This document shows, piece after piece, positions 1-64,000 of a stretch of 64,000 nt of DNA. Position 1 is the stretch's first letter. Each line of letters starts with the position of its first letter. The notes beneath the pieces are model-generated. The model had not been told where the DNA came from, did no database searches, and saw only the letters and a program-made list of their open reading frames with translations. A program made the position numbers and the translations under genes. This stretch comes from Kribbella sp. ALI-6-A (GTDB lineage: Bacteria > Actinomycetota > Actinomycetes > Propionibacteriales > Kribbellaceae), in contig NZ_MTQN01000011.1 of assembly GCF_001984195.1 (NCBI RefSeq), positions 62,001-126,000 of the forward strand, given 5' to 3'.

Positions 1-87
1 GGGGCGACTCTCGTCGGGGACGTGGACGGCGGCGTGGAGCTGACCGATCCCGACGGCAACGAGTTCCGCGTGGTGGCCGGCTCGTAG
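1..87 (+). CDS. VOC (glyoxalase-like) family protein, C-terminal end only
   Basis: The open frame that enters from the left edge ends with TDPDGNEFRVVAGS and a TAG at 85-87. The DPDGNEF motif is the usual last beta-strand signature of vicinal-oxygen-chelate proteins, where the Glu is often a metal ligand. Only 28 residues are visible, so substrate and start cannot be judged. The next gene is convergent and its stop lies one base away. Confidence 0.7.
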   Translation, partial: GATLVGDVDGGVELTDPDGNEFRVVAGS

Positions 88-88
88 C

Positions 89-934
89 TCAGGTCCTGGT
101 GAGCGACTCGAGGACCTCGGCGATCATGCGGTGGCCCTGCTGCTCGTAGACCTCGGTGCCGACCTGGTACGCCCAGACCGTGGTGCTGATGGCGTCACGG
201 ACGGCCAGGCGGTGCCAGGCCTCGGGATCGCGCGGGTCGCCGCCGTAGCCGTCGAGCAAGGCGGCCTCCAGTGCGGGGTCGCGGCGGAACTGCTGCGCGG
301 CGAGCCGGCCGAAGTCCGTCCAGGCTGGACGCAGGCCGGCCCGGCCGAAGTCGATCGCACTCACTGTCCCTTCGTGGATCAGCCAGTTGCGCGGCTGCCA
401 GTCCCCGTGGGTCGGGACGAGGACGCTGGGCGGGGTCGGCCAGGACTCGACCTCCGCGCGCAGCTTTTCGACCGTGGCCGGTGGGATCCGATGGGGCTTG
501 GCCAGCCAGCCGAGCGAGCGGAGTTGTTCGGTTGCCTCGAAGTCCTGGTCCTCGATCGCGAACTGCTCGTGCAGCAGCGCGAGCAACTGGCCGGCCTGGC
601 GGTAGGTCTCGGGACGCCGCTCGTGGTCGGTGCCTTCGACCAGTTCGCCCGGCAGGTAGCGCGTCACGAGCAGCTTGGCGTCACTGTCGCCGTGGACGAG
701 CTCCGGAGCGCGGTGGATCGACGTCCACGGCTCGAGCCAGTCGCGGTGCGCCTGGAGTTCGCGGGCCAGGTGGGTGTCCTGCTCGTCGCCCGCCTTGGCG
801 ACGTACCGCTGTCCTTGGTGGTCGAGCAGCAGCACCGTCGTACCGACGAGTCCCCAGCTGAGATCGCGAACGATGCGGGCGTGTGGCATCCACTGGTCCA
901 GCAGTTCCCGCTGGCGGGCCGTCAGCGACGTCAC
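89..934 (-). CDS. Aminoglycoside phosphotransferase (APH)-family kinase
   Basis: Predicted 281-residue ATP-dependent small-molecule kinase of the APH/choline-kinase fold. A candidate ATP-binding Lys is K47 (YVAKAG). The catalytic loop HGDWQPRN is at about 176-183, and the metal-binding Asp is D195 in AIDFGR. The GTG start at 934 overlaps the stop of the upstream gene as GTGA, so the two are probably translationally coupled; a longer in-frame extension inside that gene is unlikely. The substrate cannot be told: many members act on metabolites rather than antibiotics, and nothing nearby points to resistance. Confidence 0.82.
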   Translation of the reverse strand: MTSLTARQRELLDQWMPHARIVRDLSWGLVGTTVLLLDHQGQRYVAKAGDEQDTHLARELQAHRDWLEPWTSIHRAPELVHGDSDAKLLVTRYLPGELVEGTDHERRPETYRQAGQLLALLHEQFAIEDQDFEATEQLRSLGWLAKPHRIPPATVEKLRAEVESWPTPPSVLVPTHGDWQPRNWLIHEGTVSAIDFGRAGLRPAWTDFGRLAAQQFRRDPALEAALLDGYGGDPRDPEAWHRLAVRDAISTTVWAYQVGTEVYEQQGHRMIAEVLESLTRT

Positions 935-1482
935 GCGGGCACCCGTCCGTAGGCGTCCAGCAGCTTGTCCTGGAGCGAGGCGTACTCGCGCCCGCTGGCG
1001 CCCGCGCCGAAGGCTCCCATCGCGCGCATGTCGTCGCGATGGGGCTCGACCAGTTCCCACAACCCCTCGACCAGCAGCAGATGCAGCGTGGTGTCGAGGC
1101 CCGCGCCGACGCTCAGGTCCCAGCCGTGCACGACCAGTTCACCGAGCCGGAACCGTACGAAGGTGTCGTAGTCGATGTCTCGGCTCGGGTGGTGCAGCAC
1201 GGCTGACCGGTCAGCTTCCTGGAAGGCCTTCAGCTGGTCCTCGCCCGTCGCCCGCACCGCGGCGACCGGATCGTCGCCCAGATGGCCTTCGCCGAGTCCG
1301 GCGGTCGCCTCCGCCGCGGACGCTCCACCCAGGAGCCGTACGGCGAACAGGTTGCCGGCCACGACGTGATCGACCACCTCGCGCACGCTGATGCCACACG
1401 GCGTGTCCCGGTCCCAGCCGTCCTCCGGCACAGCCGACACCCGTCCGAGAAAGTCGACAGTCGCCAGTGGCAGCAGATCCAT
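931..1482 (-). CDS. TIGR03086-type / maleylpyruvate isomerase-like metal-binding protein
   Basis: A 183-residue protein of the DinB/mycothiol-dependent isomerase-like four-helix superfamily. It opens with a typical amphipathic segment (LPLATVDFLGRV) and contains the conserved pieces REVVDHVVAGN and ELVVHGWDLS, whose His and Asp residues probably bind a metal. Members use mycothiol or are detoxification enzymes, but most are uncharacterised. It is the first gene of a two-gene unit with the APH kinase (4-nt overlap) and is divergent from the histidine phosphatase, with only 30 bp between starts, so the promoters must overlap. Confidence 0.72.
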   Translation of the reverse strand: MDLLPLATVDFLGRVSAVPEDGWDRDTPCGISVREVVDHVVAGNLFAVRLLGGASAAEATAGLGEGHLGDDPVAAVRATGEDQLKAFQEADRSAVLHHPSRDIDYDTFVRFRLGELVVHGWDLSVGAGLDTTLHLLLVEGLWELVEPHRDDMRAMGAFGAGASGREYASLQDKLLDAYGRVPA

Positions 1483-1512
1483 GGGAACAGGTGTATCTGA
1501 AATGCTCCCTGG

Positions 1513-2133
1513 ATGTCTCCTACGACTCGGCACCTCTATCTCGCCCGCCACGGCCACGCGTCGGCTGACGAGACCCGCTTGACCGCCGCGGGACGTCGTC
1601 AAGCCGTACTGCTCGGCAAGCGACTGAGCAAGGTGCCATTGTCGGCGATCCACCACGGTCCCTTGGCTCGAGCCGCCGAGACCGCTCAGCTGGTCGGCCA
1701 GCAGCTCGCCGGCGTTCCCGTCCGTACGTCGCCGGCCGCGGGCGACTATTGCCCGTACGCCCCCGAGTGGGACGAGTTGCCGGAAGAGTCGGCCGACGAG
1801 ACTCTGAGCTGGCTCGAGGGGTTCACGGCGGAGGAACGCGCCGCCGGTCCAGTGCTGGCGCGTGAGGCAGTCGAGCTGTTCACCGGCGCGGTCGACGGCA
1901 CGCAGCCCCGGCACGAGCTGGTGATCACCCACAACTTCCTGATCGCATGGCTCGTGCGGGAGGCGCTGGGAGCGCCCGCGTGGCGGTGGATCGGCCTGAA
2001 CCATGCGAACGCCGGGTTGACCGTGATCCGCTACGCGCCGAGGCGGCCTGCTGAGTTGGTGGTGTTCAACGATCTGGCGCATTTGCCGGTCGAGGTGCGG
2101 TGGACCGGGTTCGCGGCGGCGCTTCAGGTTTGA
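1513..2133 (+). CDS. Histidine phosphatase (phosphoglycerate mutase-like) family protein
   Basis: A 206-residue cytoplasmic phosphatase-superfamily protein. The RHG signature is at residues 12-14 (ARHGHAS), where His13 would be phosphorylated. The second catalytic His is H140 in VITHNF, and R53/E56 in ARAAETAQ help form the phosphate pocket. Family members remove phosphate from sugars, nucleotides or proteins; the substrate is not evident. The 3' end overlaps the convergent MerR gene by 10 bp. Confidence 0.85.
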   Translation: MSPTTRHLYLARHGHASADETRLTAAGRRQAVLLGKRLSKVPLSAIHHGPLARAAETAQLVGQQLAGVPVRTSPAAGDYCPYAPEWDELPEESADETLSWLEGFTAEERAAGPVLAREAVELFTGAVDGTQPRHELVITHNFLIAWLVREALGAPAWRWIGLNHANAGLTVIRYAPRRPAELVVFNDLAHLPVEVRWTGFAAALQV

Positions 2134-2930
2134 TCGGGCCAGGTGGCGGTGGCGGGGTCCACGCCGTGGGCCTGCGCGTTGGCGTTGATGGCGGCTTGCA
2201 GCCAGGTGTTGAGGCCGGGGTGGAAAGCGTCGTAGTACTCGGTGTAACCCGGGTCGGTAGTGAAGTTGCGGGCCAGGCAGACCTGCATGGCGTGGGTGCA
2301 GTCGAAGTGCTGGGAGATGCCGGCGCGGTGGCGTTCGGCGAGCGTATTGGCCTCGGGTGAGCCGGGGGCCACGCCGTTGCGGACGGCGGCGGCCAGGTCG
2401 GCGTTGAGCGCGTTGACCTCAGCGGCGAGGTGTTGCCAGTCGGCGGTGGTCCGGGTGGCGGCGCGGTCGGCGTACTGGGCCCACTGCGGGGTGCCGGACC
2501 AGCGGTTCTCGGCTTCCTCGACCCAGTCGATCCGCCAGGACGCGCCGAAGATCTCCGACTGCTGCTCGGGGGTGAGCTGGATTCCCTTGCCGCTGGCATC
2601 GAGCATCCGGTCGACCGCCTGCAGCATCGTCTGCAGGCGGTCGATGCGGTCGGCGAGTTGCGTGCGCTGGCGGCGCAGGTGCTCCTGCGGGTCGGTGTCC
2701 GGGTCGTCGAGCAGCCGGGCGATGTCCGCCAGCGGGATGCCGAGCTCGCGGTACACGAGCACGCGGTGGATACGCGCGATGTCCGCGGCGGAGTAGACCC
2801 GGTAGCCGGCCGGCGTACGGCCGCTGGGCACGACCAGGCCGATCGAGTCCCAGTGGTGGAGCGTGCGCACGCTGATCCCGACCAGCGCCGCCGCTCCCCC
2901 GACGGTCGAACTCTCCGCACCGCGCGTCAT
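2124..2930 (-). CDS. MerR-family regulator with TipAS antibiotic-sensing domain
   Basis: A 268-residue protein. The N-terminal MerR winged helix-turn-helix (about 10-75: ALVGISVRTLHHWD, then GYRVYSAADIARI) is followed by a coiled-coil dimerisation helix (about 85-115). The C-terminal domain (about 130-268) resembles the all-helical TipAS fold, with a late HPGLNTWLQAAINANA helix. TipA-type regulators activate multidrug-response genes after binding large hydrophobic antibiotics. It sits 4 bp after a VOC gene read in the same direction. That pairing suggests a sensor plus a small binding or detoxifying protein; this is inference. Confidence 0.85.
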   Translation of the reverse strand: MTRGAESSTVGGAAALVGISVRTLHHWDSIGLVVPSGRTPAGYRVYSAADIARIHRVLVYRELGIPLADIARLLDDPDTDPQEHLRRQRTQLADRIDRLQTMLQAVDRMLDASGKGIQLTPEQQSEIFGASWRIDWVEEAENRWSGTPQWAQYADRAATRTTADWQHLAAEVNALNADLAAAVRNGVAPGSPEANTLAERHRAGISQHFDCTHAMQVCLARNFTTDPGYTEYYDAFHPGLNTWLQAAINANAQAHGVDPATATWPDQT

Positions 2931-2934
2931 GCTC

Positions 2935-3429
2935 TCAGTCTGCCGGTACGACGATGCCCATCGCCCGCAGGCGTTCCGTGCTCTCCGCGTCGTGCGGGCG
3001 CGCCGCGGTCATCACGACGCGCGAGTTCTCGGGGGTGATCACGGTCAGCTCCAGTGAGTTCCACGGCTTGATCTCCGGCTCGGTGGTGCACCCGGGCCTC
3101 AGCTCCTCGCAGCGCGCGGCGATCTCGTCGATCTGGCTGAGTACGCACGAGAAACTGGTTGCGAGACCAGGGGCTTTCGCCGGCGCTTGTCCCGGCACGA
3201 GCAAGACGTCCTGGAACGCCCAGCGGCGCAGATGCGTGACTTGACCGGGGGCGGTGAACAGGTCGATGAACCCGAGCCCACGGATCCAGAAGTCCTTGGA
3301 CACCTCCAGATCCTCGGTCGGGACGATCGTGAACATCGGCATCGGGTAGATCTCGCGGTAGATCTCGGGCGCGACGGCGTCGGGTCCCGGCAGCGGCACC
3401 GGGCTGGTGAATACGTTCATGGCGTCCAT
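2935..3429 (-). CDS. VOC family protein (glyoxalase/bleomycin-resistance fold)
   Basis: A 164-residue protein with the paired beta-alpha-beta-beta-beta layout of VOC proteins: a first module opening with MFTIVPTEDLEVSKDFWIRGLGF, and a second ending ELTVITPENSRVVMT. Such proteins are small-molecule binding or metal enzymes. Start at 3429 is preferred because AGG lies 8 nt upstream; an ATG three codons later is possible. It is the first gene of a two-gene unit with the TipA-type regulator. Confidence 0.75.
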   Translation of the reverse strand: MDAMNVFTSPVPLPGPDAVAPEIYREIYPMPMFTIVPTEDLEVSKDFWIRGLGFIDLFTAPGQVTHLRRWAFQDVLLVPGQAPAKAPGLATSFSCVLSQIDEIAARCEELRPGCTTEPEIKPWNSLELTVITPENSRVVMTAARPHDAESTERLRAMGIVVPAD

Positions 3430-3503
3430 GCAAGAGCCTGACGTCGCGTCAGGGTCAAACCGAAAACCCTCGTCGCGCCCGGGGTTCGTGATGCAATCTG
3501 CGG

Positions 3504-4622
3504 ATGACGGTCACGGCACGGGCGCTGAATCGCGCGTCGATGGTGCGGCAGCTGCTGGTGGAGCGGGAACCGATCGGGGTGGCCGACGCGGTACGGCGGG
3601 TGGTCGCGGTGCAGGCACAGCACCCGGCCTCGCCGTACGTCGCGCTGTTCAACCGGGTGGCGGGCTTCGATCCGCACGAGCTGGACGCGGCCTTCGGCAA
3701 CGGGCTGGTGGTGAAGGCGACGTTGATGCGGATGACGCTGCACGCCGTGCACTGCGACGAGCATCCGGAGTTCCGGGCGGCGATCGTGCCGATGATGGAC
3801 GGGACGCGGTTCCAGGCGGCGTTCGCGGCGGGCGGGCTGACCAGTGCCGAGGCGCAGGCCGTGGCGACCGAACTGGCGGCGTACGCGTCGGAGCCTCGCA
3901 GCGGCGCGGAGTTCGAGGCGTGGCTGCACGAGCGGCTGGGCACGGGGGCGACGGAGCTGTGGTGGGCGATGCGCGCGGTGGCGCCGTTGCTGCACGCACC
4001 GACCGGTGGGCCGTGGTCGTTCGGGCAGCGGCCCGCGTTCGTCGCGGCGCCGAGCAGCCCGGCCGATCCCTTGCGCGGGCTGGAGGTGCTGACCCGGCGG
4101 TACCTGGAGGGCTTCGGGCCGGCGACGGTCGCCGACATCGCGCAGTTCGTGAAGGTGCAGCGCGGCCGGGTGAAGACAGCGATCGCGGCACTCGACCTGG
4201 AGGAGCTCGAAGGGCCGGACGGCCAGCTCCTGTACGACGTACCGGGTGGCGCGCGGCCGGACGAGGACCTGCCGGTGCCGCCGCGGTTGATGGCGATGTG
4301 GGACAGCGTGCTGCTCGCGTACGACGACCGCGGGCGGGTGGTGCCGCCGGAGTACAAGACGGTGATCACGCGGACCAACGGCGACCTGCTGCCGACGCTG
4401 CTGGTCGACGGGTACGTCGCCGGGGTGTGGCGACCGGTCGAGGACGGGATCGAGGCGACCGCGTTCAAGCGCCTCCCGGCCGGCGTCTGGAAGGCGTTGA
4501 AGGGTGAGGCGCGGGAGCTGTTCGCGATGCTGAGAGAGCGCGATCCCCGGGTCTACCGGCGCTACGACCACTGGTGGAAGCACCTTCCGGCGGGCGACAC
4601 CCGGGTGTTGCCTGGTCAGTAA
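3504..4622 (+). CDS. Winged-helix DNA-binding protein, AlkZ-like (HTH_42) family
   Basis: A 372-residue protein of the HTH_42/YcaQ family, tandem winged helices wrapped into one domain. The conserved QxQ motif is Q37-A-Q39 (VAVQAQHP), which in the AlkZ/YcaQ DNA glycosylases sits in the active site. Further landmarks are LMRMTLHAVHCDE and the late YDDRGRVVPPEYK. AlkZ proteins unhook interstrand crosslinks or protect from genotoxins; many actinobacterial paralogs have no known role. No biosynthetic cluster is adjacent, so a general DNA-repair or binding role is the safest reading. Confidence 0.78.
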   Translation: MTVTARALNRASMVRQLLVEREPIGVADAVRRVVAVQAQHPASPYVALFNRVAGFDPHELDAAFGNGLVVKATLMRMTLHAVHCDEHPEFRAAIVPMMDGTRFQAAFAAGGLTSAEAQAVATELAAYASEPRSGAEFEAWLHERLGTGATELWWAMRAVAPLLHAPTGGPWSFGQRPAFVAAPSSPADPLRGLEVLTRRYLEGFGPATVADIAQFVKVQRGRVKTAIAALDLEELEGPDGQLLYDVPGGARPDEDLPVPPRLMAMWDSVLLAYDDRGRVVPPEYKTVITRTNGDLLPTLLVDGYVAGVWRPVEDGIEATAFKRLPAGVWKALKGEARELFAMLRERDPRVYRRYDHWWKHLPAGDTRVLPGQ

Positions 4623-4644
4623 AGTGCTCAGCTGGTGAGCACTT
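4622..4644. promoter_or_regulatory. Perfect inverted repeat upstream of the WYL regulator
   Basis: AAGTGCTCA (4622-4630) and TGAGCACTT (4636-4644) form perfect 9-bp arms around a 5-bp centre. The element begins in the stop codon of the upstream gene and ends just before a possible -10 region, 20 bp ahead of the WYL-regulator start. Its AT-rich ends and lack of a T-run favour an operator over a terminator; autoregulation is inferred. Confidence 0.55.
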
Positions 4645-4664
4645 AGCCTGCGACACTGGCGGGT

Positions 4665-5612
4665 ATGCGCGCTGATCGACTGGTGGCGACTCTGTTGCTG
4701 ATGCAGGCCCGGGGCCGGGTGACCGCTGCCGAGCTCGCCTCCGAGCTGGAGATCTCGGTGGCCACCGCGCGGCGCGATCTCGAGGCGCTGTCGACGGCCG
4801 GCATCCCGGTCTACCCGCAGCCCGGCCGCAACGGCGGCTGGTCGCTGCTGGGTGGATCGCGCACCGACCTGAGCGGTCTGACCGCGACCGAGGCGCAGGC
4901 GTTGTTCTTGCTGGTCGGGCCCGCGGCCGCGATCGCGCCGGAGGCCAAGGCCGCACTGAGAAAGCTGGTGCGCGCTCTCCCGGAGACCTTCCGCGGTGAC
5001 GCCGAGGCGGCCGCCGAAGCGGTGGTGATCGATCCGGCCGGGTGGGGTGAGCGCGACAAAGCCCGGCCGGTGCTGGTCAACGACCTGCAGCACGCCGTCG
5101 TCCGGCGCCGCAAGGTGCAGCTCACGTACGCCGGGCGCCGGGGCACGGCACCGTCGGAACGGCTGGTCGATCCGCTCGGGCTGATCGACAAGGACGACGT
5201 CTGGTACCTGATCGCGGGCACGGACCGCGGGCAACGCACGTTCCGTGTCGATCGGGTGCTGGAGGCAACGGTCACCGAGGAACCGGCCGAGCGCCCAGAC
5301 GACTTCGACCTGTCGGCGGCCTGGGCCGAGGTGGTCGACGAGATGGAGCACAACCGGTCGTTGCTGGCGGCGACCGTGCTGGTGCGGGAGCGGCACCTGT
5401 GGGTGATGCAGGACCGGCTCGGCCGGCACTGCGAGGTGCTCGAGTCCCCCGGCGACGGCTGGGTCCGGACGCGGATCACGGCGCCGACGCCGCTGATGAT
5501 CGCGCAGCACCTGGCCGGCTGGGGTGGGTCGATCGAGGTGCTCGACCCGCCGTCGGTGCAACAGGAACTCGCTCGTCTCGGCGCCGAACTGGTGAGCCGG
5601 TACGGGGGCTGA
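4665..5612 (+). CDS. WYL-domain transcriptional regulator (YafY/DeoR type)
   Basis: A 315-residue regulator. The N-terminal DeoR-like helix-turn-helix (about 1-60) includes VTAAELASELEISVATARRDLEAL and a wing with GRNGGWSL. The WYL domain (about 140-225) holds DDVWYLIAGTDRGQRTFRVDRV at about 178-199, and a WCX-like C-terminal extension follows. WYL domains sense nucleotides or nucleic-acid ligands in several studied systems. A perfect 9+9 inverted repeat lies 20 bp upstream, so it may control itself. No clear partner gene is adjacent. Confidence 0.88.
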   Translation: MRADRLVATLLLMQARGRVTAAELASELEISVATARRDLEALSTAGIPVYPQPGRNGGWSLLGGSRTDLSGLTATEAQALFLLVGPAAAIAPEAKAALRKLVRALPETFRGDAEAAAEAVVIDPAGWGERDKARPVLVNDLQHAVVRRRKVQLTYAGRRGTAPSERLVDPLGLIDKDDVWYLIAGTDRGQRTFRVDRVLEATVTEEPAERPDDFDLSAAWAEVVDEMEHNRSLLAATVLVRERHLWVMQDRLGRHCEVLESPGDGWVRTRITAPTPLMIAQHLAGWGGSIEVLDPPSVQQELARLGAELVSRYGG

Positions 5613-5763
5613 GCGAACACGGTTCGGAACCGGCCGGTGACGGCTGGTTGGCGGGCGACAAAGTTCCGGCACCGATGGAACCGGGACGGCTGGGTTGACC
5701 GTCAGTGGTGAGTAAGGTCCATCTGTCCCAAAGCTGTCCCCGAGCGAGCCACAGGAAGTTCTC

Positions 5764-6666
5764 GTGACCACCACTCCCCCTCAACCGCCCCACAACCCGT
5801 ACCCGGCCCAGCCCGGCGGCTACGGTCCTCCGCCCGAGCAGTTCCCGCAGTACGCCGGCCAGCCGGGCACGGTCCCGCCGGGCCAGCCGATGCCGGGTCA
5901 GCAGCTTCCCGGTCCGGGTCAGCCGCACGAGTACCAGGGCCCGCCGCCGCAGCAGGCGCCGTACGGGCAGCCGTTCGACCAGGGGCAGCAGCCGGGTCAG
6001 CAGTTCGGGCAGCCTCCGTTCCAGCCGCAGTTCCAGCCGCAGGCGGCGCCGATGGGTGCGATGCAGTGCCGGTTCTGCGGGTCGTTCCCGGCGGTGCAGG
6101 CCACGGTCCGCGGACACATGGGCCTGCTGATCCTGATGCGTTTCCTCAAGCTCGAAGGCCCGTTCTGCCGCACCTGCGGCATCGCGACCGTGCGGGAGAT
6201 GACCGCCAAGAGCATGTGGCAGGGCTGGTGGGGCATCGGATCGGCGATCATCAATCCGTTCGTGATGTTGTCGAACATCGGCCCGTGGAAGAAGTTCAAC
6301 GAGCTGCCCGAGCCCGCGCCGGGCGCGCCGGGCCGGCCGATGGACCTGGGCAAGCCGCTGTTCAAGCGCCCCGCCGTCCTGGGCCTGCTGGTGCCGGTGC
6401 TCGTGATCGCGGCAATCGTGATCGGCAACCTGACCACCACGACCTCGTCCGAAGCCCAGGCCGGCGACTGCGTGAAGAACGCCGGCACGATCAGCGACCC
6501 GGACGTGAAGGTCGTCGACTGCGGCTCGCCCGACGCGGAGTACAAGGTGCTCGGCCGCGTCAGCTCGTCGGTCTCCAGCTTGTGCGACCAGTACGAGGGC
6601 GCGACGGTGACCTACACCGAGAAGCGCCGGGCGACGGGCTACACGCTCTGCCTCGGACCGAAATGA
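5764..6666 (+). CDS. LppU/SCO3897-like membrane-anchored protein with zinc-ribbon-like Cys pairs
   Basis: A 300-residue protein in three parts. Residues 1-98 are Pro/Gln/Gly-rich and disordered. Residues 100-140 hold CRFCG and CRTCG, two CxxC pairs that could bind zinc. A single membrane helix follows at about 205-224 (LGLLVPVLVIAAIVIG), then an outside domain of about 75 residues with regularly spaced Cys (GDCVKN, VVDCGSPDAEYKVLG) that matches the LppU-like fold. The GTG start at 5764 has AGGAAG just upstream. The role is unknown; membrane topology suggests cytoplasmic low-complexity and zinc parts and an extracellular domain. Confidence 0.72.
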   Translation: MTTTPPQPPHNPYPAQPGGYGPPPEQFPQYAGQPGTVPPGQPMPGQQLPGPGQPHEYQGPPPQQAPYGQPFDQGQQPGQQFGQPPFQPQFQPQAAPMGAMQCRFCGSFPAVQATVRGHMGLLILMRFLKLEGPFCRTCGIATVREMTAKSMWQGWWGIGSAIINPFVMLSNIGPWKKFNELPEPAPGAPGRPMDLGKPLFKRPAVLGLLVPVLVIAAIVIGNLTTTTSSEAQAGDCVKNAGTISDPDVKVVDCGSPDAEYKVLGRVSSSVSSLCDQYEGATVTYTEKRRATGYTLCLGPK

Positions 6667-6670
6667 GTCG

Positions 6671-6695
6671 GTGGGGCCTGGCTCCCAGGCCCCAC
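6671..6695. terminator. Bidirectional hairpin between convergent genes
   Basis: GTGGGGCCTGG (6671-6681) and CCAGGCCCCAC (6685-6695) pair perfectly as an 11-bp stem with a 3-nt CTC loop. It lies 4 bp after the LppU-like stop and 5 bp before the deaminase stop. There is no T-run, as usual in actinobacteria. Confidence 0.8.
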
Positions 6696-6700
6696 CTCGG

Positions 6701-7126
6701 TCAGCTCTTGTAGTACTCCGCCGCGACCGCGCTCGCCTCTTCCGGCAGCAACGGTCCCTCCGACGGGACCGGCAGGAAGCCGCCGCCGGGCTTGAGCGCG
6801 TTCACCTGGTCACCGGACATCGCGTACACCACACGGCCCAGGCCGGAGCGTTCGAGCGCACCGGCGCACATCCCGCACGGTTGGCAACTGGTGTACATCG
6901 TCGTCCCGGCCGCCGTCTCCGCGTCCAGGTTCGCCGCCGCCCATCGCGCCAGCTTCAGCTCGGGGTGAGCGCTGATGTCGTTCTCGGTGATCGAGGTGTT
7001 GTGGTCCTCGGCGAGCACGGTGCCGTCCGGCCCGACCAGCAGCGAGCCGAACGGCGGATTGCCGCTGGTGATGGCGTCGGACGACAACGCGATCGCGCGC
7101 CGCAGGAAGTCCTCGTCTGTGGTCAC
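6701..7126 (-). CDS. Nucleoside deaminase (CMP/dCMP deaminase superfamily)
   Basis: A 141-residue zinc hydrolase. The first zinc and proton-shuttle motif is H54-P-E56 (SAHPELKL), where most relatives have HAE; the second is PCGMC with Cys84 and Cys87. The N-terminal NPPFGSLLVGPDG strand is typical of guanine/tRNA-adenosine-type deaminases. The GTG start at 7126 overlaps the stop of the upstream LLM gene (GTGA) and has GGAG about 8 nt upstream. Likely base or nucleoside salvage; the exact base is not evident. Confidence 0.85.
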   Translation of the reverse strand: MTTDEDFLRRAIALSSDAITSGNPPFGSLLVGPDGTVLAEDHNTSITENDISAHPELKLARWAAANLDAETAAGTTMYTSCQPCGMCAGALERSGLGRVVYAMSGDQVNALKPGGGFLPVPSEGPLLPEEASAVAAEYYKS

Positions 7127-7965
7127 CGTTTCTCCATTCCTGCCTTGACGGTCGCCAGGGCCTGCCAAGCGATCTCGGGATGTTCGGTCTCGGCCGGGTC
7201 ACCGACGAACGGGTCCAGCACGACGGTGTGCGCGCCGAGCTGCTCCAGTTCCTCGAGGTCGGCGAAGATCTGGTCGATCGACCCTTCGCCGGCCTTCCGG
7301 GTCGCGTCGGGCTGCGGCTCGTCGGTGAGCCGGAGCAGGATCCGCGGTACGAAGCCGGGATCCGGCGCGCCCAGCTCGTCGACTGCCACGCGGAGGCGGA
7401 CGGCGGCGGCGCGATGCCAGCCCATCGTCTGACGCAGCGGGTGCCACGCGGCGCCGTACCGGATCGCTCGGTGCAGTCCCGCGTCGCTCACGCCGCCGAC
7501 CCAGATCGGGATGCCGCCGGGGCCGTAGTCGCCGGTGTCCTGCCAGGCGGCCGCGAGCGCGTCGAGCAGCTGGTCGGTCTCCCGCCCACGGCGCCGGAAA
7601 TCGAGGCCGAGGGCCTCGAACTCCTGGGGCGCCCAGCCGACGCCGACGCCGAGCACGAAGCGGCCGCCGCTGAGCTGGTGCAGGTTCGCCGCCATCCGCG
7701 CGACCAGCAGCGGATGCCGGTACGGCGCGATCAGCACGGTGGTCCCGAGCTGGATCGTACCGGTCTGGCCCGCCAGCCAGGACAACGTGGTGAACGGGTC
7801 GTAGAACGGAGCCGGGTACTGCTCGGCCACGTCGGGAGTGATGGCGACGTGGTCGGACATCATCAGCAAGTCGTAGCCGAGCCCCTCGACCGTCCGGGCC
7901 CAGGCGAGCAGCCGGTCCGGGGTCGCGCCGGGGCCGAAGTTGGGAACATTCACGCCGAGTCGCAT
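7123..7965 (-). CDS. LLM-class flavin-dependent oxidoreductase
   Basis: A 280-residue TIM-barrel oxidoreductase of the bacterial-luciferase-like superfamily. It shows MRLGVNVPNFGPGATPDRLLAWA at the start, LGYDLLMMSDH, and RFVLGVGVGWAPQEF, the usual F420/FMN-binding region. Many actinobacterial members use coenzyme F420. ATG 7965 is chosen because a TAGCCT hexamer on the minus strand lies 7 nt upstream, suggesting a leaderless message. It is coupled to the deaminase and divergent from the Lrp-type regulator. Confidence 0.85.
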   Translation of the reverse strand: MRLGVNVPNFGPGATPDRLLAWARTVEGLGYDLLMMSDHVAITPDVAEQYPAPFYDPFTTLSWLAGQTGTIQLGTTVLIAPYRHPLLVARMAANLHQLSGGRFVLGVGVGWAPQEFEALGLDFRRRGRETDQLLDALAAAWQDTGDYGPGGIPIWVGGVSDAGLHRAIRYGAAWHPLRQTMGWHRAAAVRLRVAVDELGAPDPGFVPRILLRLTDEPQPDATRKAGEGSIDQIFADLEELEQLGAHTVVLDPFVGDPAETEHPEIAWQALATVKAGMEKR

Positions 7966-8047
7966 GCCGTTCAGGCTAGCCAGCGCAGGGGGCGGTTCTG
8001 AACGGATTGCTCGCGGAAATCCGGGGGTCGCGCCGGGGATCTGCCGG

Positions 8048-8053
8048 TAGTTT
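8048..8053 (+). promoter_or_regulatory. -10-like element of a leaderless promoter
   Basis: TAGTTT lies 6 nt before the ATG of the Lrp-type regulator, so transcription would begin at or next to the start codon. No clear -35 is seen. Confidence 0.45.
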
Positions 8054-8059
8054 GGCGGG

Positions 8060-8518
8060 ATGACCGTGAGTCTCGATCCGACCGACTGGGCCATCCTCTG
8101 CGAGCTGCAGCGCGACGGCCGGCTGCCGCTGACCGAGCTCGGCCGCCGGGTGAACCTGAGCGCCTCGGCGGCGACCGAACGGGTGAAGCGGCTGGAGTCG
8201 ACCGGCGTGATCAGCGGCTACCGCGCGCAGGTCGACCTGAGCAGGACCGGGTACGCCGTACTGGCGGTGGTCCGGCTGAAGTACCCGGGCAACAAGCACG
8301 AGCCGTTGCACCGGTTGCTGGCCGAGCGGGTCGAGATCCTCGAGTGCCTGCGAACGACCGGCGACGACTGCTATCTGCTGAAGGTCGCGGCCGGATCGAT
8401 GGCGCACCTCGAGCATCTGGTGAACGAGCTGACCGAGTTCGGCTCGACCACGACGAACCTCGTCTACACCGAGACCCAGCCGTACCACGGACCACTCGGC
8501 CCACCGGCGATGTCGTGA
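8060..8518 (+). CDS. Lrp/AsnC-family transcriptional regulator
   Basis: A 152-residue regulator: DNA-binding helix-turn-helix at about 5-60 (DWAILCELQRDGRLPLTELG, then SASAATERVKRLE) followed by a RAM ligand-binding domain with GYAVLAVVRLKYP and the TGDDCYLLKVAAGSMAHLE core. Family members sense amino acids and form octamers. It is divergent from the LLM gene (94 bp between starts) and overlaps the next gene by GTGA, so both are candidate targets. Confidence 0.9.
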   Translation: MTVSLDPTDWAILCELQRDGRLPLTELGRRVNLSASAATERVKRLESTGVISGYRAQVDLSRTGYAVLAVVRLKYPGNKHEPLHRLLAERVEILECLRTTGDDCYLLKVAAGSMAHLEHLVNELTEFGSTTTNLVYTETQPYHGPLGPPAMS

Positions 8519-9366
8519 TCGAGGTCGCCGGGATCGCGCTCTCCGACGATCTCCTCCGCCGCTGGGTGGACTGGCTCGCGCCGGACCGCCAGCCGTTCTA
8601 CGTGACGGCCCGGCAGGCGGCCGAGTGGGAGTTGCCGCTGTCCGACGAGGAACCGGATCCGCAGGTGCGCGACACCTACCACTCGTACGCCGTCGACGGG
8701 CGGCTGCGGAGTGCGTGGTTGCCGGAGAGCGCGTTCTCGGCGTACCCGCGGAAGGTCCGGGCGAGGCTGGTCCGGGCGCAGGTGGTGCACGAGCGGGGCG
8801 CCGTACCGGCGGTGCGGGCCTGGCGCGAGGTGCTCGGCGACGAGATCCGGGACCAGGCCGACGGGCACCGGTTCGTCTGGTGGAAGTCGTTGCTGCGCGA
8901 CCCGGAGGTGCTGTTGCCGCGGATCGTGAGCGGGGAGATCGGCGTGAGCCGGCACGCGAAGGTCGGCGCGGACGTGTGGCGTGGGGTCGAGCGGCTGCTC
9001 CCCCGGGCTCACGAACTGGCCGGGACGTTTCCGGAGGGCAGCGGGCCGAACTGCTTCGGCACGGTGATGGCCGCGGCCGGGATCGAGGGCGCCGAGTCGG
9101 AGTGGATGCAACGAGAGCCGTTCGACCGGTGGCTGGACGAGTCGACCACGCGCGGTGGGCGTGACGGCGTACCGGGGACTGTGCTGGTGTGGCGATCGGC
9201 TGATCGGGCGGTGCAGCACGCGGCCGTCACACTCGGAGCCGGCTGGGTGCTGCACAAGCCGTCGCAGTCGTGGATGACGCCGCGCAAGGTCCGGACGGCC
9301 GCGGAGGTGCTGCGGGCGACGAGGACCGCCGGCTGGAGACTCCAGCGGCACACGCTGCATCGGTAG
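8515..9366 (+). CDS. Uncharacterised protein, possible NlpC/P60-like cysteine hydrolase half
   Basis: A 283-residue protein with no signal peptide, translated from a GTG that overlaps the stop of the Lrp gene. I do not recognise a named family. The C-terminal half has NCFGTVMAAAG (Cys at about 181) and, about 63 residues later, QHAAVTLGAGWVLHKPSQSWMTP. That is the Cys-then-His order and spacing of NlpC/P60-type papain folds. The N-terminal half is rich in Trp and Arg and has no motif I can name. Cysteine-hydrolase activity is inference only. Confidence 0.55.
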   Translation: MIEVAGIALSDDLLRRWVDWLAPDRQPFYVTARQAAEWELPLSDEEPDPQVRDTYHSYAVDGRLRSAWLPESAFSAYPRKVRARLVRAQVVHERGAVPAVRAWREVLGDEIRDQADGHRFVWWKSLLRDPEVLLPRIVSGEIGVSRHAKVGADVWRGVERLLPRAHELAGTFPEGSGPNCFGTVMAAAGIEGAESEWMQREPFDRWLDESTTRGGRDGVPGTVLVWRSADRAVQHAAVTLGAGWVLHKPSQSWMTPRKVRTAAEVLRATRTAGWRLQRHTLHR

Positions 9367-9445
9367 GAGCCGCGCCCGGGCAACCACGAGCACCGGCTTC
9401 GCGCGACGGTTCGCCCTGGGATCCTGCACCCCCGCCGACCAGGGG

Positions 9446-9451
9446 TAGCGT
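9446..9451 (+). promoter_or_regulatory. -10-like element of a leaderless promoter
   Basis: TAGCGT ends 7 nt before the GTG start of the MazG-like gene. The same hexamer at nearly the same distance precedes the genes starting at 12280 and 59565. Confidence 0.45.
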
Positions 9452-9458
9452 CCCGCGC

Positions 9459-9770
9459 GTGGAGTTCTCGGAGATGGTGACGCGGGCGCGCGACGTCCGC
9501 CGGAAGTACGCAGCGATGGAGACCGACCGCTACGGCCGCGAGTGGAGCCGGGAGGAGCTGATGCTCGGCTTCCTCGGCGACGTCGGCGATCTCGCGAAGC
9601 TCGTCCAGGGCAAGGAGGGCGTGCGCCCCCGCGACGACCTGGACGAGGCGTTCGCGCACGAGCTGGCCGACTGCCTGTGGTCGGTGCTCGTGCTGGCCGA
9701 CGTCTACGACGTCGACCTGGAGACCGCGTTCAGTCGGACGATGGATCAGCTGGACGATCACCTGAGCTGA
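9459..9770 (+). CDS. MazG-like nucleotide pyrophosphohydrolase
   Basis: A 103-residue all-alpha NTP-pyrophosphatase-like protein. REELMLGFLGDVGDLAKLVQ and, one helix later, AFAHELADCLWSVLVLADVYDVDL match the four-helix MazG layout, in which acidic residues bind Mg. The first EExxE-type motif is partly replaced (Gly-Asp in place of Gly-Glu), so activity needs care. The start is GTG 9459, in front of which TAGCGT sits at a leaderless distance. The 3' end overlaps the convergent OsmC gene by 41 bp. Confidence 0.78.
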   Translation: MEFSEMVTRARDVRRKYAAMETDRYGREWSREELMLGFLGDVGDLAKLVQGKEGVRPRDDLDEAFAHELADCLWSVLVLADVYDVDLETAFSRTMDQLDDHLS

Positions 9771-10215
9771 CCGTCAGCTCGCCGTCGTTCAGGTCGAGGG
9801 CCACCGGTGTGCCCAGTTCGACCGTGCGGCTCACGGTGCACAGGCGGTCGTGGGACATCTTCACCGCCCGCGGCAACGCCTCCCGCGCCTTGTCGCCGTC
9901 CTCCCCCTCGGGGAAGGTGATGGTGAACTCGACCTTGAGGTTCTCCAGCCGGTTGCCCTGCTCGGTGTCGCGGATCTTGTCACCGCTGACCACCGCGCGG
10001 AACTCGGTCGGCTCCGCGCGCCGGCTGGTGACCACGTCGACGTCGATCGCCGAGCAGGCACCGATCGCGGCGAGCAGCAGCTCGACCGGGGTGAAGTCGG
10101 TGTCGTCCGGTCCGCCCGAACCGACCGGCAACGTGCCGCCGCGCCGGTTGTGCACCAGGTACTTGCTGTTCTGCGTGCGCTCGAAGTGGACCTGCCGCAG
10201 AGACTCGTCGCCCAT
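9730..10215 (-). CDS. OsmC/Ohr-family protein
   Basis: A 161-residue OsmC-fold protein. The N-terminal LRQVHFERTQNSKYLVHN strand pair leads to the central TPVELLLAAIGACSAIDVDVVTSRR helix that carries the single conserved Cys, followed by EFTITFP and a late CTVSRTVELGTPV strand. Many OsmC proteins reduce organic peroxides, but this subtype keeps only one clear catalytic Cys in GACSA and another in DRLCTVSR. ATG 10215 is chosen because homologs begin near this point; no strong ribosome site is visible. It lies 32 bp after the SDR gene on the same strand. Confidence 0.83.
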   Translation of the reverse strand: MGDESLRQVHFERTQNSKYLVHNRRGGTLPVGSGGPDDTDFTPVELLLAAIGACSAIDVDVVTSRRAEPTEFRAVVSGDKIRDTEQGNRLENLKVEFTITFPEGEDGDKAREALPRAVKMSHDRLCTVSRTVELGTPVALDLNDGELTVSSGDRPADPSSD

Positions 10216-10247
10216 CCAGAAATCGCAATCTGTTGCCGGTGGCAACG

Positions 10248-10898
10248 TCAGAGGTGGTTCAGCGCGTCGGCGACGGGGGTGTCGCCGGCGATCAGCTCGA
10301 GGGTCCGGCCGATCGCGGCCGGGGTGTCGCACAGGCCGGCCAGCACCGCGGCGACGTCGTCGCGGCTGACCGCGCCGTTGCCGGTGTGGTCCGCGAGCAG
10401 GACGCGGCCCGTGGCCGGCTCGTCGGTGAGGCGGCCGGGACGCAGCACGGTCCAGTCCAGGTCGCGCGAGCGCAGATCGTCCTCGGCGGCAAGCTTCGCC
10501 TTCAGGTAGACGGTGAAGGTCGCCTCCGGGTCCAGGCCGTCGATCTTGTCGACACCCATCGAGCTGACCTGCAGGTGCCGCCGTACGCCGGCCCGCTCGG
10601 AGGCCTCGGCGAACAGCGCGGCCGCGCCCCGGTCGACGGTGTCCTTGCGCGCGTTGCCGCTGCCCGGTCCCGCCCCGGCGGCGAAGATCGCGACGTCCGC
10701 GCCGCTCAGGACCTCGGCGACCTCGTCGACGCCGGCCTGCTCGAGATCCAGCACGGCGATCTGTCCGCCGGCCGCGGTGACGTCCGCCTCGTGCGCCGGA
10801 TTGCGGACCAGGCCGACGACCTGGTGACCGCCGTCGGCGAGGATCCGCGTCAGGCGCAGCGCGATCTGTCCGTGTCCACCCGCTATCACGACTCGCAT
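10248..10898 (-). CDS. NAD(P)-binding SDR-type (NmrA/YwnB-like) protein
   Basis: A 216-residue atypical short-chain dehydrogenase. The Rossmann glycine motif is GGHGQIA at 7-13. The chain then follows the NAD(P)H-binding family: VVGLVRNP, VAIFAAGAGPGSG, LQVSSMGVDK and LDWTVLRPGRLTDEPATGRV. No YxxxK active site is evident in its usual place, so it may be a redox sensor or binding protein rather than a dehydrogenase. A TAGGCT on the minus strand ends 6 nt before the ATG. It probably forms a unit with the OsmC gene. Confidence 0.82.
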   Translation of the reverse strand: MRVVIAGGHGQIALRLTRILADGGHQVVGLVRNPAHEADVTAAGGQIAVLDLEQAGVDEVAEVLSGADVAIFAAGAGPGSGNARKDTVDRGAAALFAEASERAGVRRHLQVSSMGVDKIDGLDPEATFTVYLKAKLAAEDDLRSRDLDWTVLRPGRLTDEPATGRVLLADHTGNGAVSRDDVAAVLAGLCDTPAAIGRTLELIAGDTPVADALNHL

Positions 10899-10941
10899 AC
10901 CTGGAGCCTAACCCTTCACCCCAGGGCGGCAGACTGTCCCC

Positions 10942-11736
10942 ATGTTCGCGATCGCCGCCGACGGATGCCGGATCGCCTACCAGTTGGGTGGCGAGGTAGG
11001 CGCCGCAGGCAACGGACCTGCGCTGCTGCTGCTCGCGGGGCAGTCGAACAACCACCACTGGTGGGATCCCGTTCGCGCCGACTTCGAGACCGGCCGGACG
11101 ACGATCACGCTGGACTACCGCGGCACCGGCGCGAGCGACAAGCCGGACGAGGTCTACAGCACGCCGGGCTTCGCGGAGGACGCCGTCGCGGTGCTCGACG
11201 CGCTCGAGCTGGAACAGGTCGACGTGTACGGCACGTCGATGGGTGGCCGGGTCGCGCAGTGGCTGGCGATCCTGCATCCGGAGCGGGTCCGCCGGCTGGT
11301 GCTCGGATGTACGTCGCCGGGCCGGTCGCACGGGTTCGAGAGAAGCCAGGAAATCCGGAGAGCGCTCTCGGTCCGGGATCAGGCGGCGCGCGACGCCGTA
11401 CTGACCGAGCTGATGTACACGCCGCAGTGGGTCGCGCGTCATCCCGGGCCGTACCCGGTGCTCGGCGACGCGACGATGCCGACGTACGCGAAGGGGCGGC
11501 ATTTGGTGGCCAGCAACAACCATGACGCCTGGGACGGCCTGGACACGATCCAGGCGCCGACGCTGGTGCTGCACGGGACCGACGACGTCTTCAGCCCGGC
11601 GGCCAACGCGCAACTGCTCGCCGAGCGGATCCCGGACGCCCGGGCGGAGCTGTTGGACGGCGCTCGGCATGCGTACTTCCACGAGTTCCGCGCCACGGCG
11701 AGCCCGCTGGTCACGGACTTCCTCGCCACAGGCTGA
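10942..11736 (+). CDS. Alpha/beta hydrolase
   Basis: A 264-residue serine hydrolase. The nucleophile elbow is GTSMGG with Ser99, an oxyanion region follows LLLLAGQSNNHHW, the acid is in HGTDDVFSP (about 210) and the base in GARHAYFHEF (about 243). LDYRGTGASDKP is the usual strand-4 motif. The substrate is unknown. It is divergent from the SDR gene (43 bp). GAGAGCGCTCTC, a perfect 12-bp palindrome, falls inside the frame at 11358-11369 and codes Arg-Arg-Ala-Leu-Ser. Confidence 0.88.
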   Translation: MFAIAADGCRIAYQLGGEVGAAGNGPALLLLAGQSNNHHWWDPVRADFETGRTTITLDYRGTGASDKPDEVYSTPGFAEDAVAVLDALELEQVDVYGTSMGGRVAQWLAILHPERVRRLVLGCTSPGRSHGFERSQEIRRALSVRDQAARDAVLTELMYTPQWVARHPGPYPVLGDATMPTYAKGRHLVASNNHDAWDGLDTIQAPTLVLHGTDDVFSPAANAQLLAERIPDARAELLDGARHAYFHEFRATASPLVTDFLATG

Positions 11737-11748
11737 GCGTTCCGGGGC

Positions 11749-11860
11749 GGGGCACGCAAGAGAGCGCTGCCCGCGGCGATCCGGCCGAGCGCGTCGCCGG
11801 GGCCGGGGCACGCCCGAGCGCACTGCCGCGCGGTGATCTGGCTGAACGCGTCGCCCGACC
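11749..11860. repeat. Two-copy degenerate 56-bp tandem repeat
   Basis: Copy 1 (11749-11804) and copy 2 (11805-11860) both begin GGGGCACGC, keep CTGCC in the middle, and end near GCGTCGCC, with about two thirds of positions equal in a gap-free 56-bp alignment. The repeat fills the 131-bp gap between convergent hydrolase and MerR genes. No hairpin long enough to be an obvious terminator was seen. Confidence 0.6.
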
Positions 11861-11867
11861 CGGGAGG

Positions 11868-12227
11868 TCAGGTCTGCCGCTGGCCGAGGTAGCAGGCGAG
11901 TGTGTCGCGGGTGCGCTGCAGGCTGTCCAGCTGCCGGTCCATGGCGGCGAGTTCGTGGTCGAGCAGCTCGCGCAGGCTCTGGCACCAGTCGAAGACGGTC
12001 TCGTTGTCCCGGATCTCGCGCGTACAGGGCAGGACGCGGCGAATCACCTCGGTGCTCAGCCCGGCGTCGAGCAGGATCCGGATCTTGCGCACGGTGAGCT
12101 CGGAGTCGTCGGCGTACTCGCGGTACCCGTTGGGAGCGCGGTCGGCGCTGAGCAGACCTTGCGCCTCGTAGTACCGGAGCAGGCGCGGGTTCACGCCGGT
12201 GCGTCGGGACAGCTCGCCGATCAGCAC
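11868..12227 (-). CDS. MerR-family transcriptional regulator
   Basis: A 119-residue short MerR protein: helix-turn-helix and wing (IGELSRRTGVNPRLLRYYEAQGLL, GYREYADD) followed by a dimerisation helix, with no separate effector domain. Two Cys (CTREIRDNETVFDWC) sit in the helix, a spacing that could serve metal or thiol sensing, though this is not certain. It is divergent from the class-IV aminotransferase-like gene; the 52-bp gap holds a promoter with the long spacer typical of MerR control. Confidence 0.87.
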   Translation of the reverse strand: MLIGELSRRTGVNPRLLRYYEAQGLLSADRAPNGYREYADDSELTVRKIRILLDAGLSTEVIRRVLPCTREIRDNETVFDWCQSLRELLDHELAAMDRQLDSLQRTRDTLACYLGQRQT

Positions 12228-12241
12228 GTGCCCAACCTCCC

Positions 12242-12273
12242 TTGACCTTCCAACCAGTGTCAGCCTTTAGCGT
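12242..12273 (+). promoter_or_regulatory. Putative MerR-controlled promoter with 20-bp spacer
   Basis: TTGACC (12242-12247) and TAGCGT (12268-12273) are separated by 20 bp, longer than the usual 17 and typical of promoters that MerR proteins untwist. TGAC and GTCA arms, 12 bp apart, mark a short dyad within it. TAGCGT ends 6 nt before the ATG at 12280. Confidence 0.5.
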
Positions 12274-12279
12274 CGTCGC

Positions 12280-13074
12280 ATGACCACGTACGCCGTCCAC
12301 CGTAACGGCCGCCCGGCCGACGACCTCGCACCACTGGCCTTCGCCGGCTACGCGCATTTCACCGCGATGCAGGTGCGCGGCCGCCAGGTCCGCGGCCTCG
12401 ACCTCCACCTCGACCGGCTGCGCAACGCGTCGCTCGAGCTCTACGGCCAGGCGCTGCCCGACGAACAGATCCGCGACCACCTTCGCACGGCCGTCGCGGC
12501 CGGACCCGAGGACGTCTCGCTGGTGGCCACGGTCTTCTCCTCGACCGGCGAGTTCACCGCCGCCGCCGCGCAGCCCGAACTCCTGATTCGCACCGGCCCA
12601 CCGTCGTCCGGCCCGTCAGGTCCGCTCGCCCTCGCCGTCGTCGAGCACGAACGATTCCTGCCGGCCCTGAAGCACACCGGCGAATCCGCGAAGACCTACG
12701 CCCTGCGCCAGGCCGTCCGCGACGGGTACGACGACGCGGCCTTCGTCGACCGCAACGGCCGCCTCACCGAAGCCACGATCTGGAACCTCGCGTTCTGGGA
12801 CGGCACCAGCGTCGTGTGGCCCGACGCCCCGATGCTGCTGGGCACGACCATGTCGATCGTCCGCCGCCGGCTGACGGTCCCTCAGCGAGCCACGGAGATC
12901 ACGCTCTCCACGCTCGCGAACAGCGAGGCGCCGTACGCCGGTGCTGTCGTGATGAACTCCTGGTCGCCAGGCGTCCCGGTCAGCCGGATCGGCTCGGTCG
13001 AGTTCCCCTCGTCGCCCGCCTTCGCCGACCTCCTGCACCAGGCCTACGCCGAGGAACCGCTCACTGACTTCTGA
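12280..13074 (+). CDS. Class IV aminotransferase-family (PLP) protein
   Basis: A 264-residue fold-type IV PLP protein related to branched-chain aminotransferase and aminodeoxychorismate lyase. GLDLHLDRLRNASLELYG is the usual N-terminal Arg-containing helix. The candidate PLP-Lys is in LPALKHTGESAKTYALRQAV, the Glu that holds the pyridine nitrogen is in GRLTEATIWNLAFWDG, and LLGTTMSIVRRRL is the phosphate-side motif. The reaction is not assigned. It may be the target of the divergent MerR gene. Its stop overlaps the convergent CoA-ligase gene by 14 bp. Confidence 0.8.
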   Translation: MTTYAVHRNGRPADDLAPLAFAGYAHFTAMQVRGRQVRGLDLHLDRLRNASLELYGQALPDEQIRDHLRTAVAAGPEDVSLVATVFSSTGEFTAAAAQPELLIRTGPPSSGPSGPLALAVVEHERFLPALKHTGESAKTYALRQAVRDGYDDAAFVDRNGRLTEATIWNLAFWDGTSVVWPDAPMLLGTTMSIVRRRLTVPQRATEITLSTLANSEAPYAGAVVMNSWSPGVPVSRIGSVEFPSSPAFADLLHQAYAEEPLTDF

Positions 13075-14941
13075 GGATCGGCCGCAAGCTGTCCAGCACC
13101 GTGGCGTCCTCGATCGTCGACGGGACCGCCTCGGGCCGCCCGTCGGCGATGTTGCGCATGGTCTTGCGCAGGATCTTGCCGGAGCGGGTCTTCGGCAGGG
13201 CCTCCACGATCGAGACATCACGGAACGCCGCGACCGGGCCGATCTCCCGCCGTACGGCGGCGACCAGCTCGTCGCGCAGCGTCTCCTCGGCGATGTCCAC
13301 GCCGGCCTTCAGCACCACCAGCCCACGCGGCAGCTGGCCCTTGAGGTCGTCGTGGACGCCGATCACGGCGCACTCGGCGACGGCAGGGTGGGCGGCCAGC
13401 ACCGCTTCCATGCTGCCGGTCGACAGACGGTGCCCGGCGACGTTGATCACGTCGTCGGTGCGGCCCATCACGAAAACGTAGCCGTCGGCATCGATGTAGC
13501 CGGAGTCGCCGGTCAGGTAGTGGCCGTCGAAACGGCTCAGGTAGTTGTCGATGTAGCGCTGGTCGTCGCCCCACAACGTCGGCAGCGCGCCCGGAGGCAG
13601 CGGCAGCCGGATCGCGATCGAGCCTTCCTCGCCGGCCGGCAGCTCCGATCCGTCGGCGTCGAGGATCCGGACGTCCCAGCCCGGCAGCGGCACGGTCGCC
13701 GATCCGGGCTTGGCGGGCATCGGTTCGAGCCCGCGCGGGTTGGCGACGATCGGCCACCCGGTTTCGGTCTGCCACCAGTGGTCGACGACCGGTACGCCGA
13801 GATGGTCGTGCGCCCAGTGATAGGTCTCCGGGTCCAGCCGCTCGCCGGCCAGGAACAAGCTCCGGAAACTGCCGCTCAGGTCGTACTTGGTCAGCTCCCC
13901 GCCGTCCGGGTCGACCTTCTTGATCGCCCGCAACGCGGTCGGAGCGGTGAAGAGCGCTTTCGCGTGATGCTGCGAGATCACGCGCCAGAACGCGCCCGCG
14001 TCGGGCGTGCCGACCGGCTTGCCCTCGTACAGGATCGTGGTCGCGCCGATCAGCAGCGGCGCGTAGACGATGTAGGAGTGGCCGACCACCCAGCCGACGT
14101 CGGAGGCGGTCCACCACACGTCGCCCGGCCCGATGTCGTAGACGGCGCCCATCGACCAGGCCAGCGCGACCGCGTGACCACCGTTGTCCCGGACGACGCC
14201 CTTCGGCTTTCCGGTCGTTCCCGAGGTGTAGAGCACGTAGAGCGGATCGGTCGCGGCGACCGGCACCGGATCGGCCGGCTCCGCGCCGGCGACCAGCGTG
14301 TTCCAGTCGAGATCGCGCCCTCCGAGTTTCCCGGGCGCGATCTCACGCTGTACGACGACGGTGTGCTCGGGCTGGTGGGTGGACAGCGCGAGCGCCTCGG
14401 AGATGATCGGCAGGTACTCCACGATCCGGTTCGGCTCGATGCCGCAGGAGGCGGCGACGATCACCTTCGGCGTCGCGTCGTCGATCCGCGCCGCCAGCTC
14501 ACGCGGCGCGAAGCCACCGAACACCACCGAGTGGACCGCCCCGAGCCGCGCGCAGGCGAGCATCGTGATGACGGCCTCGGGAATCATCGGCAGGTACACG
14601 ATCACCCGATCGCCCTTGCCGACACCGAGCGACCGCAAGGCACCGGCGAAGACGGCGACCTCGTCGCGCAGTTCGGCGTAGGTGTAGCTGCGCTTGGTGT
14701 CGGTCACCGGGGAGTCGTAGACCAGCGCCGTCCGGGCGCCGTGCCCGCCCTCGACGTGCCGGTCGAGCGCGTTGTACGCCGTGTTGAGCTCGCCGTCGGG
14801 GAACCAGCGGTAGATCGGTGCGGCGGAGTCGTCGAGCGCCCGCGTGGGTGGCCGCGACCAACTGATCGCTTCGGCGGCGTCCAGCCAGAACCCTTCCGGA
14901 TCGGCCAGGCTGCGGCGGTAGCTGTCGTCGTACGCACCCAT
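13061..14941 (-). CDS. prpE: Propionyl-CoA synthetase-type acyl-CoA ligase
   Basis: A 626-residue AMP-forming ligase of the acetyl/propionyl-CoA synthetase branch: N-terminal SYRRSLADPEGFWLDAAEAISW, ATP-loop YTSGTTGKPKGVVRDNGGH, WWTASDVGWVVGHSYIVYAPL, DHWWQTETGWPI, and the C-terminal lysine motif LPKTRSGKILRKTMR, whose Lys is acetylated in relatives. The PrpE branch is favoured over Acs by the RDNGGH motif and the length. ATG 14941 is chosen because GGGAGG lies 6-7 nt upstream; an ATG nine codons earlier has no such site. It would activate propionate to propionyl-CoA. Confidence 0.85.
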   Translation of the reverse strand: MGAYDDSYRRSLADPEGFWLDAAEAISWSRPPTRALDDSAAPIYRWFPDGELNTAYNALDRHVEGGHGARTALVYDSPVTDTKRSYTYAELRDEVAVFAGALRSLGVGKGDRVIVYLPMIPEAVITMLACARLGAVHSVVFGGFAPRELAARIDDATPKVIVAASCGIEPNRIVEYLPIISEALALSTHQPEHTVVVQREIAPGKLGGRDLDWNTLVAGAEPADPVPVAATDPLYVLYTSGTTGKPKGVVRDNGGHAVALAWSMGAVYDIGPGDVWWTASDVGWVVGHSYIVYAPLLIGATTILYEGKPVGTPDAGAFWRVISQHHAKALFTAPTALRAIKKVDPDGGELTKYDLSGSFRSLFLAGERLDPETYHWAHDHLGVPVVDHWWQTETGWPIVANPRGLEPMPAKPGSATVPLPGWDVRILDADGSELPAGEEGSIAIRLPLPPGALPTLWGDDQRYIDNYLSRFDGHYLTGDSGYIDADGYVFVMGRTDDVINVAGHRLSTGSMEAVLAAHPAVAECAVIGVHDDLKGQLPRGLVVLKAGVDIAEETLRDELVAAVRREIGPVAAFRDVSIVEALPKTRSGKILRKTMRNIADGRPEAVPSTIEDATVLDSLRPILRSQ

Positions 14942-15034
14942 CACGTGCCTCCCAGGTGTCGGAGTCATTCGCAGTCTTACCTATCGGTGCGGGTGGCAAC
15001 AGGCCCTTGGCCGTGGCGTGGCAAGGTGGGCGTT

Positions 15035-15955
15035 GTGACGGTGACGCGGGAGCAGGTCGAGGAAGCGGCGGTTCGGATCTCCGGTCGGGTACGGCGGACA
15101 CCGGTGCTGCGGGTGTCCGCGACGATGACGTTCAAGCTGGAACTGCTGCAGCACGTCGGGTCGTTCAAGCCGCGCGGGATGTTCAACCGGTTGCTGGCCG
15201 CGAAGGAGGACGGCTCGCTGACCGGCGTCGGCGCCGTCACCGCGTCCGGCGGCAACGCGGGCCTGGCCGTCGCGTACGCCGCCCGCGAGCTCGGCGTACC
15301 GGCCCGGATCTTCGTGCCGGAGAGCGCTCCCGCGGCCAAGGTCGCGCGGTTGCGAACGCTCGACGCGGACGTCGTCCAGGTCGGCACCGAGTACGCCGAG
15401 GCCTACGCGGCGGCGCTCGTGGCGAGCGAGGAGTCGGGCGCGTTGTTCGCGCACGCCTACGACCAGCCGGAGGTCGTCGCCGGACAGGGAACGCTGGGAC
15501 TCGAGCTGCTCGAAGAGATCGACCGGTTCGACACCGTGCTGGTGGCCGTCGGAGGCGGCGGTCTCGTCGCGGGCATCGCGGCCGCGATCGGCGACCGCGC
15601 GAAGGTGGTCGGCGTCGAGCCGGAGTTGGCGCCGACACTGACGCGCGCGCTCGAAGCCGGGCGACCGGTCGACGTACAGGTCGGTGGCGTGGCTGCCGAC
15701 TCGCTGGGCGCTCGCCGGATCGGTGAGATCGCGTTCCAGGTCGCCGGGGAGCAGGGCGTCGAGTCGCTGCTGGTCGCCGACGCCGCGATCGTGGCGGCTC
15801 GCGAAGAACTGTGGCGCGAGTACCGCCTCGCGGTCGAGCACGGCGCCGCGACCGGCTACGCGGCGCTGACCTCGGGTGTCTACAAGCCGGCGACGGCCGA
15901 GCGGGTCGTCGTGGTCATCTGCGGAGCCAACACAGACCCCGGCACTCTTATTTGA
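15035..15955 (+). CDS. Threonine/serine dehydratase-like PLP enzyme
   Basis: A 306-residue fold-type II PLP enzyme. Lys45 in GSFKPRG forms the Schiff base, ASGGNAG binds the carboxylate and VGGGGLVAG the cofactor phosphate. Length and lack of an ACT domain match catabolic threonine dehydratases or serine racemase-like enzymes, giving 2-oxobutyrate and ammonia from threonine. It is divergent from the propionyl-CoA ligase; 2-oxobutyrate leads to propionyl-CoA, so a functional link is possible but inferred. Start GTG 15035 follows AAGGTGGG; a GTG two codons later is possible. Confidence 0.83.
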   Translation: MTVTREQVEEAAVRISGRVRRTPVLRVSATMTFKLELLQHVGSFKPRGMFNRLLAAKEDGSLTGVGAVTASGGNAGLAVAYAARELGVPARIFVPESAPAAKVARLRTLDADVVQVGTEYAEAYAAALVASEESGALFAHAYDQPEVVAGQGTLGLELLEEIDRFDTVLVAVGGGGLVAGIAAAIGDRAKVVGVEPELAPTLTRALEAGRPVDVQVGGVAADSLGARRIGEIAFQVAGEQGVESLLVADAAIVAAREELWREYRLAVEHGAATGYAALTSGVYKPATAERVVVVICGANTDPGTLI

Positions 15956-16559
15956 GTTTGGCCGGGCGCCGCTCGTCGGTCAGGAACCAGGCAGCCAGTA
16001 CGCCGGCGATGGCACCGAAGAGGTGGCCTTGCCACGAGATGCCGTCCTGGGGCAGCAGACCACCGAGGAGAGCGCTCCCCCAGACCAGGACGACGACCAC
16101 GCCGATCAGCACCTGACCGATCCGGCGGTTGAACACGCCCCGCGCGATCAGGTACGCCGCGTACCCGAACACGAGCCCGCTGGCACCGATGGTGATCGTG
16201 TACGACGGCGAGATCAGCCACGTGCCCAGGCCGCCGACGGCGGTGACGATCGCGGTGACCGAGAGCAGCCGGGCCGCGCCGGAGATCGCGATCAGCGCGC
16301 CCAGCGTGAGCAACGGCAGCGTGTTCGAGATCAGGTGGCCGAACCCCAGATGCAGGAACGGCGCGGTGACGATGCCGATCAGGCCCTCGGGGTTGCGGGC
16401 GACGATGCCGTAGCGGTCGAGTTCGCCGTGCAACGCGGTGTCGACGATCTCGCTGACCCACATCAGGCCGACCAGGACGGCCAGCAACTTCACACCGCCG
16501 CCGATCCGGGCGGCGTCCACCACCGGCTTCGGCCGGCGCGCTGGGCTCGGGTAGCTCAT
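15948..16559 (-). CDS. Rhomboid-family intramembrane serine protease
   Basis: A 203-residue polytopic membrane protein with about six helices. All active-site parts are visible: oxyanion His75/Asn79 in GHLISN, nucleophile Ser127 in GASGLVFG, and His179 in WQGHLFGAIAG. It is expected to cut substrates inside the membrane; bacterial substrates are mostly unknown. The ATG at 16559 is used rather than an upstream ATG at 16592 because GGTGGTG lies just in front. The 3' end overlaps the convergent dehydratase by 8 bp. Confidence 0.9.
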   Translation of the reverse strand: MSYPSPARRPKPVVDAARIGGGVKLLAVLVGLMWVSEIVDTALHGELDRYGIVARNPEGLIGIVTAPFLHLGFGHLISNTLPLLTLGALIAISGAARLLSVTAIVTAVGGLGTWLISPSYTITIGASGLVFGYAAYLIARGVFNRRIGQVLIGVVVVLVWGSALLGGLLPQDGISWQGHLFGAIAGVLAAWFLTDERRPAKLK

Positions 16560-16820
16560 GTCACCACCATGCCCGATCCACCCAAGCCGCACCCTCCGGC
16601 GCCGCGTTTCCGTCGGTGCCGGACGCGACGATGCTCGGGGTTAGCTTCACCACATCGCGGACACCGGGGCGCCGACGGCCCGCAAAGTGTGTCACGATGT
16701 GCAACTCGTAAGTCGCTGTGCGCGATGGGGTGGGGGCCCCGGTACGACCGCACCGTCGGTGCGCTGTCCCCGATCGATCGCCGGGCCCGTCCGCCCATGC
16801 CGTCCCTGAGGAGGATCGCG

Positions 16821-18023
16821 ATGCCGCTCGCCGTCTACATCATCGGGCTCGCGATCTTCGCCCAAGGCACCTCGGAGCTGATGCTCGCCGGCCTGCTGCC
16901 CGAACTGGCCGGCGATCTCGACGTCACGATTCCCCAGGCCGGCCTGCTCATCTCGGCCTTCGCCGTCGGCATGCTGGTCGGCGCCCCGGTGCTCGCCGTG
17001 GTCACCCTGCGCTGGCCGCGCCGCACCGCGCTGCTGGTGTTCCTCGCGATCTTCGCGCTCACCCACGTCGCCGGCGCCCTCACCCCCAACTACGGCGTCC
17101 TGCTCGCGACCCGGATCGTCGGAGCGTTCGTGTACGCCGGCTTCTGGGCCGTCGCCGCCGTCACCGCGGTCGGCCTGGTCGCGCCCGGCCGCCGCGCGAA
17201 GGCGATGAGCGTGGTCACCGGCGGTCTGACCATCGCCACCATCATCGGGCTGCCGGCCGGCACGGTGATCGGCCAGAACTTCGGCTGGCGCGCGGCGTTC
17301 TGGGCTGTCGCCCTGATGTCGTCGCTGGCCATGATCGGCGTCCTGCGCACGATCCCCGGCGGCCGGCCCGACCCGGACAGCTCACCCCGCCTCGACGCCG
17401 AGCTGCGCGCGATGCTCAACCCGCGGCTGTGGCTGTCGTACGCGACGACCGCGCTGGTCACGGCCGCGATCCTGGTCGTGTTCAGCTACCTCGCTCCCCT
17501 GCTCACCGACGACACCGGTCTGCCGCCCGGCGCCATCCCCGCCGTGCTCGCCCTGTACGGCGTGGGCTCGCTGATCGGCATCACGATCGGCGGCCGCACC
17601 GCCGACGCGACGCCGTTCCGGACGCTGCTGTTCGGCATCACCGGCGTGGTCGTGATGTCGGCCGTGCTCGCGCTGCGGGCCGACCAGCCGGTGATCGCGA
17701 TCGCGGCGGTGTTCCTGCTCGGCGGCTTCGGCTTCGCGGTCAACCCGGCGCTCAACGCCCGCGTCTTCAGCCTCGCCGAACGCGCCCCGACGCTGGCGAC
17801 CGCGGTGAACTTCTCCGCCTTCAACGTCGGTATCACCGTCGGCCCGTGGCTCGGCGGGCGCGCGATCGACGCCGGCGCCGGTTACCCGTCGCTGGGCTGG
17901 ATCGCGGTCGGGCTCGGCATCGTTGCCCTCAGCACCGTCGTCCTGGCGGCGCTGCTGCCGCTGCGGGCGATCCGTCCGGGTGCCGGTGGCCGGGCCCGCC
18001 AGGCGACTCACCTTCCCGGCTGA
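16821..18023 (+). CDS. MFS exporter resembling Cmx/CmrA chloramphenicol efflux pumps
   Basis: A 400-residue 12-helix drug:proton antiporter. The opening PLAVYIIGLAIFAQGTSELMLAGLLPELAGDL and SAFAVGMLVGAPVLAVVTLRWPRR closely follow the Cmr/Cmx chloramphenicol exporters as I recall them. GLPAGTVIGQNFGWRAAFWAV is the helix-5 antiporter motif C. ATG 16821 is well supported by GAGGAGG 6 nt upstream. The 261-bp region ahead holds no gene. Whether chloramphenicol is really exported cannot be told from sequence. Confidence 0.83.
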   Translation: MPLAVYIIGLAIFAQGTSELMLAGLLPELAGDLDVTIPQAGLLISAFAVGMLVGAPVLAVVTLRWPRRTALLVFLAIFALTHVAGALTPNYGVLLATRIVGAFVYAGFWAVAAVTAVGLVAPGRRAKAMSVVTGGLTIATIIGLPAGTVIGQNFGWRAAFWAVALMSSLAMIGVLRTIPGGRPDPDSSPRLDAELRAMLNPRLWLSYATTALVTAAILVVFSYLAPLLTDDTGLPPGAIPAVLALYGVGSLIGITIGGRTADATPFRTLLFGITGVVVMSAVLALRADQPVIAIAAVFLLGGFGFAVNPALNARVFSLAERAPTLATAVNFSAFNVGITVGPWLGGRAIDAGAGYPSLGWIAVGLGIVALSTVVLAALLPLRAIRPGAGGRARQATHLPG

Positions 18024-18037
18024 TCCCACGGACAGCA

Positions 18038-18076
18038 GCGGGCCCCCGCGCCTCAGGTCGAGGAGCGAGGGCCCGC
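18038..18076. terminator. Bidirectional hairpin between convergent genes
   Basis: GCGGGCCC (18038-18045) pairs with GGGCCCGC (18069-18076). Inside, GCGCCTC and GAGGAGC pair nearly fully, giving a long interrupted stem with a short AGGTC loop. It separates the efflux pump and the APC permease. Confidence 0.75.
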
Positions 18077-18095
18077 GTCGTGTGTCGCCGAAGGA

Positions 18096-19514
18096 TCAGT
18101 TGACCGGACCGCTGGGGTCGATGTGCGACGGGTCGAAGTCCGCCTTGCGGTGGAACACGTACTTGTTCAGCACCCAGGTCAGCGCCCACAGACCGACACC
18201 GACCACCATCAGCCAGCCGGCGATCTTGTAGTCGTCACCGGCCCGCCCGGACAGCGGGCTGGCCAGGTAGACGCACAGGATCGCGCCGAGCACCGGCAGC
18301 GCGGTCGGCGCGTTGAAGTGCTTGTGCTCGACCGGGTCGCGGCGCAGCACCAGCACGGCCACGTTGACGATCGCGAACACGCACAGCAGCAGGAACGCCG
18401 TCGTACCGCCGAGTGCGGCCAGGTCGGCGAACCCGATCAGGAAGAACGCCAGCAGCGTGGTGAACAGGATCGCCACCCACGGCGTACGGCGCCGGTGCAG
18501 GACCCGGCCGAGCGGACCGGGCAAAACCTTCTCGTGCGACATGCCGTAGAGCAGCCGGCTGGCCATCAGCATGTTGATCAGCGCCGAGTTGGCCACCGCG
18601 AACATCGTGATCCAGGCGAAGATCTCGAGCGGGAAACTCGGCGCGCCGGCCTGGATCACCTTCAGCAATGGGGTGGAGCCCTCGTTCAGGTCCTCCGGCG
18701 AGACCAGCGTGACCGCGGAGATCGCGACCAGTACGTAGATCACCCCGGTGACACACAGGCCGATCAGCATGATCTTCGGGAAGATCCGGACCGGGTCCTT
18801 GGTCTCCTCGGCCATGTTCACCGAGTCCTCGAAACCGACCATCGCGAAGAACGCCAGCGCGGTCGCCGCGGTCACCGCACCGAACGCGGTATCGCCCTCG
18901 GGCGTGTGGAACTCGGTCAGCCGCGAGGTGTCGCCGTTGCCGCCGGCGATCGCCCACGCGCCGACCGCGATCACGATCAGCAGACCGGACAGCTCCACAC
19001 AGGTCAGCACGACGTTCGCCTTGACGCTCTCGCCGACGCCGCGAAGGTTGACCACGGCAATCAACGTCATGAAGGCCAGCGCGGTGATCGTCAGCAGGCT
19101 GCCGCGGTCGGGATCGATGTCGACCGCGGAGAAGAAGTTCGCCGCGAACGCCTTCGACGCGCTCGAGGCCGAGGTCAGGCCCGAGCACATCACCGCGAAC
19201 GTGAGCAGGAAGGTCAGGAAGTGCACGCCGAACGCCTTGTGCGTGTAGACCGCGGCGCCACCGGCCTTCGGGTACTTCGTGACGAGCTCCAGATAACTGG
19301 TGGCCGTCAGCAGCGCGACGACGAACGCGCACAGGAACGGCAGCCAGACCGCGCCGCCGACCTCGCCCGCGACCTTGCCGGTCAGCGCGTACACGCCGGT
19401 GCCGAGGATGTCTCCGACCACGAACAGCAGCAGCAGCCCGGGGCCCATCACCCGCTTCAGCTCGGGCCGGTCCGGTACGGCCTCGGTCGTCGCCGCACTG
19501 GTGCTCTCGCTCAT
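18096..19514 (-). CDS. APC-family amino acid permease
   Basis: A 472-residue membrane transporter with about 12 helices. LLLLFVVGDILGTGVYALTGKVAGEVGGAVWLPFL is the substrate-loop region of helix 1 (GxGxY-like GTGVYAL). EETKDPVRIFPK after helix 6 is the standard APC loop, and MASRLLYGMSHEKVLP follows helix 8. It probably imports an amino acid or amine with protons. ATG 19514 has GGGAGG 4 nt upstream. No enzyme partner is adjacent; the upstream 493-bp region carries short tandem repeats. Confidence 0.88.
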   Translation of the reverse strand: MSESTSAATTEAVPDRPELKRVMGPGLLLLFVVGDILGTGVYALTGKVAGEVGGAVWLPFLCAFVVALLTATSYLELVTKYPKAGGAAVYTHKAFGVHFLTFLLTFAVMCSGLTSASSASKAFAANFFSAVDIDPDRGSLLTITALAFMTLIAVVNLRGVGESVKANVVLTCVELSGLLIVIAVGAWAIAGGNGDTSRLTEFHTPEGDTAFGAVTAATALAFFAMVGFEDSVNMAEETKDPVRIFPKIMLIGLCVTGVIYVLVAISAVTLVSPEDLNEGSTPLLKVIQAGAPSFPLEIFAWITMFAVANSALINMLMASRLLYGMSHEKVLPGPLGRVLHRRRTPWVAILFTTLLAFFLIGFADLAALGGTTAFLLLCVFAIVNVAVLVLRRDPVEHKHFNAPTALPVLGAILCVYLASPLSGRAGDDYKIAGWLMVVGVGLWALTWVLNKYVFHRKADFDPSHIDPSGPVN

Positions 19515-20007
19515 CTCGCCTCCCTGGATCGCTGGGCTGCGGTCGATCACAGCCGCGGCGCACCGGGACAGATCTTCGACGTGATCCGAACAGACCATCA
19601 CGCCGGCTGGTGCACCGTCGACTCATCGTCCCACCGGATCGACCGGCGCGCTTCCGGACACGCTCGCCCGGCAGGTACCTGCTCGGTAAGGCAGTGCCTG
19701 CTGGGTGAGGCAGTGCTGCTGGGTGAGGAAGGCCGGGCGCGGGGTTGAGGCTTGACCAGGCGTCCCCTGCCCGGTCCCCCGCGCCCGGCGGTACGACCCC
19801 GCTGGACGCGTTCGACCCGGTCCGGCCGATGCTGCCCTTGCCCCGGCCGGAACCAACAGCTCGAACTGACCACGTTTTACCCAGGTAGGACGCCCTCCTA
19901 CCGCGTCCGGGGCGAGGTCTTGGTCAGTGGTATCCAATCCAGGACGGCCCGCACCAGGCGATAGCGTGACGCAGGCCGGACTTGTCCACTACTGGCCAGG
20001 AGACCGC
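19515..20007. other. 493-bp non-coding region between divergent genes
   Basis: This gap separates the APC permease (minus) from a LuxR-type regulator (plus). Frames across it lack codon bias and start sites I trust. The only structure found is the three-copy 18-bp repeat at 19680-19734. It must hold both promoters. Confidence 0.6.
19680..19734. repeat. Three-copy 18-19-bp tandem repeat with internal palindrome
   Basis: Copies begin TGCTCGGTAAGGCAGTG (19680), TGCTGGGTGAGGCAGTG (19699) and TGCTGGGTGAGGAAGG (19717). The first contains AGGCAGTGCCT, an 11-nt palindrome. It is 165 bp upstream of the permease start; arrays like this often bind a regulator. Confidence 0.65.
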
Positions 20008-20955
20008 ATGCTCGAGTCCGTCGGAGTGTCCGCCGACGACGAAGCCGCCTACCGGGCGCTGTTGTCGTTGCCCGGCTGCAGCGTGCACGACCTCGCCCAG
20101 CGCCTCGGACGCTCCCCCGGCGACCTGCTTGCCACGGTCGGCCGGCTGGAGGAGCTCGGCCTGCTCACCACGACCTCCGACGACCCGCCACGCCTCCTGC
20201 CGACCAGGCCCGACGTCGCCGTCGATGCCCTGGTCGCCGTACGCCGGGCCGAGCTCGACCGGGTCAGGGCCGAGGCGCGCGAGCTGTTGTCGGAGCTGCG
20301 CGCCCAGGAGCAGTACCGGCCGGAGAACCTGGTCGAGGTGATCGTCGGGCAGGAGGCGATCGCGGCGCGGTTCGCCCAGCTGCTGAACCAGACCAAGGAG
20401 CAGTTGCTGGTGCTCGATCGGCCGCCGTACGCCGCGGCGGTCGAACAGTCCGACACCACGGTTCGCAGCCTGCTCAGCGCCGGGGTCACCGTGCGCGGCA
20501 TCTACTCCCCCGACTCGCTGGAGGTCGGCGGCGTCGACGAGGCCTACAGCGCGGCCGACGCCGGTGAGACCTCACGAGTGCATCCGCAGGTACCGATGAA
20601 GCTGGCGATCTTCGACTCGACGGCCGCGTTGCTGCCGTTGTCGGTGGACCAGTTGGTCGACAGCGGGCTGGTGGTGCATCCGTGCGCGCTGCTGGATGCG
20701 TTGATCGAGATGTTCTCGCTGCTGTGGGACCAGGCCGCGCCGATGGCACCGGCCGCGCGCGATCCGCTCGACGCGCGGCTGATGACGTTGCTGGCGGCCG
20801 GCTTCAAGGACGACGCGATCGCCCGGCAACTCGCGCTGAGCAGCCGCACGGTCGGGCGCCGGGTCGCCGAGCTGATGGAGACGCTCGGCGCCCGGACCCG
20901 CTTCCAGGCCGGCATCCACGCCCAGCGCCGCGGACTGCTCGACCCCGACACCTAG
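20008..20955 (+). CDS. TrmB-like/LuxR-type helix-turn-helix regulator
   Basis: A 315-residue regulator with DNA-binding-like parts at both ends. The N-terminus (about 10-60: RALLSLPGCSVHDLAQRLGRSPGDLLATVGRLEELGLL) is a winged helix, the middle (about 100-240) a phospholipase-D-like TrmB-type sensor (QLLVLDRPPYAA, VTVRGIYSPDSLE), and the C-terminus (about 255-310) a LuxR helix-turn-helix (MTLLAAGFKDDAIARQLALSSRTVGRRVAELMETLGARTRFQA). ATG 20008 has AGGAG 6 nt upstream. It faces the permease gene, a possible target. Confidence 0.85.
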   Translation: MLESVGVSADDEAAYRALLSLPGCSVHDLAQRLGRSPGDLLATVGRLEELGLLTTTSDDPPRLLPTRPDVAVDALVAVRRAELDRVRAEARELLSELRAQEQYRPENLVEVIVGQEAIAARFAQLLNQTKEQLLVLDRPPYAAAVEQSDTTVRSLLSAGVTVRGIYSPDSLEVGGVDEAYSAADAGETSRVHPQVPMKLAIFDSTAALLPLSVDQLVDSGLVVHPCALLDALIEMFSLLWDQAAPMAPAARDPLDARLMTLLAAGFKDDAIARQLALSSRTVGRRVAELMETLGARTRFQAGIHAQRRGLLDPDT

Positions 20956-20999
20956 CGTCCGAAGAACCCGAGGCTATTGCCTCGGGTTCTTCGGACGCT
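20954..20999. terminator. Perfect 21-bp hairpin terminator overlapping a stop codon
   Basis: Arms 20954-20974 and 20979-20999 (outer AGCGTCCGAAG / CTTCGGACGCT, inner ACCCGAGGC / GCCTCGGGT) match at all 21 positions around a TATT loop. The left arm starts inside the TAG of the LuxR-type gene. It serves convergent genes on both strands. Confidence 0.88.
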
Positions 21000-21009
21000 G
21001 CGAGAAGGG

Positions 21010-21630
21010 TCAGCAGGCGTTGAGCATCTGCTGGAGCGCGGTCTTCTCCGCCGACTGCAGGGCCAGCTTGTAGGTGTACTTCACCCAGATCCACTCGCGC
21101 GCGTAGATGCAGTGCACCGAGGTGTTGGTCGGTTTCCACGACGCGGGGTCCTTGTCGCCCTTCGAGCGGTTGCTCGACGCCGACACCGCGATCAGCTGCG
21201 CGATGGTCCGGTCGTTGGCGAACTGCTGCCGCCGAGCCGTCGTCCAGGTGTTCGCGCCGGACTTCCAGGCCTCGGCGAGCGGGACGATGTGGTCGATGTC
21301 GACCGCGGAGTCGTCGGTCAGGTACGTCGCGTCGTACACGCTGTACCAGCGGCCGGCGGTCGGTTCGCAGTTGGCGTCGACGGTCACGCCGGTGCCGTCA
21401 CGCTTGAGCACCTCGTCGCGGGTGTCGCAGGTGCCGGACACGGTGCTCCAGTGCGGGAACAGGTCCCGGCTGTAGCCCGTGGTGGAGCCCTCGGCCTTGA
21501 CGGTCAGCGTGGCCAGCTGGCTCGCCGCCGTACTGGCGGCCGGCGGGTCGGGTGGATAGGCGAGTGCGGTTCCGGCGCCGATGATCCAGGTGGTGGCCAC
21601 GGCGGTGGCGAAGGTGAGCAGGCGTCGCAT
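21010..21630 (-). CDS. Secreted HNH-family (GmrSD/DUF1524-like) endonuclease
   Basis: A 206-residue protein with a signal peptide (about 1-24, ending TALA). The catalytic core is DIDHIVPLAEAWKSGA, Asp113-His114, followed by NDRTIAQLIAVSASSNRSKGDKDPASWKP, the usual second half of secreted actinobacterial HNH nucleases. Four Cys (C68, C88 and two late ones) suggest disulfides outside the cell. GGAGG lies 9 nt before the ATG. It likely degrades extracellular DNA for phosphate or nucleoside supply. Confidence 0.86.
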   Translation of the reverse strand: MRRLLTFATAVATTWIIGAGTALAYPPDPPAASTAASQLATLTVKAEGSTTGYSRDLFPHWSTVSGTCDTRDEVLKRDGTGVTVDANCEPTAGRWYSVYDATYLTDDSAVDIDHIVPLAEAWKSGANTWTTARRQQFANDRTIAQLIAVSASSNRSKGDKDPASWKPTNTSVHCIYAREWIWVKYTYKLALQSAEKTALQQMLNAC

Positions 21631-21735
21631 CGGTCAGGTCCTCCGAGGGTCGGGCGGGTCCCCCCTGACGAGCTGACCCAAGCCTTCCCCGGACACGACC
21701 GCCGGAAAACCACTCGGCGATGAAGGCTCGGTGAA

Positions 21736-22503
21736 TCAGTCGTGCTCGACGACCGTCAGCGTCCAGCCGGCGCCGGTCCGGTCCAGCTCGGCGTGCCACT
21801 GTTCGGCGATCAGCTTGTGCAGCGCCTTCGGCGTCCCGGGATCCTTGCCCGACTCCAGCAGGAACCGCGCGACCAGGCCGCGGGTGTGCTTCGCGTTGTG
21901 CGACACCACCGAGCGCACACCGGCCCGCTCGCGCACCACCGACACCGCGACCCATTTCGCGGCCAACTCCTCGGACGGGCGCCAGGCCGCGGCGTACGTC
22001 GAGGAACGGCAGTCGACGATGACGCTCTTCCCGACCGCCGCGTCGAGCGTCGTCCGCAGCGGACCACGCCAGACCGACGCGAGCTGCCCGAGCCCCGGCA
22101 GCGTCGTACCCATCGACAGCCGGTACGGCGGAACGCGGTCGGTCATCCGCAGCGCGCCCCAGGCCCCTGACACGACCAGGAGCCGGCTGTTCGCGCGACG
22201 CTTCGACCCCGGCGGCAAGGTGGCGTAACCGAGCGCGTCGTACAGGACGCCGGAGTACAGCTCCGACGCGGGAACCGCCGGCTCGGAGCGCCAGTTGATG
22301 TTGCGCTCGACCTCGTGCGCCAGCGACGGCCCAACCCCCAGTACGCCGAACGCGTCACTGCTCGCCGACACCTTCGCCAGCGTGTCGAGCACGGTCTCGC
22401 GCGTCGGATTGAGCTCGGGGAACGACAGCGTGTCCAGGTCCACCGACCGGCCGCGAGTGCGACCGGTCTTGCCCTCCGAAGGTGGGAGGAGAATCAGGGT
22501 CAC
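21736..22503 (-). CDS. yaaA: YaaA-family peroxide-stress protein
   Basis: A 255-residue protein. VTLILLPPSEGKTGRTRG at the start is the YaaA/DUF328 hallmark; RLLVVSGAWGALRMTDRVPPYRLSM and VVSHNAKHTRGLVARFLLE are conserved later blocks. In E. coli YaaA lowers free iron during hydrogen peroxide stress and binds DNA. The GTG start at 22503 overlaps the stop of the aldo/keto reductase (GTGA), so they are co-translated. An extension to 22548 would read through that gene and is rejected. Confidence 0.88.
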   Translation of the reverse strand: MTLILLPPSEGKTGRTRGRSVDLDTLSFPELNPTRETVLDTLAKVSASSDAFGVLGVGPSLAHEVERNINWRSEPAVPASELYSGVLYDALGYATLPPGSKRRANSRLLVVSGAWGALRMTDRVPPYRLSMGTTLPGLGQLASVWRGPLRTTLDAAVGKSVIVDCRSSTYAAAWRPSEELAAKWVAVSVVRERAGVRSVVSHNAKHTRGLVARFLLESGKDPGTPKALHKLIAEQWHAELDRTGAGWTLTVVEHD

Positions 22504-23444
22504 GTCAGCTCGTCCAGGATGGCCAGGTCCTCCGCGGTCGGCTCCCACGACCCCGCCGCGACGTTTTGAGCGATCTGCTCCGGCCGGGTCGCGCCCGCGA
22601 TCACCGAGCTGACCGCGGGCTGGGCCGCCAGTCCACCGATCGCGACGTCGAGCAGGGACAGGTCGCGTTCGGCGGCGAAGGTTTCCAGCGCCTCGATCTT
22701 GTCGAAGTCGGCCCGGGCGAGCCGCTCCGGCATCTTGGCCAGCCGGGTGCCCTCGGGAGCGTCGGCACCGCGCCGGTACTTGCCGGTGAGCAGCCCGGAC
22801 TCCAGCGGGAAGAACGGCAGGATCCCGATCCCCAGGTGCTCGCAGGCCGGGACCAGCTCGTCCTCGGCGTCGCGGTCGAGCAGGGAGTACTTGTTCTGCG
22901 CGCTGATGAAGTGCTCGGTGCCGTTGGTCCGCGCGGCCCAGTCGGCGTCGACCACCTGCCAGCCGGCGAACTGCGAGCTGCCGATGTAGCGAACCTTGCC
23001 CTCGGCAACGAGATCGGACAGTGCGGCCAGGGTCTCCTCGATCGGGGTGACCGGGTCCGGCACGTGCAGCTGGTAGAGGTCGATCCAGTCGGTGCCGAGC
23101 CGGCGCAGGCTCGCCTCGACCGCCTTGCGGATGTAGCGCCGGGAGCCGCGCACGCCCCAGTCCGGCCCGTTGCCGCCCTTCATGTCGCCGCCGAACTTGG
23201 TGGCGATCACCACCTCGTCGCGACGCGACCCGAGCGCCTCCCCGAGGATCTGCTCACTCGAGCCGAGCTCGCCGCGGTACACGTCGGCGGTGTCGAACAG
23301 CGTGATCCCGGCGTCCACCGCCGCGGTGACCACCGCCTTGGCCTGCTCGGCGTCGATCCGGCCGCCGAAGTTGTTGCAGCCCAGTCCGACCACGCTCACG
23401 GTCAGGCCGGAGTCACCTAACTGGCGATACTCCATCTCGGTCAT
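22500..23444 (-). CDS. Aldo/keto reductase
   Basis: A 314-residue NADPH-dependent TIM-barrel oxidoreductase. The catalytic tetrad is visible: Asp and Tyr in FDTADVYRGELGSSEQ, Lys in ATKFGG, His in LYQLHVPDP; the C-terminal SSVIAGATRPEQI binds cofactor phosphate. An ATG at 23444 with AGGG upstream is chosen; others at 23450 and 23435 are possible. It leads a two-gene unit with yaaA and is divergent from pepN. Confidence 0.88.
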   Translation of the reverse strand: MTEMEYRQLGDSGLTVSVVGLGCNNFGGRIDAEQAKAVVTAAVDAGITLFDTADVYRGELGSSEQILGEALGSRRDEVVIATKFGGDMKGGNGPDWGVRGSRRYIRKAVEASLRRLGTDWIDLYQLHVPDPVTPIEETLAALSDLVAEGKVRYIGSSQFAGWQVVDADWAARTNGTEHFISAQNKYSLLDRDAEDELVPACEHLGIGILPFFPLESGLLTGKYRRGADAPEGTRLAKMPERLARADFDKIEALETFAAERDLSLLDVAIGGLAAQPAVSSVIAGATRPEQIAQNVAAGSWEPTAEDLAILDELT

Positions 23445-23480
23445 GGGCAAACCCTATCGATGGCGCTGGGTGCGTCGGCA

Positions 23481-23486
23481 TAGAGT
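23481..23486 (+). promoter_or_regulatory. -10-like element of a leaderless pepN promoter
   Basis: TAGAGT ends 7 nt before the ATG of pepN, and no ribosome-binding site is present. Confidence 0.45.
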
Positions 23487-23493
23487 GCCGATC

Positions 23494-25956
23494 ATGCCGA
23501 GTCTCACAGTCGACGGCGCCCTCACCCGGGCGGCCGCACTCACCGTTCACAGCTACGACGTCGACCTCGACCTGACCCGCGGCGACCGCGTGTTCGGGTC
23601 CACCACCCGGATCACGTTCAGCGCGGCCGAGCAGCACAGCTGGCTGGACGTCCGGCCCGACGAGCTGATCTCGGTGACCCTGAACGGCACGCCGGTCGAC
23701 GTCGCCGGCCTGAACGACGGACGGCTCGAGCTGACCGGCCTGACCGCGGACAACGAGCTGGTCGTGGTCGCCACGATGCTCTACTCCAACGACGGCGAGG
23801 GCCTGCACCGCAGTGTCGACGCGGCCGACGGCCTGGTCTACCTGTACGCGATGTCGTTCCTCGAGGCCGCGCCGCGGATCTTCGCCTGCTTCGACCAGCC
23901 CGACCTCAAGGCGCCGTACCGGGTGAAGGTGACCGCGCCGCAGGACTGGATCGTGCTCGGCAACGGCGCCGCGCGGCAGGTCGCGCCGGGCCGGTGGGAG
24001 CTGGCCGAGACCCAGCCACTGTCGACGTACTTCGTCACGCTGGTCGCAGGTCCCTACCACCAGCTCCTGGACAGCCACGACGGCATTCCGCTCGGCATCG
24101 TCGCGCGGCAGTCGCTGAAGGACGCGCTGGACCGCGAGGCCGAGGACATCTTCGAGGTCACCAAGCAGGCCTTCGACGAGTTCCACCGGCTGTTCGGCTA
24201 CCGGTACCCGTTCGGCGAGTACCACCAGGCGTTCGTCCCAGAGTTCAACGCCGGCGCGATGGAGAACCCGGGCTGCGTGACGTTCCGTGACTCGATGGTG
24301 TTCCGCTCCACCGCCACCGACTCCGAGCGGTCGAACCGGGCCCGGACGATCGTGCACGAGATGGCCCACCAGTGGTTCGGGGACACCGTCACGATGAAGT
24401 GGTGGAACGACCTGTGGCTGAACGAGTCGTTCGCCGAATACATGGCGCACCGGGTCTCCACCGCCGCGACCAAGTACGCCGACAACTGGATCGACTTCGC
24501 GTTCGACCGCCGCTGGTGGGGTCTGCAGGCCGATCAGCGCAGCTCGACGCACCCGGTCGCCGCCGACCCGGGCAAGGACGCCGCCGCGTCGCTGGACGAC
24601 TTCGACGGCATCTCGTACGCCAAGGGCGCCGCGGTGCTGAAGCAGCTGGCCGCCTACCTGGGTGACGACGTGTTCCTGGCCGGCGTCCGGGCGCACATCA
24701 AGGACAACGAGTTCGGCAACGCGACGTTCGCCGACCTGGTCGCGAAGTGGACCGCGGCCGGCGCGGTCGGGCTCGACGAGTGGGCGCAGGCCTGGCTGCG
24801 GACGCCGGGCCTGGACACGATCGCCGCCGAGCGCACCGCCACCGGCGTACGGCTGCGGCGGACGGCACCGGCGCAGTTCCCGGCGAACCGCCCGCACAAG
24901 TTCACCATCGGCGCGTACGACGCCTCCGGCGCGCAACTCGCCTCCGTACCGGTGCTGCTGGACGCCGACCAGGTCGACGTCCGGCTCGACCCGTCGGCCG
25001 CGGTGATCGTGCCGGACGCCGGCGACGACACCTGGGCCAAGATCCGGCTCGACGCGGAGACGCTCGCGCGGCTGGCCGACGTCGTTCCGAAGATCGAGGA
25101 CGGCGTGACCCGGGCGGTCGTGTTCAACAGCCTGCGCGACGCCACCGGCGATGCCGAGGCCGACCCGCGGCTCGGGTTCGAGACCGTGCTCGCGCTGCTG
25201 GCGACCGAGACCAGCGACATCGCGGTCGGGTCGATGGTCGGCTGGGCGCGGACGCACCTGCTCGGCATCACGCTGCCGTACGAGGAGTACCGGGCGCGGT
25301 TGTCCGCCGTACTGACCGAGCGGGTGCGGTCGGTCGAGGCCGGGAGCAGCGTGCAGCTGATGGTGCTGCGCGCGGCGATCCACACGAGCACCGACGCGGA
25401 GCTGCTGCGCGGCTGGCTCGACAGCGTGAACGTGCCGGACGGCATCACCGTCGACGCCGACCTGCGCTGGCTGATCACGCTGCAGCTCGCCCGGCTCGGC
25501 GCGATCGACGACGCCGGCATCGACGCCGAGCTCGCTCGCGACACCTCCTCGGAAGGGGTCGTGCACGCCACCCGGTGCCGCGCCGCGCTGCCGACCGCCG
25601 AGGCCAAGGACCGCGCCTGGGCCCAGATCATGACCGACGGCGAGGTCTCGAACTACGAGCTGTACGCCGCGTGCGAGGGCTTCTGGCACCCGTCGCAGAC
25701 CGAGCTGACCGCGCCGTACGTCGACCGGTTCTTCGCCGAGATCGCCGGGACCGAGAAGCTGCGGTCCGGCTGGGTGATCGCCAGGGCGGCGACGCTGGCG
25801 TTCCCGGTCTACGCGGTCGAGCAGCGCACCGCCGACCTGGCCGCCGGGCTGGTCGCCGACGAGTCGGTCGCGGCCGGAATCCGGAGGTCGGTGGGTGACC
25901 GGGCCGACGATCTGCAGCGCGCCCTCGCGGTGCGTACGGCGTACCCGGTCGGATGA
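23494..25956 (+). CDS. pepN: Aminopeptidase N (M1 family zinc metallopeptidase)
   Basis: An 820-residue cytoplasmic exopeptidase, within the usual length of actinobacterial PepN. The exopeptidase motif GAMEN is at 254-258, and the zinc site is HExxH at 288-292 with the third ligand Glu311 (HEMAHQWFG, then NESFAEYM). The N-terminal beta domain (1-200) and the C-terminal helical ERAP1-like domain (about 500-820) are complete. It removes N-terminal residues in peptide turnover. The start is chosen at the ATG beside TAGAGT; the frame is open far upstream but overlaps the divergent reductase. Confidence 0.95.
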   Translation: MPSLTVDGALTRAAALTVHSYDVDLDLTRGDRVFGSTTRITFSAAEQHSWLDVRPDELISVTLNGTPVDVAGLNDGRLELTGLTADNELVVVATMLYSNDGEGLHRSVDAADGLVYLYAMSFLEAAPRIFACFDQPDLKAPYRVKVTAPQDWIVLGNGAARQVAPGRWELAETQPLSTYFVTLVAGPYHQLLDSHDGIPLGIVARQSLKDALDREAEDIFEVTKQAFDEFHRLFGYRYPFGEYHQAFVPEFNAGAMENPGCVTFRDSMVFRSTATDSERSNRARTIVHEMAHQWFGDTVTMKWWNDLWLNESFAEYMAHRVSTAATKYADNWIDFAFDRRWWGLQADQRSSTHPVAADPGKDAAASLDDFDGISYAKGAAVLKQLAAYLGDDVFLAGVRAHIKDNEFGNATFADLVAKWTAAGAVGLDEWAQAWLRTPGLDTIAAERTATGVRLRRTAPAQFPANRPHKFTIGAYDASGAQLASVPVLLDADQVDVRLDPSAAVIVPDAGDDTWAKIRLDAETLARLADVVPKIEDGVTRAVVFNSLRDATGDAEADPRLGFETVLALLATETSDIAVGSMVGWARTHLLGITLPYEEYRARLSAVLTERVRSVEAGSSVQLMVLRAAIHTSTDAELLRGWLDSVNVPDGITVDADLRWLITLQLARLGAIDDAGIDAELARDTSSEGVVHATRCRAALPTAEAKDRAWAQIMTDGEVSNYELYAACEGFWHPSQTELTAPYVDRFFAEIAGTEKLRSGWVIARAATLAFPVYAVEQRTADLAAGLVADESVAAGIRRSVGDRADDLQRALAVRTAYPVG

Positions 25957-25968
25957 TCACTACGGGTT

Positions 25969-25992
25969 GTGACTAGTGTGACTGGTGTGACC
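25969..25992. repeat. 9-bp tandem repeat in the pepN-sepH gap
   Basis: GTGACTAGT, GTGACTGGT and a partial GTGACC lie head to tail in the 174-bp gap upstream of sepH, about 140 bp before its start. GTGA repeats every 9 bp. It could be a regulator site or simple slippage. Confidence 0.55.
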
Positions 25993-26130
25993 AGAAGGAC
26001 CTTGCTGAGCAGGCAAGATGTGATTTCGTGACGTAACCTCCACAATGACCGCCCGGCACGGCGCGCCGGTCTTGGTCAGGCAGCACGTCACGGGAGAGAC
26101 TGTCGAGAACCGCACAGGAGAACATAGGCA

Positions 26131-27816
26131 ATGCGCGAGGCGAGGCTCGTCGGTCTGAGCCAGGACGGCACCAAGCTGGTCCTGGCCGTGGCCGAAACGG
26201 GTGAGGAGTTCGCCGTCCCGGTCGACGACCGGTTGCGTGCGGCCCTGCGCGGCGACCGTGCCCGACTCGGCCAGCTGGAGATTCAAATGGAGAGCGCGCT
26301 GCGCCCACGAGACATCCAGGCTCGTATCCGCGCCGGCGAAAGTCCCGAGGCGGTGGCCGCCGTCGCCCAGATGCCGATGGAACGGGTGATGGCCTTCGCC
26401 GGCCCGGTCCTGGCCGAGCGCGACCACGTGGCCAACCTCGCCCAGCGGGCTTCCGTCCGCCGTCGCGGGGGCGGCGACGCCCCCACCCGCAACCTCGGCG
26501 CCTGGGTGACCGAGCGGCTGCGGATCCGGGGCGTGGACCCCGGTGCCGCCGAGTGGGACGCCTGGCGGCGCGAAGACGGGCGGTGGGCGGTCCGGGTGTC
26601 GTACCCGGTCGCCGAGGACGACGAGAAGGTCGCCATGTTCGCCTACGACGCTCCCGGGCGGTACGCCGTACCGGACGACGACGAGGCGCGCTGGCTGGTC
26701 GGCGAGCAGGCCCAGGTGATGCCGCCGCAGCAGCCCGAACGCCGGCTGACCGCGGTCGCCGACATCGATCTGTCGCTGGCCCCCGACCACGGCGCCGACA
26801 GCTACGAGGCGGCCGGTTTCGAGGACACCGTCAACCTGAACCGTGCCCGGCAGTACGCCCGCGACAACAACCCGCGGGACTTCGGCCAGGACATCGACCG
26901 GGACTTCGGGCGCGACCCGCAGTCGCCGGTCAGGGACCGTCCGTTCCCGCGCGAGGGGGCCGGGCGGGACAACTCCGGCCGGGAGCTGCCGGGCCGCGAA
27001 CCGGCCGGGCGTGACTTCGCCCACGACTCGGTCCGCGAAAGCTTCACCGGCCGCGACGTCGACCGGGGTCCGCGCCGCGTGCACTCCGTGCCGTCCGCCG
27101 ACGAAGAGCCGACCCTGATCAACATCCCGACCGAGCCGCCGCCGACCCTGCGGCCGACCGTGCGCGCGGTCGAACGCCCGGCCCAGCCGCCGACGGAGTC
27201 CGCCGCCCTGGCTCCCCCGGAGGAACGCGCCGCCGCGCCCGAAAACCCGTTCACCGAACGCCGTACGCCGCCGCCCGCGCCTGAGCGTCAGACCGAGGCT
27301 CGGCAGACCGAGCCGGGTCCCTCCGAGCGCCCCGCCGACCTCCGTCAGCCCGACCGCCCGGCCGACCTCCGTCAGCCCGAGCGGCCGGCCGAGCCTCGTC
27401 AGCCCGAGCGGCCCGCCGAGCCTCGTGACACCGAGCGTCCAGCCGAAGCCCGTCAGGCGGCAGTGCGGCCCGAGCCCGCTCAGCCCGCGGGGCCCGCGAT
27501 CCCGAGGCCGTTCGATCCACGCCGCGGCGCCCAGGAGAACCGGCCCAGCCAACCGACCCTCCCGACCCCCAACCAGCCGGCTCGCGCTCCCCAGCCGGCC
27601 GCGGACGCACCGGCGCGCCCGGCAGCGGGCCCTCCGCCGACCAACGGCACCGCGATCGGCGCCGCCACATCAGCAGGCTCGCCTCAGCCCGGCGAGCACG
27701 CTGAAGCGCCCGCCGAACCCACCCCGGAGCCGAAGAAGAAACCGGCTCGCCGAGGCTCCAAGCGCGCCAGCGTCCCCAGCTGGGACGAGATCATGTTCGG
27801 CAAGAAAGCCGACTGA
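26131..27816 (+). CDS. sepH: Septation protein SepH
   Basis: A 561-residue cell-division protein. The N-terminal DUF3071 domain (about 1-200) begins REARLVGLSQDGTKLVLA and includes the helix-turn-helix-like LRPRDIQARIRAGESPEAVAAVAQMPMERVMAFAGPVLAERDHVA. In Streptomyces SepH binds and stabilises FtsZ. The long C-terminal part is disordered and Pro/Arg/Glu-rich, with five 9-residue repeats at 399-443, and ends KKKPARRGSKRASVPSWDEIMFGKK, the conserved tail. The start ATG has AGGAG upstream. A strong hairpin follows the stop. Confidence 0.93.
   Translation: MREARLVGLSQDGTKLVLAVAETGEEFAVPVDDRLRAALRGDRARLGQLEIQMESALRPRDIQARIRAGESPEAVAAVAQMPMERVMAFAGPVLAERDHVANLAQRASVRRRGGGDAPTRNLGAWVTERLRIRGVDPGAAEWDAWRREDGRWAVRVSYPVAEDDEKVAMFAYDAPGRYAVPDDDEARWLVGEQAQVMPPQQPERRLTAVADIDLSLAPDHGADSYEAAGFEDTVNLNRARQYARDNNPRDFGQDIDRDFGRDPQSPVRDRPFPREGAGRDNSGRELPGREPAGRDFAHDSVRESFTGRDVDRGPRRVHSVPSADEEPTLINIPTEPPPTLRPTVRAVERPAQPPTESAALAPPEERAAAPENPFTERRTPPPAPERQTEARQTEPGPSERPADLRQPDRPADLRQPERPAEPRQPERPAEPRDTERPAEARQAAVRPEPAQPAGPAIPRPFDPRRGAQENRPSQPTLPTPNQPARAPQPAADAPARPAAGPPPTNGTAIGAATSAGSPQPGEHAEAPAEPTPEPKKKPARRGSKRASVPSWDEIMFGKKAD
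27325..27459 (+). repeat. Five 27-bp repeats inside sepH
   Basis: Five in-frame units code ERPADLRQP, DRPADLRQP, ERPAEPRQP, ERPAEPRDT and ERPAEARQA. DNA identity between the middle copies is high, suggesting recent slippage or unequal exchange in the disordered linker. Confidence 0.85.
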
Positions 27817-27831
27817 AGCACAGGCTCACAC

Positions 27832-27871
27832 CAGCGCCCCGCCGTCCGCACCAAGGGACGGCGGGGCGCTG
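27832..27871 (+). terminator. Hairpin terminator of sepH
   Basis: CAGCGCCCCGCCGTCC (27832-27847) pairs perfectly over 16 bp with 27856-27871, leaving an 8-nt loop. It lies 16 bp after the sepH stop and has no T-run. Confidence 0.85.
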
Positions 27872-27929
27872 TGCTGCTGACCGGCCACGGACAGTCGTCT
27901 CAGATCGCGGTCGGTGTTTGAAGCCGGCC

Positions 27930-28014
27930 CGGAGGTCTGTCATGATCCTCCGCATGCGTATCTCGCTGTGTTGTCGCTGTTGTTGTCGCTGACGCGCGCC
28001 GTCTGAGGCGCGCG
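27930..28014 (+). promoter_or_regulatory. Candidate cysteine-responsive attenuator region
   Basis: Three pieces line up. CGGAGG (27930-27935), the leader's ribosome site, can pair with CCTCCG (27947-27952) and so hide the leader start. The UGU-rich leader frame runs 27942-27992. Directly after its stop comes a perfect 8-bp hairpin, CGCGCGCC / GGCGCGCG (27993-28000, 28007-28014) with a 6-nt loop. A stalled ribosome on the Cys codons would block or alter the hairpin. This mechanism is known for poly-Cys leaders in mycobacteria; here it is inferred. Confidence 0.6.
27942..27992 (+). CDS. Cysteine-rich leader peptide
   Basis: A 16-residue frame, MILRMRISLCCRCCCR, with five Cys in its last seven residues. 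GGAGG lies 6 nt before the first ATG; a second ATG four codons later has no ribosome site. All five Cys codons are TGT although this GC-rich genome uses TGC nearly everywhere, including the Cys codons of the next gene. Rare-codon Cys runs directly before a hairpin are the mark of a translation-sensing leader rather than a functional peptide. The gene it would control starts 86 bp after its stop. Confidence 0.7.
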   Translation: MILRMRISLCCRCCCR

Positions 28015-28078
28015 AGGCCCTGTCCATTCCCAGGCCCGCCCGCCGACACCAGCACTCACAGGATTCCGGATACTCCCG

Positions 28079-28492
28079 ATGAACCTCTCCGCACTCGCCG
28101 ACCTGTTCGCGTCGAACGGTCTGCGCCTGCTGCCCGGCTCGTACGCCGTCCCGGTCGACCTGCTCGTTCAGTTGCCCGACGCAACGATCGTCCGGTTCAC
28201 CGCGCGCGGCCGCACGCTGCGCCTGCGCCAGTACGCCGCCGGCGCGCTGACCACCGTCGTGATCCCGACCGAGTGCGGCTGCGGCGACCACCACCCGCAG
28301 ACCGGCCCGAACCGCGTCACGATCAGCGCGTATGCCGAACCGCTCGCCGAGCGCGTGATCGACGGCGAACTGCTGTTCGGCTGGACCCGCCACGAGGCCG
28401 GTCTGCTGCGCCTGGCCGACGCCGTACCGTACTTCTTCGAGCTGCTCGCCGCGCTCCCCCAGCCGGAACGCGCCCTGGTCGGCGTCGCCTGA
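28079..28492 (+). CDS. Uncharacterised protein downstream of the Cys-rich leader
   Basis: A 137-residue cytoplasmic protein I do not recognise. It begins with a helix (LSALADLFASNGLRLLPGSYAV) and has a beta-rich middle. At residues 65-72 it carries ECGCGDHH, two Cys and two His that could bind a metal or an Fe-S cluster. The end is helical and hydrophobic (AVPYFFELLAALP). The ribosome site is weak (GGA 8 nt upstream), which fits control by the leader. Its stop abuts the stop of the convergent esterase-family gene. A link to sulfur or metal metabolism is inference from the leader and the Cys/His motif. Confidence 0.7.
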   Translation: MNLSALADLFASNGLRLLPGSYAVPVDLLVQLPDATIVRFTARGRTLRLRQYAAGALTTVVIPTECGCGDHHPQTGPNRVTISAYAEPLAERVIDGELLFGWTRHEAGLLRLADAVPYFFELLAALPQPERALVGVA

Positions 28493-29725
28493 TCAGAGCG
28501 GCCGCGACGGACTGGTGGTCGCCAGGTACACCAGCCCGTCGTACTCCTGTGTCAGCAGCGTCGGCGCGAACTGGTACTTGTACGTCCAGCGCTGCACGAA
28601 CGCCCCGAAACTCCGGAACATCTGCGGCTCCTCCAACCAGCCCTTGATCTCCGCCGGCGCCTCGTCCACCGCGCGCAGATCGAGAAAGTGGTCGCCCGGG
28701 TTCGCAGCCGCCAGCAGCCCCTCCAGCGAACTGAACCCACCGCGCTCCAGCTTGTTCACCTCGACCGGCCCGCCCAGATCACCCGGCCATGGGCCCGGCC
28801 ACATCCGCCGGGCCCGGAACGCGCCCGACCCGCACAGCAACGCCACCGCGTAGTACGCCGACCCGTACCGCTCGCGCAGATACTGTCCCATCGGCCGCAG
28901 CTCGGGCGACTGCCGGCTCGCGGCCAGGTGCCCGTTGTGCGCCCACAGCACAGCCTTCAGGTCGTTGCCGTGCAGAAACGCGCTCACCGCGTCAGCCATC
29001 GCCCGGTCCCGGACGGCGAACGTCGTCGCTCCGGCGTCCTTGTGCTCCTTCGACGAGCACACCACGTCGGCCGCCCGGACGAGCTGCTCACCGGCCGCCA
29101 GGACCTCGTCCGGCGCCGAGTGCTTGTCCAGGAATCCGACCAGTGCCTCGGTCTCCCGCACCAACAAGCGCTTCGGGTCCGGCTTGGCCCCCGGCCCGGC
29201 GTCGACCTCGGCCGCGATGCCGCCGTCGAACAGCTCGAGCCGCTCCGGCGCGTTCTGCTCCAGATAGCCCCGGACGACGGCCAGCGCCGCCGAGCACTTC
29301 TGCGGATCGATGCCCACGAAGCCGACCTGCTCGTCGGCCGGCCGTCCGGCGTTGTACTTGCGCATCCACTGGACCATCGCGACGACCTCTTCGGTCCGCC
29401 AGACCCAGAAGCCGAGATCGCTCACCACCGTCGGCGCGTCACCAGGACCGCCCCGGACGTAGGCGTCCACCGCGATCGCCGCGGACTCGCTCGCCTCCAT
29501 CAGCAGCGTGCGGAACCCGAGCTCGGTGACCAGGAACTCCAGCAACCGGTGCTTGAGCTGGAAGAACTCCCGCGTGCCGTGCGTGGACTCGCCGAGCCCG
29601 ACCAGGCGTACGTCGGCCAGCACCTTCTTCAGCGGTTCCAGATCGCCGGTCGGCGTTCCCGCCTCGACTCCGGCCAGCGGCCACGCCGTCCGCTCCAGCC
29701 ACTGCCGCACCCGAGGCTCACTCAC
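28493..29725 (-). CDS. Erythromycin esterase-family protein
   Basis: A 410-residue protein of the erythromycin esterase/EreA-like superfamily. GLGESTHGTREFFQLKHRLLEFLVTELGF is the defining N-terminal block with the catalytic His and Glu, EASESAAIAVDAYV follows, and AVLWAHNGHLAAS carries the second His pair. EreA/B open macrolide rings; most actinobacterial members have no proven substrate. Start GTG 29725 is chosen. Although a resistance role is possible, no macrolide cluster is present here. Confidence 0.85.
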   Translation of the reverse strand: MSEPRVRQWLERTAWPLAGVEAGTPTGDLEPLKKVLADVRLVGLGESTHGTREFFQLKHRLLEFLVTELGFRTLLMEASESAAIAVDAYVRGGPGDAPTVVSDLGFWVWRTEEVVAMVQWMRKYNAGRPADEQVGFVGIDPQKCSAALAVVRGYLEQNAPERLELFDGGIAAEVDAGPGAKPDPKRLLVRETEALVGFLDKHSAPDEVLAAGEQLVRAADVVCSSKEHKDAGATTFAVRDRAMADAVSAFLHGNDLKAVLWAHNGHLAASRQSPELRPMGQYLRERYGSAYYAVALLCGSGAFRARRMWPGPWPGDLGGPVEVNKLERGGFSSLEGLLAAANPGDHFLDLRAVDEAPAEIKGWLEEPQMFRSFGAFVQRWTYKYQFAPTLLTQEYDGLVYLATTSPSRPL

Positions 29726-29768
29726 GCCGGAAGCCTATCCAGCCAGGTGCCGGCCCGAGCCCTTGAAT

Positions 29769-29793
29769 AAGTAACACGCATGGTTTAACTTAC
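29769..29793 (+). promoter_or_regulatory. Operator copy 1 of the sugar module
   Basis: An imperfect palindrome, AAGTAACAC-N6-GTTTAACTT plus AC, lies 95 bp before the beta-helix gene. Arms match at 7 of 9 positions. The same 25 bp occur, inverted, at 43263-43287 ahead of the ABC transporter operon. The AT-rich content contrasts with the surroundings. It is probably bound by the module's ROK regulator. Confidence 0.72.
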
Positions 29794-29887
29794 ACGAACG
29801 TTCCCGCTGCGTGTGCGGCAGATCACGTCCGGCTGTCGCCCCGGCGATCCCTTGCTTGCTTCCGGCCCGCCACCTGGAGGTCCCCCG

Positions 29888-32800
29888 ATGACCGTACGAC
29901 GACGCCTGCTCGCGGGGCTGTTACCCGCGACGCTGCTGGCCGGAGTGCTCAGCGCAGCACCGGCCGCGGCGGCCACGATGTACCCGAGCGGCGTCGGCGC
30001 CGATCTCGGCGCCACTCCGACCACGCTCGGCGTCGCACCCGCCGCCGGAGCCGACCCGGCCGGTCTGCAGGCCGGGACCGAGCAGGGCCGCGGCTTCTGG
30101 CGGACCAACCAGGCCGCCGGCACCAGCTGGTTCTCCTTCGACGTCGACCGCGACTACGTCGACGAACTGAACACCGACGACGTGGTCGTCACCGTCACTT
30201 ACCTCGACTCTGGTACCGGGTCGCTTCAGCTGACCTACGACGCCGCGGCCGGTCCCGAGACGCGCGCCGACGACGTACCGCTGAAGAACACCGGCCAGTG
30301 GCAGACCGGCACCTTCGCGCTCGCCGACATCGAGTTCGCCGACCGCCTCGGCGGCGCGGACCTGCGCCTGTCCGGCAGCACCGACATCACCGTGGCCGGC
30401 CTGCGGATCAGCACGGCGGGTGCCACGGTCGCGCTCGGCGCCTCTCCGCTCGAGAGCGGTATCTCGCCGCGTGCCGGGGACCGGCCGGAGAACCTGAAGA
30501 CCGGTGTCCAGGACGGCCGGCCGTACTGGCAGACCGACCGGACCGCGCCCGCGCCGGGCACGAACTTCTTCTACATGAACGTGTCGGACACCTACCTGTA
30601 CGACAACCGGGGCCTGGTGCTCGTCAGTGTCGACTACTTCGACGAGGGCAACGGCCAGTTCGGGCTGCACTACGACTCCCCCGGCGAGACGATCCCGGAG
30701 AAGTTCAAGAACTCCGAGGTCGTCACGTACGGCGACACCCGGACCTGGAAGACGCACACGTTCGCACTGCCCGACGCGGTGATGACCAACCGCTCGAACG
30801 GCGCGGACTTCCGCATCCACATCGGCGAGGGCGCGGCCGACCTCAAGGTGGCGGCCGTCCGGGTCGCGAAGGTCGCCGGAGCGCTCGACGTCACCGAAGG
30901 CCTGAACGACCTGATCGACGAAGCCGCGCGCGCCCACAAGGCGGCCCGCGAAGGCAGCCGCGACGGTCAGTACCCGGCGGGGAGCCGCGCGACGCTGCTC
31001 GCCGCGATCGACGACGCCCGCGAGGTCGCGGCCACGCCGAACGTCACCGACGTCCAGGTGAAGGCCGCGCTCCAGACGCTGCAGTCCAAACTCGACGCGT
31101 TCACCGCTTCGGTGGTCGACACCAACTTCGCGCCTTCCGGTACGGCCTCCGCCAGCGGCGGCACCGGCGCCACGAACGTCAACGACAACAACCACGAGAC
31201 GGCCTGGACCAGCGGCGCCGGCGACGCGTGGCTGCAGATCGACCTCGGCACGGCCCGCAAGGTGAACGACGTCCGGGTCGAGTGGGCCCAGGCGTACTCC
31301 CCCGACTACACCGTCCAGGTCTCGAACGACGGCCGGATCTTCACCACCGTTGGCCGCACCGGATCCCCCGGCGCGAACCAGTTCAGCAAGACCCGCTTCG
31401 CGACCACGAGCACCCGGTACGTCCGGATCGCGCTCTCCGGCTCTCCGACGTACGTCGTGAAGGAGCTGCAGCTGCGCGAGTCGCCGGTTGTCGTCCCGCA
31501 GCCGAAGCTGGTCCGGACGGTGAACCCGACCGAGGACGGCGTGGTCGCCGACTTCGACGCCACCTTGTACGGCGCCGACCGCACCGGGCGCTCGGATGCC
31601 ACCAAGGCCATCCAGAGAGCGCTCTACGCGTGCCAGGACGCCGGCGGCGGCACCGTCTGGCTGCCGAGCGGCAAGTATCTGGTCAAGGACACGGTCGAGG
31701 TCCACTCGTTCTGCACCCTGCGCGGCGACCGCCGCGACCCCGACCGCAACCGCGGCGCCACGACCACGAACGGCGGCCGGACGTTCGACTACGGCACCGT
31801 CGTCGTCGCCGATCTCGCTGCCGGTGACGACGGGCCGAGCCTGTTCCGGATCGGTGGATCGGCCGGCGTGATCGGCGTGACCACCTGGTACCCGCGGCAG
31901 AGCGCGACCCGGCCGGTCCCGTACAACTACACCTTCGAGATCCCCGGCGGCGCGTGGATCGGCAACGAGAACTACATGATGGCGACCGTCCAGGACGTCA
32001 CGATGCTGAACTCCTACCGCGGCATCGGCATCAGCACGATGCCCAACGACCGCGGCAACGCGCCGAGCTCCGGCCAGGTGCACGAGTCCAGCACGATCCG
32101 GAACATCCGGGGAACCGCGCTGTTCGAAGGTGCCCGCGCCTACAACGGCGCCGACGTCGGCACCTGGGAGAACGTGACCTTCGGCAACGCGTACTGGTCA
32201 CAGGCCCCGGCCGCCTACCGGCCGCCGGCGCGGGCCGCGCTCGACGCCTGGACCCGCGCGAACGGCACCGGGCTCGTACTGGGCGACCTCGAATGGGACC
32301 AGTTCCACAAGATCACGCTGTCCGACTACCAGGTCGGCATCCACGTGGTCGCCGGTCAGCGCGCCCAGTTCACCGGCAGCTTCCTGGAGCCGGACATCCG
32401 CCGGACCGGGACCGGCATCCTGGTCGACGTGATCGACGACCGCTGGGGCATGACGCTGGCCGGCGGGCATGTCGAGGGCAGCACGGCAGCCATCCGCAAC
32501 AACGCCCGCGGCTACGTGAAGATCACCGGCACCCGGACGCAGGGAGCGCTCTCCGGGATCATCCACCGGATGTCCGGGACCGCTCCGACGTACGCCCAGA
32601 AGCCGCTGCCCGCTCCGGCCGGCCGGAAGCTCACCGTCGTCGACGCGCCGCACGGCGTCGGCTACCTGCCGGCGGCCGACGCGACCAAGGCGGTTCAGAA
32701 GGCGCTCGACAAGGCCGGCCGCAACGGTGGCGGCATCGTCTACCTGCCCGCGGGCTGGTACCGGATCAGCACCCACCTGACCGTCCCCGCCAACGTCGAG

Positions 32801-33784
32801 CTGCGCGGCGCCTCCGCCGTACCGAACCGCGACCAGAGCGGCGCCAGCGGCGGCACGGTCCTGCACGCCTTCGAGGGCCGCGGCACCACCGCACCCGACT
32901 CGGCCACCGCGCTGGTCACGCTCAACGGCAGCAAGTCCGGCCTCCGCGGTCTGCGCGTCTTCTATCCCGAGCAGAACCCGGGCGCGGCCGAGGGCATCGT
33001 CACCTACCCGTACGCCGTCCGCGGCAACGGCAGCCACACCTACGTGATCAACGCCGGCTTCCCGAACGCCTGGAACGGCATCGACCTCACCACCCACCGC
33101 AACGACCATTTCGTCGTCCGCAAGGTCGCCGGAGCGTTCTTCGACCACGCGATCGCGGTCGGCCGCAGCACCGGCGGCCGGATCGAGGGCGTGCTGTCCA
33201 ACGGCAACGCGGTCACCCGGATCGGCTACCAGCAGCCGTACTGGATGAACGAGGGCAGCATCTTCGAGCTCGTGATCGACAAGGTGATGCGCAAGCAGGC
33301 GAAGATCGTCACGGTCGACGGCGCGACCGGGCTGACCCTGTTCAACGTGTTCGCCTACGGCTTCCACGACGGGCTGGTGGTGCACGACGGCCAGGTCGAC
33401 GCCTTCAACCTGGGCACCGACAACCTCGGCGCCGACGGCTACACGGTCAAGGTGGTGAAGGGCGACGTCGAGGCGACCAACCTGGCCCGCTACAACGGTG
33501 CCACCAGCACCGGCCCGGTCACCCTGCACAACGTGATGGTGATCAACGTGGTCCAGCGCGCGGTCTCGGTCCAGGCCGAGGGCAACGGCACCGTGAAGAT
33601 CCTCGGCAACGAATCCGAGCCGGGGACCTACGAAGTCGGCGCGCAGGTCACCGTGACGGCGGCGCCCGGATCGGATAGCGTTTTCCAGAACTGGACCGTC
33701 GACGGTCAGGTGGTCTCGACCGACGCGTCGTACACCTTCACCGTGACGGCGGACCGGATACTGACCGCGCACTTCACTTCCTGA
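29888..33784 (+). CDS. Secreted multidomain beta-helix polysaccharide-active protein
   Basis: A 1298-residue exported protein. In order: signal peptide (about 1-28); two related beta-sandwich repeats (about 30-168 and 170-320, sharing GRxxWQTDxxAxGTxxFxxxV-like blocks); a helical bundle (about 325-410); an F5/8-type C (discoidin) sugar-binding domain (about 414-531); two Pectate_lyase_3-type right-handed beta-helix units (about 553-890 and 921-1210, both opening with DATKAxQxAL and a GGGxVxLPxGxY motif); and a C-terminal InlB-like bacterial repeat (about 1247-1298). Such proteins cut pectin-like or other uronic-acid polymers; lyase or hydrolase activity cannot be decided. GGAGG precedes the ATG. 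Confidence 0.85.
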   Translation: MTVRRRLLAGLLPATLLAGVLSAAPAAAATMYPSGVGADLGATPTTLGVAPAAGADPAGLQAGTEQGRGFWRTNQAAGTSWFSFDVDRDYVDELNTDDVVVTVTYLDSGTGSLQLTYDAAAGPETRADDVPLKNTGQWQTGTFALADIEFADRLGGADLRLSGSTDITVAGLRISTAGATVALGASPLESGISPRAGDRPENLKTGVQDGRPYWQTDRTAPAPGTNFFYMNVSDTYLYDNRGLVLVSVDYFDEGNGQFGLHYDSPGETIPEKFKNSEVVTYGDTRTWKTHTFALPDAVMTNRSNGADFRIHIGEGAADLKVAAVRVAKVAGALDVTEGLNDLIDEAARAHKAAREGSRDGQYPAGSRATLLAAIDDAREVAATPNVTDVQVKAALQTLQSKLDAFTASVVDTNFAPSGTASASGGTGATNVNDNNHETAWTSGAGDAWLQIDLGTARKVNDVRVEWAQAYSPDYTVQVSNDGRIFTTVGRTGSPGANQFSKTRFATTSTRYVRIALSGSPTYVVKELQLRESPVVVPQPKLVRTVNPTEDGVVADFDATLYGADRTGRSDATKAIQRALYACQDAGGGTVWLPSGKYLVKDTVEVHSFCTLRGDRRDPDRNRGATTTNGGRTFDYGTVVVADLAAGDDGPSLFRIGGSAGVIGVTTWYPRQSATRPVPYNYTFEIPGGAWIGNENYMMATVQDVTMLNSYRGIGISTMPNDRGNAPSSGQVHESSTIRNIRGTALFEGARAYNGADVGTWENVTFGNAYWSQAPAAYRPPARAALDAWTRANGTGLVLGDLEWDQFHKITLSDYQVGIHVVAGQRAQFTGSFLEPDIRRTGTGILVDVIDDRWGMTLAGGHVEGSTAAIRNNARGYVKITGTRTQGALSGIIHRMSGTAPTYAQKPLPAPAGRKLTVVDAPHGVGYLPAADATKAVQKALDKAGRNGGGIVYLPAGWYRISTHLTVPANVELRGASAVPNRDQSGASGGTVLHAFEGRGTTAPDSATALVTLNGSKSGLRGLRVFYPEQNPGAAEGIVTYPYAVRGNGSHTYVINAGFPNAWNGIDLTTHRNDHFVVRKVAGAFFDHAIAVGRSTGGRIEGVLSNGNAVTRIGYQQPYWMNEGSIFELVIDKVMRKQAKIVTVDGATGLTLFNVFAYGFHDGLVVHDGQVDAFNLGTDNLGADGYTVKVVKGDVEATNLARYNGATSTGPVTLHNVMVINVVQRAVSVQAEGNGTVKILGNESEPGTYEVGAQVTVTAAPGSDSVFQNWTVDGQVVSTDASYTFTVTADRILTAHFTS

Positions 33785-33803
33785 AACCGTACTGAGGAGC
33801 GAG

Positions 33804-34928
33804 ATGGCTGACTCGACGACGCCGCACCAGGTCGCGATCGTGGGCTGCGGCATCATCGGCCACACCCACGCCGACACCATCGCGGCCCGGTCCGACGCCA
33901 CCGTCACCGCCTTGGTGGACGTCGACCCGGCCGCGGCGCGGGCCCTGGCTGCCCGGCTCACCGAAGCCGGGCAGCCGGAGCCCGCGGTGTACGGCGACCT
34001 GGCGGCGGCGCTCGCCGGGTCGGACGTCTCGCTGGTGGCGATCTGCACCCCGAGCGGCACCCATGCCGACCTCGCGGAACAGGCGCTCGACAACAAGCTG
34101 CACGTCGTGATCGAGAAGCCGCTCGACGTCGACCTGGGCCGGGCCCGCCGCCTCAGCGCGGCGGTCACCCGGGCCGCCAACCACGGCGTGCTCTGCTCGG
34201 TGATCAGCCAGCACCGCTTCGACCCGGGCAGCGCGCGCGTCGCGGACGCCATCCGCGCCGGCCGCTTCGGGCAGCTCACCTCCGCTGTCGCCACCGTCGC
34301 GTGGTGGCGCAGCGACGGGTACTACGCCTCGGCCGGCTGGCGAGGCACCTGGGCCCAGGACGGCGGTGGCGCGCTGATGAACCAGGGCGTGCACACCGTC
34401 GACCTGCTGCTGTGGTTCATGGGCCGGCCGGTGGAGATCCAGGCCCAGGCGCTGCGGGCCGCGCACCACGCGATCGAGGTCGAGGACACCGTGGTCGCCA
34501 CCCTCACCTTCGAGAACGGCGCGGTCGCCACCCTGCACGCGACCACCGCGGCGTACCCGGGCGGCCGTACCCGGATCGCGGTCCACGGCACGCAGGGTGG
34601 CGCCGAGATCGAGGACGACGTGCTGCGGCGGTTCAACGCCGACGGCGCCGAGCAGGACCTCCCCGTCGAGCAGCAGGCGAACGACGACACCAGCCGTCAG
34701 CAGTTGTCGATCGCGGGCCACAGCCGCCAGTACGCCGACATCTTCGATGCCGTCAGCAACGGTGTCGAGCCCGGCCTCACCGTGCGGGACGGGATCGAGG
34801 CGCTGGCCGCCGTGCGCGCCGTCTACATCGCCTCGACCCTGCAGCGCCCGGTCAAGTTCCTCGACGTGCTCGAAGGCCGGTACGACGACGTCGACGTCGC
34901 CCGCGGCATCGGACTGCCACCGCGCTGA
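33804..34928 (+). CDS. Gfo/Idh/MocA-family NAD(P)-dependent oxidoreductase
   Basis: A 374-residue sugar dehydrogenase. Rossmann motif GCGIIGHTH is at 14-22, the EKP motif at 104-106 (VVIEKPLDVD) carries the catalytic Lys105, and GGGALMNQGVHTVDLLLW holds the conserved active-site His. It begins 19 bp after the beta-helix gene, preceded by GGAG, and is probably in the same message. It likely oxidises or epimerises a sugar released by the secreted enzyme. Confidence 0.9.
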   Translation: MADSTTPHQVAIVGCGIIGHTHADTIAARSDATVTALVDVDPAAARALAARLTEAGQPEPAVYGDLAAALAGSDVSLVAICTPSGTHADLAEQALDNKLHVVIEKPLDVDLGRARRLSAAVTRAANHGVLCSVISQHRFDPGSARVADAIRAGRFGQLTSAVATVAWWRSDGYYASAGWRGTWAQDGGGALMNQGVHTVDLLLWFMGRPVEIQAQALRAAHHAIEVEDTVVATLTFENGAVATLHATTAAYPGGRTRIAVHGTQGGAEIEDDVLRRFNADGAEQDLPVEQQANDDTSRQQLSIAGHSRQYADIFDAVSNGVEPGLTVRDGIEALAAVRAVYIASTLQRPVKFLDVLEGRYDDVDVARGIGLPPR

Positions 34929-34937
34929 CCGTCGAGC

Positions 34938-34967
34938 GCGAGCCGCCGGTTCAGGCCGGCGGCTCGC
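34938..34967. terminator. Bidirectional hairpin with a stop codon in its loop
   Basis: GCGAGCCGCCGG (34938-34949) pairs perfectly with CCGGCGGCTCGC (34956-34967). The 6-nt loop contains the stop codon of the convergent GNAT gene, and the left arm starts 10 bp after the dehydrogenase stop. Confidence 0.85.
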
Positions 34968-35532
34968 CCGGCTCGCGGTCGTTGAGGATCCGCTGGTAGA
35001 GCTTGCTGTCCCGCCACTGCCCGTTGATGTGCAGGTAGCGCGGCGCGAAGCCGTACTGCTCGAACCCGCACTTCAGCAGCACTCGCTGCGACCGGGTGTT
35101 GTCGTGGTTGGTGCTCGCCGCGATCCGGTGCAGCAGCAGGACCTCGTCGGCCAGCCGGCACACCGCCGACAGCGCTGCCGTCGCCAGGCCCCGGCCGACC
35201 TCCGCGACGTCGACCCAGTAGCCGACGTCGCCGTTGCGCCACGGTCCGAGCACGATGTTCGACAGCGTCGCCGTACCGATCACGCGATCGTTCTCGACCA
35301 GCATCCACGGCACGACGTTGTCGCGCTCGAGCAGTTCGGTGAACCGCGCCGCCTGGAAGTCCACGTCGTACCACTGCTCGGTGCGCTGCGGCTCGAACGG
35401 GATCAGCTGCTCCCGGCTGCGCAACTGCGCCTCGCAGAACGACGCGGCGTCCTCGGGCCGGACCACCCGGAGCTGGACCGAGTCGGTGAGGGCGGCGGTC
35501 AGGATTTCGGGCGCGGAGACAGTCGGAATCAC
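34951..35532 (-). CDS. GNAT-family N-acetyltransferase (RimJ/RimL type)
   Basis: A 193-residue acetyltransferase. VQLRVVRPEDAASF starts the domain, IGTATLSNIV and GDVGYWVDVAEVGRGLATAALSAVCRLADEV carry the acetyl-CoA loop (here VGRGLAT), and NTRSQRVLLKCGFEQYG is the usual last motif of the RimJ branch. It acetylates a protein N-terminus or small amine. It lies inside the sugar module but faces against it, so a link is doubtful. Confidence 0.88.
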   Translation of the reverse strand: MIPTVSAPEILTAALTDSVQLRVVRPEDAASFCEAQLRSREQLIPFEPQRTEQWYDVDFQAARFTELLERDNVVPWMLVENDRVIGTATLSNIVLGPWRNGDVGYWVDVAEVGRGLATAALSAVCRLADEVLLLHRIAASTNHDNTRSQRVLLKCGFEQYGFAPRYLHINGQWRDSKLYQRILNDREPGEPPA

Positions 35533-35569
35533 CCCGGCAGCCTAAACCCCGGCGGTCCGATCCGCCGGG

Positions 35570-36844
35570 CTATTTCGGCAGCCGCCGGGCCTGGCTCGAA
35601 CCGCCCACCCGCGGCGTGAACGCGTCGTGGAAGATCGTCGACGCGGCGCCGACCGCGGCCGCGTCGGCCTGCAGCATCGACTCCTCCACCGCGACCGTCC
35701 GGGTGCCTTTCGCGATCGGGAACGAATTCACCGCCCGTTCGATTTCGGAAATCAGCGTCGCCGCGATTTCCTTTTCGTACGCCGGCCCGCCCAGAACGAT
35801 CAGGTCGATATCCAGCAGGTCGACCAGTCCGACCGCACCCTGCGCAATCACTCCGGCGACCTGGGTGACCGCTTTCCGGGCCGCCTCGTCGCCCTCGGCG
35901 GCGGCTTTGCAGACCGCTTTGTAGCGTTTCGCCTCGTCGGTCGCGCCCGGGTCGGTCTCGACATATCCGAAGCCGGCCGCGATCACCGGCAGCGAGGCGG
36001 TCGGGTTGCACTCGGCCATCATCCGCGGACCGCCCTCGCCGTCCCACTCCCCCATCCGCAGCGCGGCCAGCTGGCCGAACTCACCGGCGTTCGCGGTCAG
36101 GCCGCGGTAGATCGAGCCGTTCAGGATCAGGCCGCTGCCGACGCCCGTGCCGAGGTAGAGGTAGGCGAAGTCGCGGGCCCGCGCCGAGCGGCCGATCCAG
36201 CGCTCGCCGATCGCGGCCGCCGTACCGTCCTTCTCGACCAGCACCGGATGGTTGAGTTTCTGCTGCAGCAGCTGGCGGATCTCCAGCCCACGCCATGCCG
36301 GTTGCAGCGGCAGGTCGAGCAACGTGCCGTCGGCGTTGATCGGACCCGGTACGGCGACGCCGACGCCGAGCAGCGAGGCGGTGTCGACCTGACTGATGCT
36401 GATCGCGGCCACCACCGTGGCGGCGACCAGATCGACCAGGCGGTGGGCGTCCAGGTCGGCGGCCAGGTCCACGGTCTCGCGCCGCACGATCGTGCCGTCC
36501 AGGTCGACGACGGCGACGGTCAGCAATTCGGGGTCGATGTGGATGCCGACCGCGTGCGCCGCGTTGGACCGCAGCCGGACCGGGGTCCGGGGCTTGCCGA
36601 GCCGCTCGGCGCGCTCCTGCGCCTCCTCCACCAGCAGCCCCTGCTGCAGCAGCACACGCAGGATCCGCGACACCGACTGCTGGGTCAGCCCGGTCCGCCG
36701 GGAGATCTCGGTCCGGCTGATGATGCCGGCCACCCGGATCGTCTCGATGATCACGGCCTCGTTGAAGGAGCCCAGGTCGTACTGGTTCGCGCCGGAACGG
36801 GTCGGTTCGTCCAGCACCGCCGAGTCACTGTCAGGCGTGACCAT
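35570..36844 (-). CDS. ROK-family transcriptional regulator lacking the usual zinc motif
   Basis: A 424-residue repressor-type ROK protein. The MarR-like winged helix (about 20-90: NEAVIIETIRVAGIISRTEISRRTGLTQQSVSRILRVLLQQGLL) precedes the sugar-kinase-like ROK domain (GVGVAVPGPIN; VEKDGTAAAIGERW; YLYLGTGVGSGLILNGSIYRG). The normal CxCGxxGC zinc site after GEFGQL is replaced by RMGEWDGEGGPRMMAECNP, so sensing may differ. ATG 36844 is chosen because AAGGGAGGT lies 6 nt upstream. It ends the leftward sugar operon and is the best candidate to bind the module's twin operators. Confidence 0.85.
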   Translation of the reverse strand: MVTPDSDSAVLDEPTRSGANQYDLGSFNEAVIIETIRVAGIISRTEISRRTGLTQQSVSRILRVLLQQGLLVEEAQERAERLGKPRTPVRLRSNAAHAVGIHIDPELLTVAVVDLDGTIVRRETVDLAADLDAHRLVDLVAATVVAAISISQVDTASLLGVGVAVPGPINADGTLLDLPLQPAWRGLEIRQLLQQKLNHPVLVEKDGTAAAIGERWIGRSARARDFAYLYLGTGVGSGLILNGSIYRGLTANAGEFGQLAALRMGEWDGEGGPRMMAECNPTASLPVIAAGFGYVETDPGATDEAKRYKAVCKAAAEGDEAARKAVTQVAGVIAQGAVGLVDLLDIDLIVLGGPAYEKEIAATLISEIERAVNSFPIAKGTRTVAVEESMLQADAAAVGAASTIFHDAFTPRVGGSSQARRLPK

Positions 36845-36858
36845 CGCCCACCTCCCTT

Positions 36859-36895
36859 GTCGCTTTCTTTCCCCGCTGGTGTCGGTTTCTTTCCC
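36859..36895. repeat. Pair of 15-bp direct repeats ahead of the ROK gene
   Basis: GTCGCTTTCTTTCCC (36859-36873) and GTCGGTTTCTTTCCC (36881-36895) differ at one base and are 22 bp apart, two turns of DNA. They fill the 75-bp gap between the isomerase and ROK genes, just upstream of the ROK ribosome site. Possible autoregulatory site. Confidence 0.65.
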
Positions 36896-36919
36896 GATCG
36901 GCAATTGGCCGCGCCCGGG

Positions 36920-37780
36920 TCAGCGCAGATCGTACCCCGCGGCCCGCGCCACGGCGGTGAGGTAATCCAGATTGCCCGCGGTCCTTTCCGGCAATGGCAG
37001 CGCGGTGGAGAAATCCTCCACCGCGACCCACCCGTCGTAACCGGCCCGCGCCAGCGCGGCGAACAATTCCGGCAGTGACGCCCGGCCTTCCCGCAACGGC
37101 ACCCATTTCGGCTCCCAGCGCAGCGTCCCGTCGCTTTCCACCCCGGCCAGGTGCCAGGCGCAGTTCTTCACGTGCACGTGGGCCAGGTACTCACCCAGCA
37201 GGTCCAGCCCGTGTTCCTCCCAGCCCTCGATCACCAGGTTGCCGATGTCGTGGATCACGCCCACGTACGCCGGATCCAGCCCTTCGAGCAGCCGCCGGGC
37301 CGCCGATGCGCTCGGTGTCAGCGTCTCGTGGTGGAGCTCGACCAGCGCCTGTACGCCGTACTGGCGGGCCTTGTCCTCGACCCACTCCCAGTGTTCCCGG
37401 CAAGCGGCGAACGCCTCCCGGTAGGTCTGGCCTGGCTCGACCTTCAGCCCGGCGATCCGGACCCGGCCGGCGCCGAGCCGGGCCGTTGCCGCCAGCATCC
37501 GTTCGGCGTCGTCCCGACGGGTCGGCGGCACGTAGCCGCCGAGCGCCGAGTACTCCAGTCCCGCGCCGGTGGTGATCGCCTCGATCTCGTCCAGCCGGTC
37601 CTCGAGGCCGGTCAACGGCCAGGTCGCCCGGTTGCCGGACCAGAACCCGGTCTGCCCGTCGGCCGCCGCCTGGTCGATGATCCGCCACTCGATCCCGTGC
37701 CAGCCCTGCTCGGCCAGGATCTCGGCCGCCTCGGCGGGAGTCCAGTCGGGCGTCGACGCGGTGAACACGGAGAACTTCAC
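36920..37780 (-). CDS. Sugar phosphate isomerase/epimerase (TIM-barrel, AP-endonuclease-2 fold)
   Basis: A 286-residue xylose-isomerase-like TIM barrel. The metal ligands sit in QALVELHHETLTPS (Glu, His), VGVIHDIGN (His, Asp), HVHVKNCAW (His) and WVAVEDFS (Glu). Members isomerise or epimerise keto-sugars, hydroxypyruvate-like acids or inositol derivatives. The GTG start overlaps the stop of the dehydratase gene, with GGAGG 4 nt upstream. In this operon it would act on a product of the sugar-acid route. Confidence 0.85.
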   Translation of the reverse strand: MKFSVFTASTPDWTPAEAAEILAEQGWHGIEWRIIDQAAADGQTGFWSGNRATWPLTGLEDRLDEIEAITTGAGLEYSALGGYVPPTRRDDAERMLAATARLGAGRVRIAGLKVEPGQTYREAFAACREHWEWVEDKARQYGVQALVELHHETLTPSASAARRLLEGLDPAYVGVIHDIGNLVIEGWEEHGLDLLGEYLAHVHVKNCAWHLAGVESDGTLRWEPKWVPLREGRASLPELFAALARAGYDGWVAVEDFSTALPLPERTAGNLDYLTAVARAAGYDLR

Positions 37781-39042
37781 GGAGCCTCCAGGGCCCCGTC
37801 GATCCGCCGTACGCCGGCCGCCCACTCGTCGTGCCCGGACAGCTCCGCCGGGTACCGCGCGGCGGCGGCCTCGTCGATCTCGATGCCCCAGCCGGGCGCC
37901 TCGTTCGGGGTGAGCCAGCCGTTCTTGATGCGCAGCGTGCCGGGAAAGACCTCGTGCGTCGCGTCGTTGTAGATGTGGCCCTCCTGGATGCCGAACGCGA
38001 CCGAGCTGACGTCGAGAGCGACGTTGGCCGCGGCACCGATCGGCGAGGTGTCCCCCGGCCCGTGCCACGCCGTCCGTACGCCGCACAGCTCGGCCAGGTC
38101 GGCCAGCTTGCGCGCCGGCGTCAGACCGCCGATGTCGGACACGTGCGACCGGATGAAGTCGACGCCGCCGTCGCGCACCAACCGGACCGCGTCGCCCATC
38201 GAAGTGGTCAGCTCACCGACGGCCAGCGGGACCGGTGAGGCGGCCCGCACCTCCGGCAGCCGGTCCCAGAGCTCCGGGGCCAGCACGTCCTCCAGGAAGA
38301 ACAGCCGGTACGGCTCGAGCGACCGCGCCAGCAGCACGGCCTCCTTCGGGGTGAGCCGCGAGTGGACGTCGTGCAGCAGCTCGATGTTGTCCGGCAACGA
38401 CTGCCGGGCCGCAGCGAACAGGTCGGGCGTCGTCCGCAGGTAGTCCCGCGCCGACCAGCCGTTGTGGTACGGCATGCCCGGATAGAGCGTGGCCAGCCGC
38501 GGCGCGCCGTACCCGCCGCCGCCCGGCGTCGAGATCTGCAGCCGGATGTGCCGCCAGCCCTGCGCGACGAACTCCTTGGCCTGCTCCAGGCACTGCTCGA
38601 TGTTGATGCCGCTGGCATGGATGTAGGTGTCCGCGGCCGCGCGGACCTTGCCGCCGAGCAGCTCGTAGACCGGCATGCCGGCGCGCTTGCCGGCGATGTC
38701 CCACAGCGCCTGGTCGATCCCGGAGATCGCGTTGTTGGTCACCGGGCCACCCCGCCAGTAACCGGAGAAGCCGGCCAGCCGGGTCAGGTCGCCGATGTCA
38801 CCGGGATAGCGCCCGATCAGCAGGCGAGCCAGGTGCTGGTCGACGAACGTCTGCACCGCCTTCCAGCGCTGCGTGAACGTCGCGCAGCCCAGCCCGTACA
38901 GGCCTGGCTCGGTGGTGTCGATCCGGACCACCACCAGGGGGATGCCCTGCGGTGCCGTCACGATCGCCTTGACCCCGCGGATCCGCACGTCGTCGCGGAC
39001 CGGCCAGGGCTGGGCGAAGGTGGCTGGCGTCTCGTGCGGCAT
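37777..39042 (-). CDS. Enolase-superfamily sugar-acid dehydratase (D-mannonate dehydratase type)
   Basis: A 421-residue member of the mandelate racemase/enolase superfamily, ManD/RspA branch. GYWRGGPVTNNAISGIDQALWDIAGKRAGMPVYELLGGK is the branch signature. Metal ligands are the Asp in ELLHDVHSRL, Glu in FFLEDVLAPE and Glu in AVGELTTS; the later His in SHVSDIGG and the WHGPGDTSPIG loop complete the site. Such enzymes remove water from mannonate, gluconate or related acids to give 2-keto-3-deoxy acids. The substrate here is unproven. Its ATG directly follows the stop of the SDR gene. Confidence 0.87.
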   Translation of the reverse strand: MPHETPATFAQPWPVRDDVRIRGVKAIVTAPQGIPLVVVRIDTTEPGLYGLGCATFTQRWKAVQTFVDQHLARLLIGRYPGDIGDLTRLAGFSGYWRGGPVTNNAISGIDQALWDIAGKRAGMPVYELLGGKVRAAADTYIHASGINIEQCLEQAKEFVAQGWRHIRLQISTPGGGGYGAPRLATLYPGMPYHNGWSARDYLRTTPDLFAAARQSLPDNIELLHDVHSRLTPKEAVLLARSLEPYRLFFLEDVLAPELWDRLPEVRAASPVPLAVGELTTSMGDAVRLVRDGGVDFIRSHVSDIGGLTPARKLADLAELCGVRTAWHGPGDTSPIGAAANVALDVSSVAFGIQEGHIYNDATHEVFPGTLRIKNGWLTPNEAPGWGIEIDEAAAARYPAELSGHDEWAAGVRRIDGALEAP

Positions 39043-39921
39043 TCAGGTCTCCAGTCGGTCGATCGGCAGGTCCAGCTCGTGCTGGGCCTGGAAGCCCAGC
39101 ACGGTCCGGGCGGCGGTCAGGTCGATCGGTACTTCGCGGCCGGCGAACCGCCGCAACCGCGGCACGCCCGGCGCGAAAGCGTCCAGCAGGTCCTCGGTCG
39201 CGAACGGCGCGTTGGTCGTGCTCGCGGCGACGAACAGCGTGTGCTGCCCGCTCAGCTCCGCGGTCAGCCCGAGCTCGATCGCGTACGCCGCGTCGCGGGT
39301 GTCCAGGAAGGCCCAGCCCTCCCGCACCCCGGCGCCCGGGTTCTCCCGGAACCCGTCGGCCTGCCGGCGCAGCACGTCGGCGGTGTTCACGTGCGGGAAC
39401 CGCAGCGACACCACGTCGATCCCCCAGTGCCGCCAGGCCATCCGCGCGGTGTTCTCGTCGTTCTGCTTCGACAGCGAGTACCAGTCGTCGACGTCGGACG
39501 GGATCTTCTCGTCCAGCGGGTAGTAAGCCGGCAACACGTCGTGATGGTTCATCGGTACGCCGAAGGCGTTGATGCTGCTGGCCACGACCGCCCGCCGGAT
39601 CCCGAGCGCCCCCGCCTGCGCGAGCACGTTGAAGGTCGAGACCACGTTGCCGGTGTAGACGTCGTACGGCGTACCGGAGTCGCGGTGCGGCAGCGCGGCC
39701 AGGTGGACGACCAGGTCCACGCCGGTCAGCGCGTCGGCGACGTCGTCCTCGGACCGGGTGTCGCCGATCACCGCCCGGTCGGCCTTCAGCTCCGGGGCGT
39801 CGACGATCGTGAGCGCGGTGACGAGCGCGCCCAGTTCGGTCAGGTGCCGGGTGGTGACGGACCCGATCCTTCCGGCGGCACCCGTCACCAGCACCCGGCG
39901 CCCGTTCAGCGATGAGCTCAC
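39043..39921 (-). CDS. Extended SDR, uronate dehydrogenase-like NAD-dependent oxidoreductase
   Basis: A 292-residue extended short-chain dehydrogenase. VLVTGAAGRIGSVT binds NAD (TGxxGxxG), VVHLAALPHRDSG and VVASSINAFGVP are core strands, and the active site is DDWYSLSKQNDE with the YxxxK pair. The layout is that of uronate dehydrogenases (Udh), which turn uronic acids into aldarolactones, or of related sugar epimerases. GTG 39921 overlaps the stop of the permease gene, with GGAGG about 9 nt upstream. Context favours a sugar-acid role. Confidence 0.82.
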   Translation of the reverse strand: MSSSLNGRRVLVTGAAGRIGSVTTRHLTELGALVTALTIVDAPELKADRAVIGDTRSEDDVADALTGVDLVVHLAALPHRDSGTPYDVYTGNVVSTFNVLAQAGALGIRRAVVASSINAFGVPMNHHDVLPAYYPLDEKIPSDVDDWYSLSKQNDENTARMAWRHWGIDVVSLRFPHVNTADVLRRQADGFRENPGAGVREGWAFLDTRDAAYAIELGLTAELSGQHTLFVAASTTNAPFATEDLLDAFAPGVPRLRRFAGREVPIDLTAARTVLGFQAQHELDLPIDRLET

Positions 39922-40883
39922 TCCTTGATCCCTCCGGACATTCCGACCCCTCTCAGGAACTGTTTCTGGAACACCAGGAACAGCACCACAGGTACCAGAA
40001 CGGCCAGGAACAATGCGCTCATCTGCAACGAGATCTCCGTCGTCTGCTGCACCCGCGGCAGCGCGACCGAGATCGGCTGCAGCCGCGGGTCGGGCAGCAC
40101 CAGCAGCGGCCACAGGTAGTCCTTCCACGACCCGATCACGGTGAGCAGCGCGACCACGCCGAGAATCGGCTTGGACAGCGGCAGGATCAGCGCGGTGAAC
40201 AGCCGCAGGTTGCTCGCGCCGTCGATCCGGGCCGCCTCGATCAGCTCGCGCGGGATCGCGTCGAAGTACCGCTTCATCACCAGGATGTTGAACGCGCCGG
40301 CGGCCTGCGGCAGCCAGACCGCCCAGAACGTGTTCTGCAGGTTCACCCCGAGCACCGGCATCTTCAGGATGGTCAGGTAGAGCGGGACCAGCGAGATCAC
40401 CCCGGGCAGGAACAGCGTCGCCAGCACCGCGCCGGTGACGATCGGGCCCCACCGCGGCCGCAGCACGCTGAGCACGAAGGCGCCCGTCGTACAGACGAAC
40501 AGGGTGGACAGCAACGACCCGATCGCGATGATCGCGGTGTTGCCGAGGTAGGAGCCGATCTGGACCTTGGTCCACGCGTTCGGCAGGTTGGCCCACTGGA
40601 TCCCGCTCGGCCACAGCTGCATCGGCCCCTGCAGGATGTCCTGGCTGGTGGACAACCCCGACTTGAGCAGCCACAACAGCGGGCCGACGCCGGCCACCAG
40701 GACGCCGACGAACAGCAGCACCTGGACGGTCGGCATGCCGTACCGGATCAGCGGACGTTTGCGGTCCGCGGTCGAGATGATGCCGCGCTCCTGCGCTTCG
40801 GCCGTACGGCGTCTGCTGCGTTTGGCCGGTGCGGCCTCGTCCGGGGAGGCCGCGACCTGCTCGGTGATCGGAAGACTGGTCAT
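39918..40883 (-). CDS. Carbohydrate ABC transporter permease (MalG/CUT1 type)
   Basis: A 321-residue inner-membrane subunit with about six helices after a 45-residue charged cytoplasmic tail. The EAA loop that docks the ATPase is ELIEAARIDGASNLRLFTALILPLSKP. The C-terminal VVLFLVFQKQFLRGVGMSGGIKE is the usual CUT1 MalG ending (QRxFxxGxxxGAVKG-like). It starts with an ATGA overlap on the first permease. No ATPase gene is in the cluster, so a shared MsiK-type ATPase elsewhere is expected. Confidence 0.93.
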   Translation of the reverse strand: MTSLPITEQVAASPDEAAPAKRSRRRTAEAQERGIISTADRKRPLIRYGMPTVQVLLFVGVLVAGVGPLLWLLKSGLSTSQDILQGPMQLWPSGIQWANLPNAWTKVQIGSYLGNTAIIAIGSLLSTLFVCTTGAFVLSVLRPRWGPIVTGAVLATLFLPGVISLVPLYLTILKMPVLGVNLQNTFWAVWLPQAAGAFNILVMKRYFDAIPRELIEAARIDGASNLRLFTALILPLSKPILGVVALLTVIGSWKDYLWPLLVLPDPRLQPISVALPRVQQTTEISLQMSALFLAVLVPVVLFLVFQKQFLRGVGMSGGIKE

Positions 40884-41800
40884 GTCGTGCTCCAACGCCG
40901 GGTGAGGAAGTGGTACACGACCGACAGCACGCACAGCACCCCGGCCAGCAGCACGCTCAGCGCGGTCGCGGCGCCGAAGTCGCCGTTGACGAACGCGTAG
41001 CGGTAGATCAGCAGCAGGATCGTGGTGGTCGCGTTGTTCGGGCCGCCGCCGGTGAACAGGAACGGCTCGGTGAAGACCTGGAACGTGCCGATCAGCTGCA
41101 GCAGCATCATGATCAGGATGATTCCGCGGATCTGCGGCAGCGTGACGTGCCAGACCCGCGACCAGATCCCCGCGCCGTCCAGCTCGGCCGCCTCGTACAG
41201 CTCGGTCCGTACGCCGGTCAGCGCGGCCAGGTAGATGATCGCGGTGGCTCCCGCGCCGGCCCAGGTCGCCTCGAGCACGATCGCGGGCATCGCCAGGCTC
41301 GGCGAGTTCAGCCACGACAGTGGATCGATGCCGAACCAGCCGAGCATCGTGTTGAACACGCCGGTCGCGCTCGGGTCGTAGAAGAACTTCCAGAGCAGGA
41401 TCGCGGCCACCGGCGGGACGACCGCCGGCAGGTAGGACAGCACGTTGTAGAGCCAGCCGGTGCTGCGCAGTTCGCTGATGAACACCGCCAGGAACAGCGG
41501 CACCGGAAAGCCGAACACCAGCGCCAGCGCCGCGAAGTACAAGGTGTTGAGCGTGGCCTGCGGCAGCTGGGGATCGGTCAGCACGTAGCTGAAGTTGGAC
41601 CACCCGACCCACTCGGGGGTGGTGACCAGGTTGTTCTTCTGGAAGCTGAGCACCAGCCCGCGCACGATCGGGCCCCAGGAGAAGTAGAGAAAGATCAGCA
41701 CCAGGGGCAGTGCGAACAGGACGGCGCTCAGCCCGCCGGAGCGGTACCAGGTCAGCACACCCCGGCGGGACTGGGCGTTCGGTCGGATCGACAGGGCCAT
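40880..41800 (-). CDS. Carbohydrate ABC transporter permease (MalF/CUT1 type)
   Basis: A 306-residue membrane subunit with six predicted helices. ELYEAAELDGAGIWSRVWHVTLPQIRG is its EAA loop. FQVFTEPFLFTGGGPNNATTTILLLIYRYAF is the strongly conserved MalF-type segment before the last helices. It starts 6 bp after the binding-protein stop and pairs with the next permease to form the importer's channel. Confidence 0.93.
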   Translation of the reverse strand: MALSIRPNAQSRRGVLTWYRSGGLSAVLFALPLVLIFLYFSWGPIVRGLVLSFQKNNLVTTPEWVGWSNFSYVLTDPQLPQATLNTLYFAALALVFGFPVPLFLAVFISELRSTGWLYNVLSYLPAVVPPVAAILLWKFFYDPSATGVFNTMLGWFGIDPLSWLNSPSLAMPAIVLEATWAGAGATAIIYLAALTGVRTELYEAAELDGAGIWSRVWHVTLPQIRGIILIMMLLQLIGTFQVFTEPFLFTGGGPNNATTTILLLIYRYAFVNGDFGAATALSVLLAGVLCVLSVVYHFLTRRWSTT

Positions 41801-41806
41801 GGTGGG

Positions 41807-43186
41807 TTACCGGGCGAGACGGGCGTCGATCTTCGAGGCGGCGTCCGAGAGCAGTTTGTCGATGTCGGCGTCCTTCTTGGTCAGCACCTGCTGGACCACC
41901 GGGTCGAGCAGCGCGTAGACCTCCTGGGCCTTGTTCGACGGCTCAGGCATCAGCTTCAGCGTCTTCATCGACTCGATGTAGCCCTTGAACTGCGCGACCG
42001 GCACGTTGTTGTAGGGCTCACGCCACTTGTTGTACTGGTCGTAGGTCTCCTGGCTCAGCGGCGTGACGCCCGGCCGGCCGACGAAGCCCTTGTCGGCGAT
42101 CGCGGTCTTGGCGTCCTCGACCGCGAGCTGCTCGTTGGTGTACTTGTCGAACTCGGTGGCCTTGATCCACTTCAGCGCGGCGACGATCTCGTTCTTGGTC
42201 GCTTTGGGGTTGATCATCTTGATCGAGCCACCGGTCAGCGTGCCGTGCGGGCCGCCGTCCTGCGGCAGCGCGCCGTGGCCGTAGTCGGCCGGCTTCATGC
42301 CGAAGTTCTTCACGCACATGTCGTAGGCGTCCGAGGCCTGCATGACCATGCCGATCTTGCCGGCCGCGAAGTCCTGGCGCACCTCCTCCTGGTTGTAGAG
42401 GAAGTTGCTGCCCATCGTGTTGTCGGTCCAGCGCATGTCCTTGAGCAGCTGCAGCGCCTTCTTGGCCGGCGCGTCGTTGAACGTGGACTTCTTGCCGTCG
42501 TCGGACTGAACCGTGCCGCCCATGCTGTAGGTCATCGTGGTCAGCATCCAGCCGCCGGTGTTGTCCTTGGTCAGCTGCGCGTAGCCGGCCTTGCCGGTCT
42601 TCTCGGTGATCTGCTTGGCGTACTGCCGGACCTCGTCCCAGGTCGTCGGCGGCTTGTCCGGGTCGAGCCCGGCCTGCTTGAACAGCGTCCGGTTGTAGGC
42701 CAGGCCGACCGAGAACGCCTCGAACGGCACGCCGTAGATCCGGCCGGCGTCGTCCTGGACCAGCTTCAGCGTCTCCGGGTTCAGGTCCTTGGTCAGGTCG
42801 ACCAGCTTCAGCTCCTCGGTGATGTCGGGCAGCTGCTTGTTCGGGATCATGTTCAGCGGCTCGGTGAAGCTGATGCTCATCACGGTCGGCAGCGAGCCAC
42901 CCGCCACCTGCGCCTGGAAGGTCTGCGCGTCCCACTCGGTCTCGGTCGACTTCACCGTGATGTTGGGGTGCTTGTCGGTGAACGCCTTGATCTTGCGCTC
43001 GAACGACGCGACGTCGGCGGGCTTGTCGGGTTTCGGCCGGTTGCCGACCGTGATCGTCACCGGCGCCTTCTCGTCGATCGCGCCGCCGGTGTCGGCGGCC
43101 GGCGTCGTACCGTCCGCGCAGGCCGCCGCCGCCAGCAGGGCCACTGCGGACGCGCAGGTCGCGACGTACCTAGCCGTTCTCGTCAT
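41807..43186 (-). CDS. Extracellular solute-binding lipoprotein of a sugar ABC importer
   Basis: A 459-residue family-1 binding protein. The signal peptide ends in a lipobox-like LLAAAAC with Cys23, so it is probably anchored outside by lipid. GSLPTVMSISFTEPLNMIPNK and GRIYGVPFEAFSVGLAYNRTLFKQAGLDPDKPPTTWDEVRQYAKQI are the standard hinge and ligand-cleft blocks. It opens the leftward operon, 77 bp downstream of the second operator copy. The likely ligand is the oligomer made by the secreted beta-helix enzyme. Confidence 0.92.
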   Translation of the reverse strand: MTRTARYVATCASAVALLAAAACADGTTPAADTGGAIDEKAPVTITVGNRPKPDKPADVASFERKIKAFTDKHPNITVKSTETEWDAQTFQAQVAGGSLPTVMSISFTEPLNMIPNKQLPDITEELKLVDLTKDLNPETLKLVQDDAGRIYGVPFEAFSVGLAYNRTLFKQAGLDPDKPPTTWDEVRQYAKQITEKTGKAGYAQLTKDNTGGWMLTTMTYSMGGTVQSDDGKKSTFNDAPAKKALQLLKDMRWTDNTMGSNFLYNQEEVRQDFAAGKIGMVMQASDAYDMCVKNFGMKPADYGHGALPQDGGPHGTLTGGSIKMINPKATKNEIVAALKWIKATEFDKYTNEQLAVEDAKTAIADKGFVGRPGVTPLSQETYDQYNKWREPYNNVPVAQFKGYIESMKTLKLMPEPSNKAQEVYALLDPVVQQVLTKKDADIDKLLSDAASKIDARLAR

Positions 43187-43262
43187 CGGAACTCCTCAGG
43201 TCTCCGCCCCGCCGACGGGCGGTCAGGGGTGTGGTGTGGGCCACAGCGGGCTCCAGTGCCGA

Positions 43263-43287
43263 GTAAGTTAAACCATGCGTGTTACTT
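43263..43287 (-). promoter_or_regulatory. Operator copy 2 of the sugar module (inverted)
   Basis: Read on the minus strand, these 25 bp are the same as 29769-29793: AAGTAACAC-N6-GTTTAACTT plus AC. It lies 77 bp before the binding-protein gene. Flanking bases differ, so identity is limited to the element itself, which points to selection. Confidence 0.75.
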
Positions 43288-43347
43288 TATCAACGGCTGG
43301 TGCGGTCACGGTTCGGCAGTGAGTGGAAAGGGACTACCGGGCGCGGA

Positions 43348-44136
43348 TCAGCAGTCCAGCGCGCCACCAGGGATGAGCTTCGGCGTCTGCTCGGGGGCCA
43401 GGAAGTCGAGCAGCAACTGGTTCACCAGGCCCGGCTTCTCCAGCGGCAGCCCGTGCGAAGTCCCCGGTACGACGGCCAGTTGCGCGTCGGGCAGCGCCTT
43501 GGCGACCTCCACGCTGTGCTCGAGCCGGACGGCGTCGTCGTCGCCCTGCATCACCAGCACCGGCATGGTCAGCCTGGCGAGGTCGGCCAGGTCGAGGTCC
43601 GGCATCGTGCGCCACATCTCGGCCCACTTCGCGAACACGACCGGGAAGTGCCCCGGCCCGTCCGGAGCCACCGCCTCGTACTCCGGACGGAAGGCCTCGG
43701 CCAGTTCCTCCAGGCCTTCCGGTGTCATCAGCTGCTCGGTCGCGGGCGTCTGCCCGGCGCGGGTGAGTTCGGCGCCGATCAGCACCAGTTTGCGGACCAG
43801 GTCCGGCCGGGAGAGCGCGAGCCAGGCGCCGACCTTGCCGCCGTCGCTCCAGCCGATCACGTGCGCCTGCGGAATCTCCAGGCGATCCATGAACGCCGCG
43901 AGGTCGGCGGCCAGCAACTCCATCGTGACCGGGCCGTCGACGTCCGGCGTCCGGCCGTGCCCGCGGCGCTCGGGCACGACGACAAGGTAGTGCTGGGACA
44001 ACGCGGCGGTCTGCGCGACCCAGGAGTCGCCGCCGACGCCTCCGCCGTGCAGCAGGATCACCGGTTCGCCCTCACCCTCGACCTCGAAGTAGGTCAGCAC
44101 TCCCCCGGCCTCGACATATTGGCCCACCGCTACCAC
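43348..44136 (-). CDS. Alpha/beta hydrolase
   Basis: A 262-residue serine hydrolase. The oxyanion motif is VILLHGGGVGGDSW, the nucleophile elbow GWSDGGKVG (Ser about 97), the acid in VMQGDDDAVRLEHS and the base in VVPGTSHGLPLEKPG. PERRGHGRTPDVDG is the strand-4 motif. GTG 44136 follows AGGA. It begins 6 bp after the dapA-like gene and so belongs to the LysR-linked unit; it could act on a lactone or ester in the same route. Confidence 0.88.
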   Translation of the reverse strand: MVAVGQYVEAGGVLTYFEVEGEGEPVILLHGGGVGGDSWVAQTAALSQHYLVVVPERRGHGRTPDVDGPVTMELLAADLAAFMDRLEIPQAHVIGWSDGGKVGAWLALSRPDLVRKLVLIGAELTRAGQTPATEQLMTPEGLEELAEAFRPEYEAVAPDGPGHFPVVFAKWAEMWRTMPDLDLADLARLTMPVLVMQGDDDAVRLEHSVEVAKALPDAQLAVVPGTSHGLPLEKPGLVNQLLLDFLAPEQTPKLIPGGALDC

Positions 44137-44142
44137 CCGTCC

Positions 44143-45054
44143 TCAGCTCACCGATGTGTGAGCTCCATCTTCGACCACTTCGGGGATCCGGGAGAGCGCG
44201 GTCTTCGGTTCTCGGAGCTTTGTTTCGGCCAAACTCCGGGCCACCTCGGTGGTCCGGGGGCCGGCCGGCAGCAGCGGGAGTCTGACGTCGGGTGTCGGGA
44301 TCTCGCCGTTCGCGTGCAGGACGGCCTTGATCACGGTCGGGTTGGGTTCGGCGAACAACGCCTTCGACAGCGGGACCAACTGGTGGCCGAGCCGCCGGCC
44401 CGTCGCCACGTCCCCGGCACGCCACGCGGCGACCATCGCGACGAAGCTTCCGGTCGCCAGATGGGCCGACGCCAGGATCCCGCCGTGCGCGCCGAGGGCG
44501 AGCATCGGGGAGACGAACGGGTCGTCGCCGGCGAGCACCGCGAAGTCCTTCGGCAGCTCGGTGAGGAACAGCATCGTCTCGTCGTCGATCCCGCCCGCGG
44601 CGTACTTGATCCCGGCAACGCCCGGCAGCTCGGCGATCCTGCGCAAGGTCTCAGCACCCAGCTGCTGACCGGTCCGGTACGGGACGTGATAGATCACCAG
44701 CGGCACCGGGCATTTCAGCCGGCGGAAGTACTCCAGCACTCCTGCCTCCCCCGGCCGGACGAACGGCGGCACCACGCTCAACGCGGCATCTCCACGCGCC
44801 AGCAACTCGGGATCTTTGCCGCCGACAATCAAAATCGCGTCGTGCGCTCGGCATGCTCGGGCTGCGGCCTCGACCACCACGCGCTGTTCGGCCGCGGACA
44901 GACTGCTCGGCTCACCGGTCGTACCCAGCGCGACCAGCCCGCTCGCCCCCGCCGCGAGCAGACGATCCGCAAGCCCTTCGAGCGCGTCGGCCGCGACCTC
45001 ACCGTCGGTGCCGAACGGGGTGATCAGTGGAACGAGGACGCCGGTCAGGTTCAT
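44143..45054 (-). CDS. Dihydrodipicolinate synthase-family (class I lyase) protein
   Basis: A 303-residue DapA/NanA-fold aldolase. GTTGEPSSLSAAEQ is the keto-acid-binding loop, Tyr in YHVPYRTGQQL is the proton shuttle, and the Schiff-base Lys is in GVAGIKYAAGG. It is probably not the lysine-pathway enzyme, given its catabolic-style neighbours (hydrolase, LysR regulator); keto-deoxy sugar-acid aldolases have the same fold. ATG 45054 is chosen, a GTG two codons earlier being possible. It is divergent from the LysR gene across a perfect palindrome. Confidence 0.85.
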   Translation of the reverse strand: MNLTGVLVPLITPFGTDGEVAADALEGLADRLLAAGASGLVALGTTGEPSSLSAAEQRVVVEAAARACRAHDAILIVGGKDPELLARGDAALSVVPPFVRPGEAGVLEYFRRLKCPVPLVIYHVPYRTGQQLGAETLRRIAELPGVAGIKYAAGGIDDETMLFLTELPKDFAVLAGDDPFVSPMLALGAHGGILASAHLATGSFVAMVAAWRAGDVATGRRLGHQLVPLSKALFAEPNPTVIKAVLHANGEIPTPDVRLPLLPAGPRTTEVARSLAETKLREPKTALSRIPEVVEDGAHTSVS

Positions 45055-45082
45055 GTCCACCAGCCTCGGCGGTCGAGTTGCG

Positions 45083-45127
45083 TAAGGTCCAGTTCGGTTT
45101 TCTGGCGGTCAGCTTAAGCTGACCTTA
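45083..45127. promoter_or_regulatory. LysR-type operator with perfect 18-bp palindrome
   Basis: GGTCAGCTTAAGCTGACC (45107-45124) is a perfect palindrome ending 2 bp before the LysR start. A second, outer pair, TAAGGTC (45083-45089) and GACCTTA (45121-45127), is also inverted. TAAGCT inside the palindrome ends 6 nt before the ATG and would be the -10 of a leaderless message, so binding would block the regulator's own promoter. Confidence 0.75.
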
Positions 45128-45993
45128 TGCTCGACGTCCGCCGCCTCCGACTGCTCCGCGACCTTTCCCAGCTCGGCACGATCGCGGCCGTCGCCGAGGC
45201 GCACACGTACACGGCCTCCGCGGTCTCCCAGCAACTCACCGTCCTGGAACGCGAAGCCGGCGCCCGGCTGCTCGAACGCACCGGCCGCCGCGTCACGCTC
45301 ACCCCCGCCGGTGCTCTGCTCGTCCAGCACGCGGAGAAGATCATCGCCGCTCTTGAAGAGGCCGACGCCGAGCTGGCCGCCGTTCGCGACGAGCTCACCG
45401 GTCCACTGCGCATCGGTGCGTTCCCCACGGCCGTTCGCACGCTGCTGCCGTCCGCTCTCGTCCGCCTCGCCCGCGACCATCCGCGGCTCGAGCTCAGCGT
45501 CACCGAGCTCGACCCCGCCGACGCTCCCCGCGAACTGCGCGAGCACCGGCTGGATGTTGCCTTGATCAACGATTACGACGTGATGCCGGCCCTCGACGCC
45601 GGTGAGACGCAACCGTTGCTGGACGAGACGGTCTACCTGGCGGTGCACGGCGCCGAGCGCTCCGTGGCCGATGCGGAGAGCGCTCCCTGGATCTCCGGAA
45701 CTCCGGGGACGGCGTGCCACTCTGTCATGCTGCACGTCTGCCGGGCCGCCGGCTACCAACCGCGGATCCAGCACACCGCCGACGACTTCGACGCCGTACT
45801 CGCACTGGTCGCCGCCGGCCAAGGCGTTTCGCTCGTGCCGCAGCTCGCGGCCGGCTCGCCGCCTGCCGGGGTCACGCTGGTCCCGCTGCCGGTGCGCCGG
45901 CGTACGAGGGTCGCCTACCGCAAGGGCGCAGCCCGGCATCCCGCGGTCGCGGCCTTCGTCGCCGCGATCCGGACCTCGGCTTCGGCGTACTGA
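45127..45993 (+). CDS. LysR-family transcriptional regulator
   Basis: A 288-residue regulator. Helix-turn-helix at about 1-60 (LRLLRDLSQLGTIAAVAEAHTYTASAVSQQLTVLEREAGARLLER), then a periplasmic-binding-like effector domain (PLRIGAFPTAVRTLLPSALVRLARDHPRLELSV; ALVAAGQGVSLVPQLA). No ribosome site is present, in keeping with a leaderless start. It faces the dapA-like/hydrolase unit, the normal arrangement for a LysR target. A GAGAGCGCT palindrome core lies in frame at 45676-45684. Confidence 0.92.
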   Translation: MLDVRRLRLLRDLSQLGTIAAVAEAHTYTASAVSQQLTVLEREAGARLLERTGRRVTLTPAGALLVQHAEKIIAALEEADAELAAVRDELTGPLRIGAFPTAVRTLLPSALVRLARDHPRLELSVTELDPADAPRELREHRLDVALINDYDVMPALDAGETQPLLDETVYLAVHGAERSVADAESAPWISGTPGTACHSVMLHVCRAAGYQPRIQHTADDFDAVLALVAAGQGVSLVPQLAAGSPPAGVTLVPLPVRRRTRVAYRKGAARHPAVAAFVAAIRTSASAY

Positions 45994-46110
45994 GGCAGCG
46001 ACGGTTCTGCCCCGCGGAACTGCTCTCCCGGTATCGCAACCTTTTCGGCAGCGTCGGCATCGTGCCGGGTAGACGGGGCGATCGGCTCCGGCGAACTGGA
46101 AGGGTGGGAC

Positions 46111-46941
46111 ATGTCAGCGGTCAACAACGTCGACGTGAACGGATTCTGGGAGAACGGCTGGACGATCGTACGCGGGGTCTACTCGCCCAGCGACGTCAAG
46201 CGCCTGCGGGAAGCGGCGTACTGGTCCCGGAAGAACTTCGGTGGCGACCTGCTCGCCAACCCCAGGCTGCGCGAAGTGCTGACCGACGGCAACTTCGTGA
46301 AGATCGCCCGGCAGATCCTCGGCGACGACAAGATCGTCTACACCGGCGACAGCGCGTTCACCGTCAACGGCGTCCAGCGCGGCTTCCACAAGGACAACGC
46401 CGACCGGGTCGATCCGAACGCCCCGGACTGGAACGGCCGGTACACGATCCTGCGCTTCGGCATCTACCTGCAGGACCACTACCGCCACACCGGCGGCCTC
46501 AACCTGCGGCACCAGTCGCACAACACCCCCGACCTGAACGTCGGTGACAACGTCTACGTGCGGACCCGGGTCGGCGACGTCGCGGTCTGGAGCCTGCGCA
46601 CCACGCACAGCGGCAACGGCACCCTGCTGCGCTTCCCGAAGTCGAAGGCGCCGCTGCCGAACGAGCACGACAAGTACCCGAAGTGGCGGATCGCCGGCAA
46701 GGACGGCGACCGCATCGCGCTGTTCGCCGCCCTCGGCCTCGACGACGCCCACATGGCCCGGTACGTCGACTACCTCAAGACCCGCAAGTACATGGTCGAC
46801 ATCTGGCGCAAGACCCGCTACGACCAGGCCGCCCTCACCGCGGCGGCCGAAGCCGGCCTGATCGTCCGCGACGTTCCCCGCGAGGTCGCCGACGACCCCA
46901 CCGCCGGCCAGCACGTGGACTACGTCGCACTGCCGTACTGA
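46111..46941 (+). CDS. Phytanoyl-CoA dioxygenase (PhyH)-like Fe(II)/2-oxoglutarate oxygenase
   Basis: A 276-residue protein. NGFWENGWTIVRGVYSPSDVKRLREAAYW is the usual N-terminal PhyH helix. Iron ligands are likely His and Asp in RGFHKDNAD and a distal His in LRTTHSGNGTLLRF, whose Arg would bind 2-oxoglutarate. Members hydroxylate lipids, amino acids or natural products; the substrate is unknown. GGAAGGGTGG stands in front of the ATG. A hairpin follows the stop. Confidence 0.78.
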   Translation: MSAVNNVDVNGFWENGWTIVRGVYSPSDVKRLREAAYWSRKNFGGDLLANPRLREVLTDGNFVKIARQILGDDKIVYTGDSAFTVNGVQRGFHKDNADRVDPNAPDWNGRYTILRFGIYLQDHYRHTGGLNLRHQSHNTPDLNVGDNVYVRTRVGDVAVWSLRTTHSGNGTLLRFPKSKAPLPNEHDKYPKWRIAGKDGDRIALFAALGLDDAHMARYVDYLKTRKYMVDIWRKTRYDQAALTAAAEAGLIVRDVPREVADDPTAGQHVDYVALPY

Positions 46942-46960
46942 GCTGCACTGATCGATCGGC

Positions 46961-46999
46961 CGAGCCCCGCTCCTGCACCGAGATGGGAGTGGGGGCTCG
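46961..46999 (+). terminator. Hairpin terminator after the PhyH-like gene
   Basis: CGAGCCCC (46961-46968) pairs with GGGGCTCG (46992-46999), and inside CTCC (46970-46973) pairs with GGAG (46986-46989). It lies 20 bp after the stop and separates the gene from the next GNAT gene. Confidence 0.75.
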
Positions 47000-47070
47000 T
47001 CCTGTCCGCGTTCGTCGGCCGCACCACGAAATCGGATGACGCCTGATCCCTGCCGGGGCATCATCACGAC

Positions 47071-47547
47071 ATGCACCTTCGACCGGCGACCGCCGACGAC
47101 TTCGACCTGTTGGCCGCCATGTTGCTGGAGGCCTTCAACTGGGACGGGCAGCGGCGGTTCACGCTGGACCAACTGAAGGCCGAGGACCACGCCTGGCGGT
47201 ACGTCGACGGCTGGATGCGAGCCGGTGACTTCGGCGTCGTCGCGGAGCTGGACTCGCGCCCAGTCGGAGCCGCGTGGGCACGCCTTCTGACCGCCGACCG
47301 GCCCGGCTACGGCTACGTCAGCGACGACGTCCCCGAGCTGAGCATCGGGGTGAGCCCGGACACCCGCGGCCAAGGGGTCGGCCGCGCGGTGCTCACCGCA
47401 CTCGTCGACGCCGCCCGCGAGGCGGCGTACGAGCGGATCAGCTTGAGCGTGGAGCCGGAGAACCGCGCGGCCGAGCTCTACCGGTCGCTCGGCTTCCGCG
47501 CGGTCGGCCGCAACGGCGGCTCCGACACCATGGTGCTCGACCTCTGA
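47071..47547 (+). CDS. GNAT-family N-acetyltransferase
   Basis: A 158-residue acetyltransferase. LRPATADDFDLLAAML starts the domain, ELSIGVSPDTRGQGVGRAVLTALVDAA is motif A with the acetyl-CoA loop RGQGVG, and LSVEPENRAAELYRSLGFRAVG is motif B. The substrate is unknown. It stands alone, with a terminator before it. Confidence 0.9.
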   Translation: MHLRPATADDFDLLAAMLLEAFNWDGQRRFTLDQLKAEDHAWRYVDGWMRAGDFGVVAELDSRPVGAAWARLLTADRPGYGYVSDDVPELSIGVSPDTRGQGVGRAVLTALVDAAREAAYERISLSVEPENRAAELYRSLGFRAVGRNGGSDTMVLDL

Positions 47548-47631
47548 GCGCCGTGCTCACACGCGATCCGGCAGGTCCATCGCCGCGAGCCCGGCCGGGT
47601 CTCCGCGGTGCTGCCAACGTAACCGATCGGC

Positions 47632-48696
47632 CTACCCGAAACCGCGGACGCGGAACTGCATCACCCGGTACGGCCAGCCGGCCGAGGTGTTCCACTGGCT
47701 GACCGCGAGGTGCAGGTCGCTGAGGGTCGAGCCCGGGATGATGTAGCCGCCGTACAGCTGGGCCACGTGGTTGTCGTTCTCCTGGCCCCAGGCGCCGCCG
47801 TAGATCAGCGTCTGGCGATGGGCGGTGTAGAGGTTCGACGTGGGCGTGTCCATGATGATGCCGTCGATGCGGTAGTCGCCGGCGTTGAACCAGGTCAGCA
47901 CCCACTTGCCGCCGAGCGGCCGCAGGCACAGCTCGCCGAAGCTGCCGGTCAGGATCGGCGTGGCCGGGTTACCCCAGGCCCAGACTCCGTTGCGAAACCC
48001 CCACGGCTCGTACGCCGCCGGATTGGCGATCTGGTTGCTGCGGACCCGTTTCAGGATGATCGGCTTGTTGCGCTGGAACCCGGTCGAGTACACGTAGACG
48101 TAGCCGTCGTTGCCCTCACCCCAGCTCAGGCACTGGAACAGCCCACCGTCGAGGTTCGGGTCGAACTTGGCGCCGGTGTCGTACCAGCTCGCACCCGAGT
48201 TGTCCGACCGCCAGATCTCTGTCCAGACAACATTCCCAAGGCCCTTGTTCACCATCGCGTGCAGGTACATCGAGCCGCCGATGGTGATCACGTCCGAGGG
48301 CAGCACGGTCGAGAACGTCGGGTTGTCGTGCGGGTAGTCCCACAGCTGCTGGGCCGCCGCGCCGCCGACCGCGCCCGACCACTGCACGCCACCGGCCAGA
48401 TCGGTCGTCGTCGACCACAACGCGACCGGCGAGCGCCACCATCCACCGCCGACCCACGCCTGCTCGAAGGTGTCGCCGAACATGAACAGCATCCGCCCGT
48501 CCGGCGTGCGCACCGGGATCCCGAGGTCGGTCGCCGCCATCCGGAACCGGTCGGTCAGCCCCGGCCCGGTCAGGTCGGCGACCTTGGTGGTCAGCACGGC
48601 CTGGGTGGCCGCTGAGGCGGTAGCGGGTACGGCGAGCAGCGCGCCGGCGCCGGCAGCGGCTTTCAGCAAGGTCCTTCGGCTCATCGGCTCGGACAT
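47632..48696 (-). CDS. DUF4185 domain-containing exported protein (Tat signal)
   Basis: A 354-residue secreted protein. SRRTLLKAAAGAGALLAVPATASA is a twin-arginine signal with an AxA cleavage site near residue 30. The rest forms a five-bladed-propeller-like fold typical of DUF4185 (LGIPVRTPDGRMLFMFGDTFEQAW; LPSDVITIGGSMYLHAM; WTEIWRSDNSGASWYDTG; GGKWVLTWFNAGDYRIDGIIMDTP). These resemble glycoside hydrolases of the propeller type, though activity is unproven. GGAGG lies 7 nt before the ATG at 48696. A LacI-type operator sits 26 bp upstream. Confidence 0.85.
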   Translation of the reverse strand: MSEPMSRRTLLKAAAGAGALLAVPATASAATQAVLTTKVADLTGPGLTDRFRMAATDLGIPVRTPDGRMLFMFGDTFEQAWVGGGWWRSPVALWSTTTDLAGGVQWSGAVGGAAAQQLWDYPHDNPTFSTVLPSDVITIGGSMYLHAMVNKGLGNVVWTEIWRSDNSGASWYDTGAKFDPNLDGGLFQCLSWGEGNDGYVYVYSTGFQRNKPIILKRVRSNQIANPAAYEPWGFRNGVWAWGNPATPILTGSFGELCLRPLGGKWVLTWFNAGDYRIDGIIMDTPTSNLYTAHRQTLIYGGAWGQENDNHVAQLYGGYIIPGSTLSDLHLAVSQWNTSAGWPYRVMQFRVRGFG

Positions 48697-48721
48697 CGGC
48701 GATCCTCCAGGGGCGGGAGAA

Positions 48722-48733
48722 GAAATCGATTTC
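48722..48733. promoter_or_regulatory. LacI-family-type operator
   Basis: GAAATCGATTTC is a perfect 12-bp palindrome with a central CG, the standard form of LacI-family sugar operators. It lies 26 bp before the DUF4185 gene, where it could cover the promoter. No lacI gene is in the window, so the regulator would act from elsewhere. Confidence 0.65.
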
Positions 48734-48808
48734 CCTCGACTCTGGAGTCACGGCAGAGGCAAGTCAACGACTCGGCCGGGCCTTACCACCCTGGTCGAAA
48801 GGTCGCGC

Positions 48809-49630
48809 TCAGTCCCGCCCGGTTGCGACCGGCCGGTCCGGATCCGTGATCCACTCCGACCACGACCCGACGTACACCGGCGCGTCCACCCCGGCGATCT
48901 CCAGCGCGAGCGCCTCGTGAGCGGCCGTCACGCCCGAGCCGCAGTACGCGCCCACCTGCGTGGACCCGTCGACACCGAGGGCGGCGAAGCGGGCGCGCAG
49001 ATCCGCGGGAGCCAGGAAGCGCCCGTCAGGGCCGACGTTCTCGGTGGTCGGCGCGTTCACCGCGCCCGGGATGTGCCCGGCGACCTTGTCCATCGGCTCG
49101 ACCTCGCCCGCGAACCGCTCCGGCGCCCGCGCATCCAGCAGTACGCCGAACTCCGCCAGCGCGGCCGCACCCCGCGCGTCGAGAATCGTCAGCTTCCCGG
49201 GCGTCGCGACGAACGAACCACCCGCGTCCGCCGGCACCTCCGTGCTGACCGCTCCGCCGGCCGCCTTCCACGCCGCGAGCCCGCCGTCGAGCACCCGGAC
49301 GTCCCGGACGCCGAAGTACCGGAACACGAACCGCGCTCGCGCGGCCGCCATCGAGTTGGCCGCGTCGTACACGACCACCGGCGTACCGGCCTCGACCCCG
49401 GCCCGTCGCAGCACCGCTTCGACGACGCTTGCGTCCGGCAACGGATGCCGGCCGCCGTCACTGGGCGGGCCGGCCAGCTCGGTGTCGAGGTCGACGAAGT
49501 ACGCGCCCGGGACGTGCCCGGCGTCGTACGCCTCGCGTCCCGGCGGGCCCATCAGGTTCCAGGTCGCGTCGACGACCACGACGCGGTCGAGTTCGTCGAG
49601 CAGTTCGGCGGCGGTGATCAACGGCTTCAT
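48809..49630 (-). CDS. Sulfurtransferase with tandem rhodanese domains
   Basis: A 273-residue protein with an inactive N-terminal rhodanese domain (about 1-125, no Cys in the loop) and an active C-terminal one. The catalytic Cys230 is in GAYCGSGVTA, a CGSGVT loop of the mercaptopyruvate/thiosulfate sulfurtransferase type. It would move sulfur from 3-mercaptopyruvate or thiosulfate to cyanide or thiols. It overlaps the thymidine kinase stop by ATGA. Confidence 0.9.
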   Translation of the reverse strand: MKPLITAAELLDELDRVVVVDATWNLMGPPGREAYDAGHVPGAYFVDLDTELAGPPSDGGRHPLPDASVVEAVLRRAGVEAGTPVVVYDAANSMAAARARFVFRYFGVRDVRVLDGGLAAWKAAGGAVSTEVPADAGGSFVATPGKLTILDARGAAALAEFGVLLDARAPERFAGEVEPMDKVAGHIPGAVNAPTTENVGPDGRFLAPADLRARFAALGVDGSTQVGAYCGSGVTAAHEALALEIAGVDAPVYVGSWSEWITDPDRPVATGRD

Positions 49631-50280
49631 GAAACGGAACCTCCGAACGGGAGAACCTCGGGAGACAGCGTGGCCCGGGCCCGGGCCGTGGTCAGCCGGC
49701 GCCGGTGGTGCCGTCGGCAGAGTACTTCGTAGGCGACCTCGCGGTCCTCCTGCACCATGTCGCCGACGACCAGCTGCTCACCTTCGGTGACCATCTCGCC
49801 GTCGACCGTGCGCGCGTTGTGGGTGGCGCGTTCGCCGCACCAGCACAGCGCCTCGACCTGGAGCAGCTCCATCCGGTCGGCGAGCTCGACCAGCCGGGCC
49901 GAGCCCGGGAACAGCGTCGCCCGGAAGTCGGTCAGGATGCCGAAGCAGAACACGTCGATCTGCAGCTCGTCGACCATCCGGGCCAGCTGCTCGACCTGCT
50001 CGGGCTGGTAGAACTGCGCCTCGTCGCAGACCGCGTAGTCGATCCGGCCGCCCCGCGTCAGCTCGCCGACGACGTACTCCCAGAAGTCGAAGTCCGGGCG
50101 CACCTCGATCGCCTCGGCCGCCAGCCCCAGCCGCGACGACAGCACCGACTCGCCGGCGCGGTCGTGGCTGGTGAAGATCCTGCCCTGCCGGCCGCGGGCT
50201 CGATGGTTGTGATCCATCTGCAGCGCGAGCGTGGACTTGCCACAGTCCATGGTCCCGGTGAAGTAGAGCAGCTCAGCCAC
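49627..50280 (-). CDS. tdk: Thymidine kinase (type II)
   Basis: A 217-residue kinase that makes dTMP from thymidine in the salvage route. The P-loop is FTGTMDCGKSTLALQ, the lasso region starts QGRIFTSHDRAG, the catalytic base is Glu in AVCDEAQFY, and the zinc site is CWCGE...CRRHH. GTG 50280 is chosen since relatives begin MAELLYFTG; a GTG/ATG six codons earlier is possible. It is followed by the sulfurtransferase in the same unit. Confidence 0.93.
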   Translation of the reverse strand: MAELLYFTGTMDCGKSTLALQMDHNHRARGRQGRIFTSHDRAGESVLSSRLGLAAEAIEVRPDFDFWEYVVGELTRGGRIDYAVCDEAQFYQPEQVEQLARMVDELQIDVFCFGILTDFRATLFPGSARLVELADRMELLQVEALCWCGERATHNARTVDGEMVTEGEQLVVGDMVQEDREVAYEVLCRRHHRRRLTTARARATLSPEVLPFGGSVS

Positions 50281-50370
50281 GGGCGCCCATCCTGCCAAAG
50301 TCGCTTGCGGGTCAGTAACGCCGGGGGGCGTCGGCTTTCGTTCTGCACCTTCGCCAGGTTCTACTTGGTC

Positions 50371-52032
50371 GTGCGCAAAGCCCTGTTCTCCGCCTGTTCC
50401 TTCGCCCTGGTCCTCGCGTCGGCTCTGTTACCGGCCGCCGGGCCGGCGACGGCTGCCGCCGTACCGATCCGGGCCGAGGCCGGGCTGCGCGCCTACTTCG
50501 TGCTGACCGCGCCGAAGCAGACCGCCGCGGTCACCTCCGCGATCACCGGCAACGGCGGCACCGTCTACGCGACGTACGACGCGATCGGTGTGGTCGTCGT
50601 GCACTCGCAGACCCCCGACTTCGCCGCGAAGTTGCGCGGCGTGAGCGGCGTCCAGAAGGTCGGCGCCACCCGGACGTCCGACGTCCCGGCCGCGGCCGCC
50701 GGCCCAGCTGTCCCGGTGGCGCCGCCGGTGACCCCGGACGAGTCGCCGGAGATCCCCCGCCCGGACATGCAGCAGATCGGCGCGGACCAGGCCTGGGCGG
50801 TCAACCCGGGGTCGAAGTCGATCACCGTCGGTGTGCTCGACACCGGAGTCGACGACCAGCACCCCGACCTCAAGCCGAACTTCGACGCGGCGCGCTCGGC
50901 GTCCTGCGCCTACGGCAAGATCGACACCCGGCCCGGCGCCTGGCGGCCGGTCGGCGAGCACGGCACCCACGTGGCCGGCTCGATCGCCGCCGCGAAGGAC
51001 GGCAAGGGCATGGTCGGCGTCGCGCCGGGCGTCCGGATCTCCTCGATCCGGGTGGCCGAGGCGGGCAGCCAGCTGTTCTTCCCCGAGAACACGGTCTGTG
51101 CGTTCGTGTTCGCCGCCGACAAGGGCGTCTCGGTCACCAACAACAGCTACTACACCGACCCGTGGCTGTTCACCTGCCCGAGCGACCCGGACCAGGACGC
51201 GATCGCCGAGGCCGTCCGCCGTTCCGTCGCGTACGCCGACAGCAAGGGCGTCGTGAACGTCGCCGCGGCCGGCAACGAGAACTACAACCTGGCGGCCAAG
51301 ACCAGCGACAACACCAGCCCGAACGACTCGACCCCGGGCGAGCGCACGATCGGCAACGACTGCCTGAGCCTGCCGACCGAGCTGCCGAACATGGTGGTCG
51401 TCGCCTCGGTCAACGGCAGCAGCGTGAAGTCGAGCTTCTCCAACTACGGCACCGGCAAGATCACCGTCGCGGCGCCCGGCGAGGACGTCTACTCGACCGT
51501 CCCGGGCGGTGGTTACCAAAGCCTCGACGGGACGTCGATGGCCGCGCCGCACGTCGCCGGTGTCGCGGCCCTGCTGCGCAGCGCGAATCCCAAACTCACC
51601 CCCGCGCAAGTCCGCGACCGGCTCTCGGCCCAGGCGAACGACCTGACCTGCCCCGCCGCGTCCGGCGGCGAGTGCACCGGCTCGGACCAGAACAACTCGT
51701 TCTACGGCGAAGGTCTGGTCGACGCGGCCGAGGCGGTCGGCGCGGCGACGAAGACGCCGACCTCCGGCGTGACCATCACCAAGCCGCCGAACCAGCTCGG
51801 CATCGGCGGGCTGCCCGCCGTACCGCTGCTGATCAAGGGACTCAGCAGCAAGGGCGAGATCAGCTACACCGCGACCGGTCTGCCGCCGGGGCTCAGCATC
51901 GACCCGGAGCGCGGCTGGATCACGGGTGTCCTGACGCCCGGCGCGGGGCGCTACAAGGTGACCGTGCGGGCGCAGGACGCCGACGCACGCGACGCCACCA
52001 CGACCTTCTTCTGGAGCGTCTGGAGCTTCTAG
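50371..52032 (+). CDS. Secreted S8 (subtilisin-type) serine protease
   Basis: A 553-residue exported peptidase. Signal peptide (about 1-30, ending ATAAA), an inhibitor-I9-like pro-region (about 38-110), then the catalytic domain with Asp157 (GVLDTGVDD), His197 (GEHGTHVAGS) and Ser389 (GTSMAAPHVAG). Asn in the oxyanion hole is in VAAAGNENYN. After residue about 460 an Ig-like putative domain (YTATGLPPGLSIDPERGWITG) follows. The GTG at 50371 is the likely start. It faces the thymidine kinase. Confidence 0.92.
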   Translation: MRKALFSACSFALVLASALLPAAGPATAAAVPIRAEAGLRAYFVLTAPKQTAAVTSAITGNGGTVYATYDAIGVVVVHSQTPDFAAKLRGVSGVQKVGATRTSDVPAAAAGPAVPVAPPVTPDESPEIPRPDMQQIGADQAWAVNPGSKSITVGVLDTGVDDQHPDLKPNFDAARSASCAYGKIDTRPGAWRPVGEHGTHVAGSIAAAKDGKGMVGVAPGVRISSIRVAEAGSQLFFPENTVCAFVFAADKGVSVTNNSYYTDPWLFTCPSDPDQDAIAEAVRRSVAYADSKGVVNVAAAGNENYNLAAKTSDNTSPNDSTPGERTIGNDCLSLPTELPNMVVVASVNGSSVKSSFSNYGTGKITVAAPGEDVYSTVPGGGYQSLDGTSMAAPHVAGVAALLRSANPKLTPAQVRDRLSAQANDLTCPAASGGECTGSDQNNSFYGEGLVDAAEAVGAATKTPTSGVTITKPPNQLGIGGLPAVPLLIKGLSSKGEISYTATGLPPGLSIDPERGWITGVLTPGAGRYKVTVRAQDADARDATTTFFWSVWSF

Positions 52033-53150
52033 CCCGCGTCGACCAGGAGCGGGATGGCCATCTCGTCCTCGGTCAGCGAACCGTGGACGCCGATGAGCCC
52101 GGCCTCCTGCGGGAAGCGCGTTGAGGCGACCAGTGCGACCGGGCCGAGCGCGGCGACCACGACGTCGCCGATCCGCGGTGCGACCCGCTCCTCGACCGGG
52201 CCGAACCAGTCCCGCTCGACCGCTTCCGACCGGCACAGGACGAGCGCCTGGTCGCCGAGCAGCTCGCGGTAACGCTCGGCGACGTACGGCTCGGCGCCCG
52301 GTACGCAGTACAGGTGCCGGAACCGCGACTCGCCGCCGATCAGCCGTACGCCGTCGGACAGCGTCGGATCGGCGTCGAGATCGATCCGGTTCTCGGGCGC
52401 GATGTCGACCATGCCGTGATCGGCGACCACGACCAGTACGGCGTCGCGCGGCAGCGCCGACCGCACCCGCTGCGCGAACGAGTCGGCCGCGGTGAGCTCC
52501 TTGCGCCACTGCCAGGACTCGCAGCCCTGCATGTGGCCGATGTAGTCGAGCTGCGAGTCGTACACGTAGACCAGCGACGAACTGCCCTCGCGGCTGGCGA
52601 ACCTGGTCGCGTCCAGCCGGTCCTCGATCGTGTCGGCGCCCCGGTGCGCGCTGCCGCGGAACGCCGCCGCGGTCAGCCCGGACTTGTCGAACCGCGCCTT
52701 GCTGACGTTGCGCGTCGCGACGCCCGCGGCCGCCACCCGCTCGAACACCGTCGGGTGCGGCTGCCACCGGCGCGGATCGACCGGAGCATCCCAGGCGAGC
52801 GCGTTCAGCAGGGCGCCGGTCTCCGGCACGATCGCCGAGTAGCCGACGATCCCGTGCGCGCCCGGCGGAAGACCGGTGCCGAGACTGGTCAGGCTGGTCG
52901 CGGTCGTCGACGGTACGCCGGCCGTCAGCGGCCGGGCCTGCAACGAGCTGAGGTACGGCGCGAGCTCGGGATGACGGCGCAGCAGGTTCCAGCCGAGGCC
53001 GTCGAGCAGCAGTACGGCGTACCGGCTCGCCTGCGGCAAGCCGAGCTGGTTCTGCTCGCCCGGCACCGACAGCGCGCCGGCGACCGAGGGCAGGACGTCG
53101 GCGAGCGACCCGCCGCCGTAGGCGGGCAGGGTCGGCGTGGGGCCACTCAC
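52029..53150 (-). CDS. Alkaline phosphatase-family (nucleotide pyrophosphatase/phosphodiesterase-like) protein
   Basis: A 373-residue metal-dependent hydrolase. Metal ligands and nucleophile follow the superfamily: Asp in VLLLDGLGWN, Thr in GVPSTTATSLTSLGTG, Asp/His in YDSQLDYIGH and the late VVVADHGMVDI. There is no signal peptide, so it should act in the cytoplasm. It begins 5 bp after the DUF5998 gene in a shared unit; I recall the same pair in other actinobacteria. The natural substrate is not known. Confidence 0.88.
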   Translation of the reverse strand: MSGPTPTLPAYGGGSLADVLPSVAGALSVPGEQNQLGLPQASRYAVLLLDGLGWNLLRRHPELAPYLSSLQARPLTAGVPSTTATSLTSLGTGLPPGAHGIVGYSAIVPETGALLNALAWDAPVDPRRWQPHPTVFERVAAAGVATRNVSKARFDKSGLTAAAFRGSAHRGADTIEDRLDATRFASREGSSSLVYVYDSQLDYIGHMQGCESWQWRKELTAADSFAQRVRSALPRDAVLVVVADHGMVDIAPENRIDLDADPTLSDGVRLIGGESRFRHLYCVPGAEPYVAERYRELLGDQALVLCRSEAVERDWFGPVEERVAPRIGDVVVAALGPVALVASTRFPQEAGLIGVHGSLTEDEMAIPLLVDAG

Positions 53151-53155
53151 GACGA

Positions 53156-53776
53156 CTACCGGCTGGTCGCGAAGGACAGTGCGGCGGCGAAGTCGAGCAC
53201 CTGCTGGATCCCGGCCGGGCCGTCGGCGGCCGCGCTGATTCGCAACGAGATGTCGTCGGCGGCCACCGAGCCGGTGTAGCCGTGGTCGGCCTCGCAGTTC
53301 GGGTCGGCGCAGACGGCGGGCTCCAGGTCGATCCGGTTCACCATGCCCCAGCCGATCGTCAGCACCACCTCACCGCCGGCCGTCGCCGTGGCCGGGTCGG
53401 CCTTGCCGGAGGCGTAGCCGGCCGGGTTCGGGACGACGCGGTTGACCACGACGGCGTTCACCCGGTTCAGCGGGATCGCTTCGGTCGAGGTCGACGCGTA
53501 CGGCGCCCGGATCAGGTCGTCGGCGGCGTGCTCGTCGGTGTGCCCGACGATCAGCCGGCTCGGGGTCAGCGCCAGGATCGTGATGTGGCGCCGGACCTCG
53601 TCGCGGTCGAAGGTCGGTTCGTGCTGCAGCACGAAGGCCCGGATCGGTTCGTTGGCGATCGCGATCGCGAGCGAGTCCGTCACCACGTCGGGGTAGTAGC
53701 CGCACCGGTCGATCGCCTCGCGCAGAGCGGCGGAGACGTCCGTGAGTTCCGGGACCGGCGCATTCAGGTCACGCAT
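53156..53776 (-). CDS. DUF5998 family protein
   Basis: A 206-residue actinobacterial protein of unknown role. Conserved blocks are ALREAIDRCGYYPDVVTDSLAIAIA near the start, HTDEHAADD, and CADPNCEADHGYTGSVAADDISLRIS, where two Cys and a His might hold zinc. ATG 53776 is chosen because AAGGATGAGGG lies directly upstream. It is co-transcribed with the phosphatase-family gene, which is the only hint of function. Confidence 0.83.
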   Translation of the reverse strand: MRDLNAPVPELTDVSAALREAIDRCGYYPDVVTDSLAIAIANEPIRAFVLQHEPTFDRDEVRRHITILALTPSRLIVGHTDEHAADDLIRAPYASTSTEAIPLNRVNAVVVNRVVPNPAGYASGKADPATATAGGEVVLTIGWGMVNRIDLEPAVCADPNCEADHGYTGSVAADDISLRISAAADGPAGIQQVLDFAAALSFATSR

Positions 53777-53813
53777 GCCCTCATCCTTGCATGCGCCGGT
53801 CCCTTCGTTGCCG

Positions 53814-55721
53814 CTAACCCACGCTGGCCTTGCGCAGTACCGGCGCACCGGCCGCCCCGGCGACCGTGACCAGAATCAGCCCGACCACGACCTGACCGAA
53901 CAGCAACACGACTCCCGAACTGCCCTGGGTGATCACCTGGCCACCGCTCAGCACCAGGCCGCACAACGCTCCGAAGCCGACCACCGGCAGACCGACGCCG
54001 ACCACCGGTACGACGGCCGCCAGCCGGGACGCCCGCTCGATCACCGACAGCGGTACGCCGGACCGGCGCAGCGCCTTCGCGGGACCGGCCTGGTCCAGCG
54101 CCGTACCGACAGCTCCGGCGGCGGTCGACGCTGCGCCGGTCACGAAGACCACCCCGAGCAGCAGCGCGACACCGAGCCGCATGTCGAGGTAGAGCCCGGC
54201 CTGGTGCTCGTCGTGCTCCGCGTCGGTCAACGGCACTCTGCCCGGGACGAGGTCGTAGAGCACGGTCCGGACGCCTTCGCGGTCGTTGCTCGCGACCACG
54301 ATCTCGACGGCGTTGGTATCGGTCGTCACCTCACCCTGCAGGCCCGCCTTCGCGAGCCGGTCCTTCGCGTCCTGCGCGACGGCGGCTGTTGTGGCCGGTT
54401 TGGTGGAGAACTCGAACGTCGTGTCCCTGCCGTCGCTGTTCATGCCGTACGGCATGAACAGCGCGAGAAAGCCGGTGACGAATCCGCTCAGCACCAGCGC
54501 CGCGACCGGGCGGAACGCAGCCTTCGGGTCGTCGACGAGGCGACGGCCGGCCAGCAGCGCGACCGGGCCTTTCGCCGTACGGGCGAGGATCCGGCCGATC
54601 ACCTGGACGGCGAACGGGCCGACGACTCGCACCGCCAGCGCGCCGAAGCCGACGCCGATCACCAGCGGCAGCAGCGCTCCCCCGCTGCCGATCACGCCGA
54701 GCATCACCGGGCCGACCACGAGCAGAGCGAGCCGGAGCGGCGTGATGCCCTTGCGGGTCTGACCGCGGACGACGCCGAGCGGCGTGATGCTGACGCGTCC
54801 CAGTCCGATCAGGGCGCTGAGCACCGACAGCAGCGGTACGGCGACCAGGACGATCAGGACGAGCCACCAGCTGACGGTGAGGTCGTGCACGTACCAGCGG
54901 CCGCCGCCGAGCGGGATGCGGGCGATCAGCGGAGTGAGCGCGGTGTAGGCGAGCAGGCCGGCGACGGCGCCGAAGACCCCGAGGACGGCTTGCTCGACCG
55001 CACTCAGCAGCAGGACCTGACCACGGGTCGCGCCGGCGAGGCGGAGTGCGGCCAGTCGGTGCTCGCGTCGCTTCGCGGCGACGCCGGCCGCCTGACCGAC
55101 CAGGCTGAGCACCGGGAACAGGACCAGAGCGATGCCGAAGGCAACGAAGGCGAACAGGACCGCGATCCGCGCGTCGGTCGACGTACCGCGCCAGGTCTCG
55201 AGGTAGTTCGGCCGCTCGGTGGGCCGCATCCCCGGCGCGTCGGGCGCGAGGCCGCGGATCGCGATCAACTCGTCGGGTGAGGACAGACCGTCGCTGGAGA
55301 TGACGCCGGTCGGGTTGCCGATCTCGTAGCGCTTGCTGAGGTCGGGGCCCCAGAGCTTCGCCAGCGCGGGCGAGACGTACACCTCACCCGGCTTCGGCGC
55401 ATGCGGCAGACCTGGTGGAGGCGGAAGTTCGGCATTACGCCGGTCGTTGGTGATCGCGAGGTCGAGCCGCTGGAACGGCTTGCCGTCGACCATGTCGTCG
55501 ACGTTTCTGACCAAGCCGACCGCCTCGCGGCCGTCGCCGCCCACGCTGACCCGCCAGCCGATCCGGTCGTTGCGTTCGGACAGTCCCAGCGTGCCGGCGA
55601 TCAGGAACGTGATCAGCAGCGCGACGACCGCCGTCGCGCCGAACGCTGCCAGGTTCGCCGCCCGGCCGCCCGGTCCGGGTCTGCGCACGAACCGCAGCCC
55701 GAGCGAGGTCATCGGGTTCAT
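53814..55721 (-). CDS. FtsX-like ABC transporter permease
   Basis: A 635-residue permease with about ten helices and two FtsX domains, each preceded or followed by large outside loops, the layout of MacB/LolC-type exporters or mechanotransmission systems. Blocks such as RREHRLAALRLAGATRGQVLLLSAVEQAVLGVFGAVAG and GLYLDMRLGVALLLGVVFVTGAASTAAG are characteristic. It is coupled (ATGA) to the ATPase. A role in antimicrobial-peptide or lipid handling is possible, but no two-component system is next to it. Confidence 0.9.
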   Translation of the reverse strand: MNPMTSLGLRFVRRPGPGGRAANLAAFGATAVVALLITFLIAGTLGLSERNDRIGWRVSVGGDGREAVGLVRNVDDMVDGKPFQRLDLAITNDRRNAELPPPPGLPHAPKPGEVYVSPALAKLWGPDLSKRYEIGNPTGVISSDGLSSPDELIAIRGLAPDAPGMRPTERPNYLETWRGTSTDARIAVLFAFVAFGIALVLFPVLSLVGQAAGVAAKRREHRLAALRLAGATRGQVLLLSAVEQAVLGVFGAVAGLLAYTALTPLIARIPLGGGRWYVHDLTVSWWLVLIVLVAVPLLSVLSALIGLGRVSITPLGVVRGQTRKGITPLRLALLVVGPVMLGVIGSGGALLPLVIGVGFGALAVRVVGPFAVQVIGRILARTAKGPVALLAGRRLVDDPKAAFRPVAALVLSGFVTGFLALFMPYGMNSDGRDTTFEFSTKPATTAAVAQDAKDRLAKAGLQGEVTTDTNAVEIVVASNDREGVRTVLYDLVPGRVPLTDAEHDEHQAGLYLDMRLGVALLLGVVFVTGAASTAAGAVGTALDQAGPAKALRRSGVPLSVIERASRLAAVVPVVGVGLPVVGFGALCGLVLSGGQVITQGSSGVVLLFGQVVVGLILVTVAGAAGAPVLRKASVG

Positions 55722-56431
55722 CGCTCGCTCACCCGGCCGTCCACGATCCGTACGACGCGGTGGCAGCGCGCGGCGACCGCGTCGTCGTGCGTCACGACCA
55801 CCACGGCCGCACCCCGATGCGTCGCGGCACCCACCAGCAGATCGATCACCTGCGCACCGGTCGCCGCGTCGAGTGCCCCCGTCGGCTCGTCGGCAAATAC
55901 CGCCTGCGGCTCGCCCACCAACGCCCGAGCGATCGCGACCCGCTGAGCCTGACCTCCCGACAACTCCCCCGGCCGGCGGTTCGCTTCGTTGGCCAACCCC
56001 ACCTGCGCCAACATCCCCCGCGCCCGCGTCACCGCCTCCCGGCGCGACACCCCGTCCACCATCAACGGCAGCGCCACGTTCTCATCCGCCGGCAGCTCCG
56101 CCAGCAGTTGATTGTCCTGAAACACGAACCCCAACCGCCGCCGCCGGAGCACGGTCCGCTGAGCGTCATTCAGCTGATCCACCCGCTCTCCCCCGAGCCA
56201 CACCTCTCCCTGGTCCGGCGTCAGGATCCCCGCCAGCACATGCAGCAACGTCGTCTTGCCGTTGCCACTGGGCCCCATCACCGCCAGCGCCTCCCCCGGC
56301 CGGACGGCGACGTCCACCCCCGCCAAACCGACAACCTCTCCGTAGTACTTCACCAGCCCCCGCCCGGCCAGCGCCGGGTAGCTGTTGCTCGGAACGGGGA
56401 CCTGCATCATCTGAGGACTGGGCTGCGTCAT
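55718..56431 (-). CDS. ABC transporter ATP-binding protein (MacB/LolD type)
   Basis: A 237-residue ATPase. Walker A is GPSGNGKTT, the Q-loop is FVFQDNQLLAELPADENVALPL, the signature is LSGGQAQRVAIARAL and Walker B is AVFADEPTGALD, with the H-loop in VVVVTHDDAVAARC. This matches MacB/LolD-type partners of FtsX-like permeases, the next gene. ATG 56431 has GGAGG 9 nt upstream. Confidence 0.93.
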   Translation of the reverse strand: MTQPSPQMMQVPVPSNSYPALAGRGLVKYYGEVVGLAGVDVAVRPGEALAVMGPSGNGKTTLLHVLAGILTPDQGEVWLGGERVDQLNDAQRTVLRRRRLGFVFQDNQLLAELPADENVALPLMVDGVSRREAVTRARGMLAQVGLANEANRRPGELSGGQAQRVAIARALVGEPQAVFADEPTGALDAATGAQVIDLLVGAATHRGAAVVVVTHDDAVAARCHRVVRIVDGRVSER

Positions 56432-56684
56432 ACCCCAAACCCTCCCGCCAACAGCCTGCCAATACGTCGGCCCTTGGTCCCGTCCTCCGGTCGCCCTTCG
56501 GTCGTCGAACCAGCACTTGCTGTAGTCCCTGGGTAGTACGCGGGGGCAGACGATCGTTCGCCACTGCTAAGTTCTGCGAACCGCTCGCGCGTTCGACACG
56601 GTGATCGCCGCCCATTCCTGGCACGGATCGACCCGGGCGCCGGCACTACGTGCGCCGCAGCCACCCAGCAATTCTCGAGATGGC

Positions 56685-57713
56685 TCAGGCCTCGAACGCC
56701 GACGGATACGCGTCTCGGTAGCTCGGCAGGCGGCCGGCCGGCGACTCGACCGTTTCAGCGGCCAGTACGGCGTGCACGACCGCTCGGGTGAGGGCGCGGG
56801 ATGCGGCTGCGTAGATCCTCTCGAGTTGGGCGAGGGCGGCGGGGTCCGTGACGGTGAGGCGCGGGGTGTCTTTCGGCGCGGTGGAGGCGCCGAAGATCGA
56901 GTCGCCGTCGAGCAGGGTGTGGACGGGATCGATGGAGCGGGCCAGGCCGTCGTGGGCGATCATCGCGAGACGCTTGGCGGCGGCTTTGTCGAGGGGTGCG
57001 TCGGTGGCGACGACGGCGATGACCGTGTTCATGGCGGGGGCCGCAGGTGGGGGTGGTGGCGGCTCGGTGGGGGTTCTCAGATCGCCGAACTCGTTGTCCA
57101 GGGCAGCATGCTCGCCGAGGAGGCGGCCGGTTGGGGAGACTGCGGAGCCGACCGCGTTGACGATGGCCAACGCTCCCACCGTGGTTCCGTCCTCCAGTAC
57201 GACGCTGGCGGTGCCGGTGCCGCCTTTGAGGGCGCCCGCCCGGGCTCCCGCGCCGGCGCCATGGTTGCCTTGGGCAACAGGGCCGTCATGGGCGGCGGCG
57301 ATGGCGTCGCGACCCCACTCGGCGGTCGGGCGGGCGGTGAAGGAGCCGCCGCGGCCGAGGTCGAGGATGACGGCGGCGGGGACGATGGGGACGACGTCGT
57401 GGTCACCAGGGCCGACACGTACCCCTTCGCCGCGGAACTCCAGCCAGGACATGACGCCGCCGGCCGTGTCCAGGCCGTAAGCGCTCCCTCCGGTGAGCAC
57501 GATCGCGTTGACACCGGGATTGGAGTTCACCGGGTCGAGCAGGTCGGTCTCGCGGGTGCCGGGCGCACCGCCGCGCACATCGACGCCGGCGACCGCCGCA
57601 CCGGGGAAGTAGACGACCGTGGTGCCGGTCAGGTACGGCGGGTCGGTGCGTTCGACCTGGCCGACCAGGACGCCGGGGACATCGGTGATCGCGTTGTGCG
57701 GGCCTGGCTGCAT
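56685..57713 (-). CDS. P1 family peptidase (DmpA/S58-type, self-cleaving)
   Basis: A 342-residue Ntn-hydrolase-like protein. NAITDVPGVLVGQVERTDPPYLTGTTVVY is the family's N-terminal motif. VLTGGSAYGLDTAGGVMSWLEFRGEGV and GALKGGTGTASVVLEDGTTVGALAIVNAVG are core blocks, the latter near the site where DmpA relatives split themselves to free the nucleophile. Members cut beta-peptides or D-amino-acid amides, or act in amide turnover. A run of eight Pro or nearly so (TEPPPPPPAAP) marks the linker. It stands alone. Confidence 0.87.
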   Translation of the reverse strand: MQPGPHNAITDVPGVLVGQVERTDPPYLTGTTVVYFPGAAVAGVDVRGGAPGTRETDLLDPVNSNPGVNAIVLTGGSAYGLDTAGGVMSWLEFRGEGVRVGPGDHDVVPIVPAAVILDLGRGGSFTARPTAEWGRDAIAAAHDGPVAQGNHGAGAGARAGALKGGTGTASVVLEDGTTVGALAIVNAVGSAVSPTGRLLGEHAALDNEFGDLRTPTEPPPPPPAAPAMNTVIAVVATDAPLDKAAAKRLAMIAHDGLARSIDPVHTLLDGDSIFGASTAPKDTPRLTVTDPAALAQLERIYAAASRALTRAVVHAVLAAETVESPAGRLPSYRDAYPSAFEA

Positions 57714-57742
57714 GGATCCGTCATAGCACCCTGGGTAGGGTC

Positions 57743-58366
57743 TCAGGCCGGCGACGGGCGGAGGAGTCCGTCGAGGGCGGTCTGCAGGATCGGTTCGACG
57801 TACTCGGCGTCGCCGTTGATCGTTGCGATGGCGACGACCATGTCGAAGACCTGCTCGAGGGTGAGATCCTTGCGCACCTCCCCCGCCTCTTGGGCCGCGG
57901 CGAGCAGTGGCCGGCCCGCGGCGAGTCCGGCCGCGCGGCCGTCACCGAAGACCGCTTCGTCTCCACCGAGCTGCGTCAGCAGTTCGGTCGCGACCTCGCG
58001 CTTGGCGGTGATGAAAGCGAAGAACCGCCACAGCCACATCCGCAGCGCGGCCGCTGGAGTCTCACCCTCGGAAGCAGCGATCCCGGCGGCCTCGCACAGC
58101 GCCGTCACCTCGTCGGCGTAGACGGCTTCGAGCAGCTCGCGGCGGCTCGGGAAGTTCCGGTACAGCGTCGCCATTCCCACACCGGCGCGCCGCGAGACCG
58201 CGGCCATCGACGTCTCGCCGCCTTCACTGAACGCCGCGCGGGCCGCCGCGAGGATCTTGTCGCGGTTCCGCCGGGCGTCCGCCCGCCGCGCCGGGGCAGC
58301 ACCCAGGCCCTTGGCTGCCCCGCCAGGACACTCGACTTCCCCAGACTCGCCGGCTCTCGCGCTCAC
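57743..58366 (-). CDS. TetR-family transcriptional regulator
   Basis: A regulator of 207 residues from GTG 58366. The helix-turn-helix is RRNRDKILAAARAAFSEGGETSMAAVSRRAGVGMATLYRNFPSRRELLEAVY, and the C-terminal ligand domain is of the common TetR_C type. An upstream start at 58390 is possible. It is divergent from the aldo/keto reductase; the gap holds two copies of a 21-bp element, so it likely represses itself and that gene. Confidence 0.9.
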   Translation of the reverse strand: MSARAGESGEVECPGGAAKGLGAAPARRADARRNRDKILAAARAAFSEGGETSMAAVSRRAGVGMATLYRNFPSRRELLEAVYADEVTALCEAAGIAASEGETPAAALRMWLWRFFAFITAKREVATELLTQLGGDEAVFGDGRAAGLAAGRPLLAAAQEAGEVRKDLTLEQVFDMVVAIATINGDAEYVEPILQTALDGLLRPSPA

Positions 58367-58422
58367 CGCTCGGCGCCCCTGGATCCACACCCGCGGGCAG
58401 CACTCGGCACAGACGTCTCTTG

Positions 58423-58470
58423 TAAGTGGATAGCCTCTCCGTTACTGTCTAAGTGGACAGCCTCTCCGTT
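58423..58470. promoter_or_regulatory. Duplicated 21-bp TetR-type operator
   Basis: TAAGTGGA(T/C)AGCCTCTCCGTT occurs at 58423-58443 and 58450-58470, 27 bp apart, 20 of 21 bases equal. Each copy contains the dyad GGA-N-AG-N-CT-N-TCC. It lies between divergent TetR and aldo/keto reductase genes and ends 42 bp before the reductase. Confidence 0.75.
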
Positions 58471-58511
58471 CATGCTCCGGAGACTACCCCACTCAGCGAA
58501 AGAGAACCCTC

Positions 58512-59531
58512 ATGGACTACCGCCCACTGGGCCGTACCGGGATCACCGTCAGCGAGCTGTGCCTCGGCGCGATGATGTTCGGTGCCGCCGGCAATTCCGA
58601 TCACGACGACTCGATCCGGATCATCCACCGCGCGCTCGACGCCGGGATCAACTTCATCGACACCGCGGACATCTACTCGGCCGGCGAGTCCGAGGAGATC
58701 GTCGGCAAGGCACTGGCCGGGCGTCGCGACGACATCGTGCTCGCCACCAAGGTCGGACTGCCGTTCGACGAGGATCCCAACCACCGCGGCGCCTCCCGCC
58801 GCTGGATCATCGAGTCGGTCGACCGCTCGCTGCGGCGGCTCGGCACCGACTGGATCGACCTTTACCAGATCCACCGCCTCGACCCGGACGTCGACATCGA
58901 CGAGACCCTCGGCGCGCTGTCGGACCTGGTCAGCCAGGGCAAGATCCGCGCGTTCGGCGCCTCCACCGTCCCGGCGTCGCAGATCGTCGAGGCGCAGTGG
59001 ACCGCCGAGCGACGCGGCAGAGAGCGCTTTCGCACCGAGCAACCGCCGTACTCGATGCTCGCTCGCGCGATCGAGAACGACGTCCTGCCGACCTGCCTGC
59101 GCTACGGGATGGGCGTGCTCACCTACAGCCCGCTCGCGATGGGCTGGCTGTCCGGGCGCTACCGCACGGACCAGGCAGTGCCCGAGTCCGCCCGGGCAGC
59201 GCGCTTCCCGGCGCGATGGGATCTCGGCCTCGAGGTCAACCAGCGCAAGCTCGCGGCCGCCGACGCGCTCGCGACGCTGGCCGAGGAAGCAGGGATGACG
59301 CTGATCGAGCTGGCGATCGCGTTCGTCGTTCGGCATCCCGCGGTCACCTCCGCGATCATCGGGCCGCGCACGCTGGAGCACCTCGAGTCGCAGCTGCCGG
59401 CCGCCGACGTCGAGCTGTCCACCGACGTGCTCGACCGGATCGACGAGATCGTGCCGCCCGGCGTGACCATCCACCCCGAAGACAACATGTCGTTCACGAA
59501 CGCGCTCAGCCCGGCGATGCGGCGGCGCTGA
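58512..59531 (+). CDS. Aldo/keto reductase
   Basis: A 339-residue NADPH-dependent reductase with the full tetrad: Asp50 and Tyr55 (FIDTADIYSAGESE), Lys80 (LATKVG) and His121 (DLYQIHRLDP). The C-terminal SAIIGPRTLEHLESQLPA binds the cofactor phosphate. It probably reduces an aldehyde or ketone and is induced by the TetR ligand. GAGAACC stands before the ATG. A GAGAGCGCT core lies in frame at 59020-59028. Confidence 0.92.
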   Translation: MDYRPLGRTGITVSELCLGAMMFGAAGNSDHDDSIRIIHRALDAGINFIDTADIYSAGESEEIVGKALAGRRDDIVLATKVGLPFDEDPNHRGASRRWIIESVDRSLRRLGTDWIDLYQIHRLDPDVDIDETLGALSDLVSQGKIRAFGASTVPASQIVEAQWTAERRGRERFRTEQPPYSMLARAIENDVLPTCLRYGMGVLTYSPLAMGWLSGRYRTDQAVPESARAARFPARWDLGLEVNQRKLAAADALATLAEEAGMTLIELAIAFVVRHPAVTSAIIGPRTLEHLESQLPAADVELSTDVLDRIDEIVPPGVTIHPEDNMSFTNALSPAMRRR

Positions 59532-59551
59532 AAATCGGTTGCAGCCCGCCT

Positions 59552-59557
59552 TAGCGT
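59552..59557 (+). promoter_or_regulatory. -10-like element of a leaderless promoter
   Basis: TAGCGT ends 7 nt before the ATG of the DUF2087 gene, matching the arrangement at 9446 and 12268. Confidence 0.45.
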
Positions 59558-59564
59558 GGAAGGC

Positions 59565-60077
59565 ATGAACGCCGATCAACTCTGCGGACTGCTGGCCGAA
59601 CCGTCCCGCCTCAAGGTGTACTCCGCCGTCGTGCTCGGCGCCGGGACTCCGGATCAGGTCGCGGAACGAACCGGGCTCGGACCCGCGGTCGTCGGGAAGG
59701 CGCTCCAGCGGTTGTTCAAGAGCGAGCTGGTCGTTGCTGACAGCAACGGCTTACGAGCCGACGAAAGCGTGTTCAAGAACGCCGTACGGACGGGCCGGCC
59801 GGAGCGGGAACCGCTGTCCGCCGATCCGGAGCGGGACAACGTGCTGCGCTCGTTCGTCCGGGACGGACGGCTGACGCACTTCCCGACGGTCCCGGCCAAG
59901 TTCCGGGTCGTGCTGGAGTATCTGGCCGGCTCGTTCGAGACCGGCGTGCAGTACCCGGAGAGCGCGGTCAACGAGATCCTCCAGCGCTGGCACGACGACT
60001 ACGCGACGCTGCGTCGTCAGCTGGTCGACTACGGCTTCCTGACCCGGGCCGACGCGGTCTACAGCCGCGCGGCCTGA
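59565..60077 (+). CDS. DUF2087 domain-containing helix-turn-helix protein
   Basis: A 170-residue protein. The N-terminal ArsR-like winged helix (about 1-55: LCGLLAEPSRLKVYSAVVLGAGTPDQVAERTGLGPAVVGKALQRL) is followed by a DUF2087 domain (about 95-165: RLTHFPTVPAKFRVVLEYLAGSFETGVQYPESAVNEILQRWHDDYATLRRQLVDYGFLTR). It is likely a transcription factor of unknown target. ATG 59565 is chosen; a GTG three codons earlier is possible. It overlaps the convergent kinase by 19 bp. Confidence 0.85.
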   Translation: MNADQLCGLLAEPSRLKVYSAVVLGAGTPDQVAERTGLGPAVVGKALQRLFKSELVVADSNGLRADESVFKNAVRTGRPEREPLSADPERDNVLRSFVRDGRLTHFPTVPAKFRVVLEYLAGSFETGVQYPESAVNEILQRWHDDYATLRRQLVDYGFLTRADAVYSRAA

Positions 60078-60982
60078 GCCGCAGCCCGTTCCAGTACGCC
60101 GGGCGCCGGCACCGACCGGATCTGCTGAACGATCTGGCTGCGGGCGAACTCCCGGTGCTCGGCGGCGAGCTCCGGGTCGAGCGAATCGTTCACCTGCACG
60201 TGCAGATAGTTCAGCATGATCGCCAACCCGGCCGCGAATCCTTCCGGCTCGGTGATCAGCCCAGGACCACCCGCCGACCGGTACGCCGCGACGATGCGTC
60301 GTACGGCGTGCTCGTCGGTGAGGTGGTTGATCAGCAGGAAGCTCAACTCCTGGGTCGCGGACATCGGCCCGACGTTGTCCCAGTCGACCAGACAGGGGCC
60401 GTCGGCACCGATCAGCACGTTCGACGGCGCGAGGTCCCGGTGGCACCAGATCAGGTTGTCCACCGGGGCCGCGTTCACGAGTTCGGTGAGCTCGACGAGC
60501 CGGGGCACGGCCGGGGCCACCGCGGGTTCGCGCTCGGCCAGGGCCGGCCAGTCGACGTGGACGCGGCAGTAGAAGTCCTGCGGCTCCAGCGGCCCTTCGG
60601 TCCAGGCCACCTTGTGCATGGTTGCCGCCTGCTCCGCGAGCCAGCCCAGAGACTCGTCGCCCGGCACCGTGCCGTCCACCCACTCGTAAAGCCGCCAGCC
60701 GTCGGCGACGTACGCGCCGGCTGGAGTGGTGAGCGGCTCAGGGCTGCGCACGCCACAGGCCGCGCGGAACGCGATCTCCAGCCGGACGCGCTGCTCGTCG
60801 GGAGGAGTCCAGAACGCCTCCTTGGCAGCGAACACCCCGGCCCGGGTCTCGAGTCGCCAGACAGCTCCCATGGCGCCGCGCGCAATACGCTCGAAGGCAA
60901 CCGCCCGACCGAGCCCGAAGGCGTCGGCCAACGCCTGAGCCGCGCCACCTACCCCAAACGAAGCCGTTTCCGGCGCACTCAT
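60059..60982 (-). CDS. Aminoglycoside phosphotransferase (APH)-family kinase
   Basis: A 307-residue kinase-fold protein. The ATP Lys is in GVFAAKEAFW, the catalytic loop is WCHRDLAPSNVLIG, and the metal-binding Asp is in LVDWDNVGP. Its ATG overlaps the stop of the GNAT/acyl-CoA synthetase gene (ATGA), so the two are made together. The substrate is unknown; a housekeeping metabolite is more likely than an antibiotic. Confidence 0.85.
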   Translation of the reverse strand: MSAPETASFGVGGAAQALADAFGLGRAVAFERIARGAMGAVWRLETRAGVFAAKEAFWTPPDEQRVRLEIAFRAACGVRSPEPLTTPAGAYVADGWRLYEWVDGTVPGDESLGWLAEQAATMHKVAWTEGPLEPQDFYCRVHVDWPALAEREPAVAPAVPRLVELTELVNAAPVDNLIWCHRDLAPSNVLIGADGPCLVDWDNVGPMSATQELSFLLINHLTDEHAVRRIVAAYRSAGGPGLITEPEGFAAGLAIMLNYLHVQVNDSLDPELAAEHREFARSQIVQQIRSVPAPGVLERAAAQAARL

Positions 60983-63729
60983 GTCAGCCGTCGGGCCGGC
61001 ATGTCCTGCCGCGGCTTCTCGTTCGGCGCGATCCGGATCGTCGTGTCGAGCACCGTCGCGCCCTGCGCCGCGACCAGCACCGACCGCAGATCCAGCCGCA
61101 CGACCTCCTCCAGCTCCAACGTCAACCGCGAAACCCGGTGCAGCAGGTTCTCGATCGCGGCGATGTCCACCGGATCCGACCCGCGGTACCCGTACAGCAA
61201 CGGCGCCGCCCGCACCTCCCGCACCATCTCCGCCGCATCGGCCGTCGTCAGCGGTGGCATCCGGTACGACCGGTCGCCGAGCAGATCGGTCGCCACGCCG
61301 GACAACCCGAACGACACCACCGGCCCGAACGCGACGTCCTCCTGCGCCGAGATCACCACCGGCACCCCCGGCGGCGCCATCTTCTGTACGACGAACTGCG
61401 CCCGCGCCGGGTCCGACGCGACCCCGAAGGTCCGCGTCATCTCCGCCCACGCCTCGCGCATGTCGTCCTCGTCGTGGATGTGCCGCCAGATGTCGGCCAG
61501 GTCCGGCCGCATCCGCCACTGCTCGGCGGTCGCCTTGAGGATCACCTCGTAGCCGAGATCGGCCGCCCGCGCGACCGCCTCGTCGGCCGACAGCACCGGG
61601 AACGCCGGCAGCACGCTGATGTCGTAGAAGCTGAGCAGCCGCTGGCGATCCGCGTCGTCCAGGTCGGCGCCGGCCGGATGCCGCTGCAGGAACTCCTGCA
61701 CGAAGTCCTCCGCACCGGCCGAGTCGATGTTGGGCAGGACCGGGATCTGGTCGTCCGCCCGCTGCCGCCACTCGGCGTACTGGGTCGCCTTGGCCAGCGC
61801 GCCGACGGCGTACTGCGGGGACAGGAACGACGGGATCGAGCCGCGCGCCGCGCCGCCCTGCTCGCCGGGGACGCGAAGCTGCTCGGGCACGCTGCGCGAC
61901 GCGAGGAATGTCGACAGGACCGGCTTGTCCGAGCCCGCCGCGGCGGCCGCGAGCACCTGGGCGACCTCGGCCACGTTCGACTGGACCGGCGGGGTGAAGA
62001 TCACCACCACCGAGTGCACCTGGTCGTCGGCGATCACCGCGGTCAGCGCCTCGGAGAAGTCCGACGCCGAGGCGTCGGCGCTGAGCGTGTGGGGCTCCCC
62101 CGCGACGTCCAGCCCGCAGGTGGCCATCATGTCGAGCGCGAGCAGCGTCAGCGCGTCGGAGTTGCTGACGATCGCGACCCGCCGGCCCTTCGGCAACGGC
62201 TGGTGCGCGAGCAGCTGCGCCACGTCGAACAGCTCGCCCGTGGTGTCCACGCCGATCAGCCCGCTCTGCCGGAACAACGAGTCGACCGTTGCCGCCGGCA
62301 AGTGACTGCGCCGGACCGTGTGCCCGAGCGGAACGCCCTGGGTGGCCCGCCCCGACTTCAGCGCGATCACCGGCTTACGGCGCGCCAGCCGCCGCGCGAC
62401 CCGGCTGAACTTGCGCGGATTGCCGAGCGACTCCAGGTAGAGCAGGACCACCTCGGTGGACTCGTCGGAGTACCAGTACTGCATCAGGTCGTTGCCGGAC
62501 ACATCGGCCCGGTTGCCCGCCGACACGAAGCTCGACAGCCCGAGACCGCGCCCGACCATGTCGGCCAGGATCGACACGCCGAGCGCGCCGGACTGGCAGA
62601 AGAACGCCACCCGCCCCGGACTCGGCATCAGCGGCGACAGTGTCGCGTTGAGCGAGACGCCGGAGGCGGTGTTGATCACGCCGAGCGCGTTCGGCCCGAT
62701 CACGCGCATCCCGTACGAACGGGCGAGCCCGACCAGGCGGCGCTGCCGGCGGCGTCCCTCGGGGCCGACCTCGGCGAAGCCGCTCGACACCACGACCAGC
62801 CCGCGGACGCCCTTCGCGGCGCAGTCCAGCACCACGTCGACGACCGCCTCGGCCGGTACCGCGACCACGGCCAGGTCGACCGTGTCGTCGACGTCCCGGA
62901 TCGTCCCGTACGCCGGGACGCCGTCGATTTCCTCGTCCTTGGTGTCGGTGTTCACGGCGTACAGGCGGCCCGGGAAGCCGGCGTCGCGCAGGTTGCGCAG
63001 CAGCGCGTTGCCGATCGTGCCCTCCCGCCGCGACGCGCCGATCACCGCGACGCTGGCCGGCGTCAGCAACCGGGCGATCGACAGCGCCTCGGACCGCTGC
63101 TCGCGGGCCTGCATCACCTCGAACGACGTGTCGGTGGGCGCGATGTCGAACTCGACCATGATCACGCCGTCCTCGAACTCCCGGGCCACCTTGTAGCCGG
63201 CCTCGGTGAAGACGGTGATCATCTTGCGGTTGTCCGGCAGCACCTCGGCCACGAACCGGGTGATGCCGTGCTCGCGCGCCGCCTGGGCCAGGTGCTCGAG
63301 CAGCAGTTGGCCGAGCCCGCGGCCCTGGTGCGCGTCCTCGATCAGGAACGCGACCTCCGCGGTCCGCCGGCCGGTCCGCTCGTAGCGGCCGACGCCGATC
63401 ATCGCGTCGGCGACGGTGACGATCAGCGCGAGGCGGTCGTGGTAGTCGACCTGGGTGAACCTGGCCACGTCCCGGTCCGACAGTTGCGGGTACGGCGCGA
63501 AGAACCGGTAGTACTTCGACTGCTCCGAGACCCGCGCGTAGAACTCGACCAGCAGGTCGGCGTCGTCCGGTGTGATCGGCCTCAGATGCGCGGTCGCGCC
63601 GTCGCGCAGTACGACGTCCGCCTCGAACTCCACCGGGTAGCCGTCGGGCCGCCCGGCCAGCGGCCGTCCAGCCAGCGGCAGGCCCGCGAGGGTCTGCCCG
63701 GCGGTCTCTGGCTCCTCCGGCGATGTCAC
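60979..63729 (-). CDS. GNAT acetyltransferase / acyl-CoA synthetase (NDP-forming) fusion, Pat-like
   Basis: A 916-residue fusion. The GNAT domain is N-terminal (about 45-200: RPITPDDADLLVEFYARVSEQSKYYRFF; HQGRGLGQLLLEHLAQAAREHG). Then come a CoA-binding domain (about 220-350: ASVAVIGASRREGTIGNALLRNL), a succinyl-CoA-ligase-like domain (about 360-500) and an ATP-grasp domain (about 690-900: YEVILKATAEQW; VVQKMAPPGVPVVISAQEDVAFGPVV). Pat-type enzymes acetylate acyl-CoA synthetases such as Acs or PrpE, and actinobacterial ones have the GNAT first, as here. The N-terminus has an AGLPLAGRPLAGRP repeat. PrpE at 13 kb is a possible target. Confidence 0.88.
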   Translation of the reverse strand: MTSPEEPETAGQTLAGLPLAGRPLAGRPDGYPVEFEADVVLRDGATAHLRPITPDDADLLVEFYARVSEQSKYYRFFAPYPQLSDRDVARFTQVDYHDRLALIVTVADAMIGVGRYERTGRRTAEVAFLIEDAHQGRGLGQLLLEHLAQAAREHGITRFVAEVLPDNRKMITVFTEAGYKVAREFEDGVIMVEFDIAPTDTSFEVMQAREQRSEALSIARLLTPASVAVIGASRREGTIGNALLRNLRDAGFPGRLYAVNTDTKDEEIDGVPAYGTIRDVDDTVDLAVVAVPAEAVVDVVLDCAAKGVRGLVVVSSGFAEVGPEGRRRQRRLVGLARSYGMRVIGPNALGVINTASGVSLNATLSPLMPSPGRVAFFCQSGALGVSILADMVGRGLGLSSFVSAGNRADVSGNDLMQYWYSDESTEVVLLYLESLGNPRKFSRVARRLARRKPVIALKSGRATQGVPLGHTVRRSHLPAATVDSLFRQSGLIGVDTTGELFDVAQLLAHQPLPKGRRVAIVSNSDALTLLALDMMATCGLDVAGEPHTLSADASASDFSEALTAVIADDQVHSVVVIFTPPVQSNVAEVAQVLAAAAAGSDKPVLSTFLASRSVPEQLRVPGEQGGAARGSIPSFLSPQYAVGALAKATQYAEWRQRADDQIPVLPNIDSAGAEDFVQEFLQRHPAGADLDDADRQRLLSFYDISVLPAFPVLSADEAVARAADLGYEVILKATAEQWRMRPDLADIWRHIHDEDDMREAWAEMTRTFGVASDPARAQFVVQKMAPPGVPVVISAQEDVAFGPVVSFGLSGVATDLLGDRSYRMPPLTTADAAEMVREVRAAPLLYGYRGSDPVDIAAIENLLHRVSRLTLELEEVVRLDLRSVLVAAQGATVLDTTIRIAPNEKPRQDMPARRLT

Positions 63730-63794
63730 CCGATCAGCCTACTCACCGGACGGCGGCCTCACGACGCCATTCCGGTGCACGGAAGGTGCTCACA

Positions 63795-63800
63795 TAGGGT
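63795..63800 (+). promoter_or_regulatory. -10-like element of a leaderless promoter
   Basis: TAGGGT ends 8 nt before the ATG of the transporter gene at the right edge. Confidence 0.4.
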
Positions 63801-63808
63801 CTGCAGTC

Positions 63809-64000
63809 ATGTGGTGGCTGAGCGCGCTCGGCGGACTGGGCGTGCTGGTCACGGGTCTGCTCGGGCTGGACGACGCAGCAGGCGTGCTGGAGCGCATCGC
63901 CTCGGTCCTGGTGTTCCTGGTCGCCGTGACGGTGATCGCAGGGCTCGCCGACTCGGCGAAGGTATTCGACGTCGCGGCCCGGGAGGCGGCTTACCTGGCG
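63809..64000 (+). CDS. SLC13/ArsB-type transporter, N-terminal part
   Basis: The first 64 residues of a membrane protein cut by the window edge. WWLSALGGLGVLVTGLLGLDDAAGVLERIASVLVFLVAVTVIAGLADSAKVFDVAAREAA has two helices and the LDDA...LVFLVAVTVIAxLADxxxVFD pattern of ArsB/SLC13-type anion transporters. Substrate (arsenite, dicarboxylate or another anion) is undetermined. Confidence 0.68.
   Translation, partial: MWWLSALGGLGVLVTGLLGLDDAAGVLERIASVLVFLVAVTVIAGLADSAKVFDVAAREAAYLA

Follow-up and report, generated by a model that had tools for sequence, protein, structure and literature searches.

We analysed a 64,000-nucleotide stretch of Kribbella DNA (the window), in which a short cysteine-rich frame lies between sepH (26131–27816) and a gene for a 137-residue protein, the target (Table 1). 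Downstream of the target, an erythromycin-esterase-like gene lies on the opposite strand. Given sepH on one side and an opposite-strand gene on the other, the target is probably transcribed alone.

A preliminary description of the sequence had drawn attention to a 16-residue frame preceded by GGAGG, with five Cys codons that are TGT in every case. These elements are present as described: GGAGG lies at 27931–27935, and the frame (MILRMRISLCCRCCCR) runs from ATG 27942 to a TGA stop at 27990–27992. The Cys pattern that we searched for occurs once in the 8.1-Mb genome and never in a reversed control. A looser pattern was found at 30 places in the same genome (reversed control, 29 + 13), only five of which fall within short frames by our criterion, the leader itself among them. 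One of these, L131, ends in four Cys yet forms the tail of a 504-codon open frame, and was rejected as another Cys leader; the three remaining places look, by eye, like chance frames. In this genome, the 5 kb around the DUF1416 (sseC-type) locus contain no short frame with closely spaced Cys pairs, and no NCBIfam model matched the leader peptide (padded) or three leaders from a distant family.

Table 1. Features of the leader region and the target gene, with positions in the window.
Feature	Position	Strand	Basis or remark
Upstream block GGACAGTCGTCTCAGATCGCGGTCGGT, operator-like	27889..27915	+	conserved by eye across the genus
-35-like hexamer TTGAAG	27918..27923	+	17 nt from the -10-like hexamer
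-10-like hexamer CATGAT	27941..27946	+	contains ATG 27942; conserved spacing
Poly-Cys leader ORF MRISLCCRCCCR	27954..27992	+	probably leaderless; transcript would start at the A of the ATG
CUGUG (Leu-Cys codons)	27966..27970	+	predicted pairing with CACAG 28057–28061, ribosome-binding region
P1 strand 1, GCUG and UGUUG inside the Cys run	27976..27985	+	predicted pairing with 28044–28053
Post-stop hairpin P2, CGCGCGCC/GGCGCGCG	27993..28014	+	exact sequence and predicted fold
Inner hairpin P3	28016..28040	+	predicted
P1 strand 2, CGACACCAGC	28044..28053	+	mostly invariant in the 37-genome alignment; predicted fold
CACAGGA, candidate ribosome-binding site of the target	28057..28063	+	alignment and accessibility computation
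Target gene, 137 aa, CxCxxH-type motif	28079..28492	+	orthologues; predicted structure

Conservation of the leader and its promoter spacing

The genus set comprised 37 Kribbella genomes (G000–G036), each with a strong orthologue of the target, and the upstream region was read in each. An in-frame leader with 4–7 Cys codons and a TGA stop is present in 37/37, the stop lying 77–100 nt upstream of the target. The leaders are 10–13 codons long and comprise 24 distinct peptides. A hexamer of the form [CA]AT[GC]AT (CATGAT, CATCAT or AATGAT) is placed exactly 7 nt before the equivalent of ATG 27954 in 36 of the 37 genomes, and a hexamer starting with TTG stands 17 or 18 nt before it, again in 36 of 37. 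At one locus, L055, 10 nt separate hexamer and ATG by eye. A consensus promoter scan reported no promoter at the leader region. Since ATG 27942 lies within the conserved -10-like hexamer, 7 nt before 27954, the leader mRNA is probably leaderless and starts at 27954.

The preliminary description had instead proposed that GGAGG drives initiation at 27942. We rejected this start because it is not conserved: the upstream ATG is absent in 5/37 genomes, only 7/37 have an SD-like 4-mer before that position, and both GGAGG and ATG 27942 fall within the probable promoter. It had also suggested that the leader's own ribosome site pairs with bases just inside the frame. CCTCC at 27947–27951 is indeed able to pair with GGAGG; the regulatory step built on this pairing is unsupported, as it is not conserved and again falls within the probable promoter.

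Upstream of these hexamers, in many relatives the block at 27889–27915 includes, by eye, an inverted repeat resembling GTCC/GGAC, and a similar block is visible in the second family. From its sequence, it looks like an operator for a putative factor. Searching the whole genome for its core pattern gave a single exact match, so a shared operator regulon was discarded; allowing 1–2 mismatches gave 59 other places, compared with 19 in a reversed control.

Beyond the genus, a leader that has 4 or 5 Cys codons and ends in TGA is found in 8/8 genomes of a second family of the same order (5 distinct peptides), and by eye the element follows the end of sepH in at least four of the eight, as it does in the genus. 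Leader starts were scored by a script that accepts only ATG, which shifted the starts of L058 and L059; in both, an in-frame GTG stands 7 nt after a -10-like hexamer, and by eye the true start may be there. A third family has leaders at both of its loci, MHHLCCRCR and MSHLCCRCR. In both third-family loci (L107 and L108), sepH was seen by eye a few kilobases or less from the gene, and L108 also has, judged by eye, a sulfurtransferase-like frame (9078–10058) nearby.

A sample of the class yielded hits in 35/394 genomes, and a single distant family accounts for 33 of these. We fetched 28 loci from that family, five of the 33 matched genomes lying outside this set. In 27 of the 28, CATAAT is followed after 6–7 nt by a GTG-started leader with Cys codons, and 25 of the 27 leaders have three or more Cys, with two side by side; the exceptions are L083, with only two Cys, and L080, which lacks an adjacent pair. 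The remaining locus, L089, lacks the CATAAT-GTG arrangement and has a Cys-rich ATG frame instead. Here the leader stop is roughly 160–490 nt upstream of the gene. We also noted by eye that in L076 and L078 the leader end CCCTCGC can pair with a downstream GCGAGGG, perhaps as part of a separate attenuator fold.

The leader is real and conserved far beyond chance expectation; the promoter spacing and the gene are conserved as well. Loss of the Cys codons in orthologous regions had been named beforehand as grounds for abandoning the idea; they are retained in 37/37 genus and 8/8 second-family genomes, which bears out the proposal of a conserved poly-Cys leader, followed by a spacer of varying length, in the style of the mycobacterial cysteine leaders.

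Predicted fold and access to the ribosome-binding site

A perfect 8-bp hairpin had been described immediately after the leader stop. It is there in the window (27993–28000/28007–28014), but it is perfect in only 8/37 genus genomes, though its exact 5' arm is kept in 36/37; in the second family, a hairpin of different sequence occupies the P2 position. Folding suggests that this hairpin is one arm of a larger structure in which the Cys codons pair upstream of the gene. RNAalifold, applied separately to the genus and second-family alignments, returned the same layout for both, a predicted common fold in which the Cys codons pair just upstream of the gene and enclose the post-stop hairpin and a second hairpin. 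Within P3, the fold of the window itself does not use exactly the pairs of the genus consensus. Pairing of the CUGUG-CACAG type is also predicted for L075, from the third family. The spacing of CACAGGA to the gene's ATG is 15 nt in the window and 6–17 nt across the genus.

Compared with shuffled sequences, the window RNA folds with z = -2.0 (6/200 shuffles were as good). In the genus alignment, 99.4% of cells are paired and 2 pairs are double-changed, as against 0.1 in shuffles (reached in 0/500), counting 20 of the 23 pairs and leaving out a small 3-pair helix at the leader start. The second-family alignment is 94.9% paired with 3 double-changed cells (reached in 6/500 shuffles), and two other covariation measures were unremarkable there, being matched by 36 and 479 of 500 shuffles. 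Pair counts favour the predicted layout over slid versions of it. Nevertheless, the covariation is thin, because most pairs are invariant and the structure was derived from the same sequences.

A covariance model built on the genus gave a single match in the own genome. Run on the individual loci, where it also lists some chance places, it recovered the two third-family leaders at E 0.0002 and E 0.04, placed 7/8 second-family leaders, mostly weakly (only L058 at E < 0.01), and found no leader in the four distant-family loci searched. In a 245-genome sample of the order, 38 genus genomes and one third-family genome gave one match each; 37 of those 38 had built the model, leaving G074 and the third-family genome as the new matches. 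Second-family genomes were not reached in this sample, where the filters were stricter. None of 4227 Rfam families matched the window at its gathering score.

The accessibility of the target's ribosome-binding site was computed with the ribosome sites fixed in every genome. The second family gave the clearest values: the site pairs with the leader at a probability of 0.75, versus 0.30 with shuffled leaders (0.77–0.99 in 7/8 genomes and 0.05 in 1/8), and placing a ribosome on the first Cys codon lifts the site's unpaired probability from 0.22 in free RNA to 0.41, with a rise in 7/8 genomes. In the genus, the mean pairing is 0.51 versus 0.40 for shuffled leaders (at or below 0.02 in 5/37), and the unpaired probability rises in 24/37 genomes with a ribosome on Cys. 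The window itself pairs site and leader at 0.71, a value equalled by 11/60 shuffled leaders, and the site is unpaired at 0.28 in free RNA versus 0.24 with a stalled ribosome. Hiding of the site is thus predicted there but not its release, since the site re-pairs inside the gene. A ribosome on the stop codon opens the site about as much as one on a Cys codon (0.38 vs 0.35 in the genus, 0.42 vs 0.41 in the second family); hence the fold alone cannot separate a stalled from a finished ribosome, and the model rests on dwell time.

Against shuffles, the leader-site duplexes are modest in the genus, with a mean z of -1.1, and the two from the third family reach -1.0 and -0.5. Genus leaders bind second-family sites at -27.9 kcal/mol, compared with -25.8 kcal/mol for their own sites, and swaps of leader and site between families indicated specificity for the second family only. 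The TGT codons had been described as rare. Rarity is not needed for the sensor, given that TGT makes up 172 and TGC 32 of the 204 genus Cys codons. UGU may be favoured through its pairing with the stretch before the gene, an idea only partly borne out: replacing all TGT by TGC weakens the leader-site duplex in 23/37 genus and 7/8 second-family genomes.

How the leader may control the target

In the model we infer, RNA polymerase would start at the A of ATG 27954, and the transcript would open with a 12-codon leaderless ORF that has the Cys run at its end. Pairing of the Cys codons with the stretch just ahead of the gene in the resting RNA (P1, together with CUGUG-CACAGGA) would close a junction with two hairpins and hide the ribosome-binding site. 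With charged Cys-tRNA plentiful, ribosomes would clear the leader fast, the fold would re-form and the gene would stay low; with charged Cys-tRNA scarce, a ribosome would linger in the Cys run and prevent that strand of the fold from pairing, so that the gene would be translated and go up. We consider it reasonably probable that the element is a cysteine-responsive attenuator of this kind, combining a leaderless poly-Cys ORF and a Cys-codon/ribosome-site fold in translation attenuation. Because the folding, accessibility and duplex results are mixed, we regard cysteine-responsive control of the target as likely and translation attenuation as the preferred route, with Rho-dependent control still live.

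A classical transcription attenuator was rejected, as a simple consensus scan of 27820–28600 found 0 terminator-like sites, that is, no hairpin-plus-U-run terminator. The same result suits Rho-dependent cysteine attenuation, in which the C-rich stretch at about 28016–28056 would load Rho after the leader has been cleared of ribosomes; loading would be blocked by a ribosome that lingers on the Cys codons or by the fold left behind it. By eye, the post-stop stretch is C-rich and conserved, and Rho has been suggested to act at the cys leaders of mycobacteria and P. acnes (PMC1262725). The distant family also points this way: its long gap between leader and gene fits transcription control better than site hiding, and that gap of roughly 160–490 nt, together with the failure of the genus model to match there, counts against a site-hiding fold. 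Rho, however, has no need of a codon run that is predicted, in two families, to pair next to or with the ribosome-binding site, and overall we judge this alternative unlikely, while keeping it in play.

Far less probable is an RNA element that acts through structure only, the Cys-rich frame being a by-product of UGU-rich pairing. The UGU codons do form the P1 pairing strands, and nucleotide conservation is strong downstream of the stop. Yet the promoter-set start is in frame with the Cys run and TGA in 37/37 genomes despite the range in leader length, some genomes have extra Cys codons, and in the distant family the RNA differs while a Cys-bearing frame persists at a similar promoter spacing. 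Least credible of all is a nascent Cys-rich peptide that is itself the sensor, for instance of thiol oxidation or zinc, and stalls the ribosome making it: the Cys residues do sit at the leader end, near the decoding site at termination, and the present data fit peptide and tRNA sensing alike, but 10–13 residues would remain inside the ribosome tunnel and the non-Cys residues vary among the 24 distinct genus peptides.

The target family and related leaders

Translation attenuation in response to cysteine, our preferred reading, would act on a protein outside the named families. The window protein and its relatives had no significant Pfam or NCBIfam match, in keeping with the preliminary description that the gene is not a known sulfur gene. 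Orthologues at 69–80% identity occur in 20 public records (19 named Kribbella, one Streptomyces), most of which are the same sequences as the genus genomes grouped here; second-family proteins are 31–39% identical to the window protein. The upstream sequence of the Streptomyces sp. SID13031 record (L015/L037) is identical to that of G036, a Kribbella-grouped genome, so the name is probably wrong. G018 carries, besides the intact gene, an incomplete additional copy spread over two frames some 9 kb away, L064 (G018:C1:4109385-4109679); by eye, the 330 nt upstream of this copy contain no Cys leader.

The structure model of the target has a mean pLDDT of 85, with high confidence over most of the protein, but is poor at residues 61–80, the site of the CGCGDHH motif. 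Genus proteins and most second-family ones retain a CxC-H motif, but distant-family proteins do not; it is therefore probably not the core of the function. Weak sequence matches were taken as chance: TraN (3/25 family members, best E 0.013), SelB-wing (1 of 25, E 0.057) and SufA (one second-family protein, E 0.2). A search for solved relatives by sequence gave a best E of 0.29, and Foldseek returned no convincing fold match (best E 0.78). The top VIA-align hit, actin capping protein (Z 5.9, rmsd 4.1, 80 residues), and those to KhtT (5.0), Rv3902c (4.5) and the secretion chaperone SycT (4.3) lie in the range that this tool labels as common arrangements. We likewise set aside a defence role (no PADLOC match for 2 proteins) and plasmid origin (no match in a plasmid collection at E 1e-5).

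A conserved cysteine sensor would tie this unnamed family to cysteine supply, a form of functional evidence beyond sequence search; if the switch is true, it would be a first clue to the role of an uncharacterised gene. More tentatively, and somewhat short of even in our estimation, the family may be an unrecognised, dedicated part of cysteine/thiol homeostasis in several actinobacterial families, with its own leaderless Cys-codon switch that would predate the family split and have been rebuilt between lineages, as a compact codon-run/ribosome-site fold in Kribbella and nearer relatives and as a longer leader with a long gap in the distant family.

Propionibacterium acnes belongs to the same order as Kribbella. 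Cys leader peptides have been described before cys operons in Mycobacterium spp. and P. acnes and before cbs in Bifidobacterium longum (PMC1262725). As in our element, the Cys run is near the stop and there is no intrinsic terminator; the genes there are sulfur genes, and that paper reports no conserved terminator hairpins for them, whereas a conserved fold is predicted for the Kribbella element. We offer a concrete fold where that survey left the mechanism open. The predicted placing of the sensing codons opposite the target's ribosome-binding region matches the layout of translation attenuation and of the base stem in the LEU element of leuA in Actinobacteria (PMC1262725); that element has Leu codons and a pseudoknot, where ours has Cys codons, a predicted two-hairpin junction and another gene downstream. 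Tandem Cys codons in a leader stem are shared with uORFC-8-2 before cysS in Rhodobacterales, which differs in being UGC-dominated, in its intrinsic terminator and in its target, cysteinyl-tRNA synthetase (PMC8632094).

The closest precedent is mycobacterial. Leaderless polycysteine sORFs were found by experiment to be cysteine-responsive attenuators in M. smegmatis (Canestrari et al., 2020), and leaderless small ORFs with Cys codons precede cysA2, Rv0485 and nirA, one example preceding a gene called hypothetical in that leaderless survey (PMC4633059). The Kribbella leader shares with them a short frame, Cys clustered at its end, conservation upstream of a gene and, probably, a leaderless start; it differs in its target, another unnamed family, and in its lineages. 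By analogy, the element is best read as a device of the mycobacterial kind whose conserved target is new; leaderless poly-Cys leaders would then occur beyond mycobacteria, before a target that stands alone. In the literature returned by our search, as far as its text was available, there was no report of this leader-gene pair, target family, lineages or predicted fold. Lastly, we noted that the leaderless metL leader before metNIQ in Streptomyces lividans, read as methionine-sensing in PMC8079986, ends in ARCMCRRMCAF, with three Cys, and may sense cysteine also.
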